This document shows positions 1 through 49,101 of a DNA stretch of 49,101 nucleotides, in pieces. Within the stretch, counting starts at the first letter, position 1, and each line of letters opens with the position of its first letter. The stretch comes from Candidatus Zixiibacteriota bacterium. GTDB taxonomy: Bacteria > Zixibacteria > MSB-5A5 > GN15 > FEB-12. The stretch covers positions 1 through 49,101 of the forward strand of contig JAQUSF010000012.1 in NCBI GenBank assembly GCA_028715215.1, in the 5' to 3' direction. The notes beneath the pieces were generated by a model, which did no database searches, was not told where the DNA came from, and worked only from the letters and a program-made list of their open reading frames with translations. The position numbers were made by a program, and so were the translations under genes.

Positions 1-1
1 T

Positions 2-544
2 TTCAGACGCGGTTTACCGATTATCGTCGATGCCCAGCCCTATTATGTGGTTGAATTTCATCATTTTAAAATGGGTCGAGGCCGAGCCAATATCCGGACG
101 AAATTAAAACATATCAAAACCGGCGCCGTTATTGAAAAAGTATTTTCTTCCAATGATTCTTTTAAACCTCCTGATCTGGAAAACAGGAAAATGCAGTATC
201 TCTATGAGAATACCGGTGAGTTCATTTTCATGGACGCACAAACTTATGAGCAAATTCACGTTGCGGTGGACAAGCTGGGCGACGCTAAAATGTACCTTCT
301 GGAAAATGAGGATTACCAGGTCTTGTTTCTGGATAATGAAGCCATCTCGGTGGATTTTCCGGCTTCGGTGATTCTGGAAGTAGTGCACACCGAACCCACT
401 GTCCGGGGTGATACTGTAAGCAATATTACCAAACTCGCGAAACTTCAAACCGGCCTTGTAATCAAAGTCCCGCCTTTTATAAAAGAAGGCGACCGGGTCA
501 AGGTTGACACCCGGACCGGTGAGTATCTGGAACGAGCTAACTGA
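2..544 (+). CDS. efp: Elongation factor P, 5' truncated by window edge
   Basis: Translation factor that binds between the P and E sites and rescues ribosomes stalled at polyproline. The open frame begins before the window; reading from base 2 gives FRRGLPIIVDAQPYYVVEF, the KOW-like N-terminal domain, so the ORF-track start at 47 (GTG) is internal. The central OB domain and the C-terminal OB domain ending VDTRTGEYLERAN are intact, so only about 8 to 10 N-terminal residues are missing. The modified loop reads KMGRGRANIRTKL: the residue that is Lys34 in E. coli (PGKGQA) is Arg here, and the preceding Pro is Met. No modifying enzyme (epmA, earP, ymfI) lies in the window. The rnhC start codon follows 3 bases after the stop, suggesting cotranscription. 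Confidence 0.95.
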   Translation, partial: FRRGLPIIVDAQPYYVVEFHHFKMGRGRANIRTKLKHIKTGAVIEKVFSSNDSFKPPDLENRKMQYLYENTGEFIFMDAQTYEQIHVAVDKLGDAKMYLLENEDYQVLFLDNEAISVDFPASVILEVVHTEPTVRGDTVSNITKLAKLQTGLVIKVPPFIKEGDRVKVDTRTGEYLERAN

Positions 545-547
545 GCC

Positions 548-1201
548 GTGAATTTGAGTCGACAGGTTATCGGGGTCGATGAATCCGGTAAAGGAGATTT
601 CTTCGGCCCCCTGGTGATTGCTTCATTCTATGCCTCCGATGCCGAGCTTGAAGGTCTGACCCGGCTGGGGGTTCGCGATTCCAAGCTTATCAGCGATAAT
701 AAACTCATTCAAATCGACGCCAGACTTCGCACCGCCTATCCTCACGCCCTGGTAATAATAGGACCGGAACGATATAACCAGCTTTATGACAGAATAAAAA
801 ATCTGAACAGGCTTCTGGCCTGGGGTCATGCCCGGGCGATTGAAAATATTCTGGATAAACATCCGGCTGACCTGGCGATATCCGATAAGTTCGGTAACTC
901 CGCTTTGATTGAAAACGCCCTGATGGAAAAAGGGCGTACAATCAGGCTGGAGCAACTGGTGCGGGGTGAAAGTATTCTCCAGGTGGCCGCCGCTTCGATA
1001 CTGGCCCGGGCGGCTTTCTTGAGGGAGATGAAAAAACTCAGTGATTTCTACCGGGTGACGTTGCCTCGGGGCGCCTCTGCGGGGGTTGACCGGATTGGAG
1101 CGCATCTGGTCAATCAATATGGTCCGGCGGTTTTAGATAAAATTGCCAAACGTCATTTTAAAAATTACCAGCGCGCGGTTAATCCCACCCTGTTCAAATA
1201 A
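548..1201 (+). CDS. rnhC: Ribonuclease HIII-type RNase H, lacking the N-terminal TBP-like domain
   Basis: Type 2 RNase H, which cleaves the RNA strand of RNA-DNA hybrids. The N-terminal GVDESGKGDFFGPLV motif is the RNase HIII signature (RNase HII normally has GVDEVGRG). Candidate metal-binding carboxylates are D11, E12, D113 (ISDKF) and E141 (VRGES), which fits the DEDE set of HIII. Canonical RNase HIII is about 300 residues with an N-terminal TBP-like substrate-binding domain; this protein is 217 residues and starts directly at the catalytic core. The start is GTG at 548, 3 bases after the efp stop. A hairpin terminator follows the stop. It could be annotated RNase HII (rnhB) by length, but the active-site motif favours HIII. 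Confidence 0.88.
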   Translation: MNLSRQVIGVDESGKGDFFGPLVIASFYASDAELEGLTRLGVRDSKLISDNKLIQIDARLRTAYPHALVIIGPERYNQLYDRIKNLNRLLAWGHARAIENILDKHPADLAISDKFGNSALIENALMEKGRTIRLEQLVRGESILQVAAASILARAAFLREMKKLSDFYRVTLPRGASAGVDRIGAHLVNQYGPAVLDKIAKRHFKNYQRAVNPTLFK

Positions 1202-1202
1202 A

Positions 1203-1227
1203 AAAGCCGGACAGTCCGTCCGGCTTT
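1203..1227. terminator. Bidirectional hairpin terminator
   Basis: A perfect 10-bp stem, AAAGCCGGAC/GTCCGGCTTT, with a 5-nt loop. It sits between the converging rnhC and the minus-strand lipoprotein gene. The A and T ends of the stem provide a short U tract in either direction. Confidence 0.8.
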
Positions 1228-1249
1228 CAAGAAATCGGTTAAAATACCC

Positions 1250-1987
1250 TTAGAAATAATATACCATTTCACCGACTATCTGGCCATTGGGATAGGTCTG
1301 GTCGGTCGTACTGATTATATATTTGGTCAAACCTATTCCCGGCGTGTACCAGTAATAGTTTTTAACCTCGGTCGAACTGTTGTTTCTGATTCGTACGGAA
1401 CCGCTGTAGGCACCGCCGCTGCTCAAGGCGATGGTCTCGGTATTTTCGACGACCATGTCACCGGAACCGGTTGTCGGATAAGCCGGTAAAAGAACGCCGT
1501 TATCGGTACCGTTGTCGTCTTCATCGACCTCGGGATTGTCGTTATCGTTAAGCACGTCGTCAAGAACGTCTTCGGTGGTTACATAACGATTCCAAGTCGC
1601 CCCAGGCAGAAGCGGATAGCTTAAAAGTTTTTCAGGTATGGCCTGAAGGTCGGTGTAAAGATATACCGATGAATCGGATGTTACTATAAAATTAGTATCC
1701 TTGGAACCATTGCTGCTTTCGATGAACCACTGAGTGGCAGTAGTGACCCCGAACGGTACTTCGGCGCCGACGGTAAAGGTTATTTCTTCGATGGTGCCGT
1801 TGGAATAGGTAACTTCGTATATAATCTTATGTCCTTCTGAGAGAGGAAAATAATTGACAGTATTGTTAACAGCGGGGTCATTGGCGCTGCTTATGATACT
1901 CGATTCATTTTCCGAACAACCCATCCAGCCCAGAGTAAAAGTAAAAACCGCCGCCATAAAAAAACCGATTAAATAACGTCTTGGCAT
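1250..1987 (-). CDS. Putative lipoprotein of unknown function
   Basis: A 245-residue exported protein. The N-terminus has an RR pair, a hydrophobic stretch and then LGWMGC, a weak lipobox (Trp at -3, Gly at -1) that would lipidate Cys24. The mature part is polar, Thr/Ser/Asp-rich and predicted beta-rich, with an acidic linker (NDNDNPEVDEDDNGTDNG) near residues 148-165 that resembles a flexible or calcium-binding loop. The C-terminal half ends in alternating beta-strand pattern (KNYYWYTPGIGLTKYII). On the minus strand the ATG is preceded by AAGGAGGG, a strong ribosome site. It is monocistronic: the terminator at 1203-1227 lies just beyond its stop. I do not recognise a family. Confidence 0.75.
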   Translation of the reverse strand: MPRRYLIGFFMAAVFTFTLGWMGCSENESSIISSANDPAVNNTVNYFPLSEGHKIIYEVTYSNGTIEEITFTVGAEVPFGVTTATQWFIESSNGSKDTNFIVTSDSSVYLYTDLQAIPEKLLSYPLLPGATWNRYVTTEDVLDDVLNDNDNPEVDEDDNGTDNGVLLPAYPTTGSGDMVVENTETIALSSGGAYSGSVRIRNNSSTEVKNYYWYTPGIGLTKYIISTTDQTYPNGQIVGEMVYYF

Positions 1988-2268
1988 CTAACCCTCCTTA
2001 AAGCCTTAAGGCATTATGGTTCTAACGTAACTGTTTTATATATATGCAAGTTCAGTGCCGGGACTGTGGCGTCAGAGTAATATAAACAAGGGCAAGGACT
2101 TACTCCGGTATGGTTTCAGGTTGAAACACCCCTTTTGATTAGACAAGAATTGGATGTATTCTATACTCAGTTGTCCGGAGGCTAACCGGTCTGATGTATC
2201 GACGCTAAAAAGACAGGCGTAAATGCCGATAATCTTATTGAATGTAACCATTTAGCAATAAAGGAAAG

Positions 2269-4344
2269 ATGATGAACGGTACCATACCCGACATGTTATT
2301 TGCGGTATTTTTTCTGCTGGCTTTAATTCTGGTGGCGCGTTTCCGAAATCATATCAACTCAGTGGATAAAGCCAGTTATAATTATCTTTCCGGCGGGCTG
2401 GTAATTTTAGCCTTTCTGTCTCTGGCGCGGGTATACGATAACCTGGGTTTTTTCAAGAATGTGCCCTTTCTTTCCGAACCCCTTTTCTTCCAGCTGGTAA
2501 GCTGGATAGGCGTGATCACCGGGATTACCTTTATTGTCAGTGGTGTTTCCAGCTGGTTACCGCTGGCTCAAAATTTTAAAAAAAATAACACTGAAAAAAT
2601 CCGGCAACTGGATTTTATTAAGAAAGTCGAACAACTGGTCAGTTTTGAAACCCGCCTTGATAATATCCTGGAAAATTCTCTGGATTACATGGTGGAACAT
2701 TTCGATTTGAAACATGGCCTGGTGTTCAAGTTTTCCCCGGTTCGACATAAAGTGTATTTAGTGGCGTTCCGGGGTAAACCTACCGTTAATACCGCCCGCC
2801 TGGAAAGTGTCAGATTCGACGATGAAGGCTGGCGTAATTATCTTGAGGGCGTCAGGTTGGAAAATGCCGGTGTTCTGGCGGGGCTGAATGAAATAATCGG
2901 GCAGCCTGATGTAATTCTCCCGCTGGTGGTGAACGATAAACCCATCGTCTTTTTTGCTCTATGGTGTCACAGCCAGAATCTTTGTGACCGCGAGGGTCGG
3001 TTGAACCTGAAAATAGCCGCGGATATTATTACACGTAAAATTCAGTCCCGGCAGATGACATTGAGGGAAACTTTCATTTCGCGGGTGGAAAAACTGAAAG
3101 CGACTTTAAGAGATTCGATTACCATGGAGAAAAATCTAAAAGAGAACCTCGCGGCTGTCTGTAAAATTTTAAAAACGCATATTCCTGCCGATTATCTTTC
3201 GATGGTAGTGGTCAACCACGGCACTTCCCGGATGCATCGTTTTACCGTTGGCATTAATGAAACTGTGCTTGAAGAAAAAAATATAAACATGCTCGGCAAC
3301 AATTACATCACGGGCCTGGTGATGGATAGCGGGCAGTCTCAAATTATCAATGACCTGAATAAAATTAACCGTACCGACCTTGAGACAATATTCAAAAGCA
3401 ACCGTTTAAGAGCCGTGGCGGCGATACCCTTGCTGCATGGCCGTCAAATCGAGGGGGTTTTCATGACGGCGGCAGAAGAAAAGGGTTGTTATAGTCCTTC
3501 CCATGTGGAAATGCTGAATCATATTACGCCGTTGCTGATGGAACTGCTGAGCCTTGAGAAAAACCGCGAGGAGGTAGCAGTGCGCGAACGCCGAATATCT
3601 CTGATAAACGGTTTTGTTAATGAAATTGGGCAGCATGTCAGCATTCAAAATATTTTTGAAAAAGCGGCGGCGGTGATTTATGAAGAGATAAAAACCACCC
3701 TGGTAAAAATCTCCACGGTCGAGGAACGGGCCCGGACTTTGAAACCGCGGGTCTTCCGGGTGCAACCTTCGGTGAATGATTTTATTCCGCTCCGCCGGAC
3801 GATTCCAGTCTCAATGATGCCCTGTCATAAACAGGTAGTTAAAACCGGTCGGCAGATGCTGGTCACCCAGTCGGCAACCGGGGAACGGATGTCAGATGAT
3901 GAAGCCCGGATCGTTCTTAACCGCGGTCTGGCGACCGCCCTGCTGGTGCCGGTTAAACTTCGAGAAAGGGTTTTTGCCGTTATCACTCTGGCTGAAAGAA
4001 GAGCCTGGAAACGTTTTCAATACAGTCATCTGGATGTTCTTTTTATAAACAGCATCGCTCTGGCGCTGTCGATGGCTCTGCAACTTTATGTGGCTCGAAG
4101 GAAAACCATGCCCGGCCAGGATAGTCACCACCGGTTTATGCAAACCCAAAATAAGAGAAACTGGGATGGCGACTTCCGTACCAGGGTTAAATCAGCTTTG
4201 ACCGGTATTATGGGGTCGGTGGAAATTTTAAAAACACAGCCGACTATGGAAGGTACCGGTCAGGAAAGGTATTTGAATATCATTGACCGTTCAGCCCGTA
4301 AAATAAATGAATGTCTGCTGGGGGAGAAAGCGGAAGTTCGGTAG
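2269..4344 (+). CDS. Membrane GAF-domain protein with degenerate, truncated histidine-kinase end
   Basis: A 691-residue protein. The N-terminus has three hydrophobic segments (roughly residues 8-25, 40-60 and 72-95), followed by a helical linker and about three GAF-like domains (roughly 115-270, 290-430 and 445-605). The last 60 residues resemble a HisKA dimerisation helix pair (SALTGIMGSVEILK ... RYLNIIDRSARKINECLLG). Aligned to the usual SHELRTPL block, the phosphoacceptor His is replaced (FRTRVKSALTGIM), and the protein stops there with no HATPase_c domain. It is therefore probably not an active kinase. It could sense a signal through GAF domains and pass it to a partner. Two adjacent ATGs (2269, 2272) follow an AAGGAAAG ribosome site. 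It is upstream of, but separated from, the FMN riboswitch. Confidence 0.75.
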   Translation: MMNGTIPDMLFAVFFLLALILVARFRNHINSVDKASYNYLSGGLVILAFLSLARVYDNLGFFKNVPFLSEPLFFQLVSWIGVITGITFIVSGVSSWLPLAQNFKKNNTEKIRQLDFIKKVEQLVSFETRLDNILENSLDYMVEHFDLKHGLVFKFSPVRHKVYLVAFRGKPTVNTARLESVRFDDEGWRNYLEGVRLENAGVLAGLNEIIGQPDVILPLVVNDKPIVFFALWCHSQNLCDREGRLNLKIAADIITRKIQSRQMTLRETFISRVEKLKATLRDSITMEKNLKENLAAVCKILKTHIPADYLSMVVVNHGTSRMHRFTVGINETVLEEKNINMLGNNYITGLVMDSGQSQIINDLNKINRTDLETIFKSNRLRAVAAIPLLHGRQIEGVFMTAAEEKGCYSPSHVEMLNHITPLLMELLSLEKNREEVAVRERRISLINGFVNEIGQHVSIQNIFEKAAAVIYEEIKTTLVKISTVEERARTLKPRVFRVQPSVNDFIPLRRTIPVSMMPCHKQVVKTGRQMLVTQSATGERMSDDEARIVLNRGLATALLVPVKLRERVFAVITLAERRAWKRFQYSHLDVLFINSIALALSMALQLYVARRKTMPGQDSHHRFMQTQNKRNWDGDFRTRVKSALTGIMGSVEILKTQPTMEGTGQERYLNIIDRSARKINECLLGEKAEVR

Positions 4345-4473
4345 AATCGGTTACGGGGCATTGAAAGTTTTTTCCGGTGGGAATTATTTTCCCCCGTATC
4401 ATTAAATCAATCTTATAATTAAAACAAAAAAGCTGTTGCCTTTTCGGGGAAACCATATATATTCCTGATATAA

Positions 4474-4596
4474 TCTTCGGGGTGAGGTGGAATTCCTCAA
4501 TCGGCGGTGATAGCCCGCGAACCGGAAGAATAAATTACTGGTTGAGCCTGTGCAATTCGGGCGCCGACGGTTAAAGTCCGGATGGGAGAAGATACA
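4474..4596 (+). promoter_or_regulatory. FMN riboswitch (RFN element)
   Basis: The conserved RFN blocks are all visible in order: GGGGTGAGGTGGAATTCCTC, then CGGCGGTGATAGCCCGCGA, a variable arm, and GCCGACGGTTAAAGTCCGGATGGGAGAAGA. This aptamer binds FMN and shuts off expression of riboflavin genes when FMN is plentiful. It lies about 65 nt upstream of ribD. Two small hairpins (CCTT..AAGG and GGTA..TACC) follow before the expression platform. Confidence 0.96.
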
Positions 4597-4632
4597 GTCC
4601 TTTATTAAGGCGGATGGGTATATCTACCTCTG

Positions 4633-4659
4633 ACCCCGAATTATATTTGGGGTTTTTTT
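4633..4659 (+). terminator. Riboswitch-controlled intrinsic terminator abutting ribD start
   Basis: The stem is ACCCCGAA/TTTGGGGT (one G-U pair) with a TTATA loop and is followed by seven T residues. The T run ends at 4659 and the ribD ATG begins at 4660. The GGGG of the 3' arm is the only purine tract within ribosome-site distance, so the same hairpin could block both transcription and translation. Confidence 0.8.
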
Positions 4660-5778
4660 ATGGCTAAAAAGGACGGCTTTTCACCGGCTGACAGAGAATA
4701 TATGCAACGGGCTCTTGACCTGGCGGTTCGAGCCCGGGGGAGAACCGCGCCCAACTCGATGGTGGGGGCGGTGATAGTCAGGGAGGGTGTTATCGTGGGT
4801 GAGGGTTATCATCGGCGTGCCGGGGGCGACCATGCCGAGATAAGCGCTTTGAAAAAAGCCGGTCCAAAAGCCGAAGGTGCTGTTATATATGTTACTCTGG
4901 AGCCCTGCTGCCACACCGGTCTGACCGGTCCCTGCACGGACAGGCTCATTAAGGCTGGTATTAAAAAGGTTATCTATGCCATCAAGGACCCTGACCCCCG
5001 CGTCAATGGCAGGGGAGCTAAAGCGCTTGCCACAGCGGGTCTTGAAGTATCGGGCGGGTTGTTAAAGGAAGCCGCGCTTCGGATAAATGAAATTTATTTT
5101 GGAAATCTATTTAATAACCGACCTTTCATTATCCTGAAAACGGTACAGTCCCTTGATGGCCGGATAGCCACGGCCACGGGTGCTTCCCGGTGGCTTTCAG
5201 GCACGGACTCACTTGATTTGGCTCATCAGCTTCGCGCCGAAGTGGATGCCGTGGTGGTGGGTGCAGGCACGGTACGCGCCGATAATCCGGCCTTGACCGT
5301 CCGGAGAGTTGCCGGTAAAAATCCTTATCGGATAATTATCTCCGGTTCCCTCCGTATTCCCCCTCACTGCCGGTTGCTGAATGATAATAAGGATTACCGC
5401 ACCATCCTGGTTTCCTCGGGCTCGGCTATTGCCCGGTTTACCGGGAATAATAAAATGAATAAACCTGTTATCTGGAAAGTGAAGAAAAACCGGGATGGTC
5501 ACATCGACCTGCATGACTTCGTTGCCAAAGCTACTCAGTTCGGGTTGCGTTCGCTGCTTGTTGAAGGCGGGGCAAAACTGGTCACCTCCTTTTTAAAAGC
5601 CGGTTTGTGGGATAAATACGTGATTATTACGACACCGCTGGTGATAGGCAGAGGCATTGAGGCGGTCGGTGACCTGGCGGTTAAAAAACTGTCGCAGGCG
5701 ATTACTTTCGAACATGAAGAAATAACTTTCAGAGGACGGGACACGGTTTTTATCGGTTACCAGAAAAGGGATAAATAA
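4660..5778 (+). CDS. ribD: Bifunctional diaminohydroxyphosphoribosylaminopyrimidine deaminase / 5-amino-6-(5-phosphoribosylamino)uracil reductase
   Basis: Catalyses the second and third steps of riboflavin synthesis: deamination of the GTP cyclohydrolase II product, then NADPH-dependent ribosyl reduction. The deaminase domain (about 1-145) has the zinc site H58-A-E60 and PCCHTGLTGPC (Cys83, Cys92). The reductase domain starts near 148 with NRPFIILKTVQSLDGRIAT and ends near 370. The length of 372 is normal for fused RibD. The chosen ATG at 4660 gives ADREYMQRAL at the usual distance from the zinc site; an ATG at 4702 would remove conserved residues. It is the first gene of the FMN-regulated operon, with ribE starting 3 bases after its stop. 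Confidence 0.96.
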   Translation: MAKKDGFSPADREYMQRALDLAVRARGRTAPNSMVGAVIVREGVIVGEGYHRRAGGDHAEISALKKAGPKAEGAVIYVTLEPCCHTGLTGPCTDRLIKAGIKKVIYAIKDPDPRVNGRGAKALATAGLEVSGGLLKEAALRINEIYFGNLFNNRPFIILKTVQSLDGRIATATGASRWLSGTDSLDLAHQLRAEVDAVVVGAGTVRADNPALTVRRVAGKNPYRIIISGSLRIPPHCRLLNDNKDYRTILVSSGSAIARFTGNNKMNKPVIWKVKKNRDGHIDLHDFVAKATQFGLRSLLVEGGAKLVTSFLKAGLWDKYVIITTPLVIGRGIEAVGDLAVKKLSQAITFEHEEITFRGRDTVFIGYQKRDK

Positions 5779-5781
5779 ATT

Positions 5782-6417
5782 ATGTTCACCGGTTTGATAG
5801 AGACGACAGGTATAATCCGGGAAATTAAATACCGCGGGAATTATTCCATTCTCAGGGTAGCTTCGACGTTGCCGGCAGGAGAACTTAAACTCGGGGAATC
5901 GATTGCCTGCGATGGCGCCTGTTTAACGGTGGTGGATATAAATAAAGACTGTTTCACAGTCGAGGCTTCGCAGGAGACCGTTTCCCGAACTATTCTTGAC
6001 CGGTACAAAGTCGGGACCCGGATAAATATCGAACGGGCGCTGAAAGCCGGCGACCGTATGGGCGGGCATTTCGTCAGCGGTCATATCGACGATACCGGGG
6101 TGGTCGATTACTTGAAACCGCTCGGCGAATCCTGGGAGCTGGCGGTTAATTTCAGCCCGGAATATGATATTTACGTGGTTGAGAAAGGGTCGATTGCCCT
6201 TAACGGCTTGTCGCTGACGGTAAACCGGTGCCGACCGGGATGGCTGACGGTCAATCTTATTCCTCACACGGTCAATGTGACGACGGTGGGCGGTTTGAGA
6301 ACCGGCGACCGCATTAATATGGAATTCGATTTAATTGGAAAATATATTGCCAGATTTATTAGCCGAGGGAAAAAGAACGGAGTAACCAAAGACTTACTCA
6401 AAGAAAGCGGTTGGTAG
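5782..6417 (+). CDS. ribE: Riboflavin synthase alpha chain
   Basis: Dismutates two 6,7-dimethyl-8-ribityllumazine molecules into riboflavin plus 5-amino-6-ribitylaminouracil. It starts with the invariant MFTGLIE and has the family's duplicated lumazine-binding barrels (about 1-97 and 98-195), with the second marked by [10 protein letters not shown]. The length of 211 is typical. It lies second in the operon, 3 bases after ribD and 2 bases before the likely ribBA ATG, so translation is probably coupled. Confidence 0.96.
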
Positions 6418-6419
6418 TT

Positions 6420-7643
6420 ATGACTGATGATATAAAGTTTAACAGTATTCCGGAAGCGGTGGAGGACATTCGTAAGGGTAAATTCATAATTGTGGTGGAT
6501 GATGAGGACCGGGAGAATGAGGGTGACCTGATTATGGCTGCGGAAAAGGCGACGCCCGAAGCGATCAATTTCTTTGCCAAGCACGGCCGGGGGTTGATTT
6601 GCGTGCCGATGACCGGGGAGCGAATCGAACAGCTGAAACTGCACCCTATGGTGGAAGTGAACACCGCCCGCCTGGGCACGCGTTTTACGGTTTCAGTCGA
6701 TGCTCTGGAGGGAACAACGACCGGTATCTCCGCTTTCGACCGGGCGGTGACAATCCGGAAACTTGTGGATGAACAGACCCGGCCGGAAGACCTGGGCCGC
6801 CCCGGACATGTCTTTCCCCTTCGGGCTCTCGACGGCGGGGTGCTCACCCGCGCCGGGCATACTGAAGCTTCGGTTGACCTGGCCCGTCTGGCCGGTCTTA
6901 TACCCATGGGCGTCTTATGTGAGATTATGGATGACGACGGTACGATGGCGCGTGTGCCCCGCCTTTATCAATTTGCCAGGGAACACAACCTGAAACTGAT
7001 AACCGTGCATGACCTGATTGCCTATCGGCGGCAGACGGAGAAACTGGTGCAACGGGTCACCACCGTCAACATGCCCACCCGGTATGGTAATTTTACTATG
7101 CATATGTACCGGTCGGATATCGATAATCATCATCACCTGGCTCTGGTCAAGGGCGAGGTTTCGGGACGTAAAAATGTACTTGTCCGGGTACACTCCCAGT
7201 GCCTGACCGGCGATGTTTTTGGTTCCTGTCGCTGTGATTGCGGCGACCAGTTGCGAATTGCCATGCAGATGGTCGAAAAGGAAGGAACCGGGGTTATTCT
7301 GTATATGCGGCAGGAAGGCCGGGGGATAGGCCTGGCCAACAAAATCCTGGCTTACCATCTACAGGATAACGGTCGGGATACGGTGCAGGCGAATGAAGAA
7401 CTGGGTTTCAAAGCCGACCTTCGCGATTACGGCATCGGCGCCCAGATTCTGGTGGACCTGGGTTTGACGTCGATTCGGTTACTGACCAATAATCCCAAGA
7501 AGGTAATCGGTCTGAAAGGCTATGGCCTGGAAATTACCGACCGGGTTCCGATTCAGATGGAACCCTCGGAGTACAATTACCACTACCTGGAAACAAAGCG
7601 GGATAAAATGGGACATTTATTAAAACTTAAAAAAACCAATTGA
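6420..7643 (+). CDS. ribBA: Bifunctional 3,4-dihydroxy-2-butanone-4-phosphate synthase / GTP cyclohydrolase II
   Basis: Supplies both precursors of the pathway. The N-terminal DHBP synthase domain (about 1-205) contains [16 protein letters not shown] and [14 protein letters not shown]. The C-terminal GTP cyclohydrolase II domain (about 208-400) contains the zinc cysteines in [15 protein letters not shown] and the RQEGRGIGL substrate motif. The ORF track opens at TTG 6411, inside ribE. The ATG at 6420, giving [10 protein letters not shown], lies 2 bases after the ribE stop and begins where family members begin, so I use it. Both active sites look intact. Confidence 0.95.
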
Positions 7644-7650
7644 GGCGATT

Positions 7651-8121
7651 ATGAATGTTAAAAAACTGGAAGGTAAGCTGGATGCCACCGGTATCAAATG
7701 CGGTCTGGTGGTCAGCCGGTTTAATAATTTTCTAACGGATAAACTTCTCGATGGTGCTCTTGATTGTCTGTATCGGCACGGCGGGAAGGAAGAGAATTTC
7801 GAAGTGGCTTATGTGCCGGGGGCGTTTGAAATTGCCTATATGGCATCTAAAATGGCCCGGTCGGGACGTTATGACGCCGTTATCTGCCTGGGAGCCGTTA
7901 TTCGCGGGGAGACGCCGCATTTTGATTATATTGCCGGCGAAGCCTCCAAAGGTATTGCCCGCCTGGCCTTAGAAACTGGTCGACCGGTTATTTACGGGCT
8001 GGTTACCGCCGACACCCTGGAACAGGCTATTGAACGCTCCGGGACTAAAGCCGGGAATAAGGGCTGGCAGGCGGCTGAGGCGGCGATTGAGATGGTTAAT
8101 CTTTATCGCCTGATTGATTAA
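7651..8121 (+). CDS. ribH: 6,7-dimethyl-8-ribityllumazine synthase
   Basis: Condenses the RibD product (after dephosphorylation) with dihydroxybutanone phosphate; it forms icosahedral or pentameric shells in relatives. The 156-residue protein has VPGAFEIAY, the catalytic His90 in [16 protein letters not shown] and the C-terminal [13 protein letters not shown] motif. It starts 7 bases after ribBA with GAGGCGATT upstream as a plausible ribosome site. Order ribBA-ribH-nusB is a widely conserved arrangement. Confidence 0.96.
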
Positions 8122-8126
8122 AAAAA

Positions 8127-8543
8127 ATGAGAGAATCGCCACGCCGCAAGGCTCGCATTGTGGTTCTTAAGGCGCTTTATGCCTGTGAAGTACCTGAGAA
8201 CATTCCCGATGATATCGTCGACACGATAATTGAAGATTCCAAACTGGCGCCTAAAAATATTGAGTTTGCCCGTAATTTTTTCCTGTCAGTTCGCCGGCAT
8301 GAAAAATGGGCTGATGATATCATATCCAAACTTGTCAGAAACTGGGATATCAAGCGTATTGCTGAACTGGACTTGATAATCCTCCGTATGGCCATGGTGG
8401 AATTAAAATATATGCCTGATATTCCCGCCAAGGTGGCTCTTAATGAAGCTATCGAGCTCGCCAAAAAATTTTCGACCGGGGAATCACCTTCGTTCATAAA
8501 CGGCATTTTAGATAATTTTTTGAAAAAAATAGATTCTTTCTGA
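8127..8543 (+). CDS. nusB: Transcription antitermination factor NusB
   Basis: A small all-helical RNA-binding protein that works with NusE/S10 at boxA in rRNA antitermination. Family features are the RRKARIVVLKALYACEV start, ELDLIILRMAMVELKYMPDIPAKVALNEAIELAKKF in the core and SPSFINGILDNFLKK at the C-terminus. The length of 138 is normal. It starts 5 bases after ribH and is probably the last gene of the riboflavin operon. Confidence 0.95.
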   Translation: MRESPRRKARIVVLKALYACEVPENIPDDIVDTIIEDSKLAPKNIEFARNFFLSVRRHEKWADDIISKLVRNWDIKRIAELDLIILRMAMVELKYMPDIPAKVALNEAIELAKKFSTGESPSFINGILDNFLKKIDSF

Positions 8544-8639
8544 TATTTTTTAATTTAATCGTAGTCTGCAAATTCGAGGTACAATGATACTGGACAAGTA
8601 AGTTTAAATCGTTATATTAACAACTTGATGAAAATAAAT

Positions 8640-8697
8640 AATCGGTCTGTAAGGCATTCTGATAAATACGCACGACCGATTTTATTTTGTATTTTTA
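8640..8697 (+). terminator. Hairpin with T-rich tail between nusB and DUF2723 gene
   Basis: AATCGGTC pairs with GACCGATT around a long 26-nt loop and is followed by TTATTTTGTATTTTT. It probably ends the rib operon. The T-rich tail runs to within two bases of the next start codon (8698), leaving no clear ribosome site for that gene. Confidence 0.6.
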
Positions 8698-11600
8698 ATG
8701 CATAAGATTATTTCGAAGGATTTTGACCGGACCAACTTCTTCGTTGGTCTGGGGGTTGGTCTGACCTCCCTGGTGGTGTATCTATTAACCATCGCCCCCA
8801 CCGTATCTTTCTGGGATTGCGGGGAGTTCATCACCGTCAGCCATATCCTGGGTATTCCACACCCTCCGGGGACACCGTTATATGTTTTGATAGGCAGACT
8901 TTTCGCCGTGTTGCCGACTTTTGCGGACCTTTCTGCCCGGGTGAATCTGCTTTCCGCGGTCAGTTCGGCATTCACTTCTTTTTTTGGTTATTTAACCGCC
9001 GTGCGGATGTTACGGCTCTGGTTTGGAGATGACCGGTCCCTGTACAGCCGGGTGCTTATCTATGGCGGAGCCGCCGTCGGAGCGCTGTTTCTGGCTTTTA
9101 GTTTGACTCACTGGAACAACTCGGTTGAGGCGGAGGTTTATGGCCTGGCCATGCTTATGATGATTATCATCGTCTGGCTGACCCTGATTTATTATGTTAG
9201 AGGGGGCACTTTTTTCGCCGACCGGGTGATGCTGCTGGTTTTCTTCCTGGCTTTTCTCGGCATTGGTGTTCATATGACAGTCTTTATGGTTTTACCGATT
9301 GTGGCTCTTTTTTTCATTTTGAAAAAAGACACGCCGATTAAATTCTGGTTCCTGGTAGCGGTTTTCTTTGTTCTTGAACTCTATTTCATTTTTACCATGT
9401 CGTCACGTTCCGGAGAGATTCCTTATTATATCCCGCTTGTCATTGTAATGATATTCTATGCCTTTTATGTTTTTTCCTTTGACCGCATTCCCCGTTACCT
9501 GCTTCTGGTCGGAGCCGGTTTCCTTCTGTCAGTGGCACCTTTATATGTTTTTGTTATCAGGGCACTACAGCCGGGACGAGGAGAATCTGCCCCTGATTTA
9601 ACCATCTGGTCAAGTCGGTTATCAATCTTGGGGAGCGTGGTTTTCTGTCTAATGCTTTTATATGCGTTATATGCCCTTTATACATATCTCAGGGAAAGAA
9701 AAAGCTCTCCAACACCCGATAAACATCGTTTGACAGTCTCCCTTTTTATTCTGGTGGCCGGTTTTATGACCGGCCTGTTACTTTTGGATATAAGGGGCTA
9801 TATCAATTTTATCATACTGACGGCCTTTCTGATATTCATTCTGAGCATATTTGCCTGGAGATATATCCGCTGGCCGATTCTGGTGGCTGTTCTCGGAACA
9901 TCCATGATAATAATCGGTATTATGCCTTTTGTCTATGGCCTGGTTGCGGCGATTGTTGTAATTCTGATTATGGGATTGTTTTTTAAGATGACGGAATGGA
10001 AAACCGCTCTGGCGATACTGGCGGTGACGGTGGCCGGTTTCTCGGTTCACCTGTTTATTCCTATCCGGAGTGCTCAGGACCCGTTTATAAACGAAAATAA
10101 TCCCTCGGAGGGAATTGAGACAACCATCAATTTTCTGGAGCGCCGCCAGTATGGTTCGGAGTCGATGATATCCCGGATGTTCACCCGCCGGGCGGAATGG
10201 GTTAACCAGTTTGGTAATTATCGGCGGATGGGTTTCTGGGGCTTTTTCAGTGAGCAATATGGTCCGCTGGGTAAAAAATTCTTAGTTATTTTTGTCCTTG
10301 GTTTATACGGCATGTGGGAAATTATCCGCCGCAAACCGCCGCCGGGAATTTTCTTTTTTATCCTGGTCCTGATTACCTCGGCGGGATTGGTTCTTTATAT
10401 GAATTTTGCCGATGGCATGAGGCAACATCCCGTCACCGGGGCGGATTATCTCGAAGTACGCGACCGTGATTATTTCTTCACCCCCCATTTCGTCCTTTTC
10501 GCACTGGCGATAGGTTTCGGTCTGGCGGTTTTGATGCAGTTCGTCAGGGAAATGGTAAACGGTTTCAGTACCGGCCCTAAAAAGGTAATCTTGGCTTCGC
10601 TTTTTGTTTTTTTGCTGGTGCCGGTTTATACCCTGGCCGGCAATTATCATCGCTGCGACCGTTCCAATAATTTTATTCCTTTCGATTATGCCTGGAATCT
10701 ATTGAGCAGCGCCGATAAAAACGCTATTTTATTCACCAATGCCGATAATGACACCTTTCCGGTTTGGTGTCTGCAGAAAGTCTATGGTATTAGTGATGAT
10801 GTCAAGCTGGTTAACCTCTCTTTGGCTCAAACCTTCTGGTATATCAAGCAGGTACGCGATTACCTGGGTATTAAACTGAGCTGGACCGACGCCCAGATTG
10901 ATTCCCTGCGGCCGTATCGTCTGCCGGACGGCAGGACTTTTCGTCTGAATAATCAACTGGTCGACGATATCATCGATAACAACGCCGACAGCCTGCCTAT
11001 CAATTTTTGCATCACGACCAGTTCTTCGTCGCGCCAGTATCACGGTTACCAGATTGATTCGATGCTGGAGCTGAGCGGTTTTAAGTGGTACCTGAAGAAA
11101 CAGGGACCCCGCATGACGGTAAATGTGGATGAGTCCCTGGCTTTTTTGACGGACACAGTCAGAGTCCGGCTGAGCGGGCTGGATGACGACCGCATCTACA
11201 AGGATGAAGCTTCCCTGCGTACCACCTTGAATATTGCCAGTGCTTTTTCCATCGTGGCCGATACCCTTCTGAGAGCCGGTCGTCTGGAAGACGCCGAGCG
11301 GGTGGCGTTGCGGGCGGTTAACAAAATTCCGCACGCCGCTGACCCGGTAAATTCTCTGGCGCTCGTTTATGCCGAAGCAGGGAAAGCGGATGAACTGGAT
11401 GCCTTGATTAAACAGGCGCGGGCCGGAGACCAGAAATATATGAGATATCTGCTGGGCAGTACCAAACGAAAACTGGGCCTTGAGCATGAAGCGGAATTGA
11501 TTTTCAAAAACCTGCTGGCTGAATTTCCCGGTTATACCCGGCCTTTTGAAGAATTAATCCGACTGTACGTGAAAAACGACCAACTGGCCAGCCTCGATGA

Positions 11601-11712
11601 ACTTCTCGTAACCTGGTTAACTCATAATCCCGCCGATAACCAGGCCAGACAATTTCTTAACCAGTTACGCGAGCAAGCCCGGCAAGCTTCCGATAAAAAG
11701 AATACAAATTAG
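8698..11712 (+). CDS. DUF2723 family GT-C-like membrane protein with C-terminal TPR region
   Basis: A 1004-residue integral membrane protein. The N-terminus LLTIAPTVSFWDCGEFITVSHILGIPHPPGTPLY is the DUF2723 (TMEM260-like) signature, a GT-C-fold family thought to transfer sugars from lipid-linked donors to proteins. Many hydrophobic segments fill residues 15-640; a soluble domain of about 360 residues follows, whose end (RLEDAERVALRAVNKIPHAADPVNSLALVYAEAGK ...) looks like TPR repeats. The middle has more membrane helices than short family members. It begins directly after the T-rich tail of a hairpin with no clear ribosome site. The next gene is a GT4 glycosyltransferase 22 bases on, suggesting a glycan-assembly operon. 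The substrate is unknown. Confidence 0.85.
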   Translation: MHKIISKDFDRTNFFVGLGVGLTSLVVYLLTIAPTVSFWDCGEFITVSHILGIPHPPGTPLYVLIGRLFAVLPTFADLSARVNLLSAVSSAFTSFFGYLTAVRMLRLWFGDDRSLYSRVLIYGGAAVGALFLAFSLTHWNNSVEAEVYGLAMLMMIIIVWLTLIYYVRGGTFFADRVMLLVFFLAFLGIGVHMTVFMVLPIVALFFILKKDTPIKFWFLVAVFFVLELYFIFTMSSRSGEIPYYIPLVIVMIFYAFYVFSFDRIPRYLLLVGAGFLLSVAPLYVFVIRALQPGRGESAPDLTIWSSRLSILGSVVFCLMLLYALYALYTYLRERKSSPTPDKHRLTVSLFILVAGFMTGLLLLDIRGYINFIILTAFLIFILSIFAWRYIRWPILVAVLGTSMIIIGIMPFVYGLVAAIVVILIMGLFFKMTEWKTALAILAVTVAGFSVHLFIPIRSAQDPFINENNPSEGIETTINFLERRQYGSESMISRMFTRRAEWVNQFGNYRRMGFWGFFSEQYGPLGKKFLVIFVLGLYGMWEIIRRKPPPGIFFFILVLITSAGLVLYMNFADGMRQHPVTGADYLEVRDRDYFFTPHFVLFALAIGFGLAVLMQFVREMVNGFSTGPKKVILASLFVFLLVPVYTLAGNYHRCDRSNNFIPFDYAWNLLSSADKNAILFTNADNDTFPVWCLQKVYGISDDVKLVNLSLAQTFWYIKQVRDYLGIKLSWTDAQIDSLRPYRLPDGRTFRLNNQLVDDIIDNNADSLPINFCITTSSSSRQYHGYQIDSMLELSGFKWYLKKQGPRMTVNVDESLAFLTDTVRVRLSGLDDDRIYKDEASLRTTLNIASAFSIVADTLLRAGRLEDAERVALRAVNKIPHAADPVNSLALVYAEAGKADELDALIKQARAGDQKYMRYLLGSTKRKLGLEHEAELIFKNLLAEFPGYTRPFEELIRLYVKNDQLASLDELLVTWLTHNPADNQARQFLNQLREQARQASDKKNTN

Positions 11713-11734
11713 AAACTTCAAAATAAAAACGGTT

Positions 11735-12844
11735 ATGAAAATACTGGCTCTCAACTGGAACGACTTAAAAAATCCCTATGCCGGGGGAGCCGAGGTGCAC
11801 CTGGAAGAACTGCTTCGCCGGCTGGTCGAATACGGACATGAAGTTACTCTTTTTTGCAGCGGTTTTAAAGGCTGTCGGACCGAGGAATCAGTCGAGGGGG
11901 TGAAAATCATAAGAAGGGGCAACCGCTATAATTTCAATCTGGTAGCCCCCTTTCATCTTCGCCGCATCGTCCGTCGTCAAAAATTCGATATCCTGGTCGA
12001 AGATATCAATAAGATACCTTTCTATACCCCTTTATATTTGAACCTGAAAACCCTGGTGGTTATTCCTCATCTTTTTGCCACCACCGTTTTCCAGGAAATA
12101 AATTTTATCCTGGGGACATATATATACCTGGCGGAAAAACCTCTGATTTATGTTTACCGGGGGAAGAAGTATAATGTCATCTCGGAATCCACGGCTGATG
12201 ATATTGCCGTCAGAGGTGTTCCCAGGGAGGATATCTCGGTTATTCACTGTGGCATTGACCGGGTTCGTTATTCTTTCGACCCTCAAGTAAAAAAATATGA
12301 AAAACCAACCATCCTTTATCTCGGGCGGATAAAAAAATATAAATCGATTCAGCATCTGATAAGCGCTTTTAAAAAGGTTAAGAGTGTCTTACCGGATGCC
12401 CGGCTGATGATTGTCGGGACCGGGGATTATCTGCCGTCGTTGAAAAAACTGGCCGGTACACTGGGTCTGGAGGCGGATATTGAATTCCCCGGATTCGTAA
12501 GTACGGAAAACAAGGTGGAACGGATGCGCCGGGCTCATGTTGCGGTGCTGCCCTCGTTGAAGGAAGGCTGGGGTTTGACCAATATCGAAGCCAATTCGGT
12601 GGGAACGGTGGTGGTGGCATCTGATGTTCCGGGATTGAAAGATTCCGTCAGAGACGGCCAGACCGGCTTTTTGTATGAATACGGCAATATCGACCGGCTG
12701 GCAGATAAAATCCTGCTGTTGTTGCAGGATGATAATCTTCGTTCAAGTCTGGAAAAACAGGCGCTCGAATGGGCGGAAACATTTAACTGGGATCACGCCG
12801 CTAAAAAATTTGAAGTGGTTTTAGAGGAAGTTTTAAAATCATAA
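11735..12844 (+). CDS. GT4-family glycosyltransferase
   Basis: A 369-residue GT-B fold enzyme. The N-terminal acceptor domain has the NPYAGGAEVHLEELLRRL loop typical of GT4. The C-terminal nucleotide-sugar domain starts near 185 (KPTILYLGRIKKYKSIQHLISAF) and carries VLPSLKEGWGLTNIEANSVGT, the E-x7-E motif that binds the donor. It is cytoplasmic or peripheral. It sits between the DUF2723 protein and a UPF0104 membrane protein (2 bases between stop and next ATG), so the three probably build or attach one envelope glycan or glycolipid. Donor and acceptor cannot be told from sequence. Confidence 0.9.
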   Translation: MKILALNWNDLKNPYAGGAEVHLEELLRRLVEYGHEVTLFCSGFKGCRTEESVEGVKIIRRGNRYNFNLVAPFHLRRIVRRQKFDILVEDINKIPFYTPLYLNLKTLVVIPHLFATTVFQEINFILGTYIYLAEKPLIYVYRGKKYNVISESTADDIAVRGVPREDISVIHCGIDRVRYSFDPQVKKYEKPTILYLGRIKKYKSIQHLISAFKKVKSVLPDARLMIVGTGDYLPSLKKLAGTLGLEADIEFPGFVSTENKVERMRRAHVAVLPSLKEGWGLTNIEANSVGTVVVASDVPGLKDSVRDGQTGFLYEYGNIDRLADKILLLLQDDNLRSSLEKQALEWAETFNWDHAAKKFEVVLEEVLKS

Positions 12845-12846
12845 AG

Positions 12847-13854
12847 ATGAATATAAAACAGAAAAAAAACCTGTATATTCTTTTTGGTTTTCTGGTGTCA
12901 GTGATACTTCTGGCGGCTTTATTTTATAATATTGATTTTAAGGAACTGCTGGCGGCTTTGAAAAGTGCCAATTACCTCTGGCTGATTCCTAATATCCTGC
13001 TGATCATCTTCACCATGTACCTTCGTGCCTACCGCTGGAGATATATGATTCGCCCGGTCAAGGAAGTCGCTTTTCACAAACTCATGGCCGCTACCTGCAT
13101 CGGTTTTATGGCCAATAATATTCTGCCTTTGCGGCTGGGTGAGTTCGTCCGGGCGTATTCTTTGTCAATGCAGGACCGTGGCATCACCAAATCCGCTTCG
13201 CTGGCTAATATTTTCGTGGAGAGAATGGTCTTTGACCTGGTGGCTTTGCTTTTGATTTTCGGTGCTGTCCTGGCTGTTTCCCACCCCATAATTCCGGATA
13301 ATATCCGCACCGGTACCTATCTTACCGCCGCCATTGCTGTTTTAGGTATTCTTTTCATAATTGTTCTGGCTGTCAGACCCGTCCCGTCAGGAAAACTGAT
13401 CCTTAAAGTGTTCTTTTTCTTACCTGAAAAACAGAAAGAAAAAATTCTTTCGGTTGTCATCAAATTTTCTCGAGGGCTGGAGTTTATCACCGATATGAGA
13501 ATGCTGACTCTGGTGGCCGTTCAAACCATGATTATCTGGATTATCATGGGCCTGTCCAATTATTTTGTCTTTATCGCTTTTGGTTTCGATTTGCCCCTGG
13601 AGGCTTCGTTTGTTCTGCTGGTAATCGTCTCCATCTCGATTCTTATTCCCTCGTCACCCGGGTTCATCGGGGTTTATCATGCCGGCACTTTCCTGACCCT
13701 GTCGATTTATGGTATCGGTAAAGAAGACGCCCTGTCGTTTGCTATTGTTCTGCATGCTACCCAGTATATCGTTGTGACCGTCATGGGCTTTTATTATCTT
13801 AAGAAAGAGCACCTTTCATTAAAGAGCCTCGAGGAGAAAGTTGTCGAGGATTAA
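12847..13854 (+). CDS. UPF0104 / lysylphosphatidylglycerol synthase TM-domain family protein
   Basis: A 335-residue protein with about eight membrane segments. The pattern AYRWRYMIRP, MANNILPLRLGEFVRAYSL, KSASLANIFVERMVFDL and SSPGFIGVYHAGTFL is that of the LPG_synthase_TM (AglD/UPF0104) family, which occurs as flippase-like partners of glycosyltransferases. There is no cytosolic aminoacyl-transferase domain, so lysyl-PG synthesis is unlikely. It closes the three-gene glycan cluster; a terminator follows. Confidence 0.88.
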   Translation: MNIKQKKNLYILFGFLVSVILLAALFYNIDFKELLAALKSANYLWLIPNILLIIFTMYLRAYRWRYMIRPVKEVAFHKLMAATCIGFMANNILPLRLGEFVRAYSLSMQDRGITKSASLANIFVERMVFDLVALLLIFGAVLAVSHPIIPDNIRTGTYLTAAIAVLGILFIIVLAVRPVPSGKLILKVFFFLPEKQKEKILSVVIKFSRGLEFITDMRMLTLVAVQTMIIWIIMGLSNYFVFIAFGFDLPLEASFVLLVIVSISILIPSSPGFIGVYHAGTFLTLSIYGIGKEDALSFAIVLHATQYIVVTVMGFYYLKKEHLSLKSLEEKVVED

Positions 13855-13895
13855 GCCGTTTTTCTGAAATTATCTACCCGTAACATATAAACTTC

Positions 13896-13931
13896 GCCCG
13901 CCTGTTAAACAGCTTGGACCGGGCTTTTTTT
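13896..13931 (+). terminator. Rho-independent terminator after the glycan cluster
   Basis: GCCCG pairs with CGGGC around an inner CTGT/ACAG mini-stem and is followed by seven T residues. It separates the envelope glycan operon from the promoter at 13947. Confidence 0.7.
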
Positions 13932-13946
13932 CGAAAAAGTTCAAAC

Positions 13947-13976
13947 TTGACATTAAAAATTCATGGAAATTATATA
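13947..13976 (+). promoter_or_regulatory. Sigma-70-type promoter for the coiled-coil gene
   Basis: A consensus TTGACA at 13947-13952 is followed after 18 bases by TATATA at 13971-13976. The gene start at 13997 has AGGAG at 13983-13987. Confidence 0.65.
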
Positions 13977-13996
13977 CCGGTCAGGAGAATGAAAAT

Positions 13997-14500
13997 ATGA
14001 AAAAGATTTTTCTGGCCATATTACTTTTAATAATAGTGATTGCCGTCAGTTATTATCAGGTACATCGTCAGGAAGCCCGCGAGCAAAACCGTTATGAAAA
14101 AGGGTATGAAGAAGGAACCCGAGGGGTTGAAAGGCTCAGCGGTGAAGTTGATTCGCTAAGACAAGTCGTTGACAGACAAGAACTTGAGTTTTCCGGCAAG
14201 TTTGAGCAAACCGAGCAAGCTTATGCCGATACCATTGATTCCCTGAAAGAAGTCGTTTCTCTTCAGGAGCAGAAAATAATGAAATTGCAGTCGCCGGATA
14301 AAAAAGAAAATTCGCTTACGGATAAGCACGCCCTGATTTTAAGCTATTACAAGAAAAGATATTCGGAACTACCCGGCGACCTTTCCAATTACGAAAAAAG
14401 AGTAGCTCTGACGGAGATAAGAGAAGAGACAGCTCAGAAGTTTGCCATCACCGTAACCGAGCTTGATAAGATTAGAGAAAATAACAACTTGAATTATTAA
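13997..14500 (+). CDS. Single-pass membrane protein with coiled coil, unknown function
   Basis: A 167-residue protein. Residues 4-20 are a hydrophobic anchor (IFLAILLLIIVIAVSYY) with a positive start, so it is an uncleaved signal anchor. Residues 30-100 are charged and Glu/Gln-rich with heptad-like spacing, a probable coiled coil. The last 60 residues (LILSYYKKRYSELPGDLSNYEKRVALTEIREETAQKFAITVTELDKI) form a compact helical domain that I cannot name. It has its own promoter and ribosome site (AGGAG, 9 bases upstream). A sigma-region-4-like gene starts 14 bases after its stop, so the two are probably one transcript. Confidence 0.75.
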   Translation: MKKIFLAILLLIIVIAVSYYQVHRQEAREQNRYEKGYEEGTRGVERLSGEVDSLRQVVDRQELEFSGKFEQTEQAYADTIDSLKEVVSLQEQKIMKLQSPDKKENSLTDKHALILSYYKKRYSELPGDLSNYEKRVALTEIREETAQKFAITVTELDKIRENNNLNY

Positions 14501-14514
14501 CCGGGAATTGATTT

Positions 14515-14793
14515 ATGGTGCCACGGAAAGAGATGGAGAACACTGAAATATTGATCGGGAAACTTTTATTGAGGTTATATGCCAGTGAAAATCTGTCGAT
14601 TGATAAATTACGTCATGACCTCAGGTGGCATATTGACAATTCGCTTTCAACGCGCCAGGAACAGGTTATGAAATATTTCCTGAACGGGAAAAAAGAGCGG
14701 GAAATAGCCCATATCCTGGGCATCACCCAGCAGGTGGTAAATATATATAAGCAACGGGCAATCAAGAAGTTAAACAAATTACTGATAGACTGA
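14515..14793 (+). CDS. Small sigma-region-4-like helix-turn-helix protein
   Basis: A 92-residue protein whose C-terminal half (STRQEQVMKYFLNGKKEREIAHILGITQQVVNIYKQRAIKKLNKLL) matches sigma-70 region 4 / LuxR-type HTH layout: a linker helix, helix-turn-helix with a Gly-Ile turn, and a basic recognition helix. There is no region 2, so it cannot be a complete sigma factor. ATG 14515 has a weak GGGA upstream; an internal ATG at 14533 is a possible alternative. Encoded just after the coiled-coil membrane protein, it may be a DNA-binding regulator tied to that protein. Confidence 0.72.
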   Translation: MVPRKEMENTEILIGKLLLRLYASENLSIDKLRHDLRWHIDNSLSTRQEQVMKYFLNGKKEREIAHILGITQQVVNIYKQRAIKKLNKLLID

Positions 14794-14838
14794 ACCCGGT
14801 TGCATACATTTTTATTTTAAAAAGTCTTCAAATTTCTC

Positions 14839-14867
14839 TTGACAGGTAAGCGTATTATTTTTAGTAT
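14839..14867 (+). promoter_or_regulatory. Sigma-70-type promoter for the leader RNA / 67-aa gene
   Basis: TTGACA at 14839-14844, a 17-base spacer and TAGTAT at 14862-14867 (with overlapping TATAAA). It would start a transcript near 14874, giving a leader of about 215 nt before the ATG at 15090. Confidence 0.6.
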
Positions 14868-14873
14868 AAAATG

Positions 14874-15089
14874 GGGTAATAGAATTTTTTCTGTAGCACC
14901 TTGAAACCCTTTGGTCTTTAAAGGAGGTGATAGGAAGTATTTTTTTGGTCCCTTTTATGTTGTTATCTGTCTCTAATTGGTATCAACGGTGACATTGATA
15001 CTTATGAATGAGGTTGCTATATCCTTGATAACAACATACTCCTGCAACCGCCAATGTAATAGGGGAGATAACATAAATAGGGAGTCGAT
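14874..15089 (+). ncRNA. Candidate structured leader RNA
   Basis: The stretch between the promoter and the 67-aa gene holds several complementary segments. TATGTTGTTATC (14956-14967) pairs perfectly with GATAACAACATA (15027-15038). Inside lies GTATCAA/TTGATAC (14980-14986 with 14995-15001). GGTTGC (15012-15017) can pair with GCAACC (15044-15049), crossing the first helix. GATAACA (15067-15073) could compete for the first arm. A full-consensus AAGGAGGTGAT sits at 14921-14931 with a 15-codon frame starting TTG 14945, a possible leader peptide. It matches no riboswitch class that I recognise. Confidence 0.45.
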
Positions 15090-15293
15090 ATGCCAAAGAG
15101 AAAAGAGGCCGAAAATTTTGCGGCCGTTGGTGAAAAGGATTACTGGCACTTATATGGTTTACAGGTGTTAACTCCGAACAAATTTGCTGCCGTAGTCGGA
15201 AAGATTTTGAATGGGCAATACACCTTGATAAATTCAAGTTTCAAGAAGAATGTTGCTGTAAGCAGTTTTTTCGACGTCAATTATAATTGTTAG
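15090..15293 (+). CDS. Small 67-residue protein, unknown
   Basis: ATG at 15090 follows GGGAG with 5-6 bases spacing, and a strong terminator follows the stop, so this looks like a genuine small gene. The protein starts with a basic segment (MPKRKEAENF), has a mixed central part (EKDYWHLYGLQVLTPNKF) and ends SFFDVNYNC with its only Cys as the last residue. No transmembrane segment or known family is apparent. It could be a small regulator or a modified peptide precursor, but nothing in the window proves either. The long structured leader suggests regulated expression. Confidence 0.5.
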   Translation: MPKRKEAENFAAVGEKDYWHLYGLQVLTPNKFAAVVGKILNGQYTLINSSFKKNVAVSSFFDVNYNC

Positions 15294-15326
15294 TGTCAGT
15301 ATCGTCCTGTATTTTTTTAAATTTTG

Positions 15327-15357
15327 CAGGGCTCAACTTTTTGAGCCCTGTTTTTTT
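15327..15357 (+). terminator. Strong Rho-independent terminator
   Basis: A perfect 10-bp stem CAGGGCTCAA/TTGAGCCCTG with a 4-nt loop is followed by seven T residues. It lies 33 bases after the 67-aa gene. Confidence 0.9.
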
Positions 15358-15393
15358 ATTTAAATTAATTTAGCTTTCCGCACCTTAAGTTAG

Positions 15394-15399
15394 TATAAT
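15394..15399 (+). promoter_or_regulatory. Candidate -10 element for the rhodanese gene
   Basis: A perfect TATAAT lies 36 bases before the ATG at 15436. No convincing -35 box is found at the usual distance. Confidence 0.4.
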
Positions 15400-15435
15400 A
15401 CAATAGCAATTGTTAAGAAAAACGAACATCGGGTA

Positions 15436-15954
15436 ATGGCGATTAAGCAGGCAATAATATTACTGGTCATAGCAGCGATTCTTGGTTTGGGAGCCAATCT
15501 GTTTTCCCCCAACAAGATAGAATATATCGGCGCTTACCGGAATCTGTCGGGCAGCGATGGTCCGATCATACCGCCAGATGCCGATGAAAATGACCCGCCC
15601 TTTATCGATATAAATACCGCCCATTTTGAACATAGTACCAAGCGGACAATTTTTATTGATGCCCGTGAACGGGAGGAATTCGAGTGCGGTACCATTCCCG
15701 GGTCAATCAACATCCCTTTCGATTACCTGCCGGACGGCGATCTAAAGTTGTATTTTGATTCATCTCTGGGTCATGTTGCTTTTGACCAGCCTATCGTGGT
15801 CTTTTGTTCCGGCGAAGAATGTGACCAGTCGCTTCATCTGGCTCGGAATCTGGCTGAATATGGTTATTCTGATGTCACTATCTTTTTCGGAGGCTCGCGT
15901 GAATGGGAGCGCTTCAGCCTCGAGATAGAAAGGAGAAAAAATTGCGGCGGTTGA
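15436..15954 (+). CDS. Membrane-anchored periplasmic rhodanese-like protein
   Basis: A 172-residue protein with an N-terminal hydrophobic anchor (AIILLVIAAILGLGANLF) followed by one rhodanese domain (about 55-168). The active-site loop is VVFCSGEECDQS, with Cys in the usual place, and the CH2-like DAREREEFECGTIPGSINIP precedes it, so sulfurtransferase or sulfur-carrier activity is plausible in the periplasm. The following gene overlaps its 3' end and encodes a MauE/DoxX-like membrane protein, a common pairing. Its natural substrate is unknown. Confidence 0.85.
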   Translation: MAIKQAIILLVIAAILGLGANLFSPNKIEYIGAYRNLSGSDGPIIPPDADENDPPFIDINTAHFEHSTKRTIFIDAREREEFECGTIPGSINIPFDYLPDGDLKLYFDSSLGHVAFDQPIVVFCSGEECDQSLHLARNLAEYGYSDVTIFFGGSREWERFSLEIERRKNCGG

Positions 15955-16385
15955 TCGATAACGACCTGCTTACCATGATTTCACGCCTGGTGGTCGGGAT
16001 TGTTTTTATTTATGCTTCGTTTTATAAAGTAATTGATCCCGGCTCCTTCGCCCGCTCCATCTGGTTTTATCATCTCGTTCCGGGGAATTTAATCAATTTA
16101 ATAGCCCTGATTTTACCCTGGCTGGAACTACTCTGCGGCCTGGCGTTGGTATTCGGAATCCATTATCGGGGGGCAGTTATCTGGGCTAATGTCTTAACAA
16201 TTGTTTTTATTATTGCCTTATATACGACGATATACCGGGGCTTAAGTGTTGATTGCGGTTGTTTCAAAGCCTCCGGGGCGGCTTCTTATAAAGCCTGGCG
16301 GTCAATAATATTCGACCTGTTTTTACTGGTCTTCACCCTGCACTTGTATTTCAGCCGTTCTCAGCGATGGCGGCTCGCCAGGTAA
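15942..16385 (+). CDS. MauE/DoxX-like membrane protein
   Basis: A membrane protein with four hydrophobic helices. It contains the DCGCF motif typical of the MauE/DoxX-like family, whose members help deliver redox equivalents or form disulfides in the periplasm. The ORF track opens at 15903, but TTG 15942 has AGGAG 6 bases upstream and gives MRRLIDNDLLTMISRLVVGIVF, starting right before the first helix, so I use it. It overlaps the rhodanese stop by 13 bases, implying translational coupling and joint function. The minus-strand pilQ stop lies one base beyond this stop. Confidence 0.82.
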   Translation: MRRLIDNDLLTMISRLVVGIVFIYASFYKVIDPGSFARSIWFYHLVPGNLINLIALILPWLELLCGLALVFGIHYRGAVIWANVLTIVFIIALYTTIYRGLSVDCGCFKASGAASYKAWRSIIFDLFLLVFTLHLYFSRSQRWRLAR

Positions 16386-16386
16386 T

Positions 16387-17676
16387 TTATTTAACTATCC
16401 GCGGCGTTATCAGGATTATTAAATCCGTTGTTTTCTTCTCCACCGATTTATTGGTGAATAATAGTCGTCCGAGTATCGGGATATATCCCAGAAGGGGTAC
16501 CTTCTGTTCAATTTTAATTTCATTTTCCTTTAAGAGACCTCCCAGGGCGATGGTTTCGCCGTCATCGACGGTGATGCGGGTTTTAACCGAACGGGCGGTC
16601 TTGATTGGTTTACGGTTGCCTTCTTCCGTGCCCGCATAACCGATGATATCTTCAATAGTCGGGTTGACTTCCAGTGTAATTTTACCGTCGACGTTTATGC
16701 GCGGCGTGACTTTCAGCGTTATGCCTACTTTCACATCCTGGAAGGTGACTATATCCTGGATGACCGCGCCTTCGGAAAAGCGGTTGATAGTCTGGATAGG
16801 ATAGACTGTTTCGACTCCAATTTCAGCTTCGTGATTTTCCAACGTGGTGATGTGCGGGTCGGAGATCACTTTGGTGTTGTCGGTTTTCTTCAGCAGGTCC
16901 AGAACCAGACCCAGTTCCTGGACGGAGAGCTTGCCCCAGTTGCCGCTTTCACGTTCGAAATCATATATGCCGGCCGGGCTGGTTGCGGTGGTGGTCGTGG
17001 TGGAAGGTTCGGTTGCTGTCAGGCCTTCGGCATTACCCATTTTGGCTGTGACTGCCGAGGGCCACAAAAAACCAAGTTTGGAGCTGTTATCCAGAGTGGT
17101 TTCGATGATTTTGGCTTCAATTTGTACGAGCCGCTCGGGTACATCGATTTCACTTATAATCTTCATAAGTTCGTCAATCAGAGTAATTCGTTCCGTTATC
17201 AGAATGCGGTTAGCCTGGAAGTTTTTGGGTATATTTTGCTGGCCATCCGCAGCCGGGTCAAGAATAATGATTTTTCCTTTCGGGGTAAGACGCGGTTCCA
17301 GAGCTTTGCGGGCGGTTTCGGGACTGATATATTTGAGGGTGACCAGCTGTGATTGATATTCTCCCTCAGCGTCAATTTCCCGGGGTTTTACCACCACGAC
17401 TTCGTCCTTGATAAAATAATTATAACCGTTGGCGTTTAAAATGGTATTCAGGGCGGTGAAGATATCGACATTTTCGAGGTGAATGGTCACTTCGCCGGTA
17501 ACTTCGCCGGAGACGACTAAATTAAGTTTATATTGCAGGGCGATCATGTTCAGGACATCAACCAGCGGCACCGCCTTTAGTTTCAGGGATATTTTATCCG
17601 GCCCGGCCTGAGATTTACCGGCGGCTATGAGCATGATTAAAAATATTGATATTAAGACAGTAATTATCTTTCTCAT
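16387..17676 (-). CDS. pilQ: Short PilQ/GspD-type secretin
   Basis: Outer-membrane ring through which the pilus or pseudopilus passes. A signal peptide (ISIFLIMLIAAGKSQA) is followed by an STN/N0 domain (about 25-95, LKAVPLVDVLNMIALQYKLNLVVSGEV), an N1-like domain (about 105-190) and the secretin barrel domain (about 240-429) ending TTDLIILITPRIVK. At 429 residues it is shorter than PilQ of Proteobacteria and lacks AMIN domains. It is the last gene of the operon, 5 bases after pilP. Confidence 0.92.
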   Translation of the reverse strand: MRKIITVLISIFLIMLIAAGKSQAGPDKISLKLKAVPLVDVLNMIALQYKLNLVVSGEVTGEVTIHLENVDIFTALNTILNANGYNYFIKDEVVVVKPREIDAEGEYQSQLVTLKYISPETARKALEPRLTPKGKIIILDPAADGQQNIPKNFQANRILITERITLIDELMKIISEIDVPERLVQIEAKIIETTLDNSSKLGFLWPSAVTAKMGNAEGLTATEPSTTTTTATSPAGIYDFERESGNWGKLSVQELGLVLDLLKKTDNTKVISDPHITTLENHEAEIGVETVYPIQTINRFSEGAVIQDIVTFQDVKVGITLKVTPRINVDGKITLEVNPTIEDIIGYAGTEEGNRKPIKTARSVKTRITVDDGETIALGGLLKENEIKIEQKVPLLGYIPILGRLLFTNKSVEKKTTDLIILITPRIVK

Positions 17677-17681
17677 TTTAC

Positions 17682-18110
17682 CTAACCTTCAGCAAAATAT
17701 ATTTTTACTTCCTGTCCATTATATTGGAGGGTGACGTAATTTTTTTCGATTTTCTGAACACGGGCATTGTCGATGGTATCACCGACACGCACGGGTGTGC
17801 GGTTGATATAAGCCAGCGGCGTGGTTTCGTGGTAGAGTATCCCGGTGACCACCCAGTTGCCGCCCTGGCGGGTAACCTGCTTGCTGTTTTTTATCCGGAA
17901 AGGGTCGCTTCCCCAGTCGGCGGCGTTTTTTGCTTCGATAAGGTCCCCGGCTAAAGTGGTTTTCTGGGGAGAATCAGCGGCTGCCCGGGTGGCTTTCGAT
18001 GGTGTCGGATTCACGACAGGTTTTTCAGGACGTTCATAATTAAAATAACCCCAGATGACCGCAATAATCAGCGCTGCGAAAACAATCTTTTTACGCGTTT
18101 TTTCGTTCAT
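17682..18110 (-). CDS. pilP: PilP-like pilotin/alignment protein
   Basis: A 142-residue protein with an N-terminal anchor (KIVFAALIIAVIWGYFN), a Pro/Ala/Ser-rich linker and a C-terminal beta domain (about 85-142) containing WVVTGILYHETTPLAYIN and GDTIDNARVQKIEKNYVTLQYNGQEV, as in PilP/GspC homology regions. It is expected to link the inner-membrane PilMNO platform to the secretin. It overlaps pilO by 4 bases (ATGA arrangement). Confidence 0.82.
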   Translation of the reverse strand: MNEKTRKKIVFAALIIAVIWGYFNYERPEKPVVNPTPSKATRAAADSPQKTTLAGDLIEAKNAADWGSDPFRIKNSKQVTRQGGNWVVTGILYHETTPLAYINRTPVRVGDTIDNARVQKIEKNYVTLQYNGQEVKIYFAEG

Positions 18111-18670
18111 TTGTTCTCTCCGATATGCCCCAGCAAAGCTTTGAAAGTGACCGCCAGATTCAAACCGGTCGGGTTCTTCGGAGGACTGCTTAAACGGCAG
18201 AAATTAATTCCTCTGAAAAAGGAAGCTCTCTCCAGCTGGTTTATATATTTTCCGAAATTGATGTAATCGCCTTCCAGTTTCAAAGTAATGTTTAAAAACA
18301 GCGGCTCTTCCGAGTTGGGAACGGTTTTGTTCAATTCCAGAAGTTCTTCCAGTGGCGGGATGATTTCCGTTATTTTAAGATTATTCTTTACGGCATTACT
18401 CTCGAGCTGTCCAAACAGCTTCAATATTTCACCTTTTGAATAAAGCCGGGAGCTTAACTCGACTTTATGCGATTCCAGGTTGCTGCTGGTTTGAACGTAT
18501 TTGCTCAGTTCCGCCAGGGTTTGATTGAAATCGGTAAGGCGGTTTTGCTTTTCAATTATCTGCTGTTTTATCAGCTGGATTTTTTTGTCGGTCGGTAAAT
18601 GAAAAAGTAGAAACCAGGTACAGATTATCCCTATCACAATGGTGTAATAAATAAAAAGCCGGGTTCTCAT
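18107..18670 (-). CDS. pilO: PilO-like inner-membrane protein
   Basis: A 187-residue bitopic protein: a short cytoplasmic N-terminus, one helix (IYYTIVIGIICTWFLLFHL), a coiled coil (KKIQLIKQQIIEKQNRLTDFNQTLAELSKYV) and a ferredoxin-like periplasmic domain with ITLKLEGDYINFGKYINQLERASFFRGI, the usual PilO pattern. It overlaps the upstream pilMN fusion and the downstream pilP by 4 bases each. Confidence 0.88.
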   Translation of the reverse strand: MRTRLFIYYTIVIGIICTWFLLFHLPTDKKIQLIKQQIIEKQNRLTDFNQTLAELSKYVQTSSNLESHKVELSSRLYSKGEILKLFGQLESNAVKNNLKITEIIPPLEELLELNKTVPNSEEPLFLNITLKLEGDYINFGKYINQLERASFFRGINFCRLSSPPKNPTGLNLAVTFKALLGHIGENK

Positions 18671-20286
18671 ATTATCCCCTGTAAACTTATCTGGAAATCC
18701 AGCTCGAAACCGGTTTTGGTAAGGTTCTTGATATGCCGGCTGACTTTAACATGGTCGAAAAAGGGTGAATGGTTCAGGTTTTCGATATATTCGGCCAGAA
18801 CCAGCTCCGGTGGTACTTCCACCGTATTCACTACGCCGTAAAGGATGATGTTGTTATCAGGCAGGGTGGGATTATACTCAAAATTATAAAGGCGAATTGT
18901 AGCCGGGGTCAACCGGGACAATTCTTTCAGGTTAAGACCGAGATAGCTTGATTTCTCTTTGATTTTTTCAAGGTATAATTTGTCGACGGCGATTCGCCGT
19001 TTTAAAATATTATAGGTATCATAAGCCTGTGAATTTTCATAAACGGCGATTTTTTGTTCCAAATCGCTGAGATAAGTCTGGTCTATTTTCAAACGCGCCC
19101 GGTCAATGTAGCTGTTATAAAAGAACAGAGCCGCCAGGGAAATCAGACCGAGCCGGCCGACCCGGTCAATGATTTTTTTTCGTTGTTCGAGAAGCTGTTC
19201 GGGGGGCAGGAGATTGGCCAGCCGCGTTGTGCTGCTGGCCGCCGCGATAACTGCCAGGCTGACCGGCAGGGAGTAAGAGAGTTCATCCTCTTTGTCCTGA
19301 CAGAAATCGAGATTCTCAGCCGGAAAGCGTGAGAATTCAAAACCAAAGCGATTGCTCAAAAGAGTGATCAGCTCGTCGGCATAGGACATATCGCCATAGA
19401 TGAAGACACGATTGGTAAAATGGCTGGAGTATTGACCGGTATAATAATCCAGGGAGTTCTGGATTTCGTCCGCCAGAAGTTCCGTAAAATTTTCAAACTT
19501 GGCGTCATCGAAACGGTGGCTGAGCAGGGACGACCCCAGCGACGAGACGTGGGTAAATTCAAGCGTTGAACCGCAGTAATAGGAAATCTGAGAACTGTTT
19601 TTACCGATATTTAAAAGGGCGTAATTGGTATCTTGCCGGAAGAACGGCAACCGTGAGAGCAATTCCCCAATGACATCCTGCGTGTTATACAGGCAGGTGA
19701 CTTTCAGATTCAGGTTTCGAAAAGGAGTTAGTATTTCCCTGACATAGCGCTGACTTATGGCATGCACTGATAACTTCAGGTATTCCCGGCCGTTTTTAGT
19801 AATCCGGGCTATCGGGCGGTAGTTGTAATAACATTCCTCGAGGGGAAAAGGAATTTGTTTTTTTATTTCGAATTCCAGGGCGGCTTGAAGCTCTTTTTTT
19901 TTCATCCGGGGCAGGGTGATGGTACGGAAGACGGTTTCCTGGCCGGAGGCGGATACAATTATATTTTTGCATTTTTTCCCCATTTCCCGGTAATATTCTT
20001 CAATTATGCGATTTATAAAAAAAATTTTATCCTGGTCAGTCCGGCTATCATCGGGGATATAAACCTTGCGTACGTCGAGCAGTTTTACCTTTTGGCCGAA
20101 TCGAAAAACGGTAGCCATCTCAATGGAATTACTGTTGAAAGCGAATGACAGAAGGCGGCCATAGAAAAAATGACTCCGGGATTTGATAACTTTTTCTTTA
20201 ATGGTCAATGATTCCGCCAGCTGGCTGTCCTCCGGAGATATGAGGGATGATTTATTTAATGCAGGAATAGTTTTATTAGCCGACAT
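18667..20286 (-). CDS. pilM: PilM-PilN fusion protein of the pilus inner-membrane platform
   Basis: A 539-residue protein. Residues about 35-355 form an actin-like PilM domain (FGRLLSFAFNSNSIEMA-like start region, LQAALEFEIKKQIPFPLEECYYNY, ALLNIGKNSSQISYYC). Residues about 375-395 are a membrane helix (GLISLAALFFYNSYI), followed by a coiled coil and a PilN periplasmic fold (LNLKELSRLTPATIRLYNFEYNP ... VVNTVEVPPELVLAEYIENLNHSPFFDHVKV). In most species PilM and PilN are separate and bind each other through the PilN N-terminus; here they are one chain. The start at 20286 is ATG. Confidence 0.88.
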   Translation of the reverse strand: MSANKTIPALNKSSLISPEDSQLAESLTIKEKVIKSRSHFFYGRLLSFAFNSNSIEMATVFRFGQKVKLLDVRKVYIPDDSRTDQDKIFFINRIIEEYYREMGKKCKNIIVSASGQETVFRTITLPRMKKKELQAALEFEIKKQIPFPLEECYYNYRPIARITKNGREYLKLSVHAISQRYVREILTPFRNLNLKVTCLYNTQDVIGELLSRLPFFRQDTNYALLNIGKNSSQISYYCGSTLEFTHVSSLGSSLLSHRFDDAKFENFTELLADEIQNSLDYYTGQYSSHFTNRVFIYGDMSYADELITLLSNRFGFEFSRFPAENLDFCQDKEDELSYSLPVSLAVIAAASSTTRLANLLPPEQLLEQRKKIIDRVGRLGLISLAALFFYNSYIDRARLKIDQTYLSDLEQKIAVYENSQAYDTYNILKRRIAVDKLYLEKIKEKSSYLGLNLKELSRLTPATIRLYNFEYNPTLPDNNIILYGVVNTVEVPPELVLAEYIENLNHSPFFDHVKVSRHIKNLTKTGFELDFQISLQGII

Positions 20287-20301
20287 ACAGGTTACTTTTT
20301 T

Positions 20302-20772
20302 TTAAAAATTTACAATAATGCTGTCAGTTCCGCCTCCGGTTGAAATAAGACAGCGGTTAGCGGGTTGATAGATATAATTATTGCCCCAGGCGTCGGTCAG
20401 ATAATGATTTTCGGAACTGTCGATATAAGGACCGTTCCAGCCCAGCCGTGTCAACCGGTCATATCCATTAATGGAATCCGGTTTGATAATCAGGTCAACC
20501 AGCCGGAAAGGGACAAAGCCGACATCGCCCTCGAATCCCCGGTCGATGTATTCACCCCCGGCCACAACGGCAGGATTCCCCACAATAGCCTTCTTGAGAG
20601 CATCCATCTCCTGCTTCGTGGCATTAATTTTAGAACTGTTTATTATTTCACCAAACCTGGGTATTGCCACCGTGGCAAGAATACCCAGGATTACAATTAT
20701 AATGACCAGTTCAATGAGGGTAAAACCCCGGTAATTTGTCAGTGTTGCCGTGTTCTTTGAACCGGTTACCAT
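20302..20772 (-). CDS. Type IV pilin-like protein (prepilin)
   Basis: A 156-residue prepilin with the cleavage motif RGFTLIELVIIIVILGILATVAIPRFGEI: cleavage after Gly, then N-methylated Phe and Glu5. The leader is long (MVTGSKNTATLTNYRG). The globular part (GYDRLTRLGWNGPYID, LTDAWGNNYIYQPANRCLIS) is a GspG-like pseudopilin pattern, including a WGN-type turn. It begins 9 bases after the preceding pilin gene with no ribosome site of its own visible, so it probably depends on coupling. Confidence 0.9.
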   Translation of the reverse strand: MVTGSKNTATLTNYRGFTLIELVIIIVILGILATVAIPRFGEIINSSKINATKQEMDALKKAIVGNPAVVAGGEYIDRGFEGDVGFVPFRLVDLIIKPDSINGYDRLTRLGWNGPYIDSSENHYLTDAWGNNYIYQPANRCLISTGGGTDSIIVNF

Positions 20773-20781
20773 AAAGTTCTG

Positions 20782-21219
20782 TTACCAGTTATTTTCACTG
20801 GCCACGGCCGTATTAGCCCAGATTTCCCCGGTAGTGGCGGAATAAGCCCAGCCGCAATTGGTGCCCGAATTCTGTCCCTTGGTTATACTGGCGGCGTCGG
20901 CATCAAGAACCGAATCAGGGTAATTGGCATCATTCTGATAAGGATTCTTGGGAATAGACTGTTCCATTACCATACCGATTGTGCTCAGTTCCGCGTGGGT
21001 GGGCCAGGTAGCCGTACCAGTGGTCACGGCCTGATTAGCGTAAAAGATAGTAATAGCTGACCGCAGACCACCCAGCGATGCCCGGCAGGAGGCTTCTCTG
21101 GCTTCACTGGAAATATCCTGGTATTTGGGAATGGCTACTGCCGCCAGAATACCCAGAATGACAATGATGATAACCAGTTCGATCAGTGTAAAACCTTTTT
21201 GGTTCGCCTTGGAATACAT
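20782..21219 (-). CDS. Type IV pilin-like protein (likely major pilin)
   Basis: A 145-residue prepilin with a short leader MYSKANQKG and FTLIELVIIIVILGILAAVAIPKYQDI. The globular part (REASCRASLGGLRSAITIFYANQAV ... GTATWPTHAELSTIGM ... NCGWAYSATTGEIWAN) resembles small pilins and pseudopilins with two Cys (about 58 and 122) that may form a disulfide. A strong GGGAGG ribosome site lies 7 bases before the ATG, unlike the next pilin, which suggests that it is the more abundant subunit. Confidence 0.9.
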   Translation of the reverse strand: MYSKANQKGFTLIELVIIIVILGILAAVAIPKYQDISSEAREASCRASLGGLRSAITIFYANQAVTTGTATWPTHAELSTIGMVMEQSIPKNPYQNDANYPDSVLDADAASITKGQNSGTNCGWAYSATTGEIWANTAVASENNW

Positions 21220-21302
21220 GAGTTTTCCTCCCGAATAATGACTTTTTTTAATGATTACACATTTTTCTATATTATCGGAAGGTCACCTGGGAATCTTCAG
21301 TT

Positions 21303-22517
21303 TTACCCCTGAAAAACTTTGATTAAATTCCACATTGGTAAGAAGATAGAAAGCGCCAGGATGAGCACAAAAATACCCAGGATGAGGGTTAAAATGGGTT
21401 CAATGATGGAAACCAGCTGACGAGCGGTATAACCAACTTCTTTAGCATAATGTTTCCCGATTTCACCCAGCATTTCATCCAGTGAGCCGGATTCAAGGCC
21501 GATTGCCATCATATGTAAGGCCATGTCCGGCATATACTTAAAATCAGGATTCGGCAGTTTTATTTCCCGGCCTTTTTTAAACAGGTCTTCCAGTAGATTG
21601 ATTTCCTGTTCTATGACGGTGTTTTTAATGGTCGCCGCCAGAATAGCGAGTGATTTGATAATCGGTAGTCCGGACTTGAAAAGAATTTTGAACATCATGG
21701 CAAAGCGAGCAATGTTGCCTTTAATAATCAGTTGTCCGAAAACAGGCAGACTTAAAAGCTGGCGATCAAACCACAGGCGTCCCTTTTCCTGGCTTATAAT
21801 TTTCTTGAAAGTAAAACCGAAAACGACCAGAAGACCCAGCACCAGGGGCCAGTAATTTGTTACGGCATTGCTGACGGCTATCATCAGACGAGTAGGGGCG
21901 GGAAGTTGCGCTCCGAATGAAGAATAAAAATCGACAAAACGGGGGATTACATAGGTCATCATGATGACGAAAGCGGCGATGATAACGGTGATAACAATCA
22001 GGGGATAGCGAATAGCCAGTTTAATCTGGCGATTCATCTCCATTTCCTTTTCAAGGATATCAGCCATTTCATCAAGGGTATAGTCGAGTTTGCCGGATTC
22101 TTCGCCGGCGGCAACGCTGGCTATATAGACTCGTGAAAAGAGGTCGCTGAATTCAGCCATGGCTTCGGAAAGAGGTTTTCCGGAGCGGATATCGGCTTTA
22201 ATCTGTCCCAGAGCATAATTGAAACGGCTGTTCTCGTGGCCGATTTTGATAATAGAAAGGGCTCGTAACAGCGGCACGCCGGCTTTGTGCAGGGTGGAAA
22301 GACTGGTCGTAAAACTGATCAGCTTGTCATAATCCACCCCTTTTAAAAAACCGAAGAAGGATAGAGCTTTGGTTTCCTTTACGGGGGCTATTGTTACCGG
22401 ATAGAGATTCTGCTGAGCCAGTATTTGTTCCACCGCCTCGCTGTTCTGAGAGGTGATAACGCCTCTGTGTACTTTTCCGTCATGGGCGACGGCGCGATAT
22501 TTATATCTGACCGGCAT
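21303..22517 (-). CDS. pilC: Type IV pilus assembly platform protein PilC / GspF
   Basis: A 404-residue inner-membrane platform protein with two repeated cytoplasmic T2SSF helical domains (about 70-190 and 270-395) and three membrane segments. Recognisable blocks are FTTSLSTLHKAGVPLLRALS, SGKPLSEAMAEFSDLFSRVYIASVAAGEESG and ALHMMAIGLESGSLDEML. Its start overlaps the 3' end of pilB by 17 bases, so expression is coupled. Confidence 0.95.
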   Translation of the reverse strand: MPVRYKYRAVAHDGKVHRGVITSQNSEAVEQILAQQNLYPVTIAPVKETKALSFFGFLKGVDYDKLISFTTSLSTLHKAGVPLLRALSIIKIGHENSRFNYALGQIKADIRSGKPLSEAMAEFSDLFSRVYIASVAAGEESGKLDYTLDEMADILEKEMEMNRQIKLAIRYPLIVITVIIAAFVIMMTYVIPRFVDFYSSFGAQLPAPTRLMIAVSNAVTNYWPLVLGLLVVFGFTFKKIISQEKGRLWFDRQLLSLPVFGQLIIKGNIARFAMMFKILFKSGLPIIKSLAILAATIKNTVIEQEINLLEDLFKKGREIKLPNPDFKYMPDMALHMMAIGLESGSLDEMLGEIGKHYAKEVGYTARQLVSIIEPILTLILGIFVLILALSIFLPMWNLIKVFQG

Positions 22518-24243
22518 TGACCAGACTGCCCTCTTTTATGGGTTCTGGAGCGGGACTGTTTTCGAGGTGCGATGTTTCCTTTAAAAGTTCCTCAAGGCAG
22601 ACACTGCCTTCTTTGACCTTTTCCAGGCCTGCCTCGAAAAGGGGTTTGAATCCTGATTTGTAGGCGGCTTCGATTATCCGGTTTAAGGAAGCATTGCTCA
22701 GAATCAGTTCGGTAATTTCCGGCGTTATTTTTATGAATTCGAAAACGCCGGTGAGATTTTTAAAACCGGTCCCCCTGCACTGGTTACAGCCGTACCCTTT
22801 GCGAAAATTAAATTCTCCGGCCTGTTGCAACAAGCCGGCTCGCTCGAGGACGTTTTCGGTAGGCCGATAACTTTCCAGACAATGCGGGCAGTTGGTCCGA
22901 ACCAGGCGTTGTGAGAGAACCCCTTTTAAAGCCGATGTCACCAGGTAATTTTCAATACCCATATCCAGCAGGCGGGTGATGGTCGAGGCGGCGTCGTTGG
23001 TGTGAATGGTGGAGAAAACCAGATGGCCGGTCAGGGATGAACGAATCGCCATCCGGGCCGTCTCGATATCACGAATCTCACCGATCATCAGGATATCGGG
23101 ATTCTGGCGAAGGATAGCCCGAAGGGTAGAGGGAAAATTAAGACCGGCCTTTTCATTTATCTGAATCTGATTTATAAGCGGCAGGGAATATTCCACCGGG
23201 TCTTCAACAGTAATGATGTTTTTTTCAATGGAGTTGATTTCCTGTAAAGTAGTGTACAGAGTCGAGGTTTTGCCGCTCGAAGTCGGCCCGGATATGAGAA
23301 CCAGACCTTCCGGTTTGTAAACGACATTTAGCCATTCTTTCTGCAGGTGTTCGCTGAAACCCAGTTCCCTGAAAGACAGGTACAGACTGCGGCGGTCGAG
23401 GACCCGCAAAACGATTTTTTCACCATGGATGGTGGGCAGGGTGGAAACCCGCAGGTCGATTATGTTGCCGTCGACATTGGCGATAAAACGGCCGTCCTGC
23501 GGAAGTCTTTTTTCGGATACATCGAGGTCGGCCATTATTTTAATTCGTGAAATGACTTCATTCTGGATGGATTTAGGGGGAGCGGCTTCCTCCCGCATAA
23601 CGCCGTTCACCCGGTAACGGATCCGCACCGTGTCCTCGTCCGGTTCGATATGGATATCACTGGCTTTCTCGTTGACCGCCTTGGAAATTATCATGGTGAC
23701 CAGTTTGATAATCGGCGTTTCGAGCTCTTCGGTTTGATGGTTCAGCTTAATTACCGAAGACAGGTCGGCGGCCTTGTCCTGGGTGTTTTTATCCTGGAAT
23801 TCGTTAAGTGAATCGGCCACGGAATAATATTTTTCGATGGCGGCTTTTATCTCGGAACTGCTGGCGATGGCTCTTTTTATTTCACACCCGGTCTGGTATT
23901 TGACCTGGTCGATAGCTATTATATTAAGCGGGTCCGCCATGGCAATTGTCAGAGTATTGCCGATATAAAAAATCGGAATCAGGATGTATCGCCGGGCCAG
24001 TTCCACATTAACGCGCTGGATGACATGCGGGTGAATTACCATCGATGATAACGAAACCTTGGGGATAGCCAGGCGCTCGGATACGCACGAGGTCAGCTGC
24101 TCCTCGGTTATGACACCCTTTTCGATGAGTATGGAACCCAGCCGTTTGCCGGTGGAAAGCTGTTCCTTTAAGGCTACATCCAGTTGTTCCTGGTTTATGT
24201 AACCCTTTTCTATTAACAGGTCACCGATTTTCTTTTTAATCAT
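22501..24243 (-). CDS. pilB: Type IV pilus extension ATPase PilB / GspE
   Basis: A 580-residue hexameric secretion ATPase. An N-terminal MshEN/T2SSE_N region (about 1-150, starting KKKIGDLLIEKGYINQEQLDVAL) may bind cyclic di-GMP in related proteins. The catalytic core has the Walker A GPTSSGKT (about residue 320), Asp box EDPVEYSL, Walker B ILMIGEIRD and His box LTGHLVFSTIHTNDA. A zinc tetracysteine (CPHC ... CNQC) typical of PilB/GspE is present. It is the first gene of the operon. No PilT-type retraction ATPase is in the window. Confidence 0.95.
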   Translation of the reverse strand: MIKKKIGDLLIEKGYINQEQLDVALKEQLSTGKRLGSILIEKGVITEEQLTSCVSERLAIPKVSLSSMVIHPHVIQRVNVELARRYILIPIFYIGNTLTIAMADPLNIIAIDQVKYQTGCEIKRAIASSSEIKAAIEKYYSVADSLNEFQDKNTQDKAADLSSVIKLNHQTEELETPIIKLVTMIISKAVNEKASDIHIEPDEDTVRIRYRVNGVMREEAAPPKSIQNEVISRIKIMADLDVSEKRLPQDGRFIANVDGNIIDLRVSTLPTIHGEKIVLRVLDRRSLYLSFRELGFSEHLQKEWLNVVYKPEGLVLISGPTSSGKTSTLYTTLQEINSIEKNIITVEDPVEYSLPLINQIQINEKAGLNFPSTLRAILRQNPDILMIGEIRDIETARMAIRSSLTGHLVFSTIHTNDAASTITRLLDMGIENYLVTSALKGVLSQRLVRTNCPHCLESYRPTENVLERAGLLQQAGEFNFRKGYGCNQCRGTGFKNLTGVFEFIKITPEITELILSNASLNRIIEAAYKSGFKPLFEAGLEKVKEGSVCLEELLKETSHLENSPAPEPIKEGSLVNAGQI

Positions 24244-24289
24244 AGCTTCGTTTTAAGTAAATTAATGATTCATTATAATATCGACCTGT

Positions 24290-24305
24290 TCAAGTTATTA
24301 CTTGA
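24290..24305. promoter_or_regulatory. Inverted repeat in the pilB / outer-membrane-protein divergent region
   Basis: TCAAGT-TATT-ACTTGA has 6-bp arms and lies midway between the divergent pilB and BamA-like genes, near a TATAAT on either strand reading. It may be an operator, but this rests only on symmetry and position. Confidence 0.3.
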
Positions 24306-24391
24306 GGGATGACAGGCACTGACAGTCCGCAAGCTCTCTTTTGTTGACTCGGTAAAAGAAATTTATGTAATTCAATATTTTGGAGTTTGAA

Positions 24392-26020
24392 TTGGTACTG
24401 AAACTGAAAATTATACTTTTAATTTTATTGACCGGTATCGGCTACGCCTTTCCAGATAACGTCTTAAACGACCGTTTTGTCGCCGGCGATAAAGATATCG
24501 ACACCAGTATAAATTTCGATGGTCTTCTTATCGACAGTATCGTTATCGAAAATCGCGACATTTATAATACTTCCGAGAAAAGATACGACAACTTTATTTT
24601 TAAAACCGCCAACAGACTGCATATAGTCACCCGGGCGGCTGTTATTAGACGGGAACTTCTCTTTAAAGTAGGCGAGCCTTATTCGGCGCTGCTGGCCGAA
24701 GAAATCGGGCGTAATTTACGAGCCCGTTATGTCCTTTATGACGCCTGGGTGAAACCGGAACTTCTCACCGACGGGACCTTGCTGGTCCGGGTAATAACCA
24801 TCGACCAGTGGAGCCTTCTGGGGGGAATGACTATCAGGCACGATGGCGATGAAACCGATTACCAGGTGGGCTTTGAAGAAAAGAATTTCCTCGGGTATAA
24901 TCAACTGATAACCTGTGATTACTTTTTCCAGGAAAATGATGACAATTTCTTTAAAGCCAGTTTTATCGACGAAAGACTGGGAGGCCGCCCGTTATATGTC
25001 AATGTGACTTACAGTGACGAGCCGGTCAACAGAATGAGGCAGATTTACCTGGGCCGTCCCTATTATAACTTGAACCAGAGTTTTTCTTACAGCCTGTCTT
25101 ATACGAATCGAGGCGGACGGCGGGATATTTATGTCGATGACCGGAAAAAAGCGCAATCAAACTATTCCGGAGATATCAACTCGTTTTACCTGAGTTACCG
25201 ATGGGGGGAATATGCCCGGAAAATAGGTATAAATTTGTCTTATGATTATCATTACGAACGTACCTATGACCGCGTTGTTTTCGACCCGGCTGTCAATTTT
25301 ATTTTTCCTGATGATACGGTGTACCACCAGCTGACACCGGGTGTTTCTCTGGAAAATTTAAAATTCATCAAGCTAAGACGCATCAATGGCTTCAGTTATA
25401 CCGAGGATGTTACCCTGGGGGAGAGGTTCGAATTGTCGTGGGGGCGGGCGTTTAAGCCGGACTTTAAAAATCATCTTTATGATCATATCATCCTTACCGG
25501 TTCCCTGGGGGCTTTTTACCGGGGTAATTTGGTGCTGGTCGGTTACAACCGCCTCATAAAATACCGCCATGATAAAGACTTGAGACATTTAGCCCAGTTC
25601 ACTTTCAGGTATTATAACAATCACTACAGTTTTTTCACGCTGGCTTTTCGGGGGCAGTATCTTTCCGACTGGCGTCTTGAGAACACCTCCGATTTAATTA
25701 TGGGCGGCAGCAATACCTTGCGCGGGTATAACAAGTATTTTCTGACCGGCGACCGGATGAATGTATTCAACCTGGAAGGTCGTTTTTATTCCGACCAGGA
25801 AATTCTATCGGTGATTTTTGGAGGAGTGGTTTTTGCCGACTGGGGTAGAACCTGGAAAGCCGGGGAACCGATGCGTATTAAGGATTATTACTGGAGTATC
25901 GGGTGCGGTCTTCGCATTTCTTTTGAAAAAGCCGCTAAAAGTAAAATTCTGCGTATCGACCTGGCATTACGGGAAGATAAAAAGTGGGAGTTTTCAATCG
26001 GTACCGGCCAGTATTTTTGA
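24392..26020 (+). CDS. BamA/TamA-superfamily outer-membrane barrel protein
   Basis: A signal peptide (KIILLILLTGIGYAFP) is followed by one or two POTRA-like units (about 45-140, with RAAVIRRELLFKVGEPYSALLAEEIGRNLRARYVLYDAW) and a C-terminal barrel (about 170-543) rich in aromatic alternating strands. The family motif appears as GGSNTLRGYNKYFLTGDR (the RGY motif of Omp85 L6-type loops). BamA usually has five POTRA domains and is longer, so this is an accessory Omp85-like protein. The ORF track opens at TTG 24380, but GGAG at 24382-24385 fits TTG 24392 (6-base spacing), which also gives a cleaner signal peptide. Its role could be membrane protein assembly or secretion. Confidence 0.8.
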   Translation: MVLKLKIILLILLTGIGYAFPDNVLNDRFVAGDKDIDTSINFDGLLIDSIVIENRDIYNTSEKRYDNFIFKTANRLHIVTRAAVIRRELLFKVGEPYSALLAEEIGRNLRARYVLYDAWVKPELLTDGTLLVRVITIDQWSLLGGMTIRHDGDETDYQVGFEEKNFLGYNQLITCDYFFQENDDNFFKASFIDERLGGRPLYVNVTYSDEPVNRMRQIYLGRPYYNLNQSFSYSLSYTNRGGRRDIYVDDRKKAQSNYSGDINSFYLSYRWGEYARKIGINLSYDYHYERTYDRVVFDPAVNFIFPDDTVYHQLTPGVSLENLKFIKLRRINGFSYTEDVTLGERFELSWGRAFKPDFKNHLYDHIILTGSLGAFYRGNLVLVGYNRLIKYRHDKDLRHLAQFTFRYYNNHYSFFTLAFRGQYLSDWRLENTSDLIMGGSNTLRGYNKYFLTGDRMNVFNLEGRFYSDQEILSVIFGGVVFADWGRTWKAGEPMRIKDYYWSIGCGLRISFEKAAKSKILRIDLALREDKKWEFSIGTGQYF

Positions 26021-26214
26021 GTTTAAAACACGTACTCCGGATGACCGCAAGACTTAAAGAAATTCCGGGTAAACCTATATTATCGCATAATACCGCCTGA
26101 AAATAACCAATCGTGTCATTTTTTGTCGATTTTTACGCGGTTGTTAACAGGGCATATAAAGATGATGTTGTCGATGTTTTTTTTATAATAAATCCCATGA
26201 ATTTATTTTTTTTG

Positions 26215-26243
26215 TTGACATAATTTTTATAGAAACCTATAAA
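26215..26243 (+). promoter_or_regulatory. Strong sigma-70-type promoter
   Basis: TTGACA at 26215-26220 and TATAAA at 26238-26243 are separated by 17 bases. The flanks are very AT-rich. It serves the zinc-ribbon gene with a leader of about 70 nt. The rest of the 26021-26320 gap holds no other signal that I can see. Confidence 0.75.
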
Positions 26244-26320
26244 TAGCATACACAATTTATACCCTGTGTTTAATCAGCAAGGAAGCTGACTTGAACCAAC
26301 CGAAAGAGAGGGGGATCTCT

Positions 26321-26524
26321 ATGGGTAACAGGTTTGAACCGCGGGTTCTAATCTGTTGCGAGTGTGGTGAGGAGTTTGTTTTTACTACCGCCGCTCAACA
26401 ATATTTCGCCGAGCGTGGCTATACCGAGGATCCGAAACGGTGCAAGTCATGCCATACCCGTTTCAAAAAGATGCAGCGGAATGAACAAGTTCTACATCAG
26501 AGTACTTATCAATCTACGGATTAG
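26321..26524 (+). CDS. Small zinc-ribbon protein
   Basis: A 67-residue protein with two CxxC knuckles: CCEC near the start and CKSC about 30 residues later, plus EEFVFTTAAQQYFAERGY between. This is the 'probable zinc-ribbon' (zf-trcl-like) family, whose members usually bind zinc; the function is unknown, probably nucleic-acid or protein binding. The ORF track begins at 26291, but ATG 26321 with AGGGGG upstream starts right at the conserved region. The gene is isolated between a strong promoter and a terminator. Confidence 0.82.
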   Translation: MGNRFEPRVLICCECGEEFVFTTAAQQYFAERGYTEDPKRCKSCHTRFKKMQRNEQVLHQSTYQSTD

Positions 26525-26545
26525 TTCTTAGAAACTTTTACTGAT

Positions 26546-26575
26546 AAAAAACCCCAGACGGTGCTGGGGTTTTTT
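26546..26575. terminator. Bidirectional terminator
   Basis: A symmetric hairpin AAAAAACCCCAG/CTGGGGTTTTTT with a 6-nt loop. It has a T run in either direction, so it can end both the zinc-ribbon transcript and the minus-strand surface operon. Confidence 0.88.
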
Positions 26576-26628
26576 AGCATGGGCTAGAAGGGGGAGGACA
26601 TTACCGGCCATGCCGGGTAAAAGGTACA

Positions 26629-28359
26629 TTACCGGATAAGTAACATTTTCTTGACAGCGCTGTCAGGTCCGAGACTTAACCTGTAAAAGTACACTCCCGA
26701 AGCCAGGGGGGTATTGTCTTCCGAGCGGGCGTCCCAGTAAAGTGTGGTCGTTCCCGCGGCGATATAGCCCTCATAAGCCGTGCTTACTTTTTGTCCCAGG
26801 GCGTTAAATATTTCAAGCTGTCCCCAGCCGCTCGTGGTAGTGGAAAATTCGATACGGGTTTGAGGATTAAAAGGATTGGGGTAGTTCTGGCTCAGTTCGA
26901 TTCTCCGTGGTAAAAGATTATCGGGATTATCCAGGCTGGCGGAGAAATCAATGATTATATCCAGATACATGACGGAATCGGAGGCGGATATATTATCTAT
27001 CGTGAAGCCGGAGGTTCCGTAAAAATACGAACTGTTATCCGGTACGGTGGCGGCGTTAAAACTGGTCTTATTCGTGCTTCCCGGGAAAGGGTCGCCGGTA
27101 TCCCCGAAATCATATTTACGTTCAAGGTCGAAAAGGCCGTCAGCCTGTTCCAGAGCGACCAGATAATGCTGCGAGGTTGCCAGCCCCGGATACCATTCAT
27201 CCCGGTTGGTGGTTTTGCCGTCGTCGATGTGCCATATTAGAAGGCCCGATGACGGAAGACAGGCGTCATAGTCATAGGGTTGACGGTTTTCAATAAGAAA
27301 ATATTCATTGGCCGCCATACCAGAAGTGCGCAGACGGTAAACCGTGCTGCTGGTTTCCACAGCCGCTACCGCCAGGTTATTATGAGTGGAAGTTATATCG
27401 ACCACGTTTACCAGACCCAGTTGAAGCTTGCTCCAGGCGCAATAATGAGCCGGTGAGCCGCCCCGGTTACCGGGGCCATTCCAGCTGCCGTAAGCCATAA
27501 TACCCCAGTAGCCGATACCGTATGAGCTGCCGTCGGTATCGTAGAGGTCCGGCAGTCCGAAACCGTGCGATAGTTCATGGCAGTAAACACCGATTGTCAT
27601 ATCTCCGGGGTCGGTCCAGAATTCGGGCTGGATGGTGTAATCCCGAAGGTACACGCCGTCTTTGGAAGTGGTCGGAATAACCCATTTATGGGACCAGATA
27701 TCATCGCTGTCCCGGGTGAATTCGGCCCCGCTGCCGCTGTGGATGACCAGCAGAATATCGACATAACCGTCCCCGTCGTTATCATAGTCCGAGAAATCCA
27801 CCTGGCTGTCCACCTGGTTTACCAAATCCAGCACCAGACGCTGGCTGTTGCGGGGGTAGTCACCGGTGCCAAAAGCACCGTCGGTATAATAACTGTAGGG
27901 ATTAGGGGCTGTCTGCCAGCCGGTTTGGGACGGCAGACAGGTTGTGACCAGGTCAATCTGTCCGTTGGAAACCTTGTTAAAATAATCCCTGATGGTTCTT
28001 CCCGCCTGGTGGAAAATAAGCGAATCAAAAAAAACCTCCTCCACCGAAGCCGGCTGGTCGGTAAATTCAACCAAGATGGCCAGTATTTTAAAAGAAGCAC
28101 CGGCTGTTGCCCGGGCAGGCTGGTTTCGAGTGGAGGAAAGATGAGTCAGAAAGAAATCATTCGGAGAATCAAGTCCTTTAAGCCGCATGGTTTTTAACTG
28201 TTGCATGACCGCCTGCCGCTGGGTACTATCGGATCTGTCCGGTTTGTAAATATCCGGATGCGGCGGCATGGCCGAGGCGGATACGGTTAAGCATATCAAG
28301 CCGGCTATTACCGCCACGTATGATTTACCAGCGGTTATTTTAATCCCGGTGTCAGGCAT
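26629..28359 (-). CDS. Secreted M6-family metalloprotease with T9SS sorting tail
   Basis: A 576-residue exported zinc protease. A signal segment (VAVIAGLICLTVSASA) is followed by a propeptide-like region and an M6 (immune inhibitor A-like) catalytic domain (about 90-385) with HELSHGFGLPD: His261, Glu262 and His265, and Asp271 as third ligand. Upstream blocks FSDYDNDGDGYVDILLVIHSGSG contain a calcium-binding-like loop. Residues about 490-576 (LSQNYPNPFNPQTRIEFS ... GVYFYRLSLG ... KKMLLIR) are a type A Por-secretion C-terminal sorting domain, which sends cargo through the type IX system. It is the last gene of a three-gene operon after a PorV-like barrel. Confidence 0.92.
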   Translation of the reverse strand: MPDTGIKITAGKSYVAVIAGLICLTVSASAMPPHPDIYKPDRSDSTQRQAVMQQLKTMRLKGLDSPNDFFLTHLSSTRNQPARATAGASFKILAILVEFTDQPASVEEVFFDSLIFHQAGRTIRDYFNKVSNGQIDLVTTCLPSQTGWQTAPNPYSYYTDGAFGTGDYPRNSQRLVLDLVNQVDSQVDFSDYDNDGDGYVDILLVIHSGSGAEFTRDSDDIWSHKWVIPTTSKDGVYLRDYTIQPEFWTDPGDMTIGVYCHELSHGFGLPDLYDTDGSSYGIGYWGIMAYGSWNGPGNRGGSPAHYCAWSKLQLGLVNVVDITSTHNNLAVAAVETSSTVYRLRTSGMAANEYFLIENRQPYDYDACLPSSGLLIWHIDDGKTTNRDEWYPGLATSQHYLVALEQADGLFDLERKYDFGDTGDPFPGSTNKTSFNAATVPDNSSYFYGTSGFTIDNISASDSVMYLDIIIDFSASLDNPDNLLPRRIELSQNYPNPFNPQTRIEFSTTTSGWGQLEIFNALGQKVSTAYEGYIAAGTTTLYWDARSEDNTPLASGVYFYRLSLGPDSAVKKMLLIR

Positions 28360-28397
28360 CTTGACTCTCCCTTCAGTTTCCCGGTGTTGCGTAAACT

Positions 28398-29645
28398 TTA
28401 AAAATGAATTCCCAGCGAAACGGCAAAGTTAAGACCTTTGGACGAGTATCCGGAAAACGGCGAACCGGTTACGAAAGCGTAATCAAGATGGATGGGAGAG
28501 ATATTCAGACCGGACCCGAAGGAGAAGGTGGTATTGCGGTCGCCGCCGGTGGTGAAGCCGGTTCTCAGGGGCATAAAACCAATGAGAGAATACTGGATGC
28601 CGGCCGCAATCTGCGGTTTGGAAGAAACGCCGGTATTACGGTGGAAGCCTTGTTGCCAGTCGACCGCCCAGAGGAGTTTACCGGAGGTTCGCGCCAGGCC
28701 CACGGTCAGAGTGGAAGGCAGGTTGCTGCTAAACGAACCGACGGGTACCGTATAGTCATCGGAAACGATGTAATCATCTTCCATATTATCAACTGTCATG
28801 GTGTCGAAACTGAAGTTGTAGCCGTGTTCCTCGGTTTCCTTGTTCCAGGTCAGGTGGCTGAGAAAATTTTTAAGACAGGCACCAAGAGTATATTTATCGT
28901 TAAGCTTTAAAGCGGCGCCGAGGTCCAGGGCGTAACCGGAACCGCCGGTCGCGGTACGCGCCACCAGATGTCCCTCTCCTTCAAAACCGGTAGCGTAAGT
29001 GGCGACCATTCCCTCCATATCAACCACTTCCTCAATCGCGATACCCCTCAGGTACTTGAAAGTAGCGCCGACCGCCAGCTGCCGCGAGCCGCTGGAATAG
29101 ACCGGCATGCCGTAGGAAAGACCCGCCGCGACATAACTGACCAGGTCGGAATAGGAGCCGTTAACACTGATAGTATCTGCAAAAGTATTGCCTTTAAGGA
29201 TGAGCTCGAAAATATCGCGGCTCATGTTGATATCGGCAATCCCTACCCCGGTAACGTTAAAGGCGTAAGAACCGGTCGCTAACGACAGCGCGGTAACCTC
29301 GGCATCGATGGATAATTTCAATCCTTCCGAAGGAATTTTACCGAGGATAACGTCTTTGTCCTCGTTGGTCAGTAAGGCTCCGGTGTATTTGTTATAGTCG
29401 GCAAGAGAAAAGGCATTGTTGGAAATATCAGCACCAATACCGACGATTTCAAGCCCGGTGCGGCGGTAGTCGCGCAGACCCAGGTTGGCCGGATTATACT
29501 TGCCCGCGTCGGGTCCTTGAGCCAGAGCCGTATAAGCACCACCCATTGCAACCGAACGCGCGGTGGAATTCCCACCAGCTAAAACTGGCCCGGCAGTCAT
29601 CGTTAAAGCCAGCCATATCGACAATGTAATTTTTAACTTATTCAT
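28398..29645 (-). CDS. PorV/UPF0164-like outer-membrane beta-barrel protein
   Basis: A 415-residue outer-membrane protein. The signal peptide (LKITLSIWLALTMTAGPVLAGG) is followed by ARSVAMGGAYTALAQGPDAGKYNPANLGL, the start motif of the FadL-like PorV/UPF0164 group, then alternating barrel strands to a C-terminal aromatic strand (FAVSLGIHF). PorV in T9SS shuttles cargo with sorting domains. The ORF track starts at 29747, but residue 35 (ATG at 29645, GGGTGG upstream) begins a proper signal peptide, so I use it. It lies between the 686-aa lipoprotein gene and a T9SS-tailed protease, which supports a secretion-related role. Another FadL-like function is possible. Confidence 0.78.
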   Translation of the reverse strand: MNKLKITLSIWLALTMTAGPVLAGGNSTARSVAMGGAYTALAQGPDAGKYNPANLGLRDYRRTGLEIVGIGADISNNAFSLADYNKYTGALLTNEDKDVILGKIPSEGLKLSIDAEVTALSLATGSYAFNVTGVGIADINMSRDIFELILKGNTFADTISVNGSYSDLVSYVAAGLSYGMPVYSSGSRQLAVGATFKYLRGIAIEEVVDMEGMVATYATGFEGEGHLVARTATGGSGYALDLGAALKLNDKYTLGACLKNFLSHLTWNKETEEHGYNFSFDTMTVDNMEDDYIVSDDYTVPVGSFSSNLPSTLTVGLARTSGKLLWAVDWQQGFHRNTGVSSKPQIAAGIQYSLIGFMPLRTGFTTGGDRNTTFSFGSGLNISPIHLDYAFVTGSPFSGYSSKGLNFAVSLGIHF

Positions 29646-29712
29646 TGTATCCACCCTGTTATTGATAAATTTTTCATTGCCTTTATTTGGTAAATTATTA
29701 AAGTTGCATTCC

Positions 29713-31773
29713 TCAGAAATTACCGTCAAAAAGGTATTCCACTTCAATGCGGGCCGTAATGGTGAGATAATCGTCGCTGGTCAGTTTTACCGTCCCGTCC
29801 GAATCCTTGAGGATAATTTCACTACCGATGTACAGCGGGTTGTTCTCGAGTATTTTGATATCGAGACTGTCAAGGACGATTGACCGGGTACCGGTGGAGA
29901 CCGTATCGCAAACGATTCCGGCTATGACCGGAGCGGCTGCGACCTCGAGACTGTCTATTACCAGCTGTGGTTCGGTGAACAGGGTAGCCGAGTCGCCGCC
30001 AAGGTAAATGTTTATCTGCGTACCCAGGGGAAGGTGATTGATGATGTTGTATATGAAACTGGTCTGGATGGCATGGTCGGTGATGAGCTCTATGTCATCC
30101 TGTTCTATATCCTCACTTTCGATATCCGTTTCTATCCGGGTTTCGTGGATAACCATTTCCAGCGGGGCTATAAAATTAATTTCCGCATAGATATAATCGT
30201 TGACCGTAAGGGTGCCGGTGGAAACACCGTCGCCGAATGAAGCCAGGCCGGAGATGTCGATATTCGAAGGAACGGGGGAGAGGAAGTCGGCTACGGTCGA
30301 GTCGATAATGGTGGTAATGGTCGCCAGGCCATTAATACCGGCGGTAATACTGTCACTGATATGTAACGTCTTACCGTTGTCTCCGGCCAGGGTTACATCC
30401 ACCCATCCCGGCAGACCGACGGTATTTTCAATTTTAATAATAAGCACGGCGCCGGCCAGCTCAATCTGGTCGAATCCTTTGGGAACATCGATTTCCTGAT
30501 TGACCGGCTCGATTTCCGTTTCGTTGTTGGAAAAGACGCCGGTCACCGAAGAAAAACCGAGGGAATTTATAAGGGCTGAAACCAGGAAACTGTCGGTGGC
30601 GGAAACGTCGATAGGTATCAGGTTTTCATGTACCTGGGCGGCAACATTCAGGTCAATCAGCTGGGGGAGGGAAAGGTCCGACGGTTCCAGAGTAAAGCCG
30701 GAAATATCCACATTCAGAACCGTATCGTGTCCCGGCGCGACCTGGCACAGGGTCACAAAAGGCAGACTCCCCTGTTTCACGTCGGGCAGGGTGATGGTCA
30801 ATGTAGCGTCAAGGGCGCTGTTGTTGACAATTTCGAGTTGCAGGGTCCCCTGGCTCAGAGTGGCGGTATGGATTATATCTGTGTCACTGCCCTGTTGCAG
30901 GGCGACGTTATCGGAAAAATTGCGAGTCAGCGAAGGTACGGTTACATCGGTTGCCGCACTGACGGTCAGGTCTTCCGGAAAATCCAGAATGCTGGTCAGC
31001 TCCAGGCCGGCGGTTTCCAGAAACGGCCCGCCTCCGCCGGTATGGCAGGTTGATTCAATTTTGACATTGCTGGAAACAGTTTTACCATTTAAAGATAAAG
31101 GAATCGTGGCGGAAGTGCCGGTTGTAATCGGTGTGGTTGTTTTATTGGAATCAATAACGATATCTCCATTGGCGGCGTCAAACAGTTTGACGGACACGGA
31201 ATCAATCGTCAGGTTCAGGTTGTTGTCTATGATGACTTCGACTGCTCCGGTGGCGATTGTCGCCGTAGAAAAACCGGTAAGGGAAGGCAGGTGACTGACG
31301 ACGGTAAAAGTAGTTTCCGGAATCGGGACGCCCGCTCCCAGGGCCAAAGGAGCTATTTCATCCAGGCCGACTATGACTGAGTCCCGGGATGGCGATTTGA
31401 TGCTCACGATACCCAGATGTTCCGAGAAGGGCGCTATAGAGAGGTCGTCAAGGGTCAGATTGACCTGGTCGATGAATACCGTATCGATTTCTTCCGTGAT
31501 GGTGTAAATGATATTACTGTTAGAATCCATTATCACGCCGGCCTGATCAATCCGGCTGATTATTTCTTGCATCGGGTAAGTGCGATTGATAAGCGGTATG
31601 GTCAGGTTGGTGGTCCAGGTAGGTGATTCCGGTTTCCTTACGGTACATTGGGTCAAGGTCAGGAAAATGACGACTACAATAAAGCTGAGCAATATCTTCG
31701 AGGAAAATTTAAACAGGAAAGAATCCCTGAATTCTCTTTCCCCCTGGTTTCTTGACTTTTTTTTGCGGGTCAT
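29713..31773 (-). CDS. Large secreted putative lipoprotein, unknown
   Basis: A 686-residue exported protein. A basic N-terminus of 25 residues precedes a hydrophobic segment (ILLSFIVVVIFLTLTQC); Cys43 might be lipidated, although Gln at -1 is poor for a lipobox. The mature part starts PESPTWTTNLTIPLINRTY, then consists of repeated beta-sandwich-like stretches rich in Thr, Ser, Ile and Asp with very little Lys or Cys, and ends EVEYLFDGNF. I recognise no family. ATG 31773 has AGGGGGAT 8 bases upstream, so the long start is genuine. It is the first gene of a minus-strand operon with a PorV-like barrel and an M6 protease. Confidence 0.72.
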   Translation of the reverse strand: MTRKKKSRNQGEREFRDSFLFKFSSKILLSFIVVVIFLTLTQCTVRKPESPTWTTNLTIPLINRTYPMQEIISRIDQAGVIMDSNSNIIYTITEEIDTVFIDQVNLTLDDLSIAPFSEHLGIVSIKSPSRDSVIVGLDEIAPLALGAGVPIPETTFTVVSHLPSLTGFSTATIATGAVEVIIDNNLNLTIDSVSVKLFDAANGDIVIDSNKTTTPITTGTSATIPLSLNGKTVSSNVKIESTCHTGGGGPFLETAGLELTSILDFPEDLTVSAATDVTVPSLTRNFSDNVALQQGSDTDIIHTATLSQGTLQLEIVNNSALDATLTITLPDVKQGSLPFVTLCQVAPGHDTVLNVDISGFTLEPSDLSLPQLIDLNVAAQVHENLIPIDVSATDSFLVSALINSLGFSSVTGVFSNNETEIEPVNQEIDVPKGFDQIELAGAVLIIKIENTVGLPGWVDVTLAGDNGKTLHISDSITAGINGLATITTIIDSTVADFLSPVPSNIDISGLASFGDGVSTGTLTVNDYIYAEINFIAPLEMVIHETRIETDIESEDIEQDDIELITDHAIQTSFIYNIINHLPLGTQINIYLGGDSATLFTEPQLVIDSLEVAAAPVIAGIVCDTVSTGTRSIVLDSLDIKILENNPLYIGSEIILKDSDGTVKLTSDDYLTITARIEVEYLFDGNF

Positions 31774-32198
31774 AAATCCCCCTGTGTTTCACTATTCCTT
31801 GTTTTTTTGATTAATGAAATGCAAAGGCGGTGCCAAGACCGGTTTGTCGTTTAGTTCATTGAAAGACAACAGCTAAGGTTCGGGTGGGGAAAAGGGCGGA
31901 AAACTTGATAAGGGATAATTTAAAGCCAGTATGGGGAATTGACCATACGCCAATTCCATCTTGAAATATTTTAATGGACTTGCTTTTAAAAAAAATGATT
32001 AGTTTTATTTATGTCGTCGAAGAAAGTCGTAGAAGTAATGGTGGATAAAGATATTGGAGAAAGATAATACGATATCTGAAGGATATAAAATTTAGTTGAT
32101 AAGTTTGATTAAATTTATTAATAATGAATATCTAAATTCAACTGTGCCTTTGCATTTTTGGCCACTTAGAGCGTTATAGCTGGCGGGTGAGGGATTAG
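31774..32198. other. Divergent intergenic region with interlocked inverted repeats
   Basis: This 425-base gap separates the surface operon (minus) and the PAS/LuxR gene (plus) and must hold two promoters, but neither is clear; TTGATA at 32096-32101 is only a weak candidate. At 31929-31957, GTATGG pairs with CCATAC and the interleaved GGAATTG pairs with CAATTCC, so two hairpins or two operator dyads exclude each other. No ORF here looks genuine. Confidence 0.5.
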
Positions 32199-34202
32199 AT
32201 GCCTAGAGAAAATAAAACAGGCCACAGTATTTCCAATGATATAACACTGACCGAATCCGAGGTCTTCCGGCAATTATTTAAGATTATTCATGACGGTATT
32301 GTTGTTCATGTTGATAAACGGATTGTTTTTGTAAATAAAGCCGGCTTGGATTTATTCCGTGCCACCAGGGAGAAAGATATGATAGGCCGGAATATTATGG
32401 ATTTTGTTCATCCGGAATATCGGGCGCGAGTGACGAAACGAATCGAGAAAGTTCTCAGCAACAGCACCCCCCTTGCTTTTGAGGACCAGAAAATAATCAG
32501 GTGCGACGGTCAGGAACTTGATGTTGAAGCGGTCTCAGCACCGCTTAAATATAACGGCGAACCGGCCATTATGGTTTTGCTGCGGGATATAAGCCGGTTT
32601 AAAAAGTCACAGGAAGCCCTTCTTACATCTGAAGAAAACTACCGTACGATTTTTAACAATGTTAACGATGCAATTTTTCTTCATGACCCGGTAAGCAGTA
32701 AGATCCTTGATGTCAACCAGAGAATGTGCGAAATGTTTTCATGTGCTCATGATGAGGCTATGAAGCTTGATATCGGGCAGATAAGTGAAGGTAAACCGCC
32801 CTATTCACTTAAAGAGGCCGTGGAATGGGTGCAGAAAGCTTTTAAAAGCGGGTTGCAGATATTCGAGTGGCGGTGTAAGGATAAAAACGGGCGGCTTTTC
32901 TGGGGGGAAGTTAACCTTAAAAGAGTGGTTATCGGCAGTAAGCCCATGGTGATAGCCATAGTGCGCGATATAACCGAACGCAAATTGGCCGACCGGCAGA
33001 TACGCGATTCCGAACAGCAGTATCGACTAATTATCAACGCCCTGGCTGATGCCATACATGTCGTAGATAGAAATTTAAAAATATCCCTTGTTAACAATGC
33101 CTTTATAGATTGGCTTGAGGGTTTGGGATTGAAAACGGATTTCGATGGTAAAACAATTCCAGAAATGTTCCCCTTTTTAAGTAAAGATGTTTTTAAAGAA
33201 TATGAGAAAGTATTCAAAACCGGTAAAATCATAGTTACTGAGGAAATGAATAATATCGACCAGCGATTGATTATTACGGAAACCCGCAAAATACCTATCC
33301 TGGTTGGTGGCGAAGTCAAGCAGGTGATGACTGTTATTCGTGACATAACCCAGAGTAAATTAGCTTCCGATGCGCTCAAAAAGAGCGAAGAGACATTAAG
33401 CAGTATCTTTAGAGCCGCGCCGGTGGGTATCGGCCTGGTTTCAAACCGTGTTTTTGTAAAGGTCAACGAGCGTATTCTGGAAATGACCGGCTATACCAGA
33501 GAGGAATTGATTGGTCAAAGCGCCCGTATATTATACGAATCAGACAAAGAATTTAACCGGGTGGGTAAAGTCAAATACGGCCAGATTTACAGGCGCGGGT
33601 ACGGTACTATCGAGACCCGCTGGATAAGCAAGGATGGTCAGTTGATTGATGTCTTATTGAGTTCTGCGGCTCTTGACCCGGCCGATTTGTCAGCCGGAGT
33701 AACCTTTACGGCCCTGGATATTACGGACCGTAAAAGAGTTTTAAAAGCCTTACAGGACGCCATGAAACAGATGGAAGAAGACCAGCGGGCTTTATCGGAA
33801 AAGAATGTGACCTTAAGAGAAGTCTTGAGCCAGATTGAAAATGAGAAGAAAGAAATTCAGGAGCAGATTCAAGCCAACGTAAATAAGGTTCTGCTGCCTA
33901 TGCTCATCAATTTTAAAAATCACCTGTCGAAAGAAGGGCAGGAGTATCTTCAGCTTTTCAGAAAGAATCTTCAGGATATAACTTCGCCTTTCGTCAACAA
34001 GCTGGATATGCTCTATTCAAAATTGACACCCCGTGAGATTGAGGTTTGCAACATGATTAAAAACGGCATGCTGTCAAAAGATATTGCCACGACACTGAGA
34101 GTATCGATAGAAACTATTCATAAAACCCGCTATAACATCCGCAAAAAACTTAATATTCTGCATGAAGATATCAATTTAACTTCATTTCTGAAGACTCTAT
34201 AA
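32199..34202 (+). CDS. Multi-PAS sensor protein with C-terminal LuxR-type HTH
   Basis: A 667-residue soluble protein. Four PAS domains are visible (about 20-140, 145-270, 275-395 and 400-520), each followed by a VIRDIT/ALDIT-type exit motif. Then comes a coiled coil (about 525-570) and a helical section before a LuxR/GerE HTH (LTPREIEVCNMIKNGMLSKDIATTLRVS ... HKTRYNIRKKLNI) near 608-660. No membrane segment, kinase or receiver domain is present, so this is a one-component sensor-regulator that would bind DNA in response to a small molecule, redox or light cue sensed by PAS. Its ATG has GTGAGGGA upstream. Targets are unknown; it lies divergent to the surface operon. Confidence 0.88.
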   Translation: MPRENKTGHSISNDITLTESEVFRQLFKIIHDGIVVHVDKRIVFVNKAGLDLFRATREKDMIGRNIMDFVHPEYRARVTKRIEKVLSNSTPLAFEDQKIIRCDGQELDVEAVSAPLKYNGEPAIMVLLRDISRFKKSQEALLTSEENYRTIFNNVNDAIFLHDPVSSKILDVNQRMCEMFSCAHDEAMKLDIGQISEGKPPYSLKEAVEWVQKAFKSGLQIFEWRCKDKNGRLFWGEVNLKRVVIGSKPMVIAIVRDITERKLADRQIRDSEQQYRLIINALADAIHVVDRNLKISLVNNAFIDWLEGLGLKTDFDGKTIPEMFPFLSKDVFKEYEKVFKTGKIIVTEEMNNIDQRLIITETRKIPILVGGEVKQVMTVIRDITQSKLASDALKKSEETLSSIFRAAPVGIGLVSNRVFVKVNERILEMTGYTREELIGQSARILYESDKEFNRVGKVKYGQIYRRGYGTIETRWISKDGQLIDVLLSSAALDPADLSAGVTFTALDITDRKRVLKALQDAMKQMEEDQRALSEKNVTLREVLSQIENEKKEIQEQIQANVNKVLLPMLINFKNHLSKEGQEYLQLFRKNLQDITSPFVNKLDMLYSKLTPREIEVCNMIKNGMLSKDIATTLRVSIETIHKTRYNIRKKLNILHEDINLTSFLKTL

Positions 34203-34264
34203 ATACTTTCACAAATTTCAGAATAACAAAGACCAAACGAATTCCCTTTAAAGACTTATTATAT

Positions 34265-34290
34265 TGTGATACAATGTGTTACAGTATAAT
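34265..34290 (+). promoter_or_regulatory. Tandem 10-bp repeats abutting a TATAAT
   Basis: TGTGATACAA and TGTGTTACAG are adjacent direct repeats, one helical turn apart, directly followed by a perfect TATAAT (34285-34290). There is no good -35 box, which is what one expects of an activator-dependent promoter. The next gene starts about 240 bases on. Confidence 0.4.
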
Positions 34291-34449
34291 ATTAAAATTT
34301 TCATCTGATAAATTACTGTCTGAAAATGACAAAAATTGGGTATGAGACATACCCATTTCTTACCTATTTTTACCATGTGGATTAAACATTAGTTAATAAC
34401 GATATTTTAGGCAAATGACATAAAATGACTTGTAAGGTTTTCAAACCGA

Positions 34450-34461
34450 CCCTTATAAGGG
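34450..34461. promoter_or_regulatory. Palindrome CCCTTATAAGGG upstream of the HTH regulator
   Basis: A perfect 12-bp palindrome located 73 bases before the regulator's ATG, a usual distance for an autoregulatory operator. The rest of the 34203-34533 gap is AT-rich without other clear signals. Confidence 0.35.
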
Positions 34462-34533
34462 AGCGAATTTTAAGGGTAATGTTATGAGAGAAATTATTAT
34501 TAGTATCAATTATTTTAAGAAAAGGGGCTGAAA

Positions 34534-35184
34534 ATGACAAAAACTGAACGTATGATGAATTTGATTAACCTTATTAAATCACGAGAAGTTTTAACCGTTC
34601 AGGACATGAGCCGGGAATTTGGTATTTCCCAGCGGACGGTGTATCGTGATTTGAAAACCCTGGCTAAAATGAATGTGCCGATCTATTATGAGGACGGGTA
34701 TCGGATCGGCCGGGAAACACATTTACCTGACAGTATGTTTGATAGCCGGGAGAAGGAGCTTGTCCGTTTCTGTTTAAGACATAATCCCTTGAGCATTGAC
34801 CCACTTATGGGGGCAAAGTTCCGGGAGATTGAAAAGAAAATCTTCGGACTTCAGAAAAAAGGTGAGGTTAATAAAGAGAGTATTTTTTATTGGGATACCG
34901 GTGAAGCGGTTTCTCAGCCTTTGATCCGTACGGATATCATTATTAATTTCGTTCGAGCGATAATCAGCGGTAAAAAGGTTAATATCAATATGAAAAAACA
35001 GTCTTCTGTGCCTTCCGTCCTGATTCCGGTCGCGGTTAAAATGACCCGTGAGGGGACGCTTCTGGTAGTCTCCGATGATTCTAAAAATCCTTTGCGGGAC
35101 ATTTTAATAAGCGAGATTGAAACCCTGGCAGTATTGGCTGATAAAGTAAATACCAAGCCTTCGGAGGTTCAAATTTTAAGATAA
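34534..35184 (+). CDS. HTH_11/DeoR-type regulator with WYL-like C-terminal region
   Basis: A 216-residue regulator. The N-terminal winged helix (residues 1-60) is clear: RMMNLINLIKSREVLTVQDMSREFGISQRTVYRDLKTLAKMNVPIYYEDGYRIG, the standard start of DeoR/YafY-WYL proteins. The C-terminal part is about half the usual length and lacks a recognisable WYL tripeptide, though strand-helix order (VRAIISGKKVNINM ... LIPVAVKM) is compatible with a shortened WYL fold. AGGGG lies 9 bases before the ATG. The QueT-like transporter gene follows 52 bases later. Confidence 0.85.
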   Translation: MTKTERMMNLINLIKSREVLTVQDMSREFGISQRTVYRDLKTLAKMNVPIYYEDGYRIGRETHLPDSMFDSREKELVRFCLRHNPLSIDPLMGAKFREIEKKIFGLQKKGEVNKESIFYWDTGEAVSQPLIRTDIIINFVRAIISGKKVNINMKKQSSVPSVLIPVAVKMTREGTLLVVSDDSKNPLRDILISEIETLAVLADKVNTKPSEVQILR

Positions 35185-35200
35185 GTTACTGTAAAAATAA

Positions 35201-35227
35201 TTGACAGTATGAAGTAAAAGTTATTTT
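35201..35227 (+). promoter_or_regulatory. Candidate promoter for the QueT-like gene
   Basis: TTGACA at 35201-35206 is followed by AT-rich candidates for -10 (TATTTT at 35222-35227 or TTTTAT at 35224-35229). Transcription would begin only a few bases before the ATG at 35237, giving a nearly leaderless message. Confidence 0.4.
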
Positions 35228-35236
35228 ATTGAGTTT

Positions 35237-36064
35237 ATGGTAAATAAACTCAACCTGAGGGAATTATCGATCGCCGGGCTTATTGCAGCTGTTTATGCCG
35301 TGATAAGCCTTGTTTTTTTACCCGTTTCATTCGGTATATACCAGGTGCGCATAGCCGAGGCTTTGACAGTCCTGCCATTTATTACCGTAGCTGCTGTTCC
35401 CGGGCTTTTTATCGGTTGTCTGATAGCTAATATTTTCGGCGGGATGGGCTGGCCCGATATAGTCTTTGGCTCGTTGGTCACCCTCGTTGCGGCTCTGGCT
35501 ACTCGTTATATTTTTCATTTCAACAAGAAAAAGAACAGCCGATGGTGGTCGGTGCTGCCGCTGGTTCTTATCTGGTTCGGGGCGATTTATCTTATGGGAA
35601 GTTCCGGTATCAATTTAATAGTCGTGGTTATTTCAATTTTTTCGGTTCTGCTGTTGTGGTATGCCGTGAAACTTGATGTAGTTGACAAAAAATCAGTGAT
35701 GCTGGTTACTTTTTTGAAAATTTTATCTCTGGCTTTGATAATTGTCGCTATTTACATGGGGTATTATCGCTCGGATGAAATAATTTTTTTCCTGGGAGCG
35801 TTGTCGGTCGCCTGTGCCTGGGTGATAACTCTGGTGGTCGTGATTTACTGGTTAAAAGGTCACAATCCCAGTATCCTTCTGGCTCCTTTACCGCCGGTGA
35901 TTTTTAACGCCTTTGGAGTTTCAGCCTACCTTGCGCCGATAGCCGGTTTCGATTACTGGTTTTCGGTTCAGATGATCGGCATCGGTCAAATGATTGCCTG
36001 CTATCTGCTGGGTTTACCGCTCCTTTTGTTTTTTGAAAAGCGTAAGAACCTGTTTTTGAGATGA
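35237..36064 (+). CDS. queT: QueT-like ECF-transporter substrate-binding protein with internal membrane insertion
   Basis: S component of an ECF-type vitamin transporter, probably for a queuosine precursor. Residues 1-92 (LNLRELSIAGLIAAVYAVISL ... VRIAEALTVLPFITVAAVPGLFIGCLIANIFGG) and 212-270 (LLAPLPPVIFNAFGVSAYLAP ... IGIGQMIACYLLGLPLL) match the two halves of QueT (DUF988), normally about 160-170 residues. Between them lie about 115 extra residues with three or four hydrophobic helices. The protein is 275 residues and the frame is continuous, so this is an insertion rather than a frameshift. No EcfA/EcfT genes are nearby. No ribosome site is visible. Confidence 0.78.
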   Translation: MVNKLNLRELSIAGLIAAVYAVISLVFLPVSFGIYQVRIAEALTVLPFITVAAVPGLFIGCLIANIFGGMGWPDIVFGSLVTLVAALATRYIFHFNKKKNSRWWSVLPLVLIWFGAIYLMGSSGINLIVVVISIFSVLLLWYAVKLDVVDKKSVMLVTFLKILSLALIIVAIYMGYYRSDEIIFFLGALSVACAWVITLVVVIYWLKGHNPSILLAPLPPVIFNAFGVSAYLAPIAGFDYWFSVQMIGIGQMIACYLLGLPLLLFFEKRKNLFLR

Positions 36065-36197
36065 ACTTCATAGGGGAAGAGTTTCCGGGGTAAACTCCTT
36101 ATGGGATTTACCCGATTTTATTATATATTCAGGATATACTCCCGGTTCCTGATTGTATAAATATCTAATAGATAGTTAACGAAATTATGAGGTTACC

Positions 36198-37151
36198 ATG
36201 GGTAAGTTGAAATATGAAATGAAGTTATTTCTTATCGGGGGTATGGGGTTGTTCTGGGCATTTACGAGGGTGGATGCCGGGGAAATTAAAATTATCGAGC
36301 CGGGTATGGATTACCATTATGTGGCCGGCGCAACGGTTCAGGTAAAATGGACGGTTTCCGGAGAAGTTCAGCCTTTTTTGAAAATTAACCTGCTGGATAG
36401 CGAGGGGAGGCTGATTGATAAAATATCCGGTGGCACGCCCCGGGATAAAAATTTTGAGTGGCAGATTCCTGCGGACCTGGGGGAAGGTAATTACCGTTTG
36501 AAGGTTTTTACCAATGATATGAGTTCCGAGGGAACCAGCGGGATCTTCCATATAAAGCCCGGAAGAAAAGGGTCATCACAAAAAGGTGAAAAGGAAACGA
36601 AAGAAAATAAAGCCGGCACAGAATTACCGTCTTCCTTTCCGGAACCGGGCAGTGAGGAACTTCCTCGACCCGACTCACCCCGACCAAGCATACATGATAC
36701 CGAACGGAAAACAGTTCATAAAGGCGTGCTGGTTACCCCGGTAGTTAAATTCGATGATGTCAAACTGGAGGAAATAATTCGCAATTTGATAAAAAAACCG
36801 GCGCCGGGGACGATTTTTTCGTCGGATTTCAGGAAACTTACTTCGTTAGCGGCCAGGGATTCCGGGATAGAAAAAATATCCGGGATGGAATATTTTGATT
36901 CCCTGGTAACACTGGATCTGGGCGGCAATAATATTACTTCTGTAAAGGCGTTAGGTGTTTTGAAAAATCTTAAGACCGTCAGGCTTGACCATAACCGGAT
37001 TAAGGATTTAACGCCCCTGGCTGATAATGAGAACCTTGGCCCGGGAGCAACAGTGGTTCTGACGGGTAATCCGATTGACTGTCAGCAGCAGGCTGAAAAT
37101 ATCGACCTTCTGCGTCAAAGAGGCGTTAAACTGGAAATTGACTGTCCCTGA
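36198..37151 (+). CDS. Secreted protein with Kre9/KNH-like domain and leucine-rich repeats
   Basis: A 317-residue exported protein. A signal peptide (KLFLIGGMGLFWAFTRVDAG) is followed by a Kre9/KNH-like beta domain (about 30-118, IKIIEPGMDYHYVAGATVQVKWTVSG ... GNYRLKVFTNDMSSEGTSGIFHI), a charged Ser/Pro/Glu linker (about 120-175), and three to four leucine-rich repeats (about 180-300, SGMEYFDSLVTLDLGGNNITSVKALGVLKNLKTVRLDHNRIKDLTPLADN). Such proteins are usually surface-exposed and act in adhesion or protein contacts. The start ATG has GAGGT upstream. It is followed by a bidirectional terminator. Confidence 0.82.
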   Translation: MGKLKYEMKLFLIGGMGLFWAFTRVDAGEIKIIEPGMDYHYVAGATVQVKWTVSGEVQPFLKINLLDSEGRLIDKISGGTPRDKNFEWQIPADLGEGNYRLKVFTNDMSSEGTSGIFHIKPGRKGSSQKGEKETKENKAGTELPSSFPEPGSEELPRPDSPRPSIHDTERKTVHKGVLVTPVVKFDDVKLEEIIRNLIKKPAPGTIFSSDFRKLTSLAARDSGIEKISGMEYFDSLVTLDLGGNNITSVKALGVLKNLKTVRLDHNRIKDLTPLADNENLGPGATVVLTGNPIDCQQQAENIDLLRQRGVKLEIDCP

Positions 37152-37181
37152 AGAATATTGTAAGGGTAAAAAATAAAGGTA

Positions 37182-37217
37182 AAAAAAAGTGCCGTCTTTT
37201 AAGACCGGCACTTTTTT
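37182..37217. terminator. Bidirectional terminator between LRR gene and ferredoxin gene
   Basis: AAAAAGTGCCG-TCTT ... AAGA-CCGGCACTTTTT has a one-base bulge, a TTA loop and A/T runs on both sides, serving both converging genes. Confidence 0.85.
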
Positions 37218-37231
37218 ATAAAAAAATATTA

Positions 37232-37420
37232 TTATTCAATGATTTCAATACATCCTTCGGGACAGCTTTCAGCCGCATCACGGACGCAATCTTCGAACTC
37301 TTCCGGTACTTCGTCAACGATAACCTTTGCCTGGTCGCCATCCATCTCAAAAACATCAGGACAAAGATCGACGCAAATAGCATCGCCGGTGCAAAGGTCC
37401 TTGTCGATTTTGACCTTCAT
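37232..37420 (-). CDS. Single-cluster ferredoxin with Asp in place of the second ligand Cys
   Basis: A 62-residue soluble electron carrier. Ligand pattern C10-TG-D13-AI-C16 ... C53, with C20 and C45 free to form a disulfide. It is the same arrangement as in Pyrococcus furiosus ferredoxin (CIGDAICASLCP), where Asp ligates one iron of a [4Fe-4S] cluster that readily converts to [3Fe-4S]. An extra Cys57 is present. The protein is acidic, as expected of ferredoxins. AGGAGGT lies 5 bases before the ATG, and a consensus promoter is upstream, so it is a stand-alone gene with strong expression signals. Its redox partners are not in the window. Confidence 0.92.
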   Translation of the reverse strand: MKVKIDKDLCTGDAICVDLCPDVFEMDGDQAKVIVDEVPEEFEDCVRDAAESCPEGCIEIIE

Positions 37421-37500
37421 AGTTACCTCCTCAAATAAATTAGTTTAATTATATATACCCCGATAAAATCGGAGATATTTCATCCATTTATTCGCTGGGG

Positions 37501-37529
37501 AATATAATTGTCCCGGCGGTCGATGTCAA
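37501..37529 (-). promoter_or_regulatory. Consensus promoter for the ferredoxin gene
   Basis: On the minus strand, TTGACA (37529-37524) is followed after 17 bases by TATATT (37506-37501). The leader to the ATG would be about 75 nt. Confidence 0.72.
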
Positions 37530-37541
37530 ACAATACTGATA

Positions 37542-37561
37542 AAAAAAACAGCTGTTTTTTT
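37542..37561. promoter_or_regulatory. 20-bp perfect palindrome, possible operator
   Basis: AAAAAAACAGCTGTTTTTTT, directly behind the ferredoxin -35 box and about 78 bases before the hydrolase gene. In a divergent intergenic region it more likely binds a regulator than acts as a terminator. Confidence 0.4.
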
Positions 37562-37638
37562 ATTGAAAAAACGGTAAATTTTTTTACGCTCGAAGATGAC
37601 CATTTCGTATCAGTAATGAATGAAACCATTTTGAAAAT

Positions 37639-38208
37639 ATGGTAAAAAAAAGATTTAAGATTGCTGTCCTGGTGATTGATATGATAAATGATTATCTGTC
37701 ACCCGCGGGAAAGCTATACTGTCCGTCAGGACGCTTGATTATACCGGCCGTCAAAACTATTATCGAACAGGCTCATTTATCAGGCTGGCCGGTCATTTAC
37801 ATCAACACGGCAATAAAAGAACCGACTGCCCCCCTGGCCCGTAAATGGGGTTTACATGCTCTCAAGGGTACCCGGGGAGCGGAAGTGATTCCGGAATTAC
37901 GACCCGGTCAAAATGACCTGGTGGTTGAAAAAGAAAATTATGACGGCTTTTTTGGCACTGACCTTGAAAAAATATTGAAAGACCTTGGCGTCGATACCGT
38001 GGTGGCGGTTGGGATTCATACTCACGTTTGTGTTCTGCTGACGGCTCTGGGGGCTTTTTATCGAGGTTATAAAGTCATTGCCCTTGAAGAAGGTATGACT
38101 ACCGACAAGCCCGACAACCATACCAGCCGCTTGCCCTTTTTTAATAGTCATATCGGGCAGTTAATGACCCTGGAAGAATTTCTTCGAGCTTATTCCGGGA
38201 TAGACTGA
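37639..38208 (+). CDS. Isochorismatase-family cysteine hydrolase
   Basis: A 189-residue enzyme with the family's Rossmann-like fold and catalytic triad: Asp14 (VLVIDMINDYL), Lys98 (VVEKENYDGFF) and Cys131 (VGIHTHVCVLLTALGA). A cis-peptide motif VGIHTHVC is present. Members hydrolyse nicotinamide, pyrazinamide, isochorismate, ureas or other amides; the residues do not single out one substrate. The start has no strong ribosome site. A nicotinamidase-like role is possible but unproved. Confidence 0.85.
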   Translation: MVKKRFKIAVLVIDMINDYLSPAGKLYCPSGRLIIPAVKTIIEQAHLSGWPVIYINTAIKEPTAPLARKWGLHALKGTRGAEVIPELRPGQNDLVVEKENYDGFFGTDLEKILKDLGVDTVVAVGIHTHVCVLLTALGAFYRGYKVIALEEGMTTDKPDNHTSRLPFFNSHIGQLMTLEEFLRAYSGID

Positions 38209-38338
38209 AACGGGGACAATCGGCGAGGAATTTTTTTCTTGCCCTTAAAGTTAAAATGATTAAATATTTACTCTTTAGTTTAAGCTGAGGTACAAAACAG
38301 CCGATTCTACTGAAAAAAATCATGTTACGGAAATTTTT

Positions 38339-39613
38339 ATGTCAATGACGGTGATTTTTTATGAGGACGGAAAATACCGAAATTTTTATCCTCTGACTTA
38401 TTTGCGACCGGTTTATACCCTTCGAGCCGGTATCTTACCTTTATTTAATAAAGTTGACAGATATTTTAAATATGACCATCTCGCTTTTCTGACCCGTTAT
38501 CAGCTGGCCGCCTTCACTGCCGAGCAATATCGCGAATACCCGGTCAATATTATTAAAAAAAACGACAGGGAGGTACTTTTTATTAATGGGCGTATTCGTG
38601 ATTACGGTGACCTTCCGAAACTGGTCCGGGAGGCTAAGCTTTCCACTATTTTTAAAAACCGGGGTGAAACGGTTGCGGTTTTGTTTAAGCAGGAATCGAT
38701 AAAAAAAATTCCCGCAGTTGCGACGGTTGAAGAATATCTTCGGGCATTAAAGGAAGACGGCGATAATATACCCGACCTTGAAACCACTGCCATTCTATAT
38801 GGCTACCTCTGGGAGTTGGTCAATGATATTGAAAAAGAAATAACGGCCGATTTTGAATTTTTAAAGCCTTTTTCAACCGCTTCCCCCGGGAATGCCAGGA
38901 TTCATCCCGGAGCGCATATTGTAAATGATAACCATGTTTTTCTCAGTCCCGATGTTGAGGTGCTGCCGGGAGCGGTAATAAATGCTTCGCATGGTCCGGT
39001 TTATATCGGCGCCAATGTCCGCCTTGAATCTCATGCGGCAATCAATGGTCCCTGTTTCGTCGGTGCCAACACGCTAGTGCTGGCCGGCAAAATCAGCGCC
39101 TGTTCCATCGGGCATACCTGCCGGGTGGGCGGGGAAGTCGAGGAATCGATTTTCCAGGCTTATGTCAACAAGTATCATGCCGGTTTTATCGGGCACAGCT
39201 ATGTCGGTGCCTGGGTGAATTTCGGAGCCATGACCACCAATTCCGATTTGAAAAACAATTATTCTAACATTAGGGTCACTTTTAACGGGCAGGCTGTGGA
39301 TACCGGCACGATAAAAGTCGGTTCCTTTATCGGTGACCATACTAAATTCGGTATCGGGACATTACTCAATACCGGCATCAATATTGGTATCTGCTGTAAC
39401 ATCTTTGGCGGTACTTTGATTTCCGACAAGGAAATTCCGTCTTTCAGATGGGGGAATTCTCAAGGCTATGAAACTTATCAGTTTGACAAGGCGGTGGAAA
39501 CAGCCCGGCGTACCGCGGGTCGTCGTAATTATCACATTTCGGACCGGGAAATAGAAATTTTGAAGCACCTTTTTGATGGCAGCCTGAATGATAAAGGTAT
39601 TCTGAATCTATAA
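38339..39613 (+). CDS. GlmU-family putative sugar-nucleotide pyrophosphorylase/acetyltransferase
   Basis: A 424-residue protein of the 'alternative bacterial GlmU' group found in Bacteroidota and relatives. The N-terminus VIFYEDGKYRNFYPLTYLRPVYTLRAGI replaces the usual LAAGxGTRM loop; the first 190 residues form the putative nucleotidyltransferase half. From about 190 on, hexapeptide repeats (IHPGAHIVNDNHVFLSPDVEVLPGAVINASHGPVYIG ... NFGAMTTNSDLKNNYSNIRV) form a left-handed beta-helix with acetyltransferase character. It would provide UDP-GlcNAc for cell wall and envelope glycans. It lies 90 bases before galT, which has its own promoter. Confidence 0.82.
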   Translation: MSMTVIFYEDGKYRNFYPLTYLRPVYTLRAGILPLFNKVDRYFKYDHLAFLTRYQLAAFTAEQYREYPVNIIKKNDREVLFINGRIRDYGDLPKLVREAKLSTIFKNRGETVAVLFKQESIKKIPAVATVEEYLRALKEDGDNIPDLETTAILYGYLWELVNDIEKEITADFEFLKPFSTASPGNARIHPGAHIVNDNHVFLSPDVEVLPGAVINASHGPVYIGANVRLESHAAINGPCFVGANTLVLAGKISACSIGHTCRVGGEVEESIFQAYVNKYHAGFIGHSYVGAWVNFGAMTTNSDLKNNYSNIRVTFNGQAVDTGTIKVGSFIGDHTKFGIGTLLNTGINIGICCNIFGGTLISDKEIPSFRWGNSQGYETYQFDKAVETARRTAGRRNYHISDREIEILKHLFDGSLNDKGILNL

Positions 39614-39650
39614 AAAAATGTAAGTTTTTATCAAAAAAGGAAATGCCTTG

Positions 39651-39680
39651 TTGACAGCAGGCGGTGTCATTTTGTATTAT
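39651..39680 (+). promoter_or_regulatory. Sigma-70-type promoter for galT-glgA
   Basis: TTGACA at 39651-39656, an 18-base spacer and TATTAT at 39675-39680. AAGGAG lies 5 bases before the galT ATG at 39704. Confidence 0.68.
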
Positions 39681-39703
39681 TTTTATTGTTGGTAAGGAGT
39701 TAA

Positions 39704-40738
39704 ATGCCTGAACTTCGTAAAGATCCAATCATCGGCAGGTGGGTAATTATCTCCACAGAACGGGGGAGAAAACCTTCATCCTTTGCTCCGGTACCGCAGC
39801 GCCGGGAAGCCAGTTTGTGTCCTTTCTGTCCGGGTCATGAAGACAGTACGCCGCCGGAGGTAATGGCTTACCGGGTACCGGGGTCGGAACCGAATCGACC
39901 CGGCTGGAACCTGCGGGTTATTTCCAATAAATATCCGGCTTTGATAATTGAAGGTTCGCTCAATCGCGAGCCCAAAGGCATTTATGACCGGATGAACGGT
40001 ATTGGAGCGCACGAGGTCATTATCGAAACCCCCGAACATGCCCATGACCTGGTGGACATGACGGTTGATGAAATTCGCAATGTCCTGTGGGCGTACCGGG
40101 AACGGATGATTGACCTGCAACGGGATATACGCTTCAAGTATATCCAGATTTTCAAAAATCACGGGGAAGAAGCCGGAGCTTCGCTGGAACATTCCCACAG
40201 CCAGCTTATTGCCACTCCGATTATACCCAAGCGGGTACTGGAGAAACTGGAAGGCGCCCGGCGCTATTATGAATTCAAAGAACGCTGTATTTACTGTGAT
40301 ATAATTCGCCAGGAATTGAGTGAAAATGAAAGGGTGGTCAAGGATTATGACGCCTATATTTCATTCGAACCCTTCGCCCCGCGTTTCCCTTTTGAAACCT
40401 GTATTATTCCCAAGTCACACCAGTCGAGTTACCTTGAAATCAGCCGTTCCGACTTTTTTGTTCTGGCTGGTTGCCTTAAGGACACCTTGATTAGACTCCG
40501 GGTAGCTTTGAACAACCCGCCGTTCAATTATATCCTGCATACCCGGCCGATCTCCAACGAGTCCATGGAATATTTCCACTGGCATATAGAAATCATACCC
40601 AAGCTTACGAAAGTGGCTGGTTTTGAATGGGGGTCCGGTTTTTATATCAACCCGACTACCCCCGAAGACGCAGCTGCTTTTTTGCGGGGAATAGATGTAG
40701 ATGAGTATGAAAAGATGAAAGCTAAAAAGAGTTCCTGA
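39704..40738 (+). CDS. galT: Galactose-1-phosphate uridylyltransferase
   Basis: Transfers UMP between UDP-glucose and galactose-1-phosphate in the Leloir pathway; a few relatives instead move other nucleotidyl groups. The 344-residue HIT-superfamily protein has LRKDPIIGRWVIIS at the start, CPFC (Cys39, Cys42) for zinc, and H163-S-H165-S-Q167 in place of the HPHGQ motif; His165 is the probable uridylylated residue. WHIEIIPKLTKVAGFEWGSGFYIN at the end is typical. The stop overlaps the next start by spacing of one base, so galT and glgA form one transcript. Confidence 0.92.
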   Translation: MPELRKDPIIGRWVIISTERGRKPSSFAPVPQRREASLCPFCPGHEDSTPPEVMAYRVPGSEPNRPGWNLRVISNKYPALIIEGSLNREPKGIYDRMNGIGAHEVIIETPEHAHDLVDMTVDEIRNVLWAYRERMIDLQRDIRFKYIQIFKNHGEEAGASLEHSHSQLIATPIIPKRVLEKLEGARRYYEFKERCIYCDIIRQELSENERVVKDYDAYISFEPFAPRFPFETCIIPKSHQSSYLEISRSDFFVLAGCLKDTLIRLRVALNNPPFNYILHTRPISNESMEYFHWHIEIIPKLTKVAGFEWGSGFYINPTTPEDAAAFLRGIDVDEYEKMKAKKSS

Positions 40739-40739
40739 T

Positions 40740-42215
40740 ATGGCTTCATATAAAATCCTGATGGCGGCATCGGAAGCCGCGCCATTTGCCAGAACCGGGG
40801 GACTGGGGGATGTTCTCGGGGCGCTCCCCAAAGCTCTGGCCCGCCGGGGTCACCTGGTTAAATTATTTTTACCTCATTATGCCAAGGTTGAGCATAATAA
40901 TTTACCCCTGCGGCCCTTAGAACCGGCGTTTGAAATCAATATCGACGGCAAGCAATATCCCGCATCTTTTGAGGGTTGTCATGACCGCAGGCATAATTAT
41001 GAAACCATCCTGGTAAATAATGAATATTTTTACGACCGTCCGGAATTGTACCGTGACCCTGGGACGGGCAAAGATTATACCGACAACGATGAGCGGTTTA
41101 TATTTTTTAACCTGGCGGTCATGGAAATGATAAAAGCCATGGACTGGCAGCCAGATATAATTCATGTCCATGACTGGCAGGCCGGATTGATTCCTGTCTA
41201 TTTGAAAACGCTTTATAAAGACGACCGTTTTTTTGCCGGGGTGAAAACGGTTTTGACCATCCATAATATGGGTTACCAGGGGGTCTTCGAAAGCAAGCGT
41301 TTTCGCAAACTGGGCCTTTCAGAAGATTTGTTTTATTCCGTGACCGGACCATTCGAGTTTTATGAGAAGGTTAATTTCCTGAAGGCTTCGATATTATATA
41401 CCGACGCTGTCACCACCGTTTCAGCCCGGTATGCCGATGAAATTCAATCTTCGGAAGAAATGGGTGCCGGTCTTCAGGATGTTCTTAAAACCCGCCGGAA
41501 TAACCTGACGGGAATTGTAAACGGCGTCGATTATCATCTCTGGTCGCCTACGAAAGATAAAAAAATCCCCTTCCACTATAATCGCAGCAACCTGACCGGT
41601 AAACGTGAAAACAAGGCGGTGCTGCTCAATAAAGCCGGATTACCTCTTCGCCACAAAGTACCTCTTATCGGTATCATATCGCGCCTGGCGGACCAGAAAG
41701 GATTCGACCTGATTGCCCGGAGTGCCGAAAACCTTTTTGAGCTGAACCTGCAGATGATTGTCCTGGGCACCGGGGAGCTGAAATATCACGACCTGTTACT
41801 GGAACTGGAAAAGCGCTACCCGGACAAGCTGAAGGTATATTTGACTTTCGATGATGACCTGGCGCACTTGATTGAGGCCGGGGCGGATATGTTTTTAATG
41901 CCTTCCCGCTATGAACCCTGCGGGCTCAACCAGATGTATTCGCTGAGGTACGGGACGGTTCCAATTGTACGTGAGGTCGGCGGGCTGGCTGATACGGTGG
42001 TTAATTATAATCCCGAAACCCGGCAGGGTACCGGGTTTGTATTCAAAGAATATACTCCCGAGGCGCTTCTGGAAACCGTTAAGCGAGCCGTGGAACTATA
42101 TACCCGCAAAAAAATCTGGACAAAAATAATGAAAGCTGGGATGGTTCAGGATTTTTCATGGGATAAATCGGCCGCCCGATATGCCGATTTGTATGAGGAT
42201 CTGGTCCGGAAGTAA
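40740..42215 (+). CDS. glgA: Glycogen synthase (ADP-glucose type, GT5)
   Basis: Adds glucose from ADP-glucose to growing alpha-1,4-glucan. The 491-residue GT-B enzyme begins KILMAASEAAPFARTGGLGDVLGALPKAL; the KxGGL donor-site Lys is replaced by Arg (R18-TGGL). Other GT5 blocks are IIHVHDWQAGLIPVYLK, LTGIVNGVDYHLWSP, ISRLADQKGFDL and MPSRYEPCGLNQMYSLRYGTVPIVREVGGLADTV. The order galT-glgA implies joint use of sugar phosphates. No glgC is in the window. Confidence 0.93.
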   Translation: MASYKILMAASEAAPFARTGGLGDVLGALPKALARRGHLVKLFLPHYAKVEHNNLPLRPLEPAFEINIDGKQYPASFEGCHDRRHNYETILVNNEYFYDRPELYRDPGTGKDYTDNDERFIFFNLAVMEMIKAMDWQPDIIHVHDWQAGLIPVYLKTLYKDDRFFAGVKTVLTIHNMGYQGVFESKRFRKLGLSEDLFYSVTGPFEFYEKVNFLKASILYTDAVTTVSARYADEIQSSEEMGAGLQDVLKTRRNNLTGIVNGVDYHLWSPTKDKKIPFHYNRSNLTGKRENKAVLLNKAGLPLRHKVPLIGIISRLADQKGFDLIARSAENLFELNLQMIVLGTGELKYHDLLLELEKRYPDKLKVYLTFDDDLAHLIEAGADMFLMPSRYEPCGLNQMYSLRYGTVPIVREVGGLADTVVNYNPETRQGTGFVFKEYTPEALLETVKRAVELYTRKKIWTKIMKAGMVQDFSWDKSAARYADLYEDLVRK

Positions 42216-42525
42216 AAGTTAAAAGCCCCGTTTAAATTTGTTGTTGGCTGTTCTGTGTCATTTTGAGTTCCAAGGTAGTACCAAACGGTTAATCTTCACT
42301 TGTTTCTGTAATAATATTGAAGAACTCGCCGGATATATAAATTCAGGTTTCTGCTTTCCTGACCGCTGATTAAGATTTATTTTTATTAAAAAGGTAATTA
42401 GATTATAAGGTAAAACCGGATTCCGTAATGGCTGTCTTTTTGGGCTTATTGTCAGGTGAAAGCCAACGGTCGGCATTCCGTTCAAAAAGGTGTTTATTTT
42501 TGACCGGGGAAAGAAAGCGAATAAT
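42216..42525. other. Intergenic region with no clear signal
   Basis: About 310 bases between glgA and the GT-C gene. The ORF-track extension from GTG 42490 overlaps it, but no conserved protein start is seen there. I find no convincing promoter, terminator or RNA structure; a short GGCT/AGCC pairing near 42430-42470 is weak. Confidence 0.4.
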
Positions 42526-44412
42526 ATGAAGAAAATACCGTTAGAATATTTGTTAATCCTCCCGGCGCTGATTATTTTCTCATGGCTTGCCTATCATTAT
42601 AATTTTATTCAGGATGATGCCTACATTTCATACCGTTACGTCGCCAATTACCTGAATGGTAACGGCCTGGTTTACAATATCGGAGAACGGGTCGAAGGTT
42701 TCACTAATTTCGGCTGGGTGATTTATCTTATCCTGTGGGGTTCCTGGGGACTCGATTATATAATCATTTCTCAGGTGACCGGTTTTCTTTTCGGGTTGGG
42801 GATAATTATCCTTACTTTTTTAATCGGGCGGAAGTTTTTTTACGATGACAGGCGCTGGTATGTTTATGGACCGGTTTACCTGACCGGTATTAACCTGTCT
42901 TTGGCGTATTGGTCTCCAGCCGGGCTTGAAACCGCCGCTTTTGCTTTTCTTATAATGTGGTCGGTATATCTTTATTTGAATCGAAGCTGGCTTTTGATTG
43001 CCTCGCTGACACTGGCGGTGTGGGTTCGACCGGAAGGGGCGCTGGTTGCCCTGGTGATGATTATAACCGAAGCCGTGCTGGAGAAACGATTTCCCTCTTT
43101 TACCTTTCGCTGCAGTCTGGCGGCATTGGTGATGTCGCTGCCGATGGTTGGTTTTAAACTTTTTTATTATGGTTCTGTTTTCCCCAATCCGTTTTATGCC
43201 AAGACCGGTTTTGATTTGGAACAACTGCATAGCGGTCTTGAATATACCGGCCGCTTTATGAGCCATTACGGATTCTATGGTGCAGGCCTTATTATACCCC
43301 TGCTTTTCATTCGCCGGTTATCGTCGGAATTGAAAATGGTCTGGTTGTTTACCGTTTTATATATTCTGTATATCGTGATAGTGGGTGGCGATGTATTGAA
43401 GGTGCATCGTTTCTTCATCCCCCTTCTGGGTCTTTCCGCTATTTTAATTACCGTCTCCATTTTTTTGCTGCTCAACAGGTGGAAACCATCGACTCAATAT
43501 GTCATATTGGGAATAATTATGGTACCGCTTTTAGCTTTAACTTATCTATTGCCTAAAGATTTCGTTGACCATTATAACTTTTACGAGAAACGCCTGACCA
43601 AAAAACTGGCCGCTCAGGTAAAGGATTTAAAGGACTCCGACCCGCGAAATTTTACAGTGGCCATTGCCACCATCGGCATTTTTGGATACGAACTTCTGGG
43701 CCATGATATTATCGACATGGTCGGTCTGACCGATACGACTATCGCCCGGCACAGTGAAGACCCCATTCCCGGAATGGAAACCACGTGGAAAGAAAGAAAA
43801 CACAATACCCGGTATCTTCTTAAGAGAGCTCCGGACTATATTATCTTTTCGACCGGTATTAAACCCTCGGCGCCGGCGGAGCGGGCGTTGCTTTTATACC
43901 CCCAGTTTCTCAACTCCTATCGGGCGCTGGGCTGGTTTTACGAGGGCGACCGTGGCGACGGCAGCGGGGTAATTAATGTCGCTTTCAAAAAGATGAAGCC
44001 TGTTGAGGGCGAGATAAAACCTGTTTATCCGATAGCTTATGTTCAATATTATAAAACCGGCCTTGATTATTATACCCGGGGTGAGTACCGCGATGCCATA
44101 AAGTATTTCGACCAGGCTCTGGCCGCATCCCCCCGGCCATATAATCTCAACCTTATCTATAATAAGGCCTACAGTCATATGCAACTGGGTGAACACAATA
44201 TTGCCCGGTCCCTTATGAACAACATCCTCAAGCAGGATTCCCTGATATTTTCAGCCCATAAGGAATTATATATGTATGAAATGGTCGATGGCGATTTGAG
44301 CAAGGCGGAAATTCATAAAAGATGGCTTTTAGAACTGGTTCCCTGGTACTTTCCCCGGATAGATTCGCTGGTTACTCAAATGGTTAAAGCGAAACGGCAA
44401 GCCGGGTATTGA
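42526..44412 (+). CDS. GT-C family glycosyltransferase with C-terminal TPR repeats
   Basis: A 628-residue membrane protein with about nine to eleven hydrophobic helices in residues 5-350. The first extracytoplasmic loop has the DD motif and family pattern QDDAYISYRYVANYLNGNGLVYNIGERVEGFTNFGW, typical of GT-C enzymes that use polyprenyl-phosphate sugars (ArnT/PMT/AftB type). A soluble domain (about 375-515) is followed by TPR-like repeats (YPIAYVQYYKTGLDYYTRGEYRDAIKYFDQALAASPRPYNLNLIYNKAYSHMQLGE). The start at 42526 gives MKKIPLEYLLILPAL before helix 1; the upstream GTG 42490 adds an unconserved-looking tail. Donor and acceptor are unknown. Confidence 0.82.
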   Translation: MKKIPLEYLLILPALIIFSWLAYHYNFIQDDAYISYRYVANYLNGNGLVYNIGERVEGFTNFGWVIYLILWGSWGLDYIIISQVTGFLFGLGIIILTFLIGRKFFYDDRRWYVYGPVYLTGINLSLAYWSPAGLETAAFAFLIMWSVYLYLNRSWLLIASLTLAVWVRPEGALVALVMIITEAVLEKRFPSFTFRCSLAALVMSLPMVGFKLFYYGSVFPNPFYAKTGFDLEQLHSGLEYTGRFMSHYGFYGAGLIIPLLFIRRLSSELKMVWLFTVLYILYIVIVGGDVLKVHRFFIPLLGLSAILITVSIFLLLNRWKPSTQYVILGIIMVPLLALTYLLPKDFVDHYNFYEKRLTKKLAAQVKDLKDSDPRNFTVAIATIGIFGYELLGHDIIDMVGLTDTTIARHSEDPIPGMETTWKERKHNTRYLLKRAPDYIIFSTGIKPSAPAERALLLYPQFLNSYRALGWFYEGDRGDGSGVINVAFKKMKPVEGEIKPVYPIAYVQYYKTGLDYYTRGEYRDAIKYFDQALAASPRPYNLNLIYNKAYSHMQLGEHNIARSLMNNILKQDSLIFSAHKELYMYEMVDGDLSKAEIHKRWLLELVPWYFPRIDSLVTQMVKAKRQAGY

Positions 44413-44439
44413 TTTGGAAAGGGGGTAAGTGAAAATCAG

Positions 44440-44467
44440 TTGACAAGGTGTTTTGTCGATATATATT
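44440..44467 (+). promoter_or_regulatory. Promoter for the tRNA pair
   Basis: TTGACA at 44440-44445 and TATATT at 44462-44467, 16-base spacer. The tRNA-Gly 5' end is at 44491. Confidence 0.65.
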
Positions 44468-44490
44468 ATATGAAACTTGACAGAATATAA

Positions 44491-44563
<73 letters not shown>

Positions 44564-44572
44564 TTAAATTTA

Positions 44573-44644
<72 letters not shown>

Positions 44645-44693
44645 TTTTTATTTTTCAAATACCTGAAACAATCCTTTTTTTAGCCCTTAACTT

Positions 44694-44891
44694 TCACCGC
44701 GGTAAGGTCTTAGTGACATAGTCGTTTAGAAACTGCGCGAGGTCGGTGTGAAATGTCCGTACCGCTTCGTCGATGTTATTCAACTTCTTAATCAAAATAA
44801 ATGGCAGTATCAGCCATAAAAGTCCCAATATCAACCCAAGGACCATCAGTACGAGGGGAGCAATCGTCAATAAGTTGTCCATAACTTCCAT
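44694..44891 (-). CDS. Small membrane protein, unknown
   Basis: A 65-residue protein: residues 7-32 form one long or two short hydrophobic helices (LLTIAPLVLMVLGLILGLLWLILPFILI), followed by an amphipathic helix (KKLNNIDEAVRTFHTDLAQFLNDYV) and a basic end. On the minus strand AAGGAGGG lies 7 bases before the ATG, one of the strongest ribosome sites in the window, so the short frame is probably real. It converges on the tRNA-Cys gene. I recognise no family; possible roles include a membrane-bound regulator or structural partner. Confidence 0.6.
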   Translation of the reverse strand: MEVMDNLLTIAPLVLMVLGLILGLLWLILPFILIKKLNNIDEAVRTFHTDLAQFLNDYVTKTLPR

Positions 44892-45110
44892 TTTACCCTC
44901 CTTGTTTTTATAATGTTTATATTTCGTTCTTTTTTCATGGTTAATAATAACTTAACGGTTTTTTTTAAAGACAACAATAATATCTCTAACTGCCTTAAAA
45001 AAAGCTATTAAGATTTTCCTTAACAAGCTTTTAAAATAAATAAAATTCTTTCCTGTTAAATCTTAAAATTAGTCAAACTTATCAATTTTTTTATCGCCTT
45101 TTTGATATTC

Positions 45111-45129
45111 TTTAGACTTTGAGTCTAAA
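45111..45129. promoter_or_regulatory. Palindromic operator candidate
   Basis: TTTAGACT-TTG-AGTCTAAA, with 8-bp arms and a 3-bp spacer, ends 6 bases before the -35 box at 45136. Confidence 0.45.
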
Positions 45130-45135
45130 TAAAAC

Positions 45136-45164
45136 TTGACACTATTTGACATCGTAACTATATT
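45136..45164 (+). promoter_or_regulatory. Sigma-70-type promoter for the mosaic secreted gene
   Basis: TTGACA at 45136-45141, a 17-base spacer and TATATT at 45159-45164. The predicted leader to ATG 45450 is about 280 nt. Confidence 0.68.
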
Positions 45165-45339
45165 GTAATAAGTAAGATAGGCGAATTAGGTAGCCGGAAA
45201 ATTCATTTCCTGGTCAGTACATATTTTTCTAAAACAGTTATTTGACATCATAATTTTCTTAAATAGTACCAATCTATTTCATGAGAGGAGGTGTAATACC
45301 GGTAAATCTTAGACAAACAATTTTATGATATAAAAATCA

Positions 45340-45365
45340 GGCCACTCTCAATCGGGAGAGTGGCC
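45340..45365 (+). promoter_or_regulatory. Stable leader hairpin without T tract
   Basis: GGCCACTCTC/GAGAGTGGCC, a perfect 10-bp stem with loop AATCGG, in the predicted 5' leader. No T run follows, so it is not a classic terminator; it may protect the message or act in regulation. Confidence 0.5.
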
Positions 45366-45449
45366 GATAGTATTAAGATGGGAAAAAGAGAACCATAACA
45401 TCTATGATAATCATCTTTGATAACCAATAAAAGATTTGAAAGGAGGATT

Positions 45450-48400
45450 ATGTTGAAGAAAGTCCTTGTTTTTATGTTATGGATTTTAGTGGTGATGGTC
45501 CCGTTTGCTGATGGTGCCATTTTCACAGTGACAACTCCGACAGATTTAAATCCGATGGGCGGAGGTAATCCAGGGGAGCTTCGCTGGGCTATGAACATGG
45601 CTAATACAACTGTTGGTGCGGATCAGATCACCTTTCAAATTCCGGGGATAGGTCCTCATACTATTATGCCTGTTATGCAATTACCGATTCTAACCGATAT
45701 GGCCGGGACCTGGATCAACGGCACCACCCAACCGGGTACGGTGTGCTCTTCGCCGGTATCAAATTTAAAACCGATGGTTGAGATTGACGGGATGAACGCC
45801 GGTCCGGCTAACGGCATCTGGATTCAGTCGAATAACAATACCATTTCCGCCCTGTGTATCAACAACTTCGAGTACAACGGTATTTTAATTGAAGGCATGT
45901 ATGAAGCCAACGGGAACGTGGTTCATTGCTGTATTCTCGGGCTGGATCCGACCGGGATGTTTGATAAAGGTAACGGTCGCATACTGGCGAACTTTTATGC
46001 CGGTGTTACAATTAAGAACTTGCCCGGCGGAAGCGCCCTGGACAATACCATCGACCTGAACCTGATCTCGGGTAACTGGTGCGAAGGGGTATGGATTATG
46101 GGTCCCCTGGAACCCGGTGATGTGGCTTTTAATCATGTCTCGAACAATTACATCGGGACTGAGATAACGGGAACATCGGCAATACCCAATGACCATGAGG
46201 GCATTTGTATTACCGAAGGTGCCCACAATAATACGGTTGACCATAACCTGATATCTGGAAACACCTGGGACGGAGTCGGAATTCAGGGTTACAATAATGC
46301 CGGGTACGGAAATCCCATATTATCGCACTCCAACTGGGTGGCGTATAATATTATCGGCCTTGATGTCAATGCGGTCAATCCTCTTCCGAACGGTTATCAC
46401 GGAGTGGCCATAGGCGAGTATGGTCCCCCGAGGGGAACACCCAGTCAATGGGGTTGTGCTCCTGGTAATCAGGTTGTCTTTAATACTATCGCTCATAATG
46501 GCGGTGATGGAGTGGCAGTCTGGGAGGATTTAATTGATGCCGTAAATGGTGACAATAATTTAATATCACAAAATTCCATTTATGACAATACGGAACTTGG
46601 CATCGACCTGCAGAATGACGGTGTTACTCCCAATGACGGCCCGCCCGACCCGGATAACAGGGGTAATGAAGAGCTCAATTTCCCGATTATCCTGAACGCT
46701 AACATTACAGCTGGTGCGACTACTGTCACCGGTTCCTATGACCCGACCGCATCTATTATCGAGGTCTTCAAGGCTCGTCTTGACCCTACGGGTTTTGGCG
46801 AAGGCGAGGTTTACCTGGGTAATGCCGTGCTTGACGGCCTGGGTAACTGGATTTTTACCACAACCTCCCTGGTGGCGGGTGATTATGTTACCGCCACGGC
46901 AACCGATGTTAACAACAATACCTCGGAATTCTGCGCCAGCGTGATGGTAAGCGGCGGCAGTGTGGATTGGGATTGCACCAGTAATCCTCCGCCCGGTAAA
47001 ACTGCCGGCGGTTATGAAATGGAAAACAACAACGCCTGTCCTTTAAGTAACATTGCCTCCTGCGAAACCGCTTATTGCGGGGATATCAATCCTGACATTG
47101 ACCAGGATTGGTGGGTAATCAACCTGCCCAACGATAACTGTTATTGCCTGCATGTAAGAGTTTTCGCCAATGCGACTGCAGGCCAGTATGCTTATGGCGG
47201 TGGTCTTGACCCGGTGCTGGATATTTTCGCCTCCGATTGCAATACCCTGCTTTTCACGAATGATAATCACGGCGGCACTTTCCCTGACGCTGTCGGGACC
47301 GATGCCCAGTATGACTGCCTGGATGCTGGGAACTGCCATCAGCCGGGAACACAGTTGTATATCAGGATTACCGGTGGCATAGCCGGCTCGACGGGACCTT
47401 ACCTGCTGGTGGTGAACTGCTATCAGTGTGAATGTCCCGAAGAACCGGATACCTGCGATTACTACAAACCGGGCTATACGGATTATTGTCCCAACGGCAT
47501 TCCCGATTTCGACCAGAAGCAGAATAACTGGGTCATGCCGGGGACCATGCCCCCGCGATGGTCGCATTGCGGACCTGTGGCACTGGCCAACTGTTTATGG
47601 TGGTTCGATTCCAAGTTCGAACCCACTCCGGTTGACCCGCGGCCCTTCTTCCCGGGGCTGGGAAATCCCCCAAAGAATGATAATTATCCCCTGGTACAAT
47701 CATATGATCCGACTGGTGGGGTATGGGATGACCATGACACCAACAACGTGATACCGTTTGTAGATTCGCTGGCCCTGTATTGTAAGACTAATATGGTCGG
47801 TTCGGGAACGTTAATAGACAGTCTTTATATGGGAGCGCTAAATTGGATAAATAAAGCCGGGCTGACGGCCAAATATAAGGTCAGTCTTTATACCCTTGGC
47901 TTTTCGCCGGGATATGAGCCGGCTGAATTTGAATTTATCCGTTCGGAAATTCTGAGAAGTCAGAATGTGATTCTGCTGTTGGGCTTCTATCAGGAGGTGG
48001 ATCCGGGATATTGCGAGCGGATTGGCGGTCACTATGTAACGGTGGCCGGAACCTGCAGTAACCCGCTTGATTCATGTTTGTGTATTTCCGACCCGTATCT
48101 GAATAAGAACGAAGGCGAACCGCCGGCCGGTTCCTCCCATCCGTCCGGAGTACACAACGATGCTTCCCTGATATCCGGACCCCACGGGACCTATTTTCAT
48201 GACTGGTATGACGTTTCCTTGACAACCTGTATGCCGACCGGGCCGGTTTATTTCCCTCTGGAACTGGTGAACTACGGCAATATGGATTCTCTGACCATGT
48301 TGATGTTCTACAATATGAACGGCAGCGGGACGGTACCGCCGATTCCGGGCATACGCCATACTCTGATTGAGTATGCCCTGGTTATCTGTCCGACGATTCA

Positions 48401-49101
48401 GGATGAGGACGGCGACGGTGTTCCGGATGACGTTGACAACTGTCCGCACAAGTACAATCCGTTGCAGGAGGACACGGATGCTGATAATGTCGGTGATTCG
48501 TGTGATAACTGTATCTATGTTGTCAATCCCGGTCAGGAGGACTTCGATGCCGACGGAGTAGGCGACGTTTGCGACAACTGTCCGACGGTGCCCAACCCAT
48601 TGCAGACCAACTCGGATACGGATACACTGGGTGACGCCTGCGACAACTGTCCGACGGTGGACAACAATGACCAGGCCAATAACGATGGTGACACTCTGGG
48701 TGATGTCTGTGACCCGGACGATGACAACGACGGTATTCTGGATGATGGCGACGGCAGCGGGGTTATCGGAGATAATCCCTGTACGGGCGGAGCCACGACG
48801 AACTGTGACGATAACTGCCAGTTTGATTACAATCCGTTGCAGGAAGACAGTGACGGCAACGGGGTAGGCGATTCGTGTGATTACTGTTGTACGGGGAAGA
48901 CGGGTAATGCCGACTGTTCGAGCGAGGACCAGCCGGACATATCGGATATAACACGGCTGATCGATTACCTGTATATTTCCCATAATCCGTTGTGTTGTCT
49001 TGAGGAAGCGGATGTGGATGTCAGCGGCGGTGAGCCGGATATTTCGGATATTACCTACCTGATAGCACATCTGTACCTCGACCATCGTGAATTGCCCGAT
49101 T
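45450..49101 (+). CDS. Very large secreted mosaic protein, open at the right window edge
   Basis: This frame has no stop from ATG 45450 to the end (over 1,200 codons) and is missing from the ORF track. ATG is preceded by AAAGGAGG. Order of parts: signal peptide (about 1-22); CSLREA-like start PGELRWAMNMAN and right-handed beta-helix repeats with NNTISALCINNF / NTVDHNLISGN units (about 40-395); Ig-like domain (about 409-495); pre-peptidase-like beta domain (about 540-656); a putative C39/papain-like peptidase domain with WSHCGPVALANC (Cys707), GGHYVTVAG (His861) and ISDPY (Asp881); thrombospondin type 3 calcium repeats DxDxDGVxDxxDNCP (about 983-1150); dockerin-like DISDIT repeats (from about 1160). 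It is probably a surface or secreted adhesin/enzyme. The peptidase call is tentative. Confidence 0.85.
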   Translation, partial: MLKKVLVFMLWILVVMVPFADGAIFTVTTPTDLNPMGGGNPGELRWAMNMANTTVGADQITFQIPGIGPHTIMPVMQLPILTDMAGTWINGTTQPGTVCSSPVSNLKPMVEIDGMNAGPANGIWIQSNNNTISALCINNFEYNGILIEGMYEANGNVVHCCILGLDPTGMFDKGNGRILANFYAGVTIKNLPGGSALDNTIDLNLISGNWCEGVWIMGPLEPGDVAFNHVSNNYIGTEITGTSAIPNDHEGICITEGAHNNTVDHNLISGNTWDGVGIQGYNNAGYGNPILSHSNWVAYNIIGLDVNAVNPLPNGYHGVAIGEYGPPRGTPSQWGCAPGNQVVFNTIAHNGGDGVAVWEDLIDAVNGDNNLISQNSIYDNTELGIDLQNDGVTPNDGPPDPDNRGNEELNFPIILNANITAGATTVTGSYDPTASIIEVFKARLDPTGFGEGEVYLGNAVLDGLGNWIFTTTSLVAGDYVTATATDVNNNTSEFCASVMVSGGSVDWDCTSNPPPGKTAGGYEMENNNACPLSNIASCETAYCGDINPDIDQDWWVINLPNDNCYCLHVRVFANATAGQYAYGGGLDPVLDIFASDCNTLLFTNDNHGGTFPDAVGTDAQYDCLDAGNCHQPGTQLYIRITGGIAGSTGPYLLVVNCYQCECPEEPDTCDYYKPGYTDYCPNGIPDFDQKQNNWVMPGTMPPRWSHCGPVALANCLWWFDSKFEPTPVDPRPFFPGLGNPPKNDNYPLVQSYDPTGGVWDDHDTNNVIPFVDSLALYCKTNMVGSGTLIDSLYMGALNWINKAGLTAKYKVSLYTLGFSPGYEPAEFEFIRSEILRSQNVILLLGFYQEVDPGYCERIGGHYVTVAGTCSNPLDSCLCISDPYLNKNEGEPPAGSSHPSGVHNDASLISGPHGTYFHDWYDVSLTTCMPTGPVYFPLELVNYGNMDSLTMLMFYNMNGSGTVPPIPGIRHTLIEYALVICPTIQDEDGDGVPDDVDNCPHKYNPLQEDTDADNVGDSCDNCIYVVNPGQEDFDADGVGDVCDNCPTVPNPLQTNSDTDTLGDACDNCPTVDNNDQANNDGDTLGDVCDPDDDNDGILDDGDGSGVIGDNPCTGGATTNCDDNCQFDYNPLQEDSDGNGVGDSCDYCCTGKTGNADCSSEDQPDISDITRLIDYLYISHNPLCCLEEADVDVSGGEPDISDITYLIAHLYLDHRELPD

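Follow-up and report, generated by a model that had tools for sequence, protein, structure and literature searches.

A conserved leader RNA upstream of a small-protein gene

The 216-nt stretch that precedes a small-protein gene in Candidatus Zixiibacteriota bacterium (GenBank assembly GCA_028715215.1) belongs to a new conserved leader RNA, for which the best description is standby-type control of translation in a sequence-specific form. The leader combines sequence conservation, complementarity to the 3′ end of 16S rRNA, depletion of start codons behind the complementary element, a narrow spacer, and a true Shine–Dalgarno (SD) sequence buried in a co-varying hairpin. Judged from these features of the sequence, the start-less element probably parks ribosomes and so controls translation of the small protein. 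Coordinates refer to the window, i.e. the whole 49,101-nt stretch of DNA analysed (contig JAQUSF010000012.1), in which the leader occupies 14874–15089; the features of the locus are all on the forward strand.

The leader is placed between a gene for a 92-aa LuxR/sigma-region-4-type HTH protein (14515–14793) and the gene for a 67-aa protein (15090–15293; MPKRKE...KDYWHLYGLQ...). The preliminary description had claimed a clean promoter and terminator, and searches for both bear this out, with a sigma-70-type promoter (TTGACA-17-TAGTAT, 14839–14867) and an intrinsic terminator (15326–15351) as the sole sites found within 14480–15500. Given its own promoter and terminator, we expect the leader to form the 5′ UTR of a ~480-nt monocistronic mRNA. 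The C-terminal coding end of the HTH gene also lies upstream of the leader in many relatives, and at the end of that gene related genera have a conserved promoter region resembling TGTATGTCAAA in place of the TTGACA-17-TAGTAT of the window. In most relatives, a strongly conserved promoter region of the form GTGTATGTCAAA-n-CTATTATATG lies ~150–290 nt upstream of the ATG (e.g. L009, L019, and L021), directly where the upstream HTH gene has its stop codon, and is missing from the genus of the window; it is possibly a binding site of the HTH protein. Elsewhere in the window there are an ordinary FMN riboswitch (RF00050, 4469–4597) and two adjacent tRNA genes (44491–44644).

The 67-aa protein belongs to a Zixibacteria family for which no match was found in Pfam or NCBIfam, with the consensus MPKRKE..F...KDCWHxYGLQxLxPxKFxxVVxKILxGxY. 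Structure prediction gave a single confident short helical core, and comparison of the predicted structure with the PDB returned no meaningful match. Relatives of the protein were present in 97 of the 99 Zixibacteria genomes searched. A scan of 84,980 species genomes yielded 65 confirmed loci. Their names were Zixibacteria or uninformative, with a few exceptions (Calditrichota, FCB group, or Ignavibacterium) that we take to be mislabelled bins as these loci group with the others. Paralogs of the protein lack the 16S-complementary element. Among them, 46-aa proteins (MAKKRKP..LPEKTCWHLYSLQ..) have leaders (L136–L156) of which many contain sigma-54-like -24/-12 promoters (e.g. TGGCAC-N5-TTGCA) and some a GTCCTGCCGAT/CGGCAGGAC hairpin. 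For the comparative analysis, 78 leaders were collected, including 77 from the order of the window, all preceding the small-protein gene and sharing little overall sequence; start codons and motifs were counted on 52 non-redundant leaders.

A start-less complement of the 16S rRNA 3′ end

The most conserved feature of the leader, on which the preliminary description was silent, is GGAGGTG at 14923–14929, which 69 of the 77 leaders from the order share without change. It forms the core of AAGGAGGTGAT (14921–14931), a start-less extended SD sequence and putative 30S docking element with perfect complementarity to the 16S rRNA 3′ end. In general form, the element reads AAGGAGGUGRU, an exact match of 11 nt, and the 16S gene of the same genome ends in ...GGCTGGATCACCTCCTT (read at G000:C61). 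The flanks of GGAGGUG vary as pairing with the 16S tail 5′-AUCACCUCCUU-3′ allows. The base that follows it, opposite a U of 16S, is A in 48 leaders and G in 21, and never a pyrimidine; the next base is U in 61 of 69, the preceding base is A in 66 of 69, and the one further 5′ is A or G in 61 of 69. Even a deviating leader (L047), which reads GGGGUGAUA, remains wobble-compatible with 16S. One family of the order (f3) and a few genera have lost the element or retain it only in degenerate form.

In this genome, infB has the same sequence, AAGGAGGTGAT, as its normal SD, shortly before the AUG. After the same extended SD, AUU is the likely start of an infC-looking gene (L187 and L200) and AUA that of a DnaJ-like gene (L215). 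In the leader, the element lies far from the start codon, ~100–170 nt upstream in the family of the window and 76 to 189 nt upstream (counted from GGAGGTG) in the order-level leaders. Within the 12-base stretch where a start codon would be expected (+8 to +20, beginning 8 nt after the first base of the element), no AUG occurs in the 52 non-redundant leaders, and canonical starts appear in 6 leaders compared to 15.1 expected (p = 0.0035, which, like every p-value given here, is optimistic since the leader sequences are related by descent).

In contrast to this variable distance to the AUG, the spacing between GGAGGTG and the downstream hairpin is nearly fixed. The start of the UCCC-containing anti-SD arm follows at ~26 nt, mostly 21–33, across the leaders. 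The intervening spacer (14932–14948) appears to be non-coding, as close relatives differ downstream of the element by one- or two-base indels, which are not triplets. GGAGGUG was slightly more accessible than in shuffled sequences, with an unpaired probability of 0.30 compared to 0.27 (p = 0.046), i.e. it is only ~30% unpaired in the predicted folds.

Across the whole genome, AAGGAGGTGR is not enriched overall, with 17 matches compared to 25 for the reversed control. Three further intergenic start-less AAGGAGGTGR sites were observed in this genome (L186, L191, and L197), 117–131 nt ahead of genes whose products look secreted; two of these are related proteins of ~460 aa, and the other, of 210 aa, looks porin-like. 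A site in a sister species (L182, genome G001) looks like the ortholog of L191. On sequence grounds, these four may be further docking sites.

The true Shine–Dalgarno sequence is sequestered in a co-varying hairpin

Downstream of the spacer, an anti-SD arm (14949–14974) pairs with an SD arm (15060–15084) that ends in the true SD, GGGAG at 15080–15084. The minimum-energy fold of the stretch contains this hairpin (-41.2 kcal/mol). RNAalifold on the family alignment misses the SD helix because its register changes from clade to clade (e.g. GCAUCUC/GAGAUGC in one of them), and for the same reason a count of pairs in a fixed register is uninformative in the family of the window. We therefore used a cross-pairing test, in which arms from the same leader are compared with arms taken from different leaders. 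Cognate anti-SD and SD arms in the family of the window paired at -20.3 kcal/mol compared to -16.3 kcal/mol for non-cognate arms (p = 0.0002). Most control pairs of regions gave no cognate advantage, the exceptions being a local 5′ hairpin (p = 0.002) and the loop with the SD arm (p = 0.007), which adjoins the SD-hiding hairpin.

A second, independent group gave support of another kind. In the other families, both partners have changed in 7 of 10 hairpin pairs; in 500 shuffles, neither this count nor the covariation score was ever reached. In the large alignment of the window's own family, co-variation in the outer SD helix does not exceed that of shuffles, and the support there comes from the cross-pairing test. 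Compared to shuffled leaders, the true SD also has lower accessibility (p = 0.00014). The co-variation and energy tests together indicate that the true ribosome binding site is sequestered in a stable structure, as expected for standby. A lack of covariation among homologous leaders had been named as grounds for refuting the preliminary description; covariation was found, but for the SD-hiding helix. Between the loop and the anti-SD arm, cognate partners paired no better than mismatched ones across the family (p = 0.61).

Conserved motifs and alternative roles of the leader

Several further motifs recur in the leaders. AGCACCTT (14895–14902) is a 5′ element able to pair with AAGGAGGUG, possibly closing the docking site, and AGCACCT is found in 14 of the 52 leaders compared to 0.1 expected. 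GGAGGUG can also pair within the leader, either with AGCACCUU upstream or with UCACCGC downstream. Pairing of AGCACCUU with GGAGGUG had no cognate advantage in the cross-pairing test, a comparison limited by the invariance of one side. For both alignments RNAalifold suggested a possible pairing of GGAGGUGA with UCACCGC; it shows no co-variation, and permuted control probes pair with the leaders equally well or better. In the region 14977–15089 and its relatives, the motifs UCACCGCC and ACCGCCAU are also conserved, with two copies in some families.

The motifs ACCGCC and GGUAACUACUUC are conserved with no partner that would explain them, as might be expected if a protein, perhaps the encoded one, recognized GGAGGUGRU and loop motifs in an autoregulatory or factor-binding leader, the match to 16S being incidental or a mimicry. 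The restriction of an order-wide element to the leaders of one protein family, and its absence from those of the paralogs, would fit such a role, as would the basic start (MPKRKE) and good conservation of the encoded protein. However, factor binding gives no reason for an exact 11-nt match to the 16S tail that varies only by wobble, nor for the depletion of start codons downstream, and we consider it unlikely.

A ligand-sensing riboswitch, with the loop between the hairpin arms as aptamer and two folds as on and off states, appears distinctly improbable. The window does contain two mutually exclusive folds, and the loop motif UAUAUnnUUGGUAACUACUUC is conserved in many members of the family. 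This motif is confined to part of the family, however, and outside that subgroup the loop varies in length and sequence; an aptamer is normally the part that is kept, whereas here it is the docking element. The preliminary description recognized no Rfam class, and our search agrees: against 4227 Rfam models, no match was found in the leader at gathering or permissive thresholds, and the best sub-threshold matches fell at the terminator end of the transcript.

A genus-specific alternative fold

The preliminary description centred on a set of crossing helices, all of which are present at the positions it gave. TATGTTGTTATC (14956–14967) is fully complementary to GATAACAACATA (15027–15038), forming a perfect 12-bp helix. 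The inner hairpin GGTATCAA/TTGATACT is found, GGTTGC (15012–15017) can pair with GCAACC (15044–15049) across the helix, and GATAACA (15067–15073) is indeed a competing copy. Among 500 dinucleotide shuffles of the 216 nt, a single one formed a perfect helix of at least 12 bp; the total folding energy of the stretch is ordinary (z -1.03). In the minimum-energy fold, TCCC...TATC, which is the same strand as the arm of the 12-bp helix, pairs instead with the segment ending in the SD GGGAG. When forced, the 12-bp helix gives -38.5 kcal/mol, and its ensemble probability is 0.005.

An insertion of ~60 nt, absent outside the genus of the window, forms the 12-bp helix, the inner hairpin, and the crossing pair. 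The helix and the crossing pair are seen in two sequences only, the window and L003, which comes from the only other member of the genus. In L003, the 12-bp helix differs by a single change of A–U to G–U, and the inner hairpin, the crossing pair, and the competing SD-hiding fold are likewise retained. The 5′ arm of the helix overlaps the anti-SD arm, and its 3′ arm stands at the place of the loop motif UAUAUYYUUGGUAACUA conserved in other genera. The 3′ side of the crossing pair, in a feature extending over 15044–15053, overlaps the conserved ACCGCC motif.

As the 12-bp helix takes the anti-SD strand, it would leave the SD free and could act as a second switch. In the genus of the window, the helix, perhaps with the crossing pair, would then be a second fold that frees the SD, making the leader bistable. 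A stronger version, in which a genus-specific switch based on these two elements operates and 30S docking plays no role, seems to us very doubtful. The rarity of such a helix in shuffles and its retention with the crossing pair in L003 speak for it; it is seen in two sequences, differs from the minimum-energy fold, and has no support in other genera. Of the switch or pseudoknotted leader RNA suggested by the preliminary description, the structured leader, the small gene, and the two exclusive folds, one hiding the SD, stand; the crossing pair and 12-bp helix as its functional core find no support outside the genus.

A leader peptide, i.e. a short upstream ORF driven by the strong SD from a non-canonical start and attenuating the downstream gene, is highly improbable: extended SDs with non-canonical starts are known in Staphylococcus aureus (PMC13009471) and an AUU probably starts the infC-looking gene of this genus, but near-cognate starts after the element occur at chance (26 compared to 26.9 expected) with no preferred position, and together with the non-triplet indels between close relatives this argues against a peptide, as does the AUU frame of the window, which is stopped after two codons in L003. 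No conserved short ORF with a start codon after the SD was found, and a leader-peptide attenuator was rejected.

A model for 30S docking beside the hairpin

Returning to the standby reading, we give an even chance to a cis-acting translational leader in which sequence-specific 16S docking takes place beside the SD-hiding hairpin. The true SD of the small-protein gene would be buried in the hairpin, and immediately upstream AAGGAGGUGRU would pair with the 16S rRNA 3′ tail and dock the 30S subunit. With no start codon suitably spaced from the element, the subunit could not initiate at this site and would wait ~17 nt from the base of the hairpin. When the hairpin breathes open, the waiting subunit would capture the real start site. 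From the known 30S footprint, we assume that with 16S paired at GGAGGUGRU, the downstream mRNA would fill the 30S channel to about the foot of the hairpin. We infer the docking of 30S, its effect on translation, and any signal to which the leader responds, whether the level of free 30S, the protein itself, or a ligand. Weighing against the model are the alternative partners of GGAGGUG within the leader and its largely paired state in the predicted folds, the outer SD helix that does not co-vary above shuffles in the large family alignment, and the degenerate or missing element in f3 and a few genera. A rather unlikely extension of the model is that the leader senses free 30S directly, through a sequence-specific site that has evolved to pair with 16S and that, when occupied or empty, determines whether the adjacent hairpin opens and feeds a small ribosome- or growth-related protein. 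If it were true, start-less extended SDs before other genes of the genus would point to a general mode of control in Zixibacteria.

A near-invariant start-less 16S complement, held at a nearly fixed distance from an SD-hiding hairpin throughout an order whose members are uncultured, would be a natural landing site recognizable by its sequence. It could be tested with specialized ribosomes and found in other genomes by a simple scan.

Comparison with known systems

Ribosomal-protein leaders and translational riboswitches also place an SD-hiding hairpin in a conserved leader with alternative folds. The Zixibacteria leader shares this architecture; it differs in having no Rfam match or known ligand, and the encoded protein is no known ribosomal protein. 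Ribosome standby has been proposed to explain how mRNAs with hidden start sites are translated. In the standby landing sites that we found described in the literature so far, a conserved sequence signature is absent. Our search of the literature on Zixibacteria found nothing on noncoding RNA, small proteins, or riboswitches, and nothing was found on start-less, non-initiating, or tandem SD sites.

The closest parallels lie in three systems. In E. coli tisB, 30S uses an unstructured site ~100 nt upstream of the sequestered ribosome binding site, aided by a pseudoknot at the 5′ end to which protein S1 binds (PMC7708055). The Zixibacteria leader resembles tisB in its sequestered ribosome binding site, in 30S binding first ~100 nt upstream (here an inferred step), in the structure near its 5′ end, and in preceding a small-protein gene. 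However, where tisB has an unstructured stretch, a pseudoknot, and S1, the Zixibacteria leader has a conserved 11-nt 16S complement; the crossing pair of the window, a candidate counterpart to the tisB pseudoknot, lies within the insertion seen in two sequences only, and a second candidate, the GGAGGUGA-UCACCGC crossing, has no co-variation. Moreover, tisB is a toxin–antitoxin locus, which the Zixibacteria locus is not, as far as seen, and no sequence relation between the two is shown. The modules of the biophysical standby-site model (Espah Borujeni et al., PMC3936740) likewise offer 30S a landing pad by a hairpin, ahead of the real 16S-binding site. Those modules were described for synthetic 5′ UTRs as landing surfaces, with no 16S pairing in their definition, in contrast to the evolutionarily conserved, sequence-specific complement found here. 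Finally, the extended SD sites of S. aureus (PMC13009471) share the extended pairing with the 16S 3′ end; there the extended SD positions a start codon, whereas the Zixibacteria element has none.
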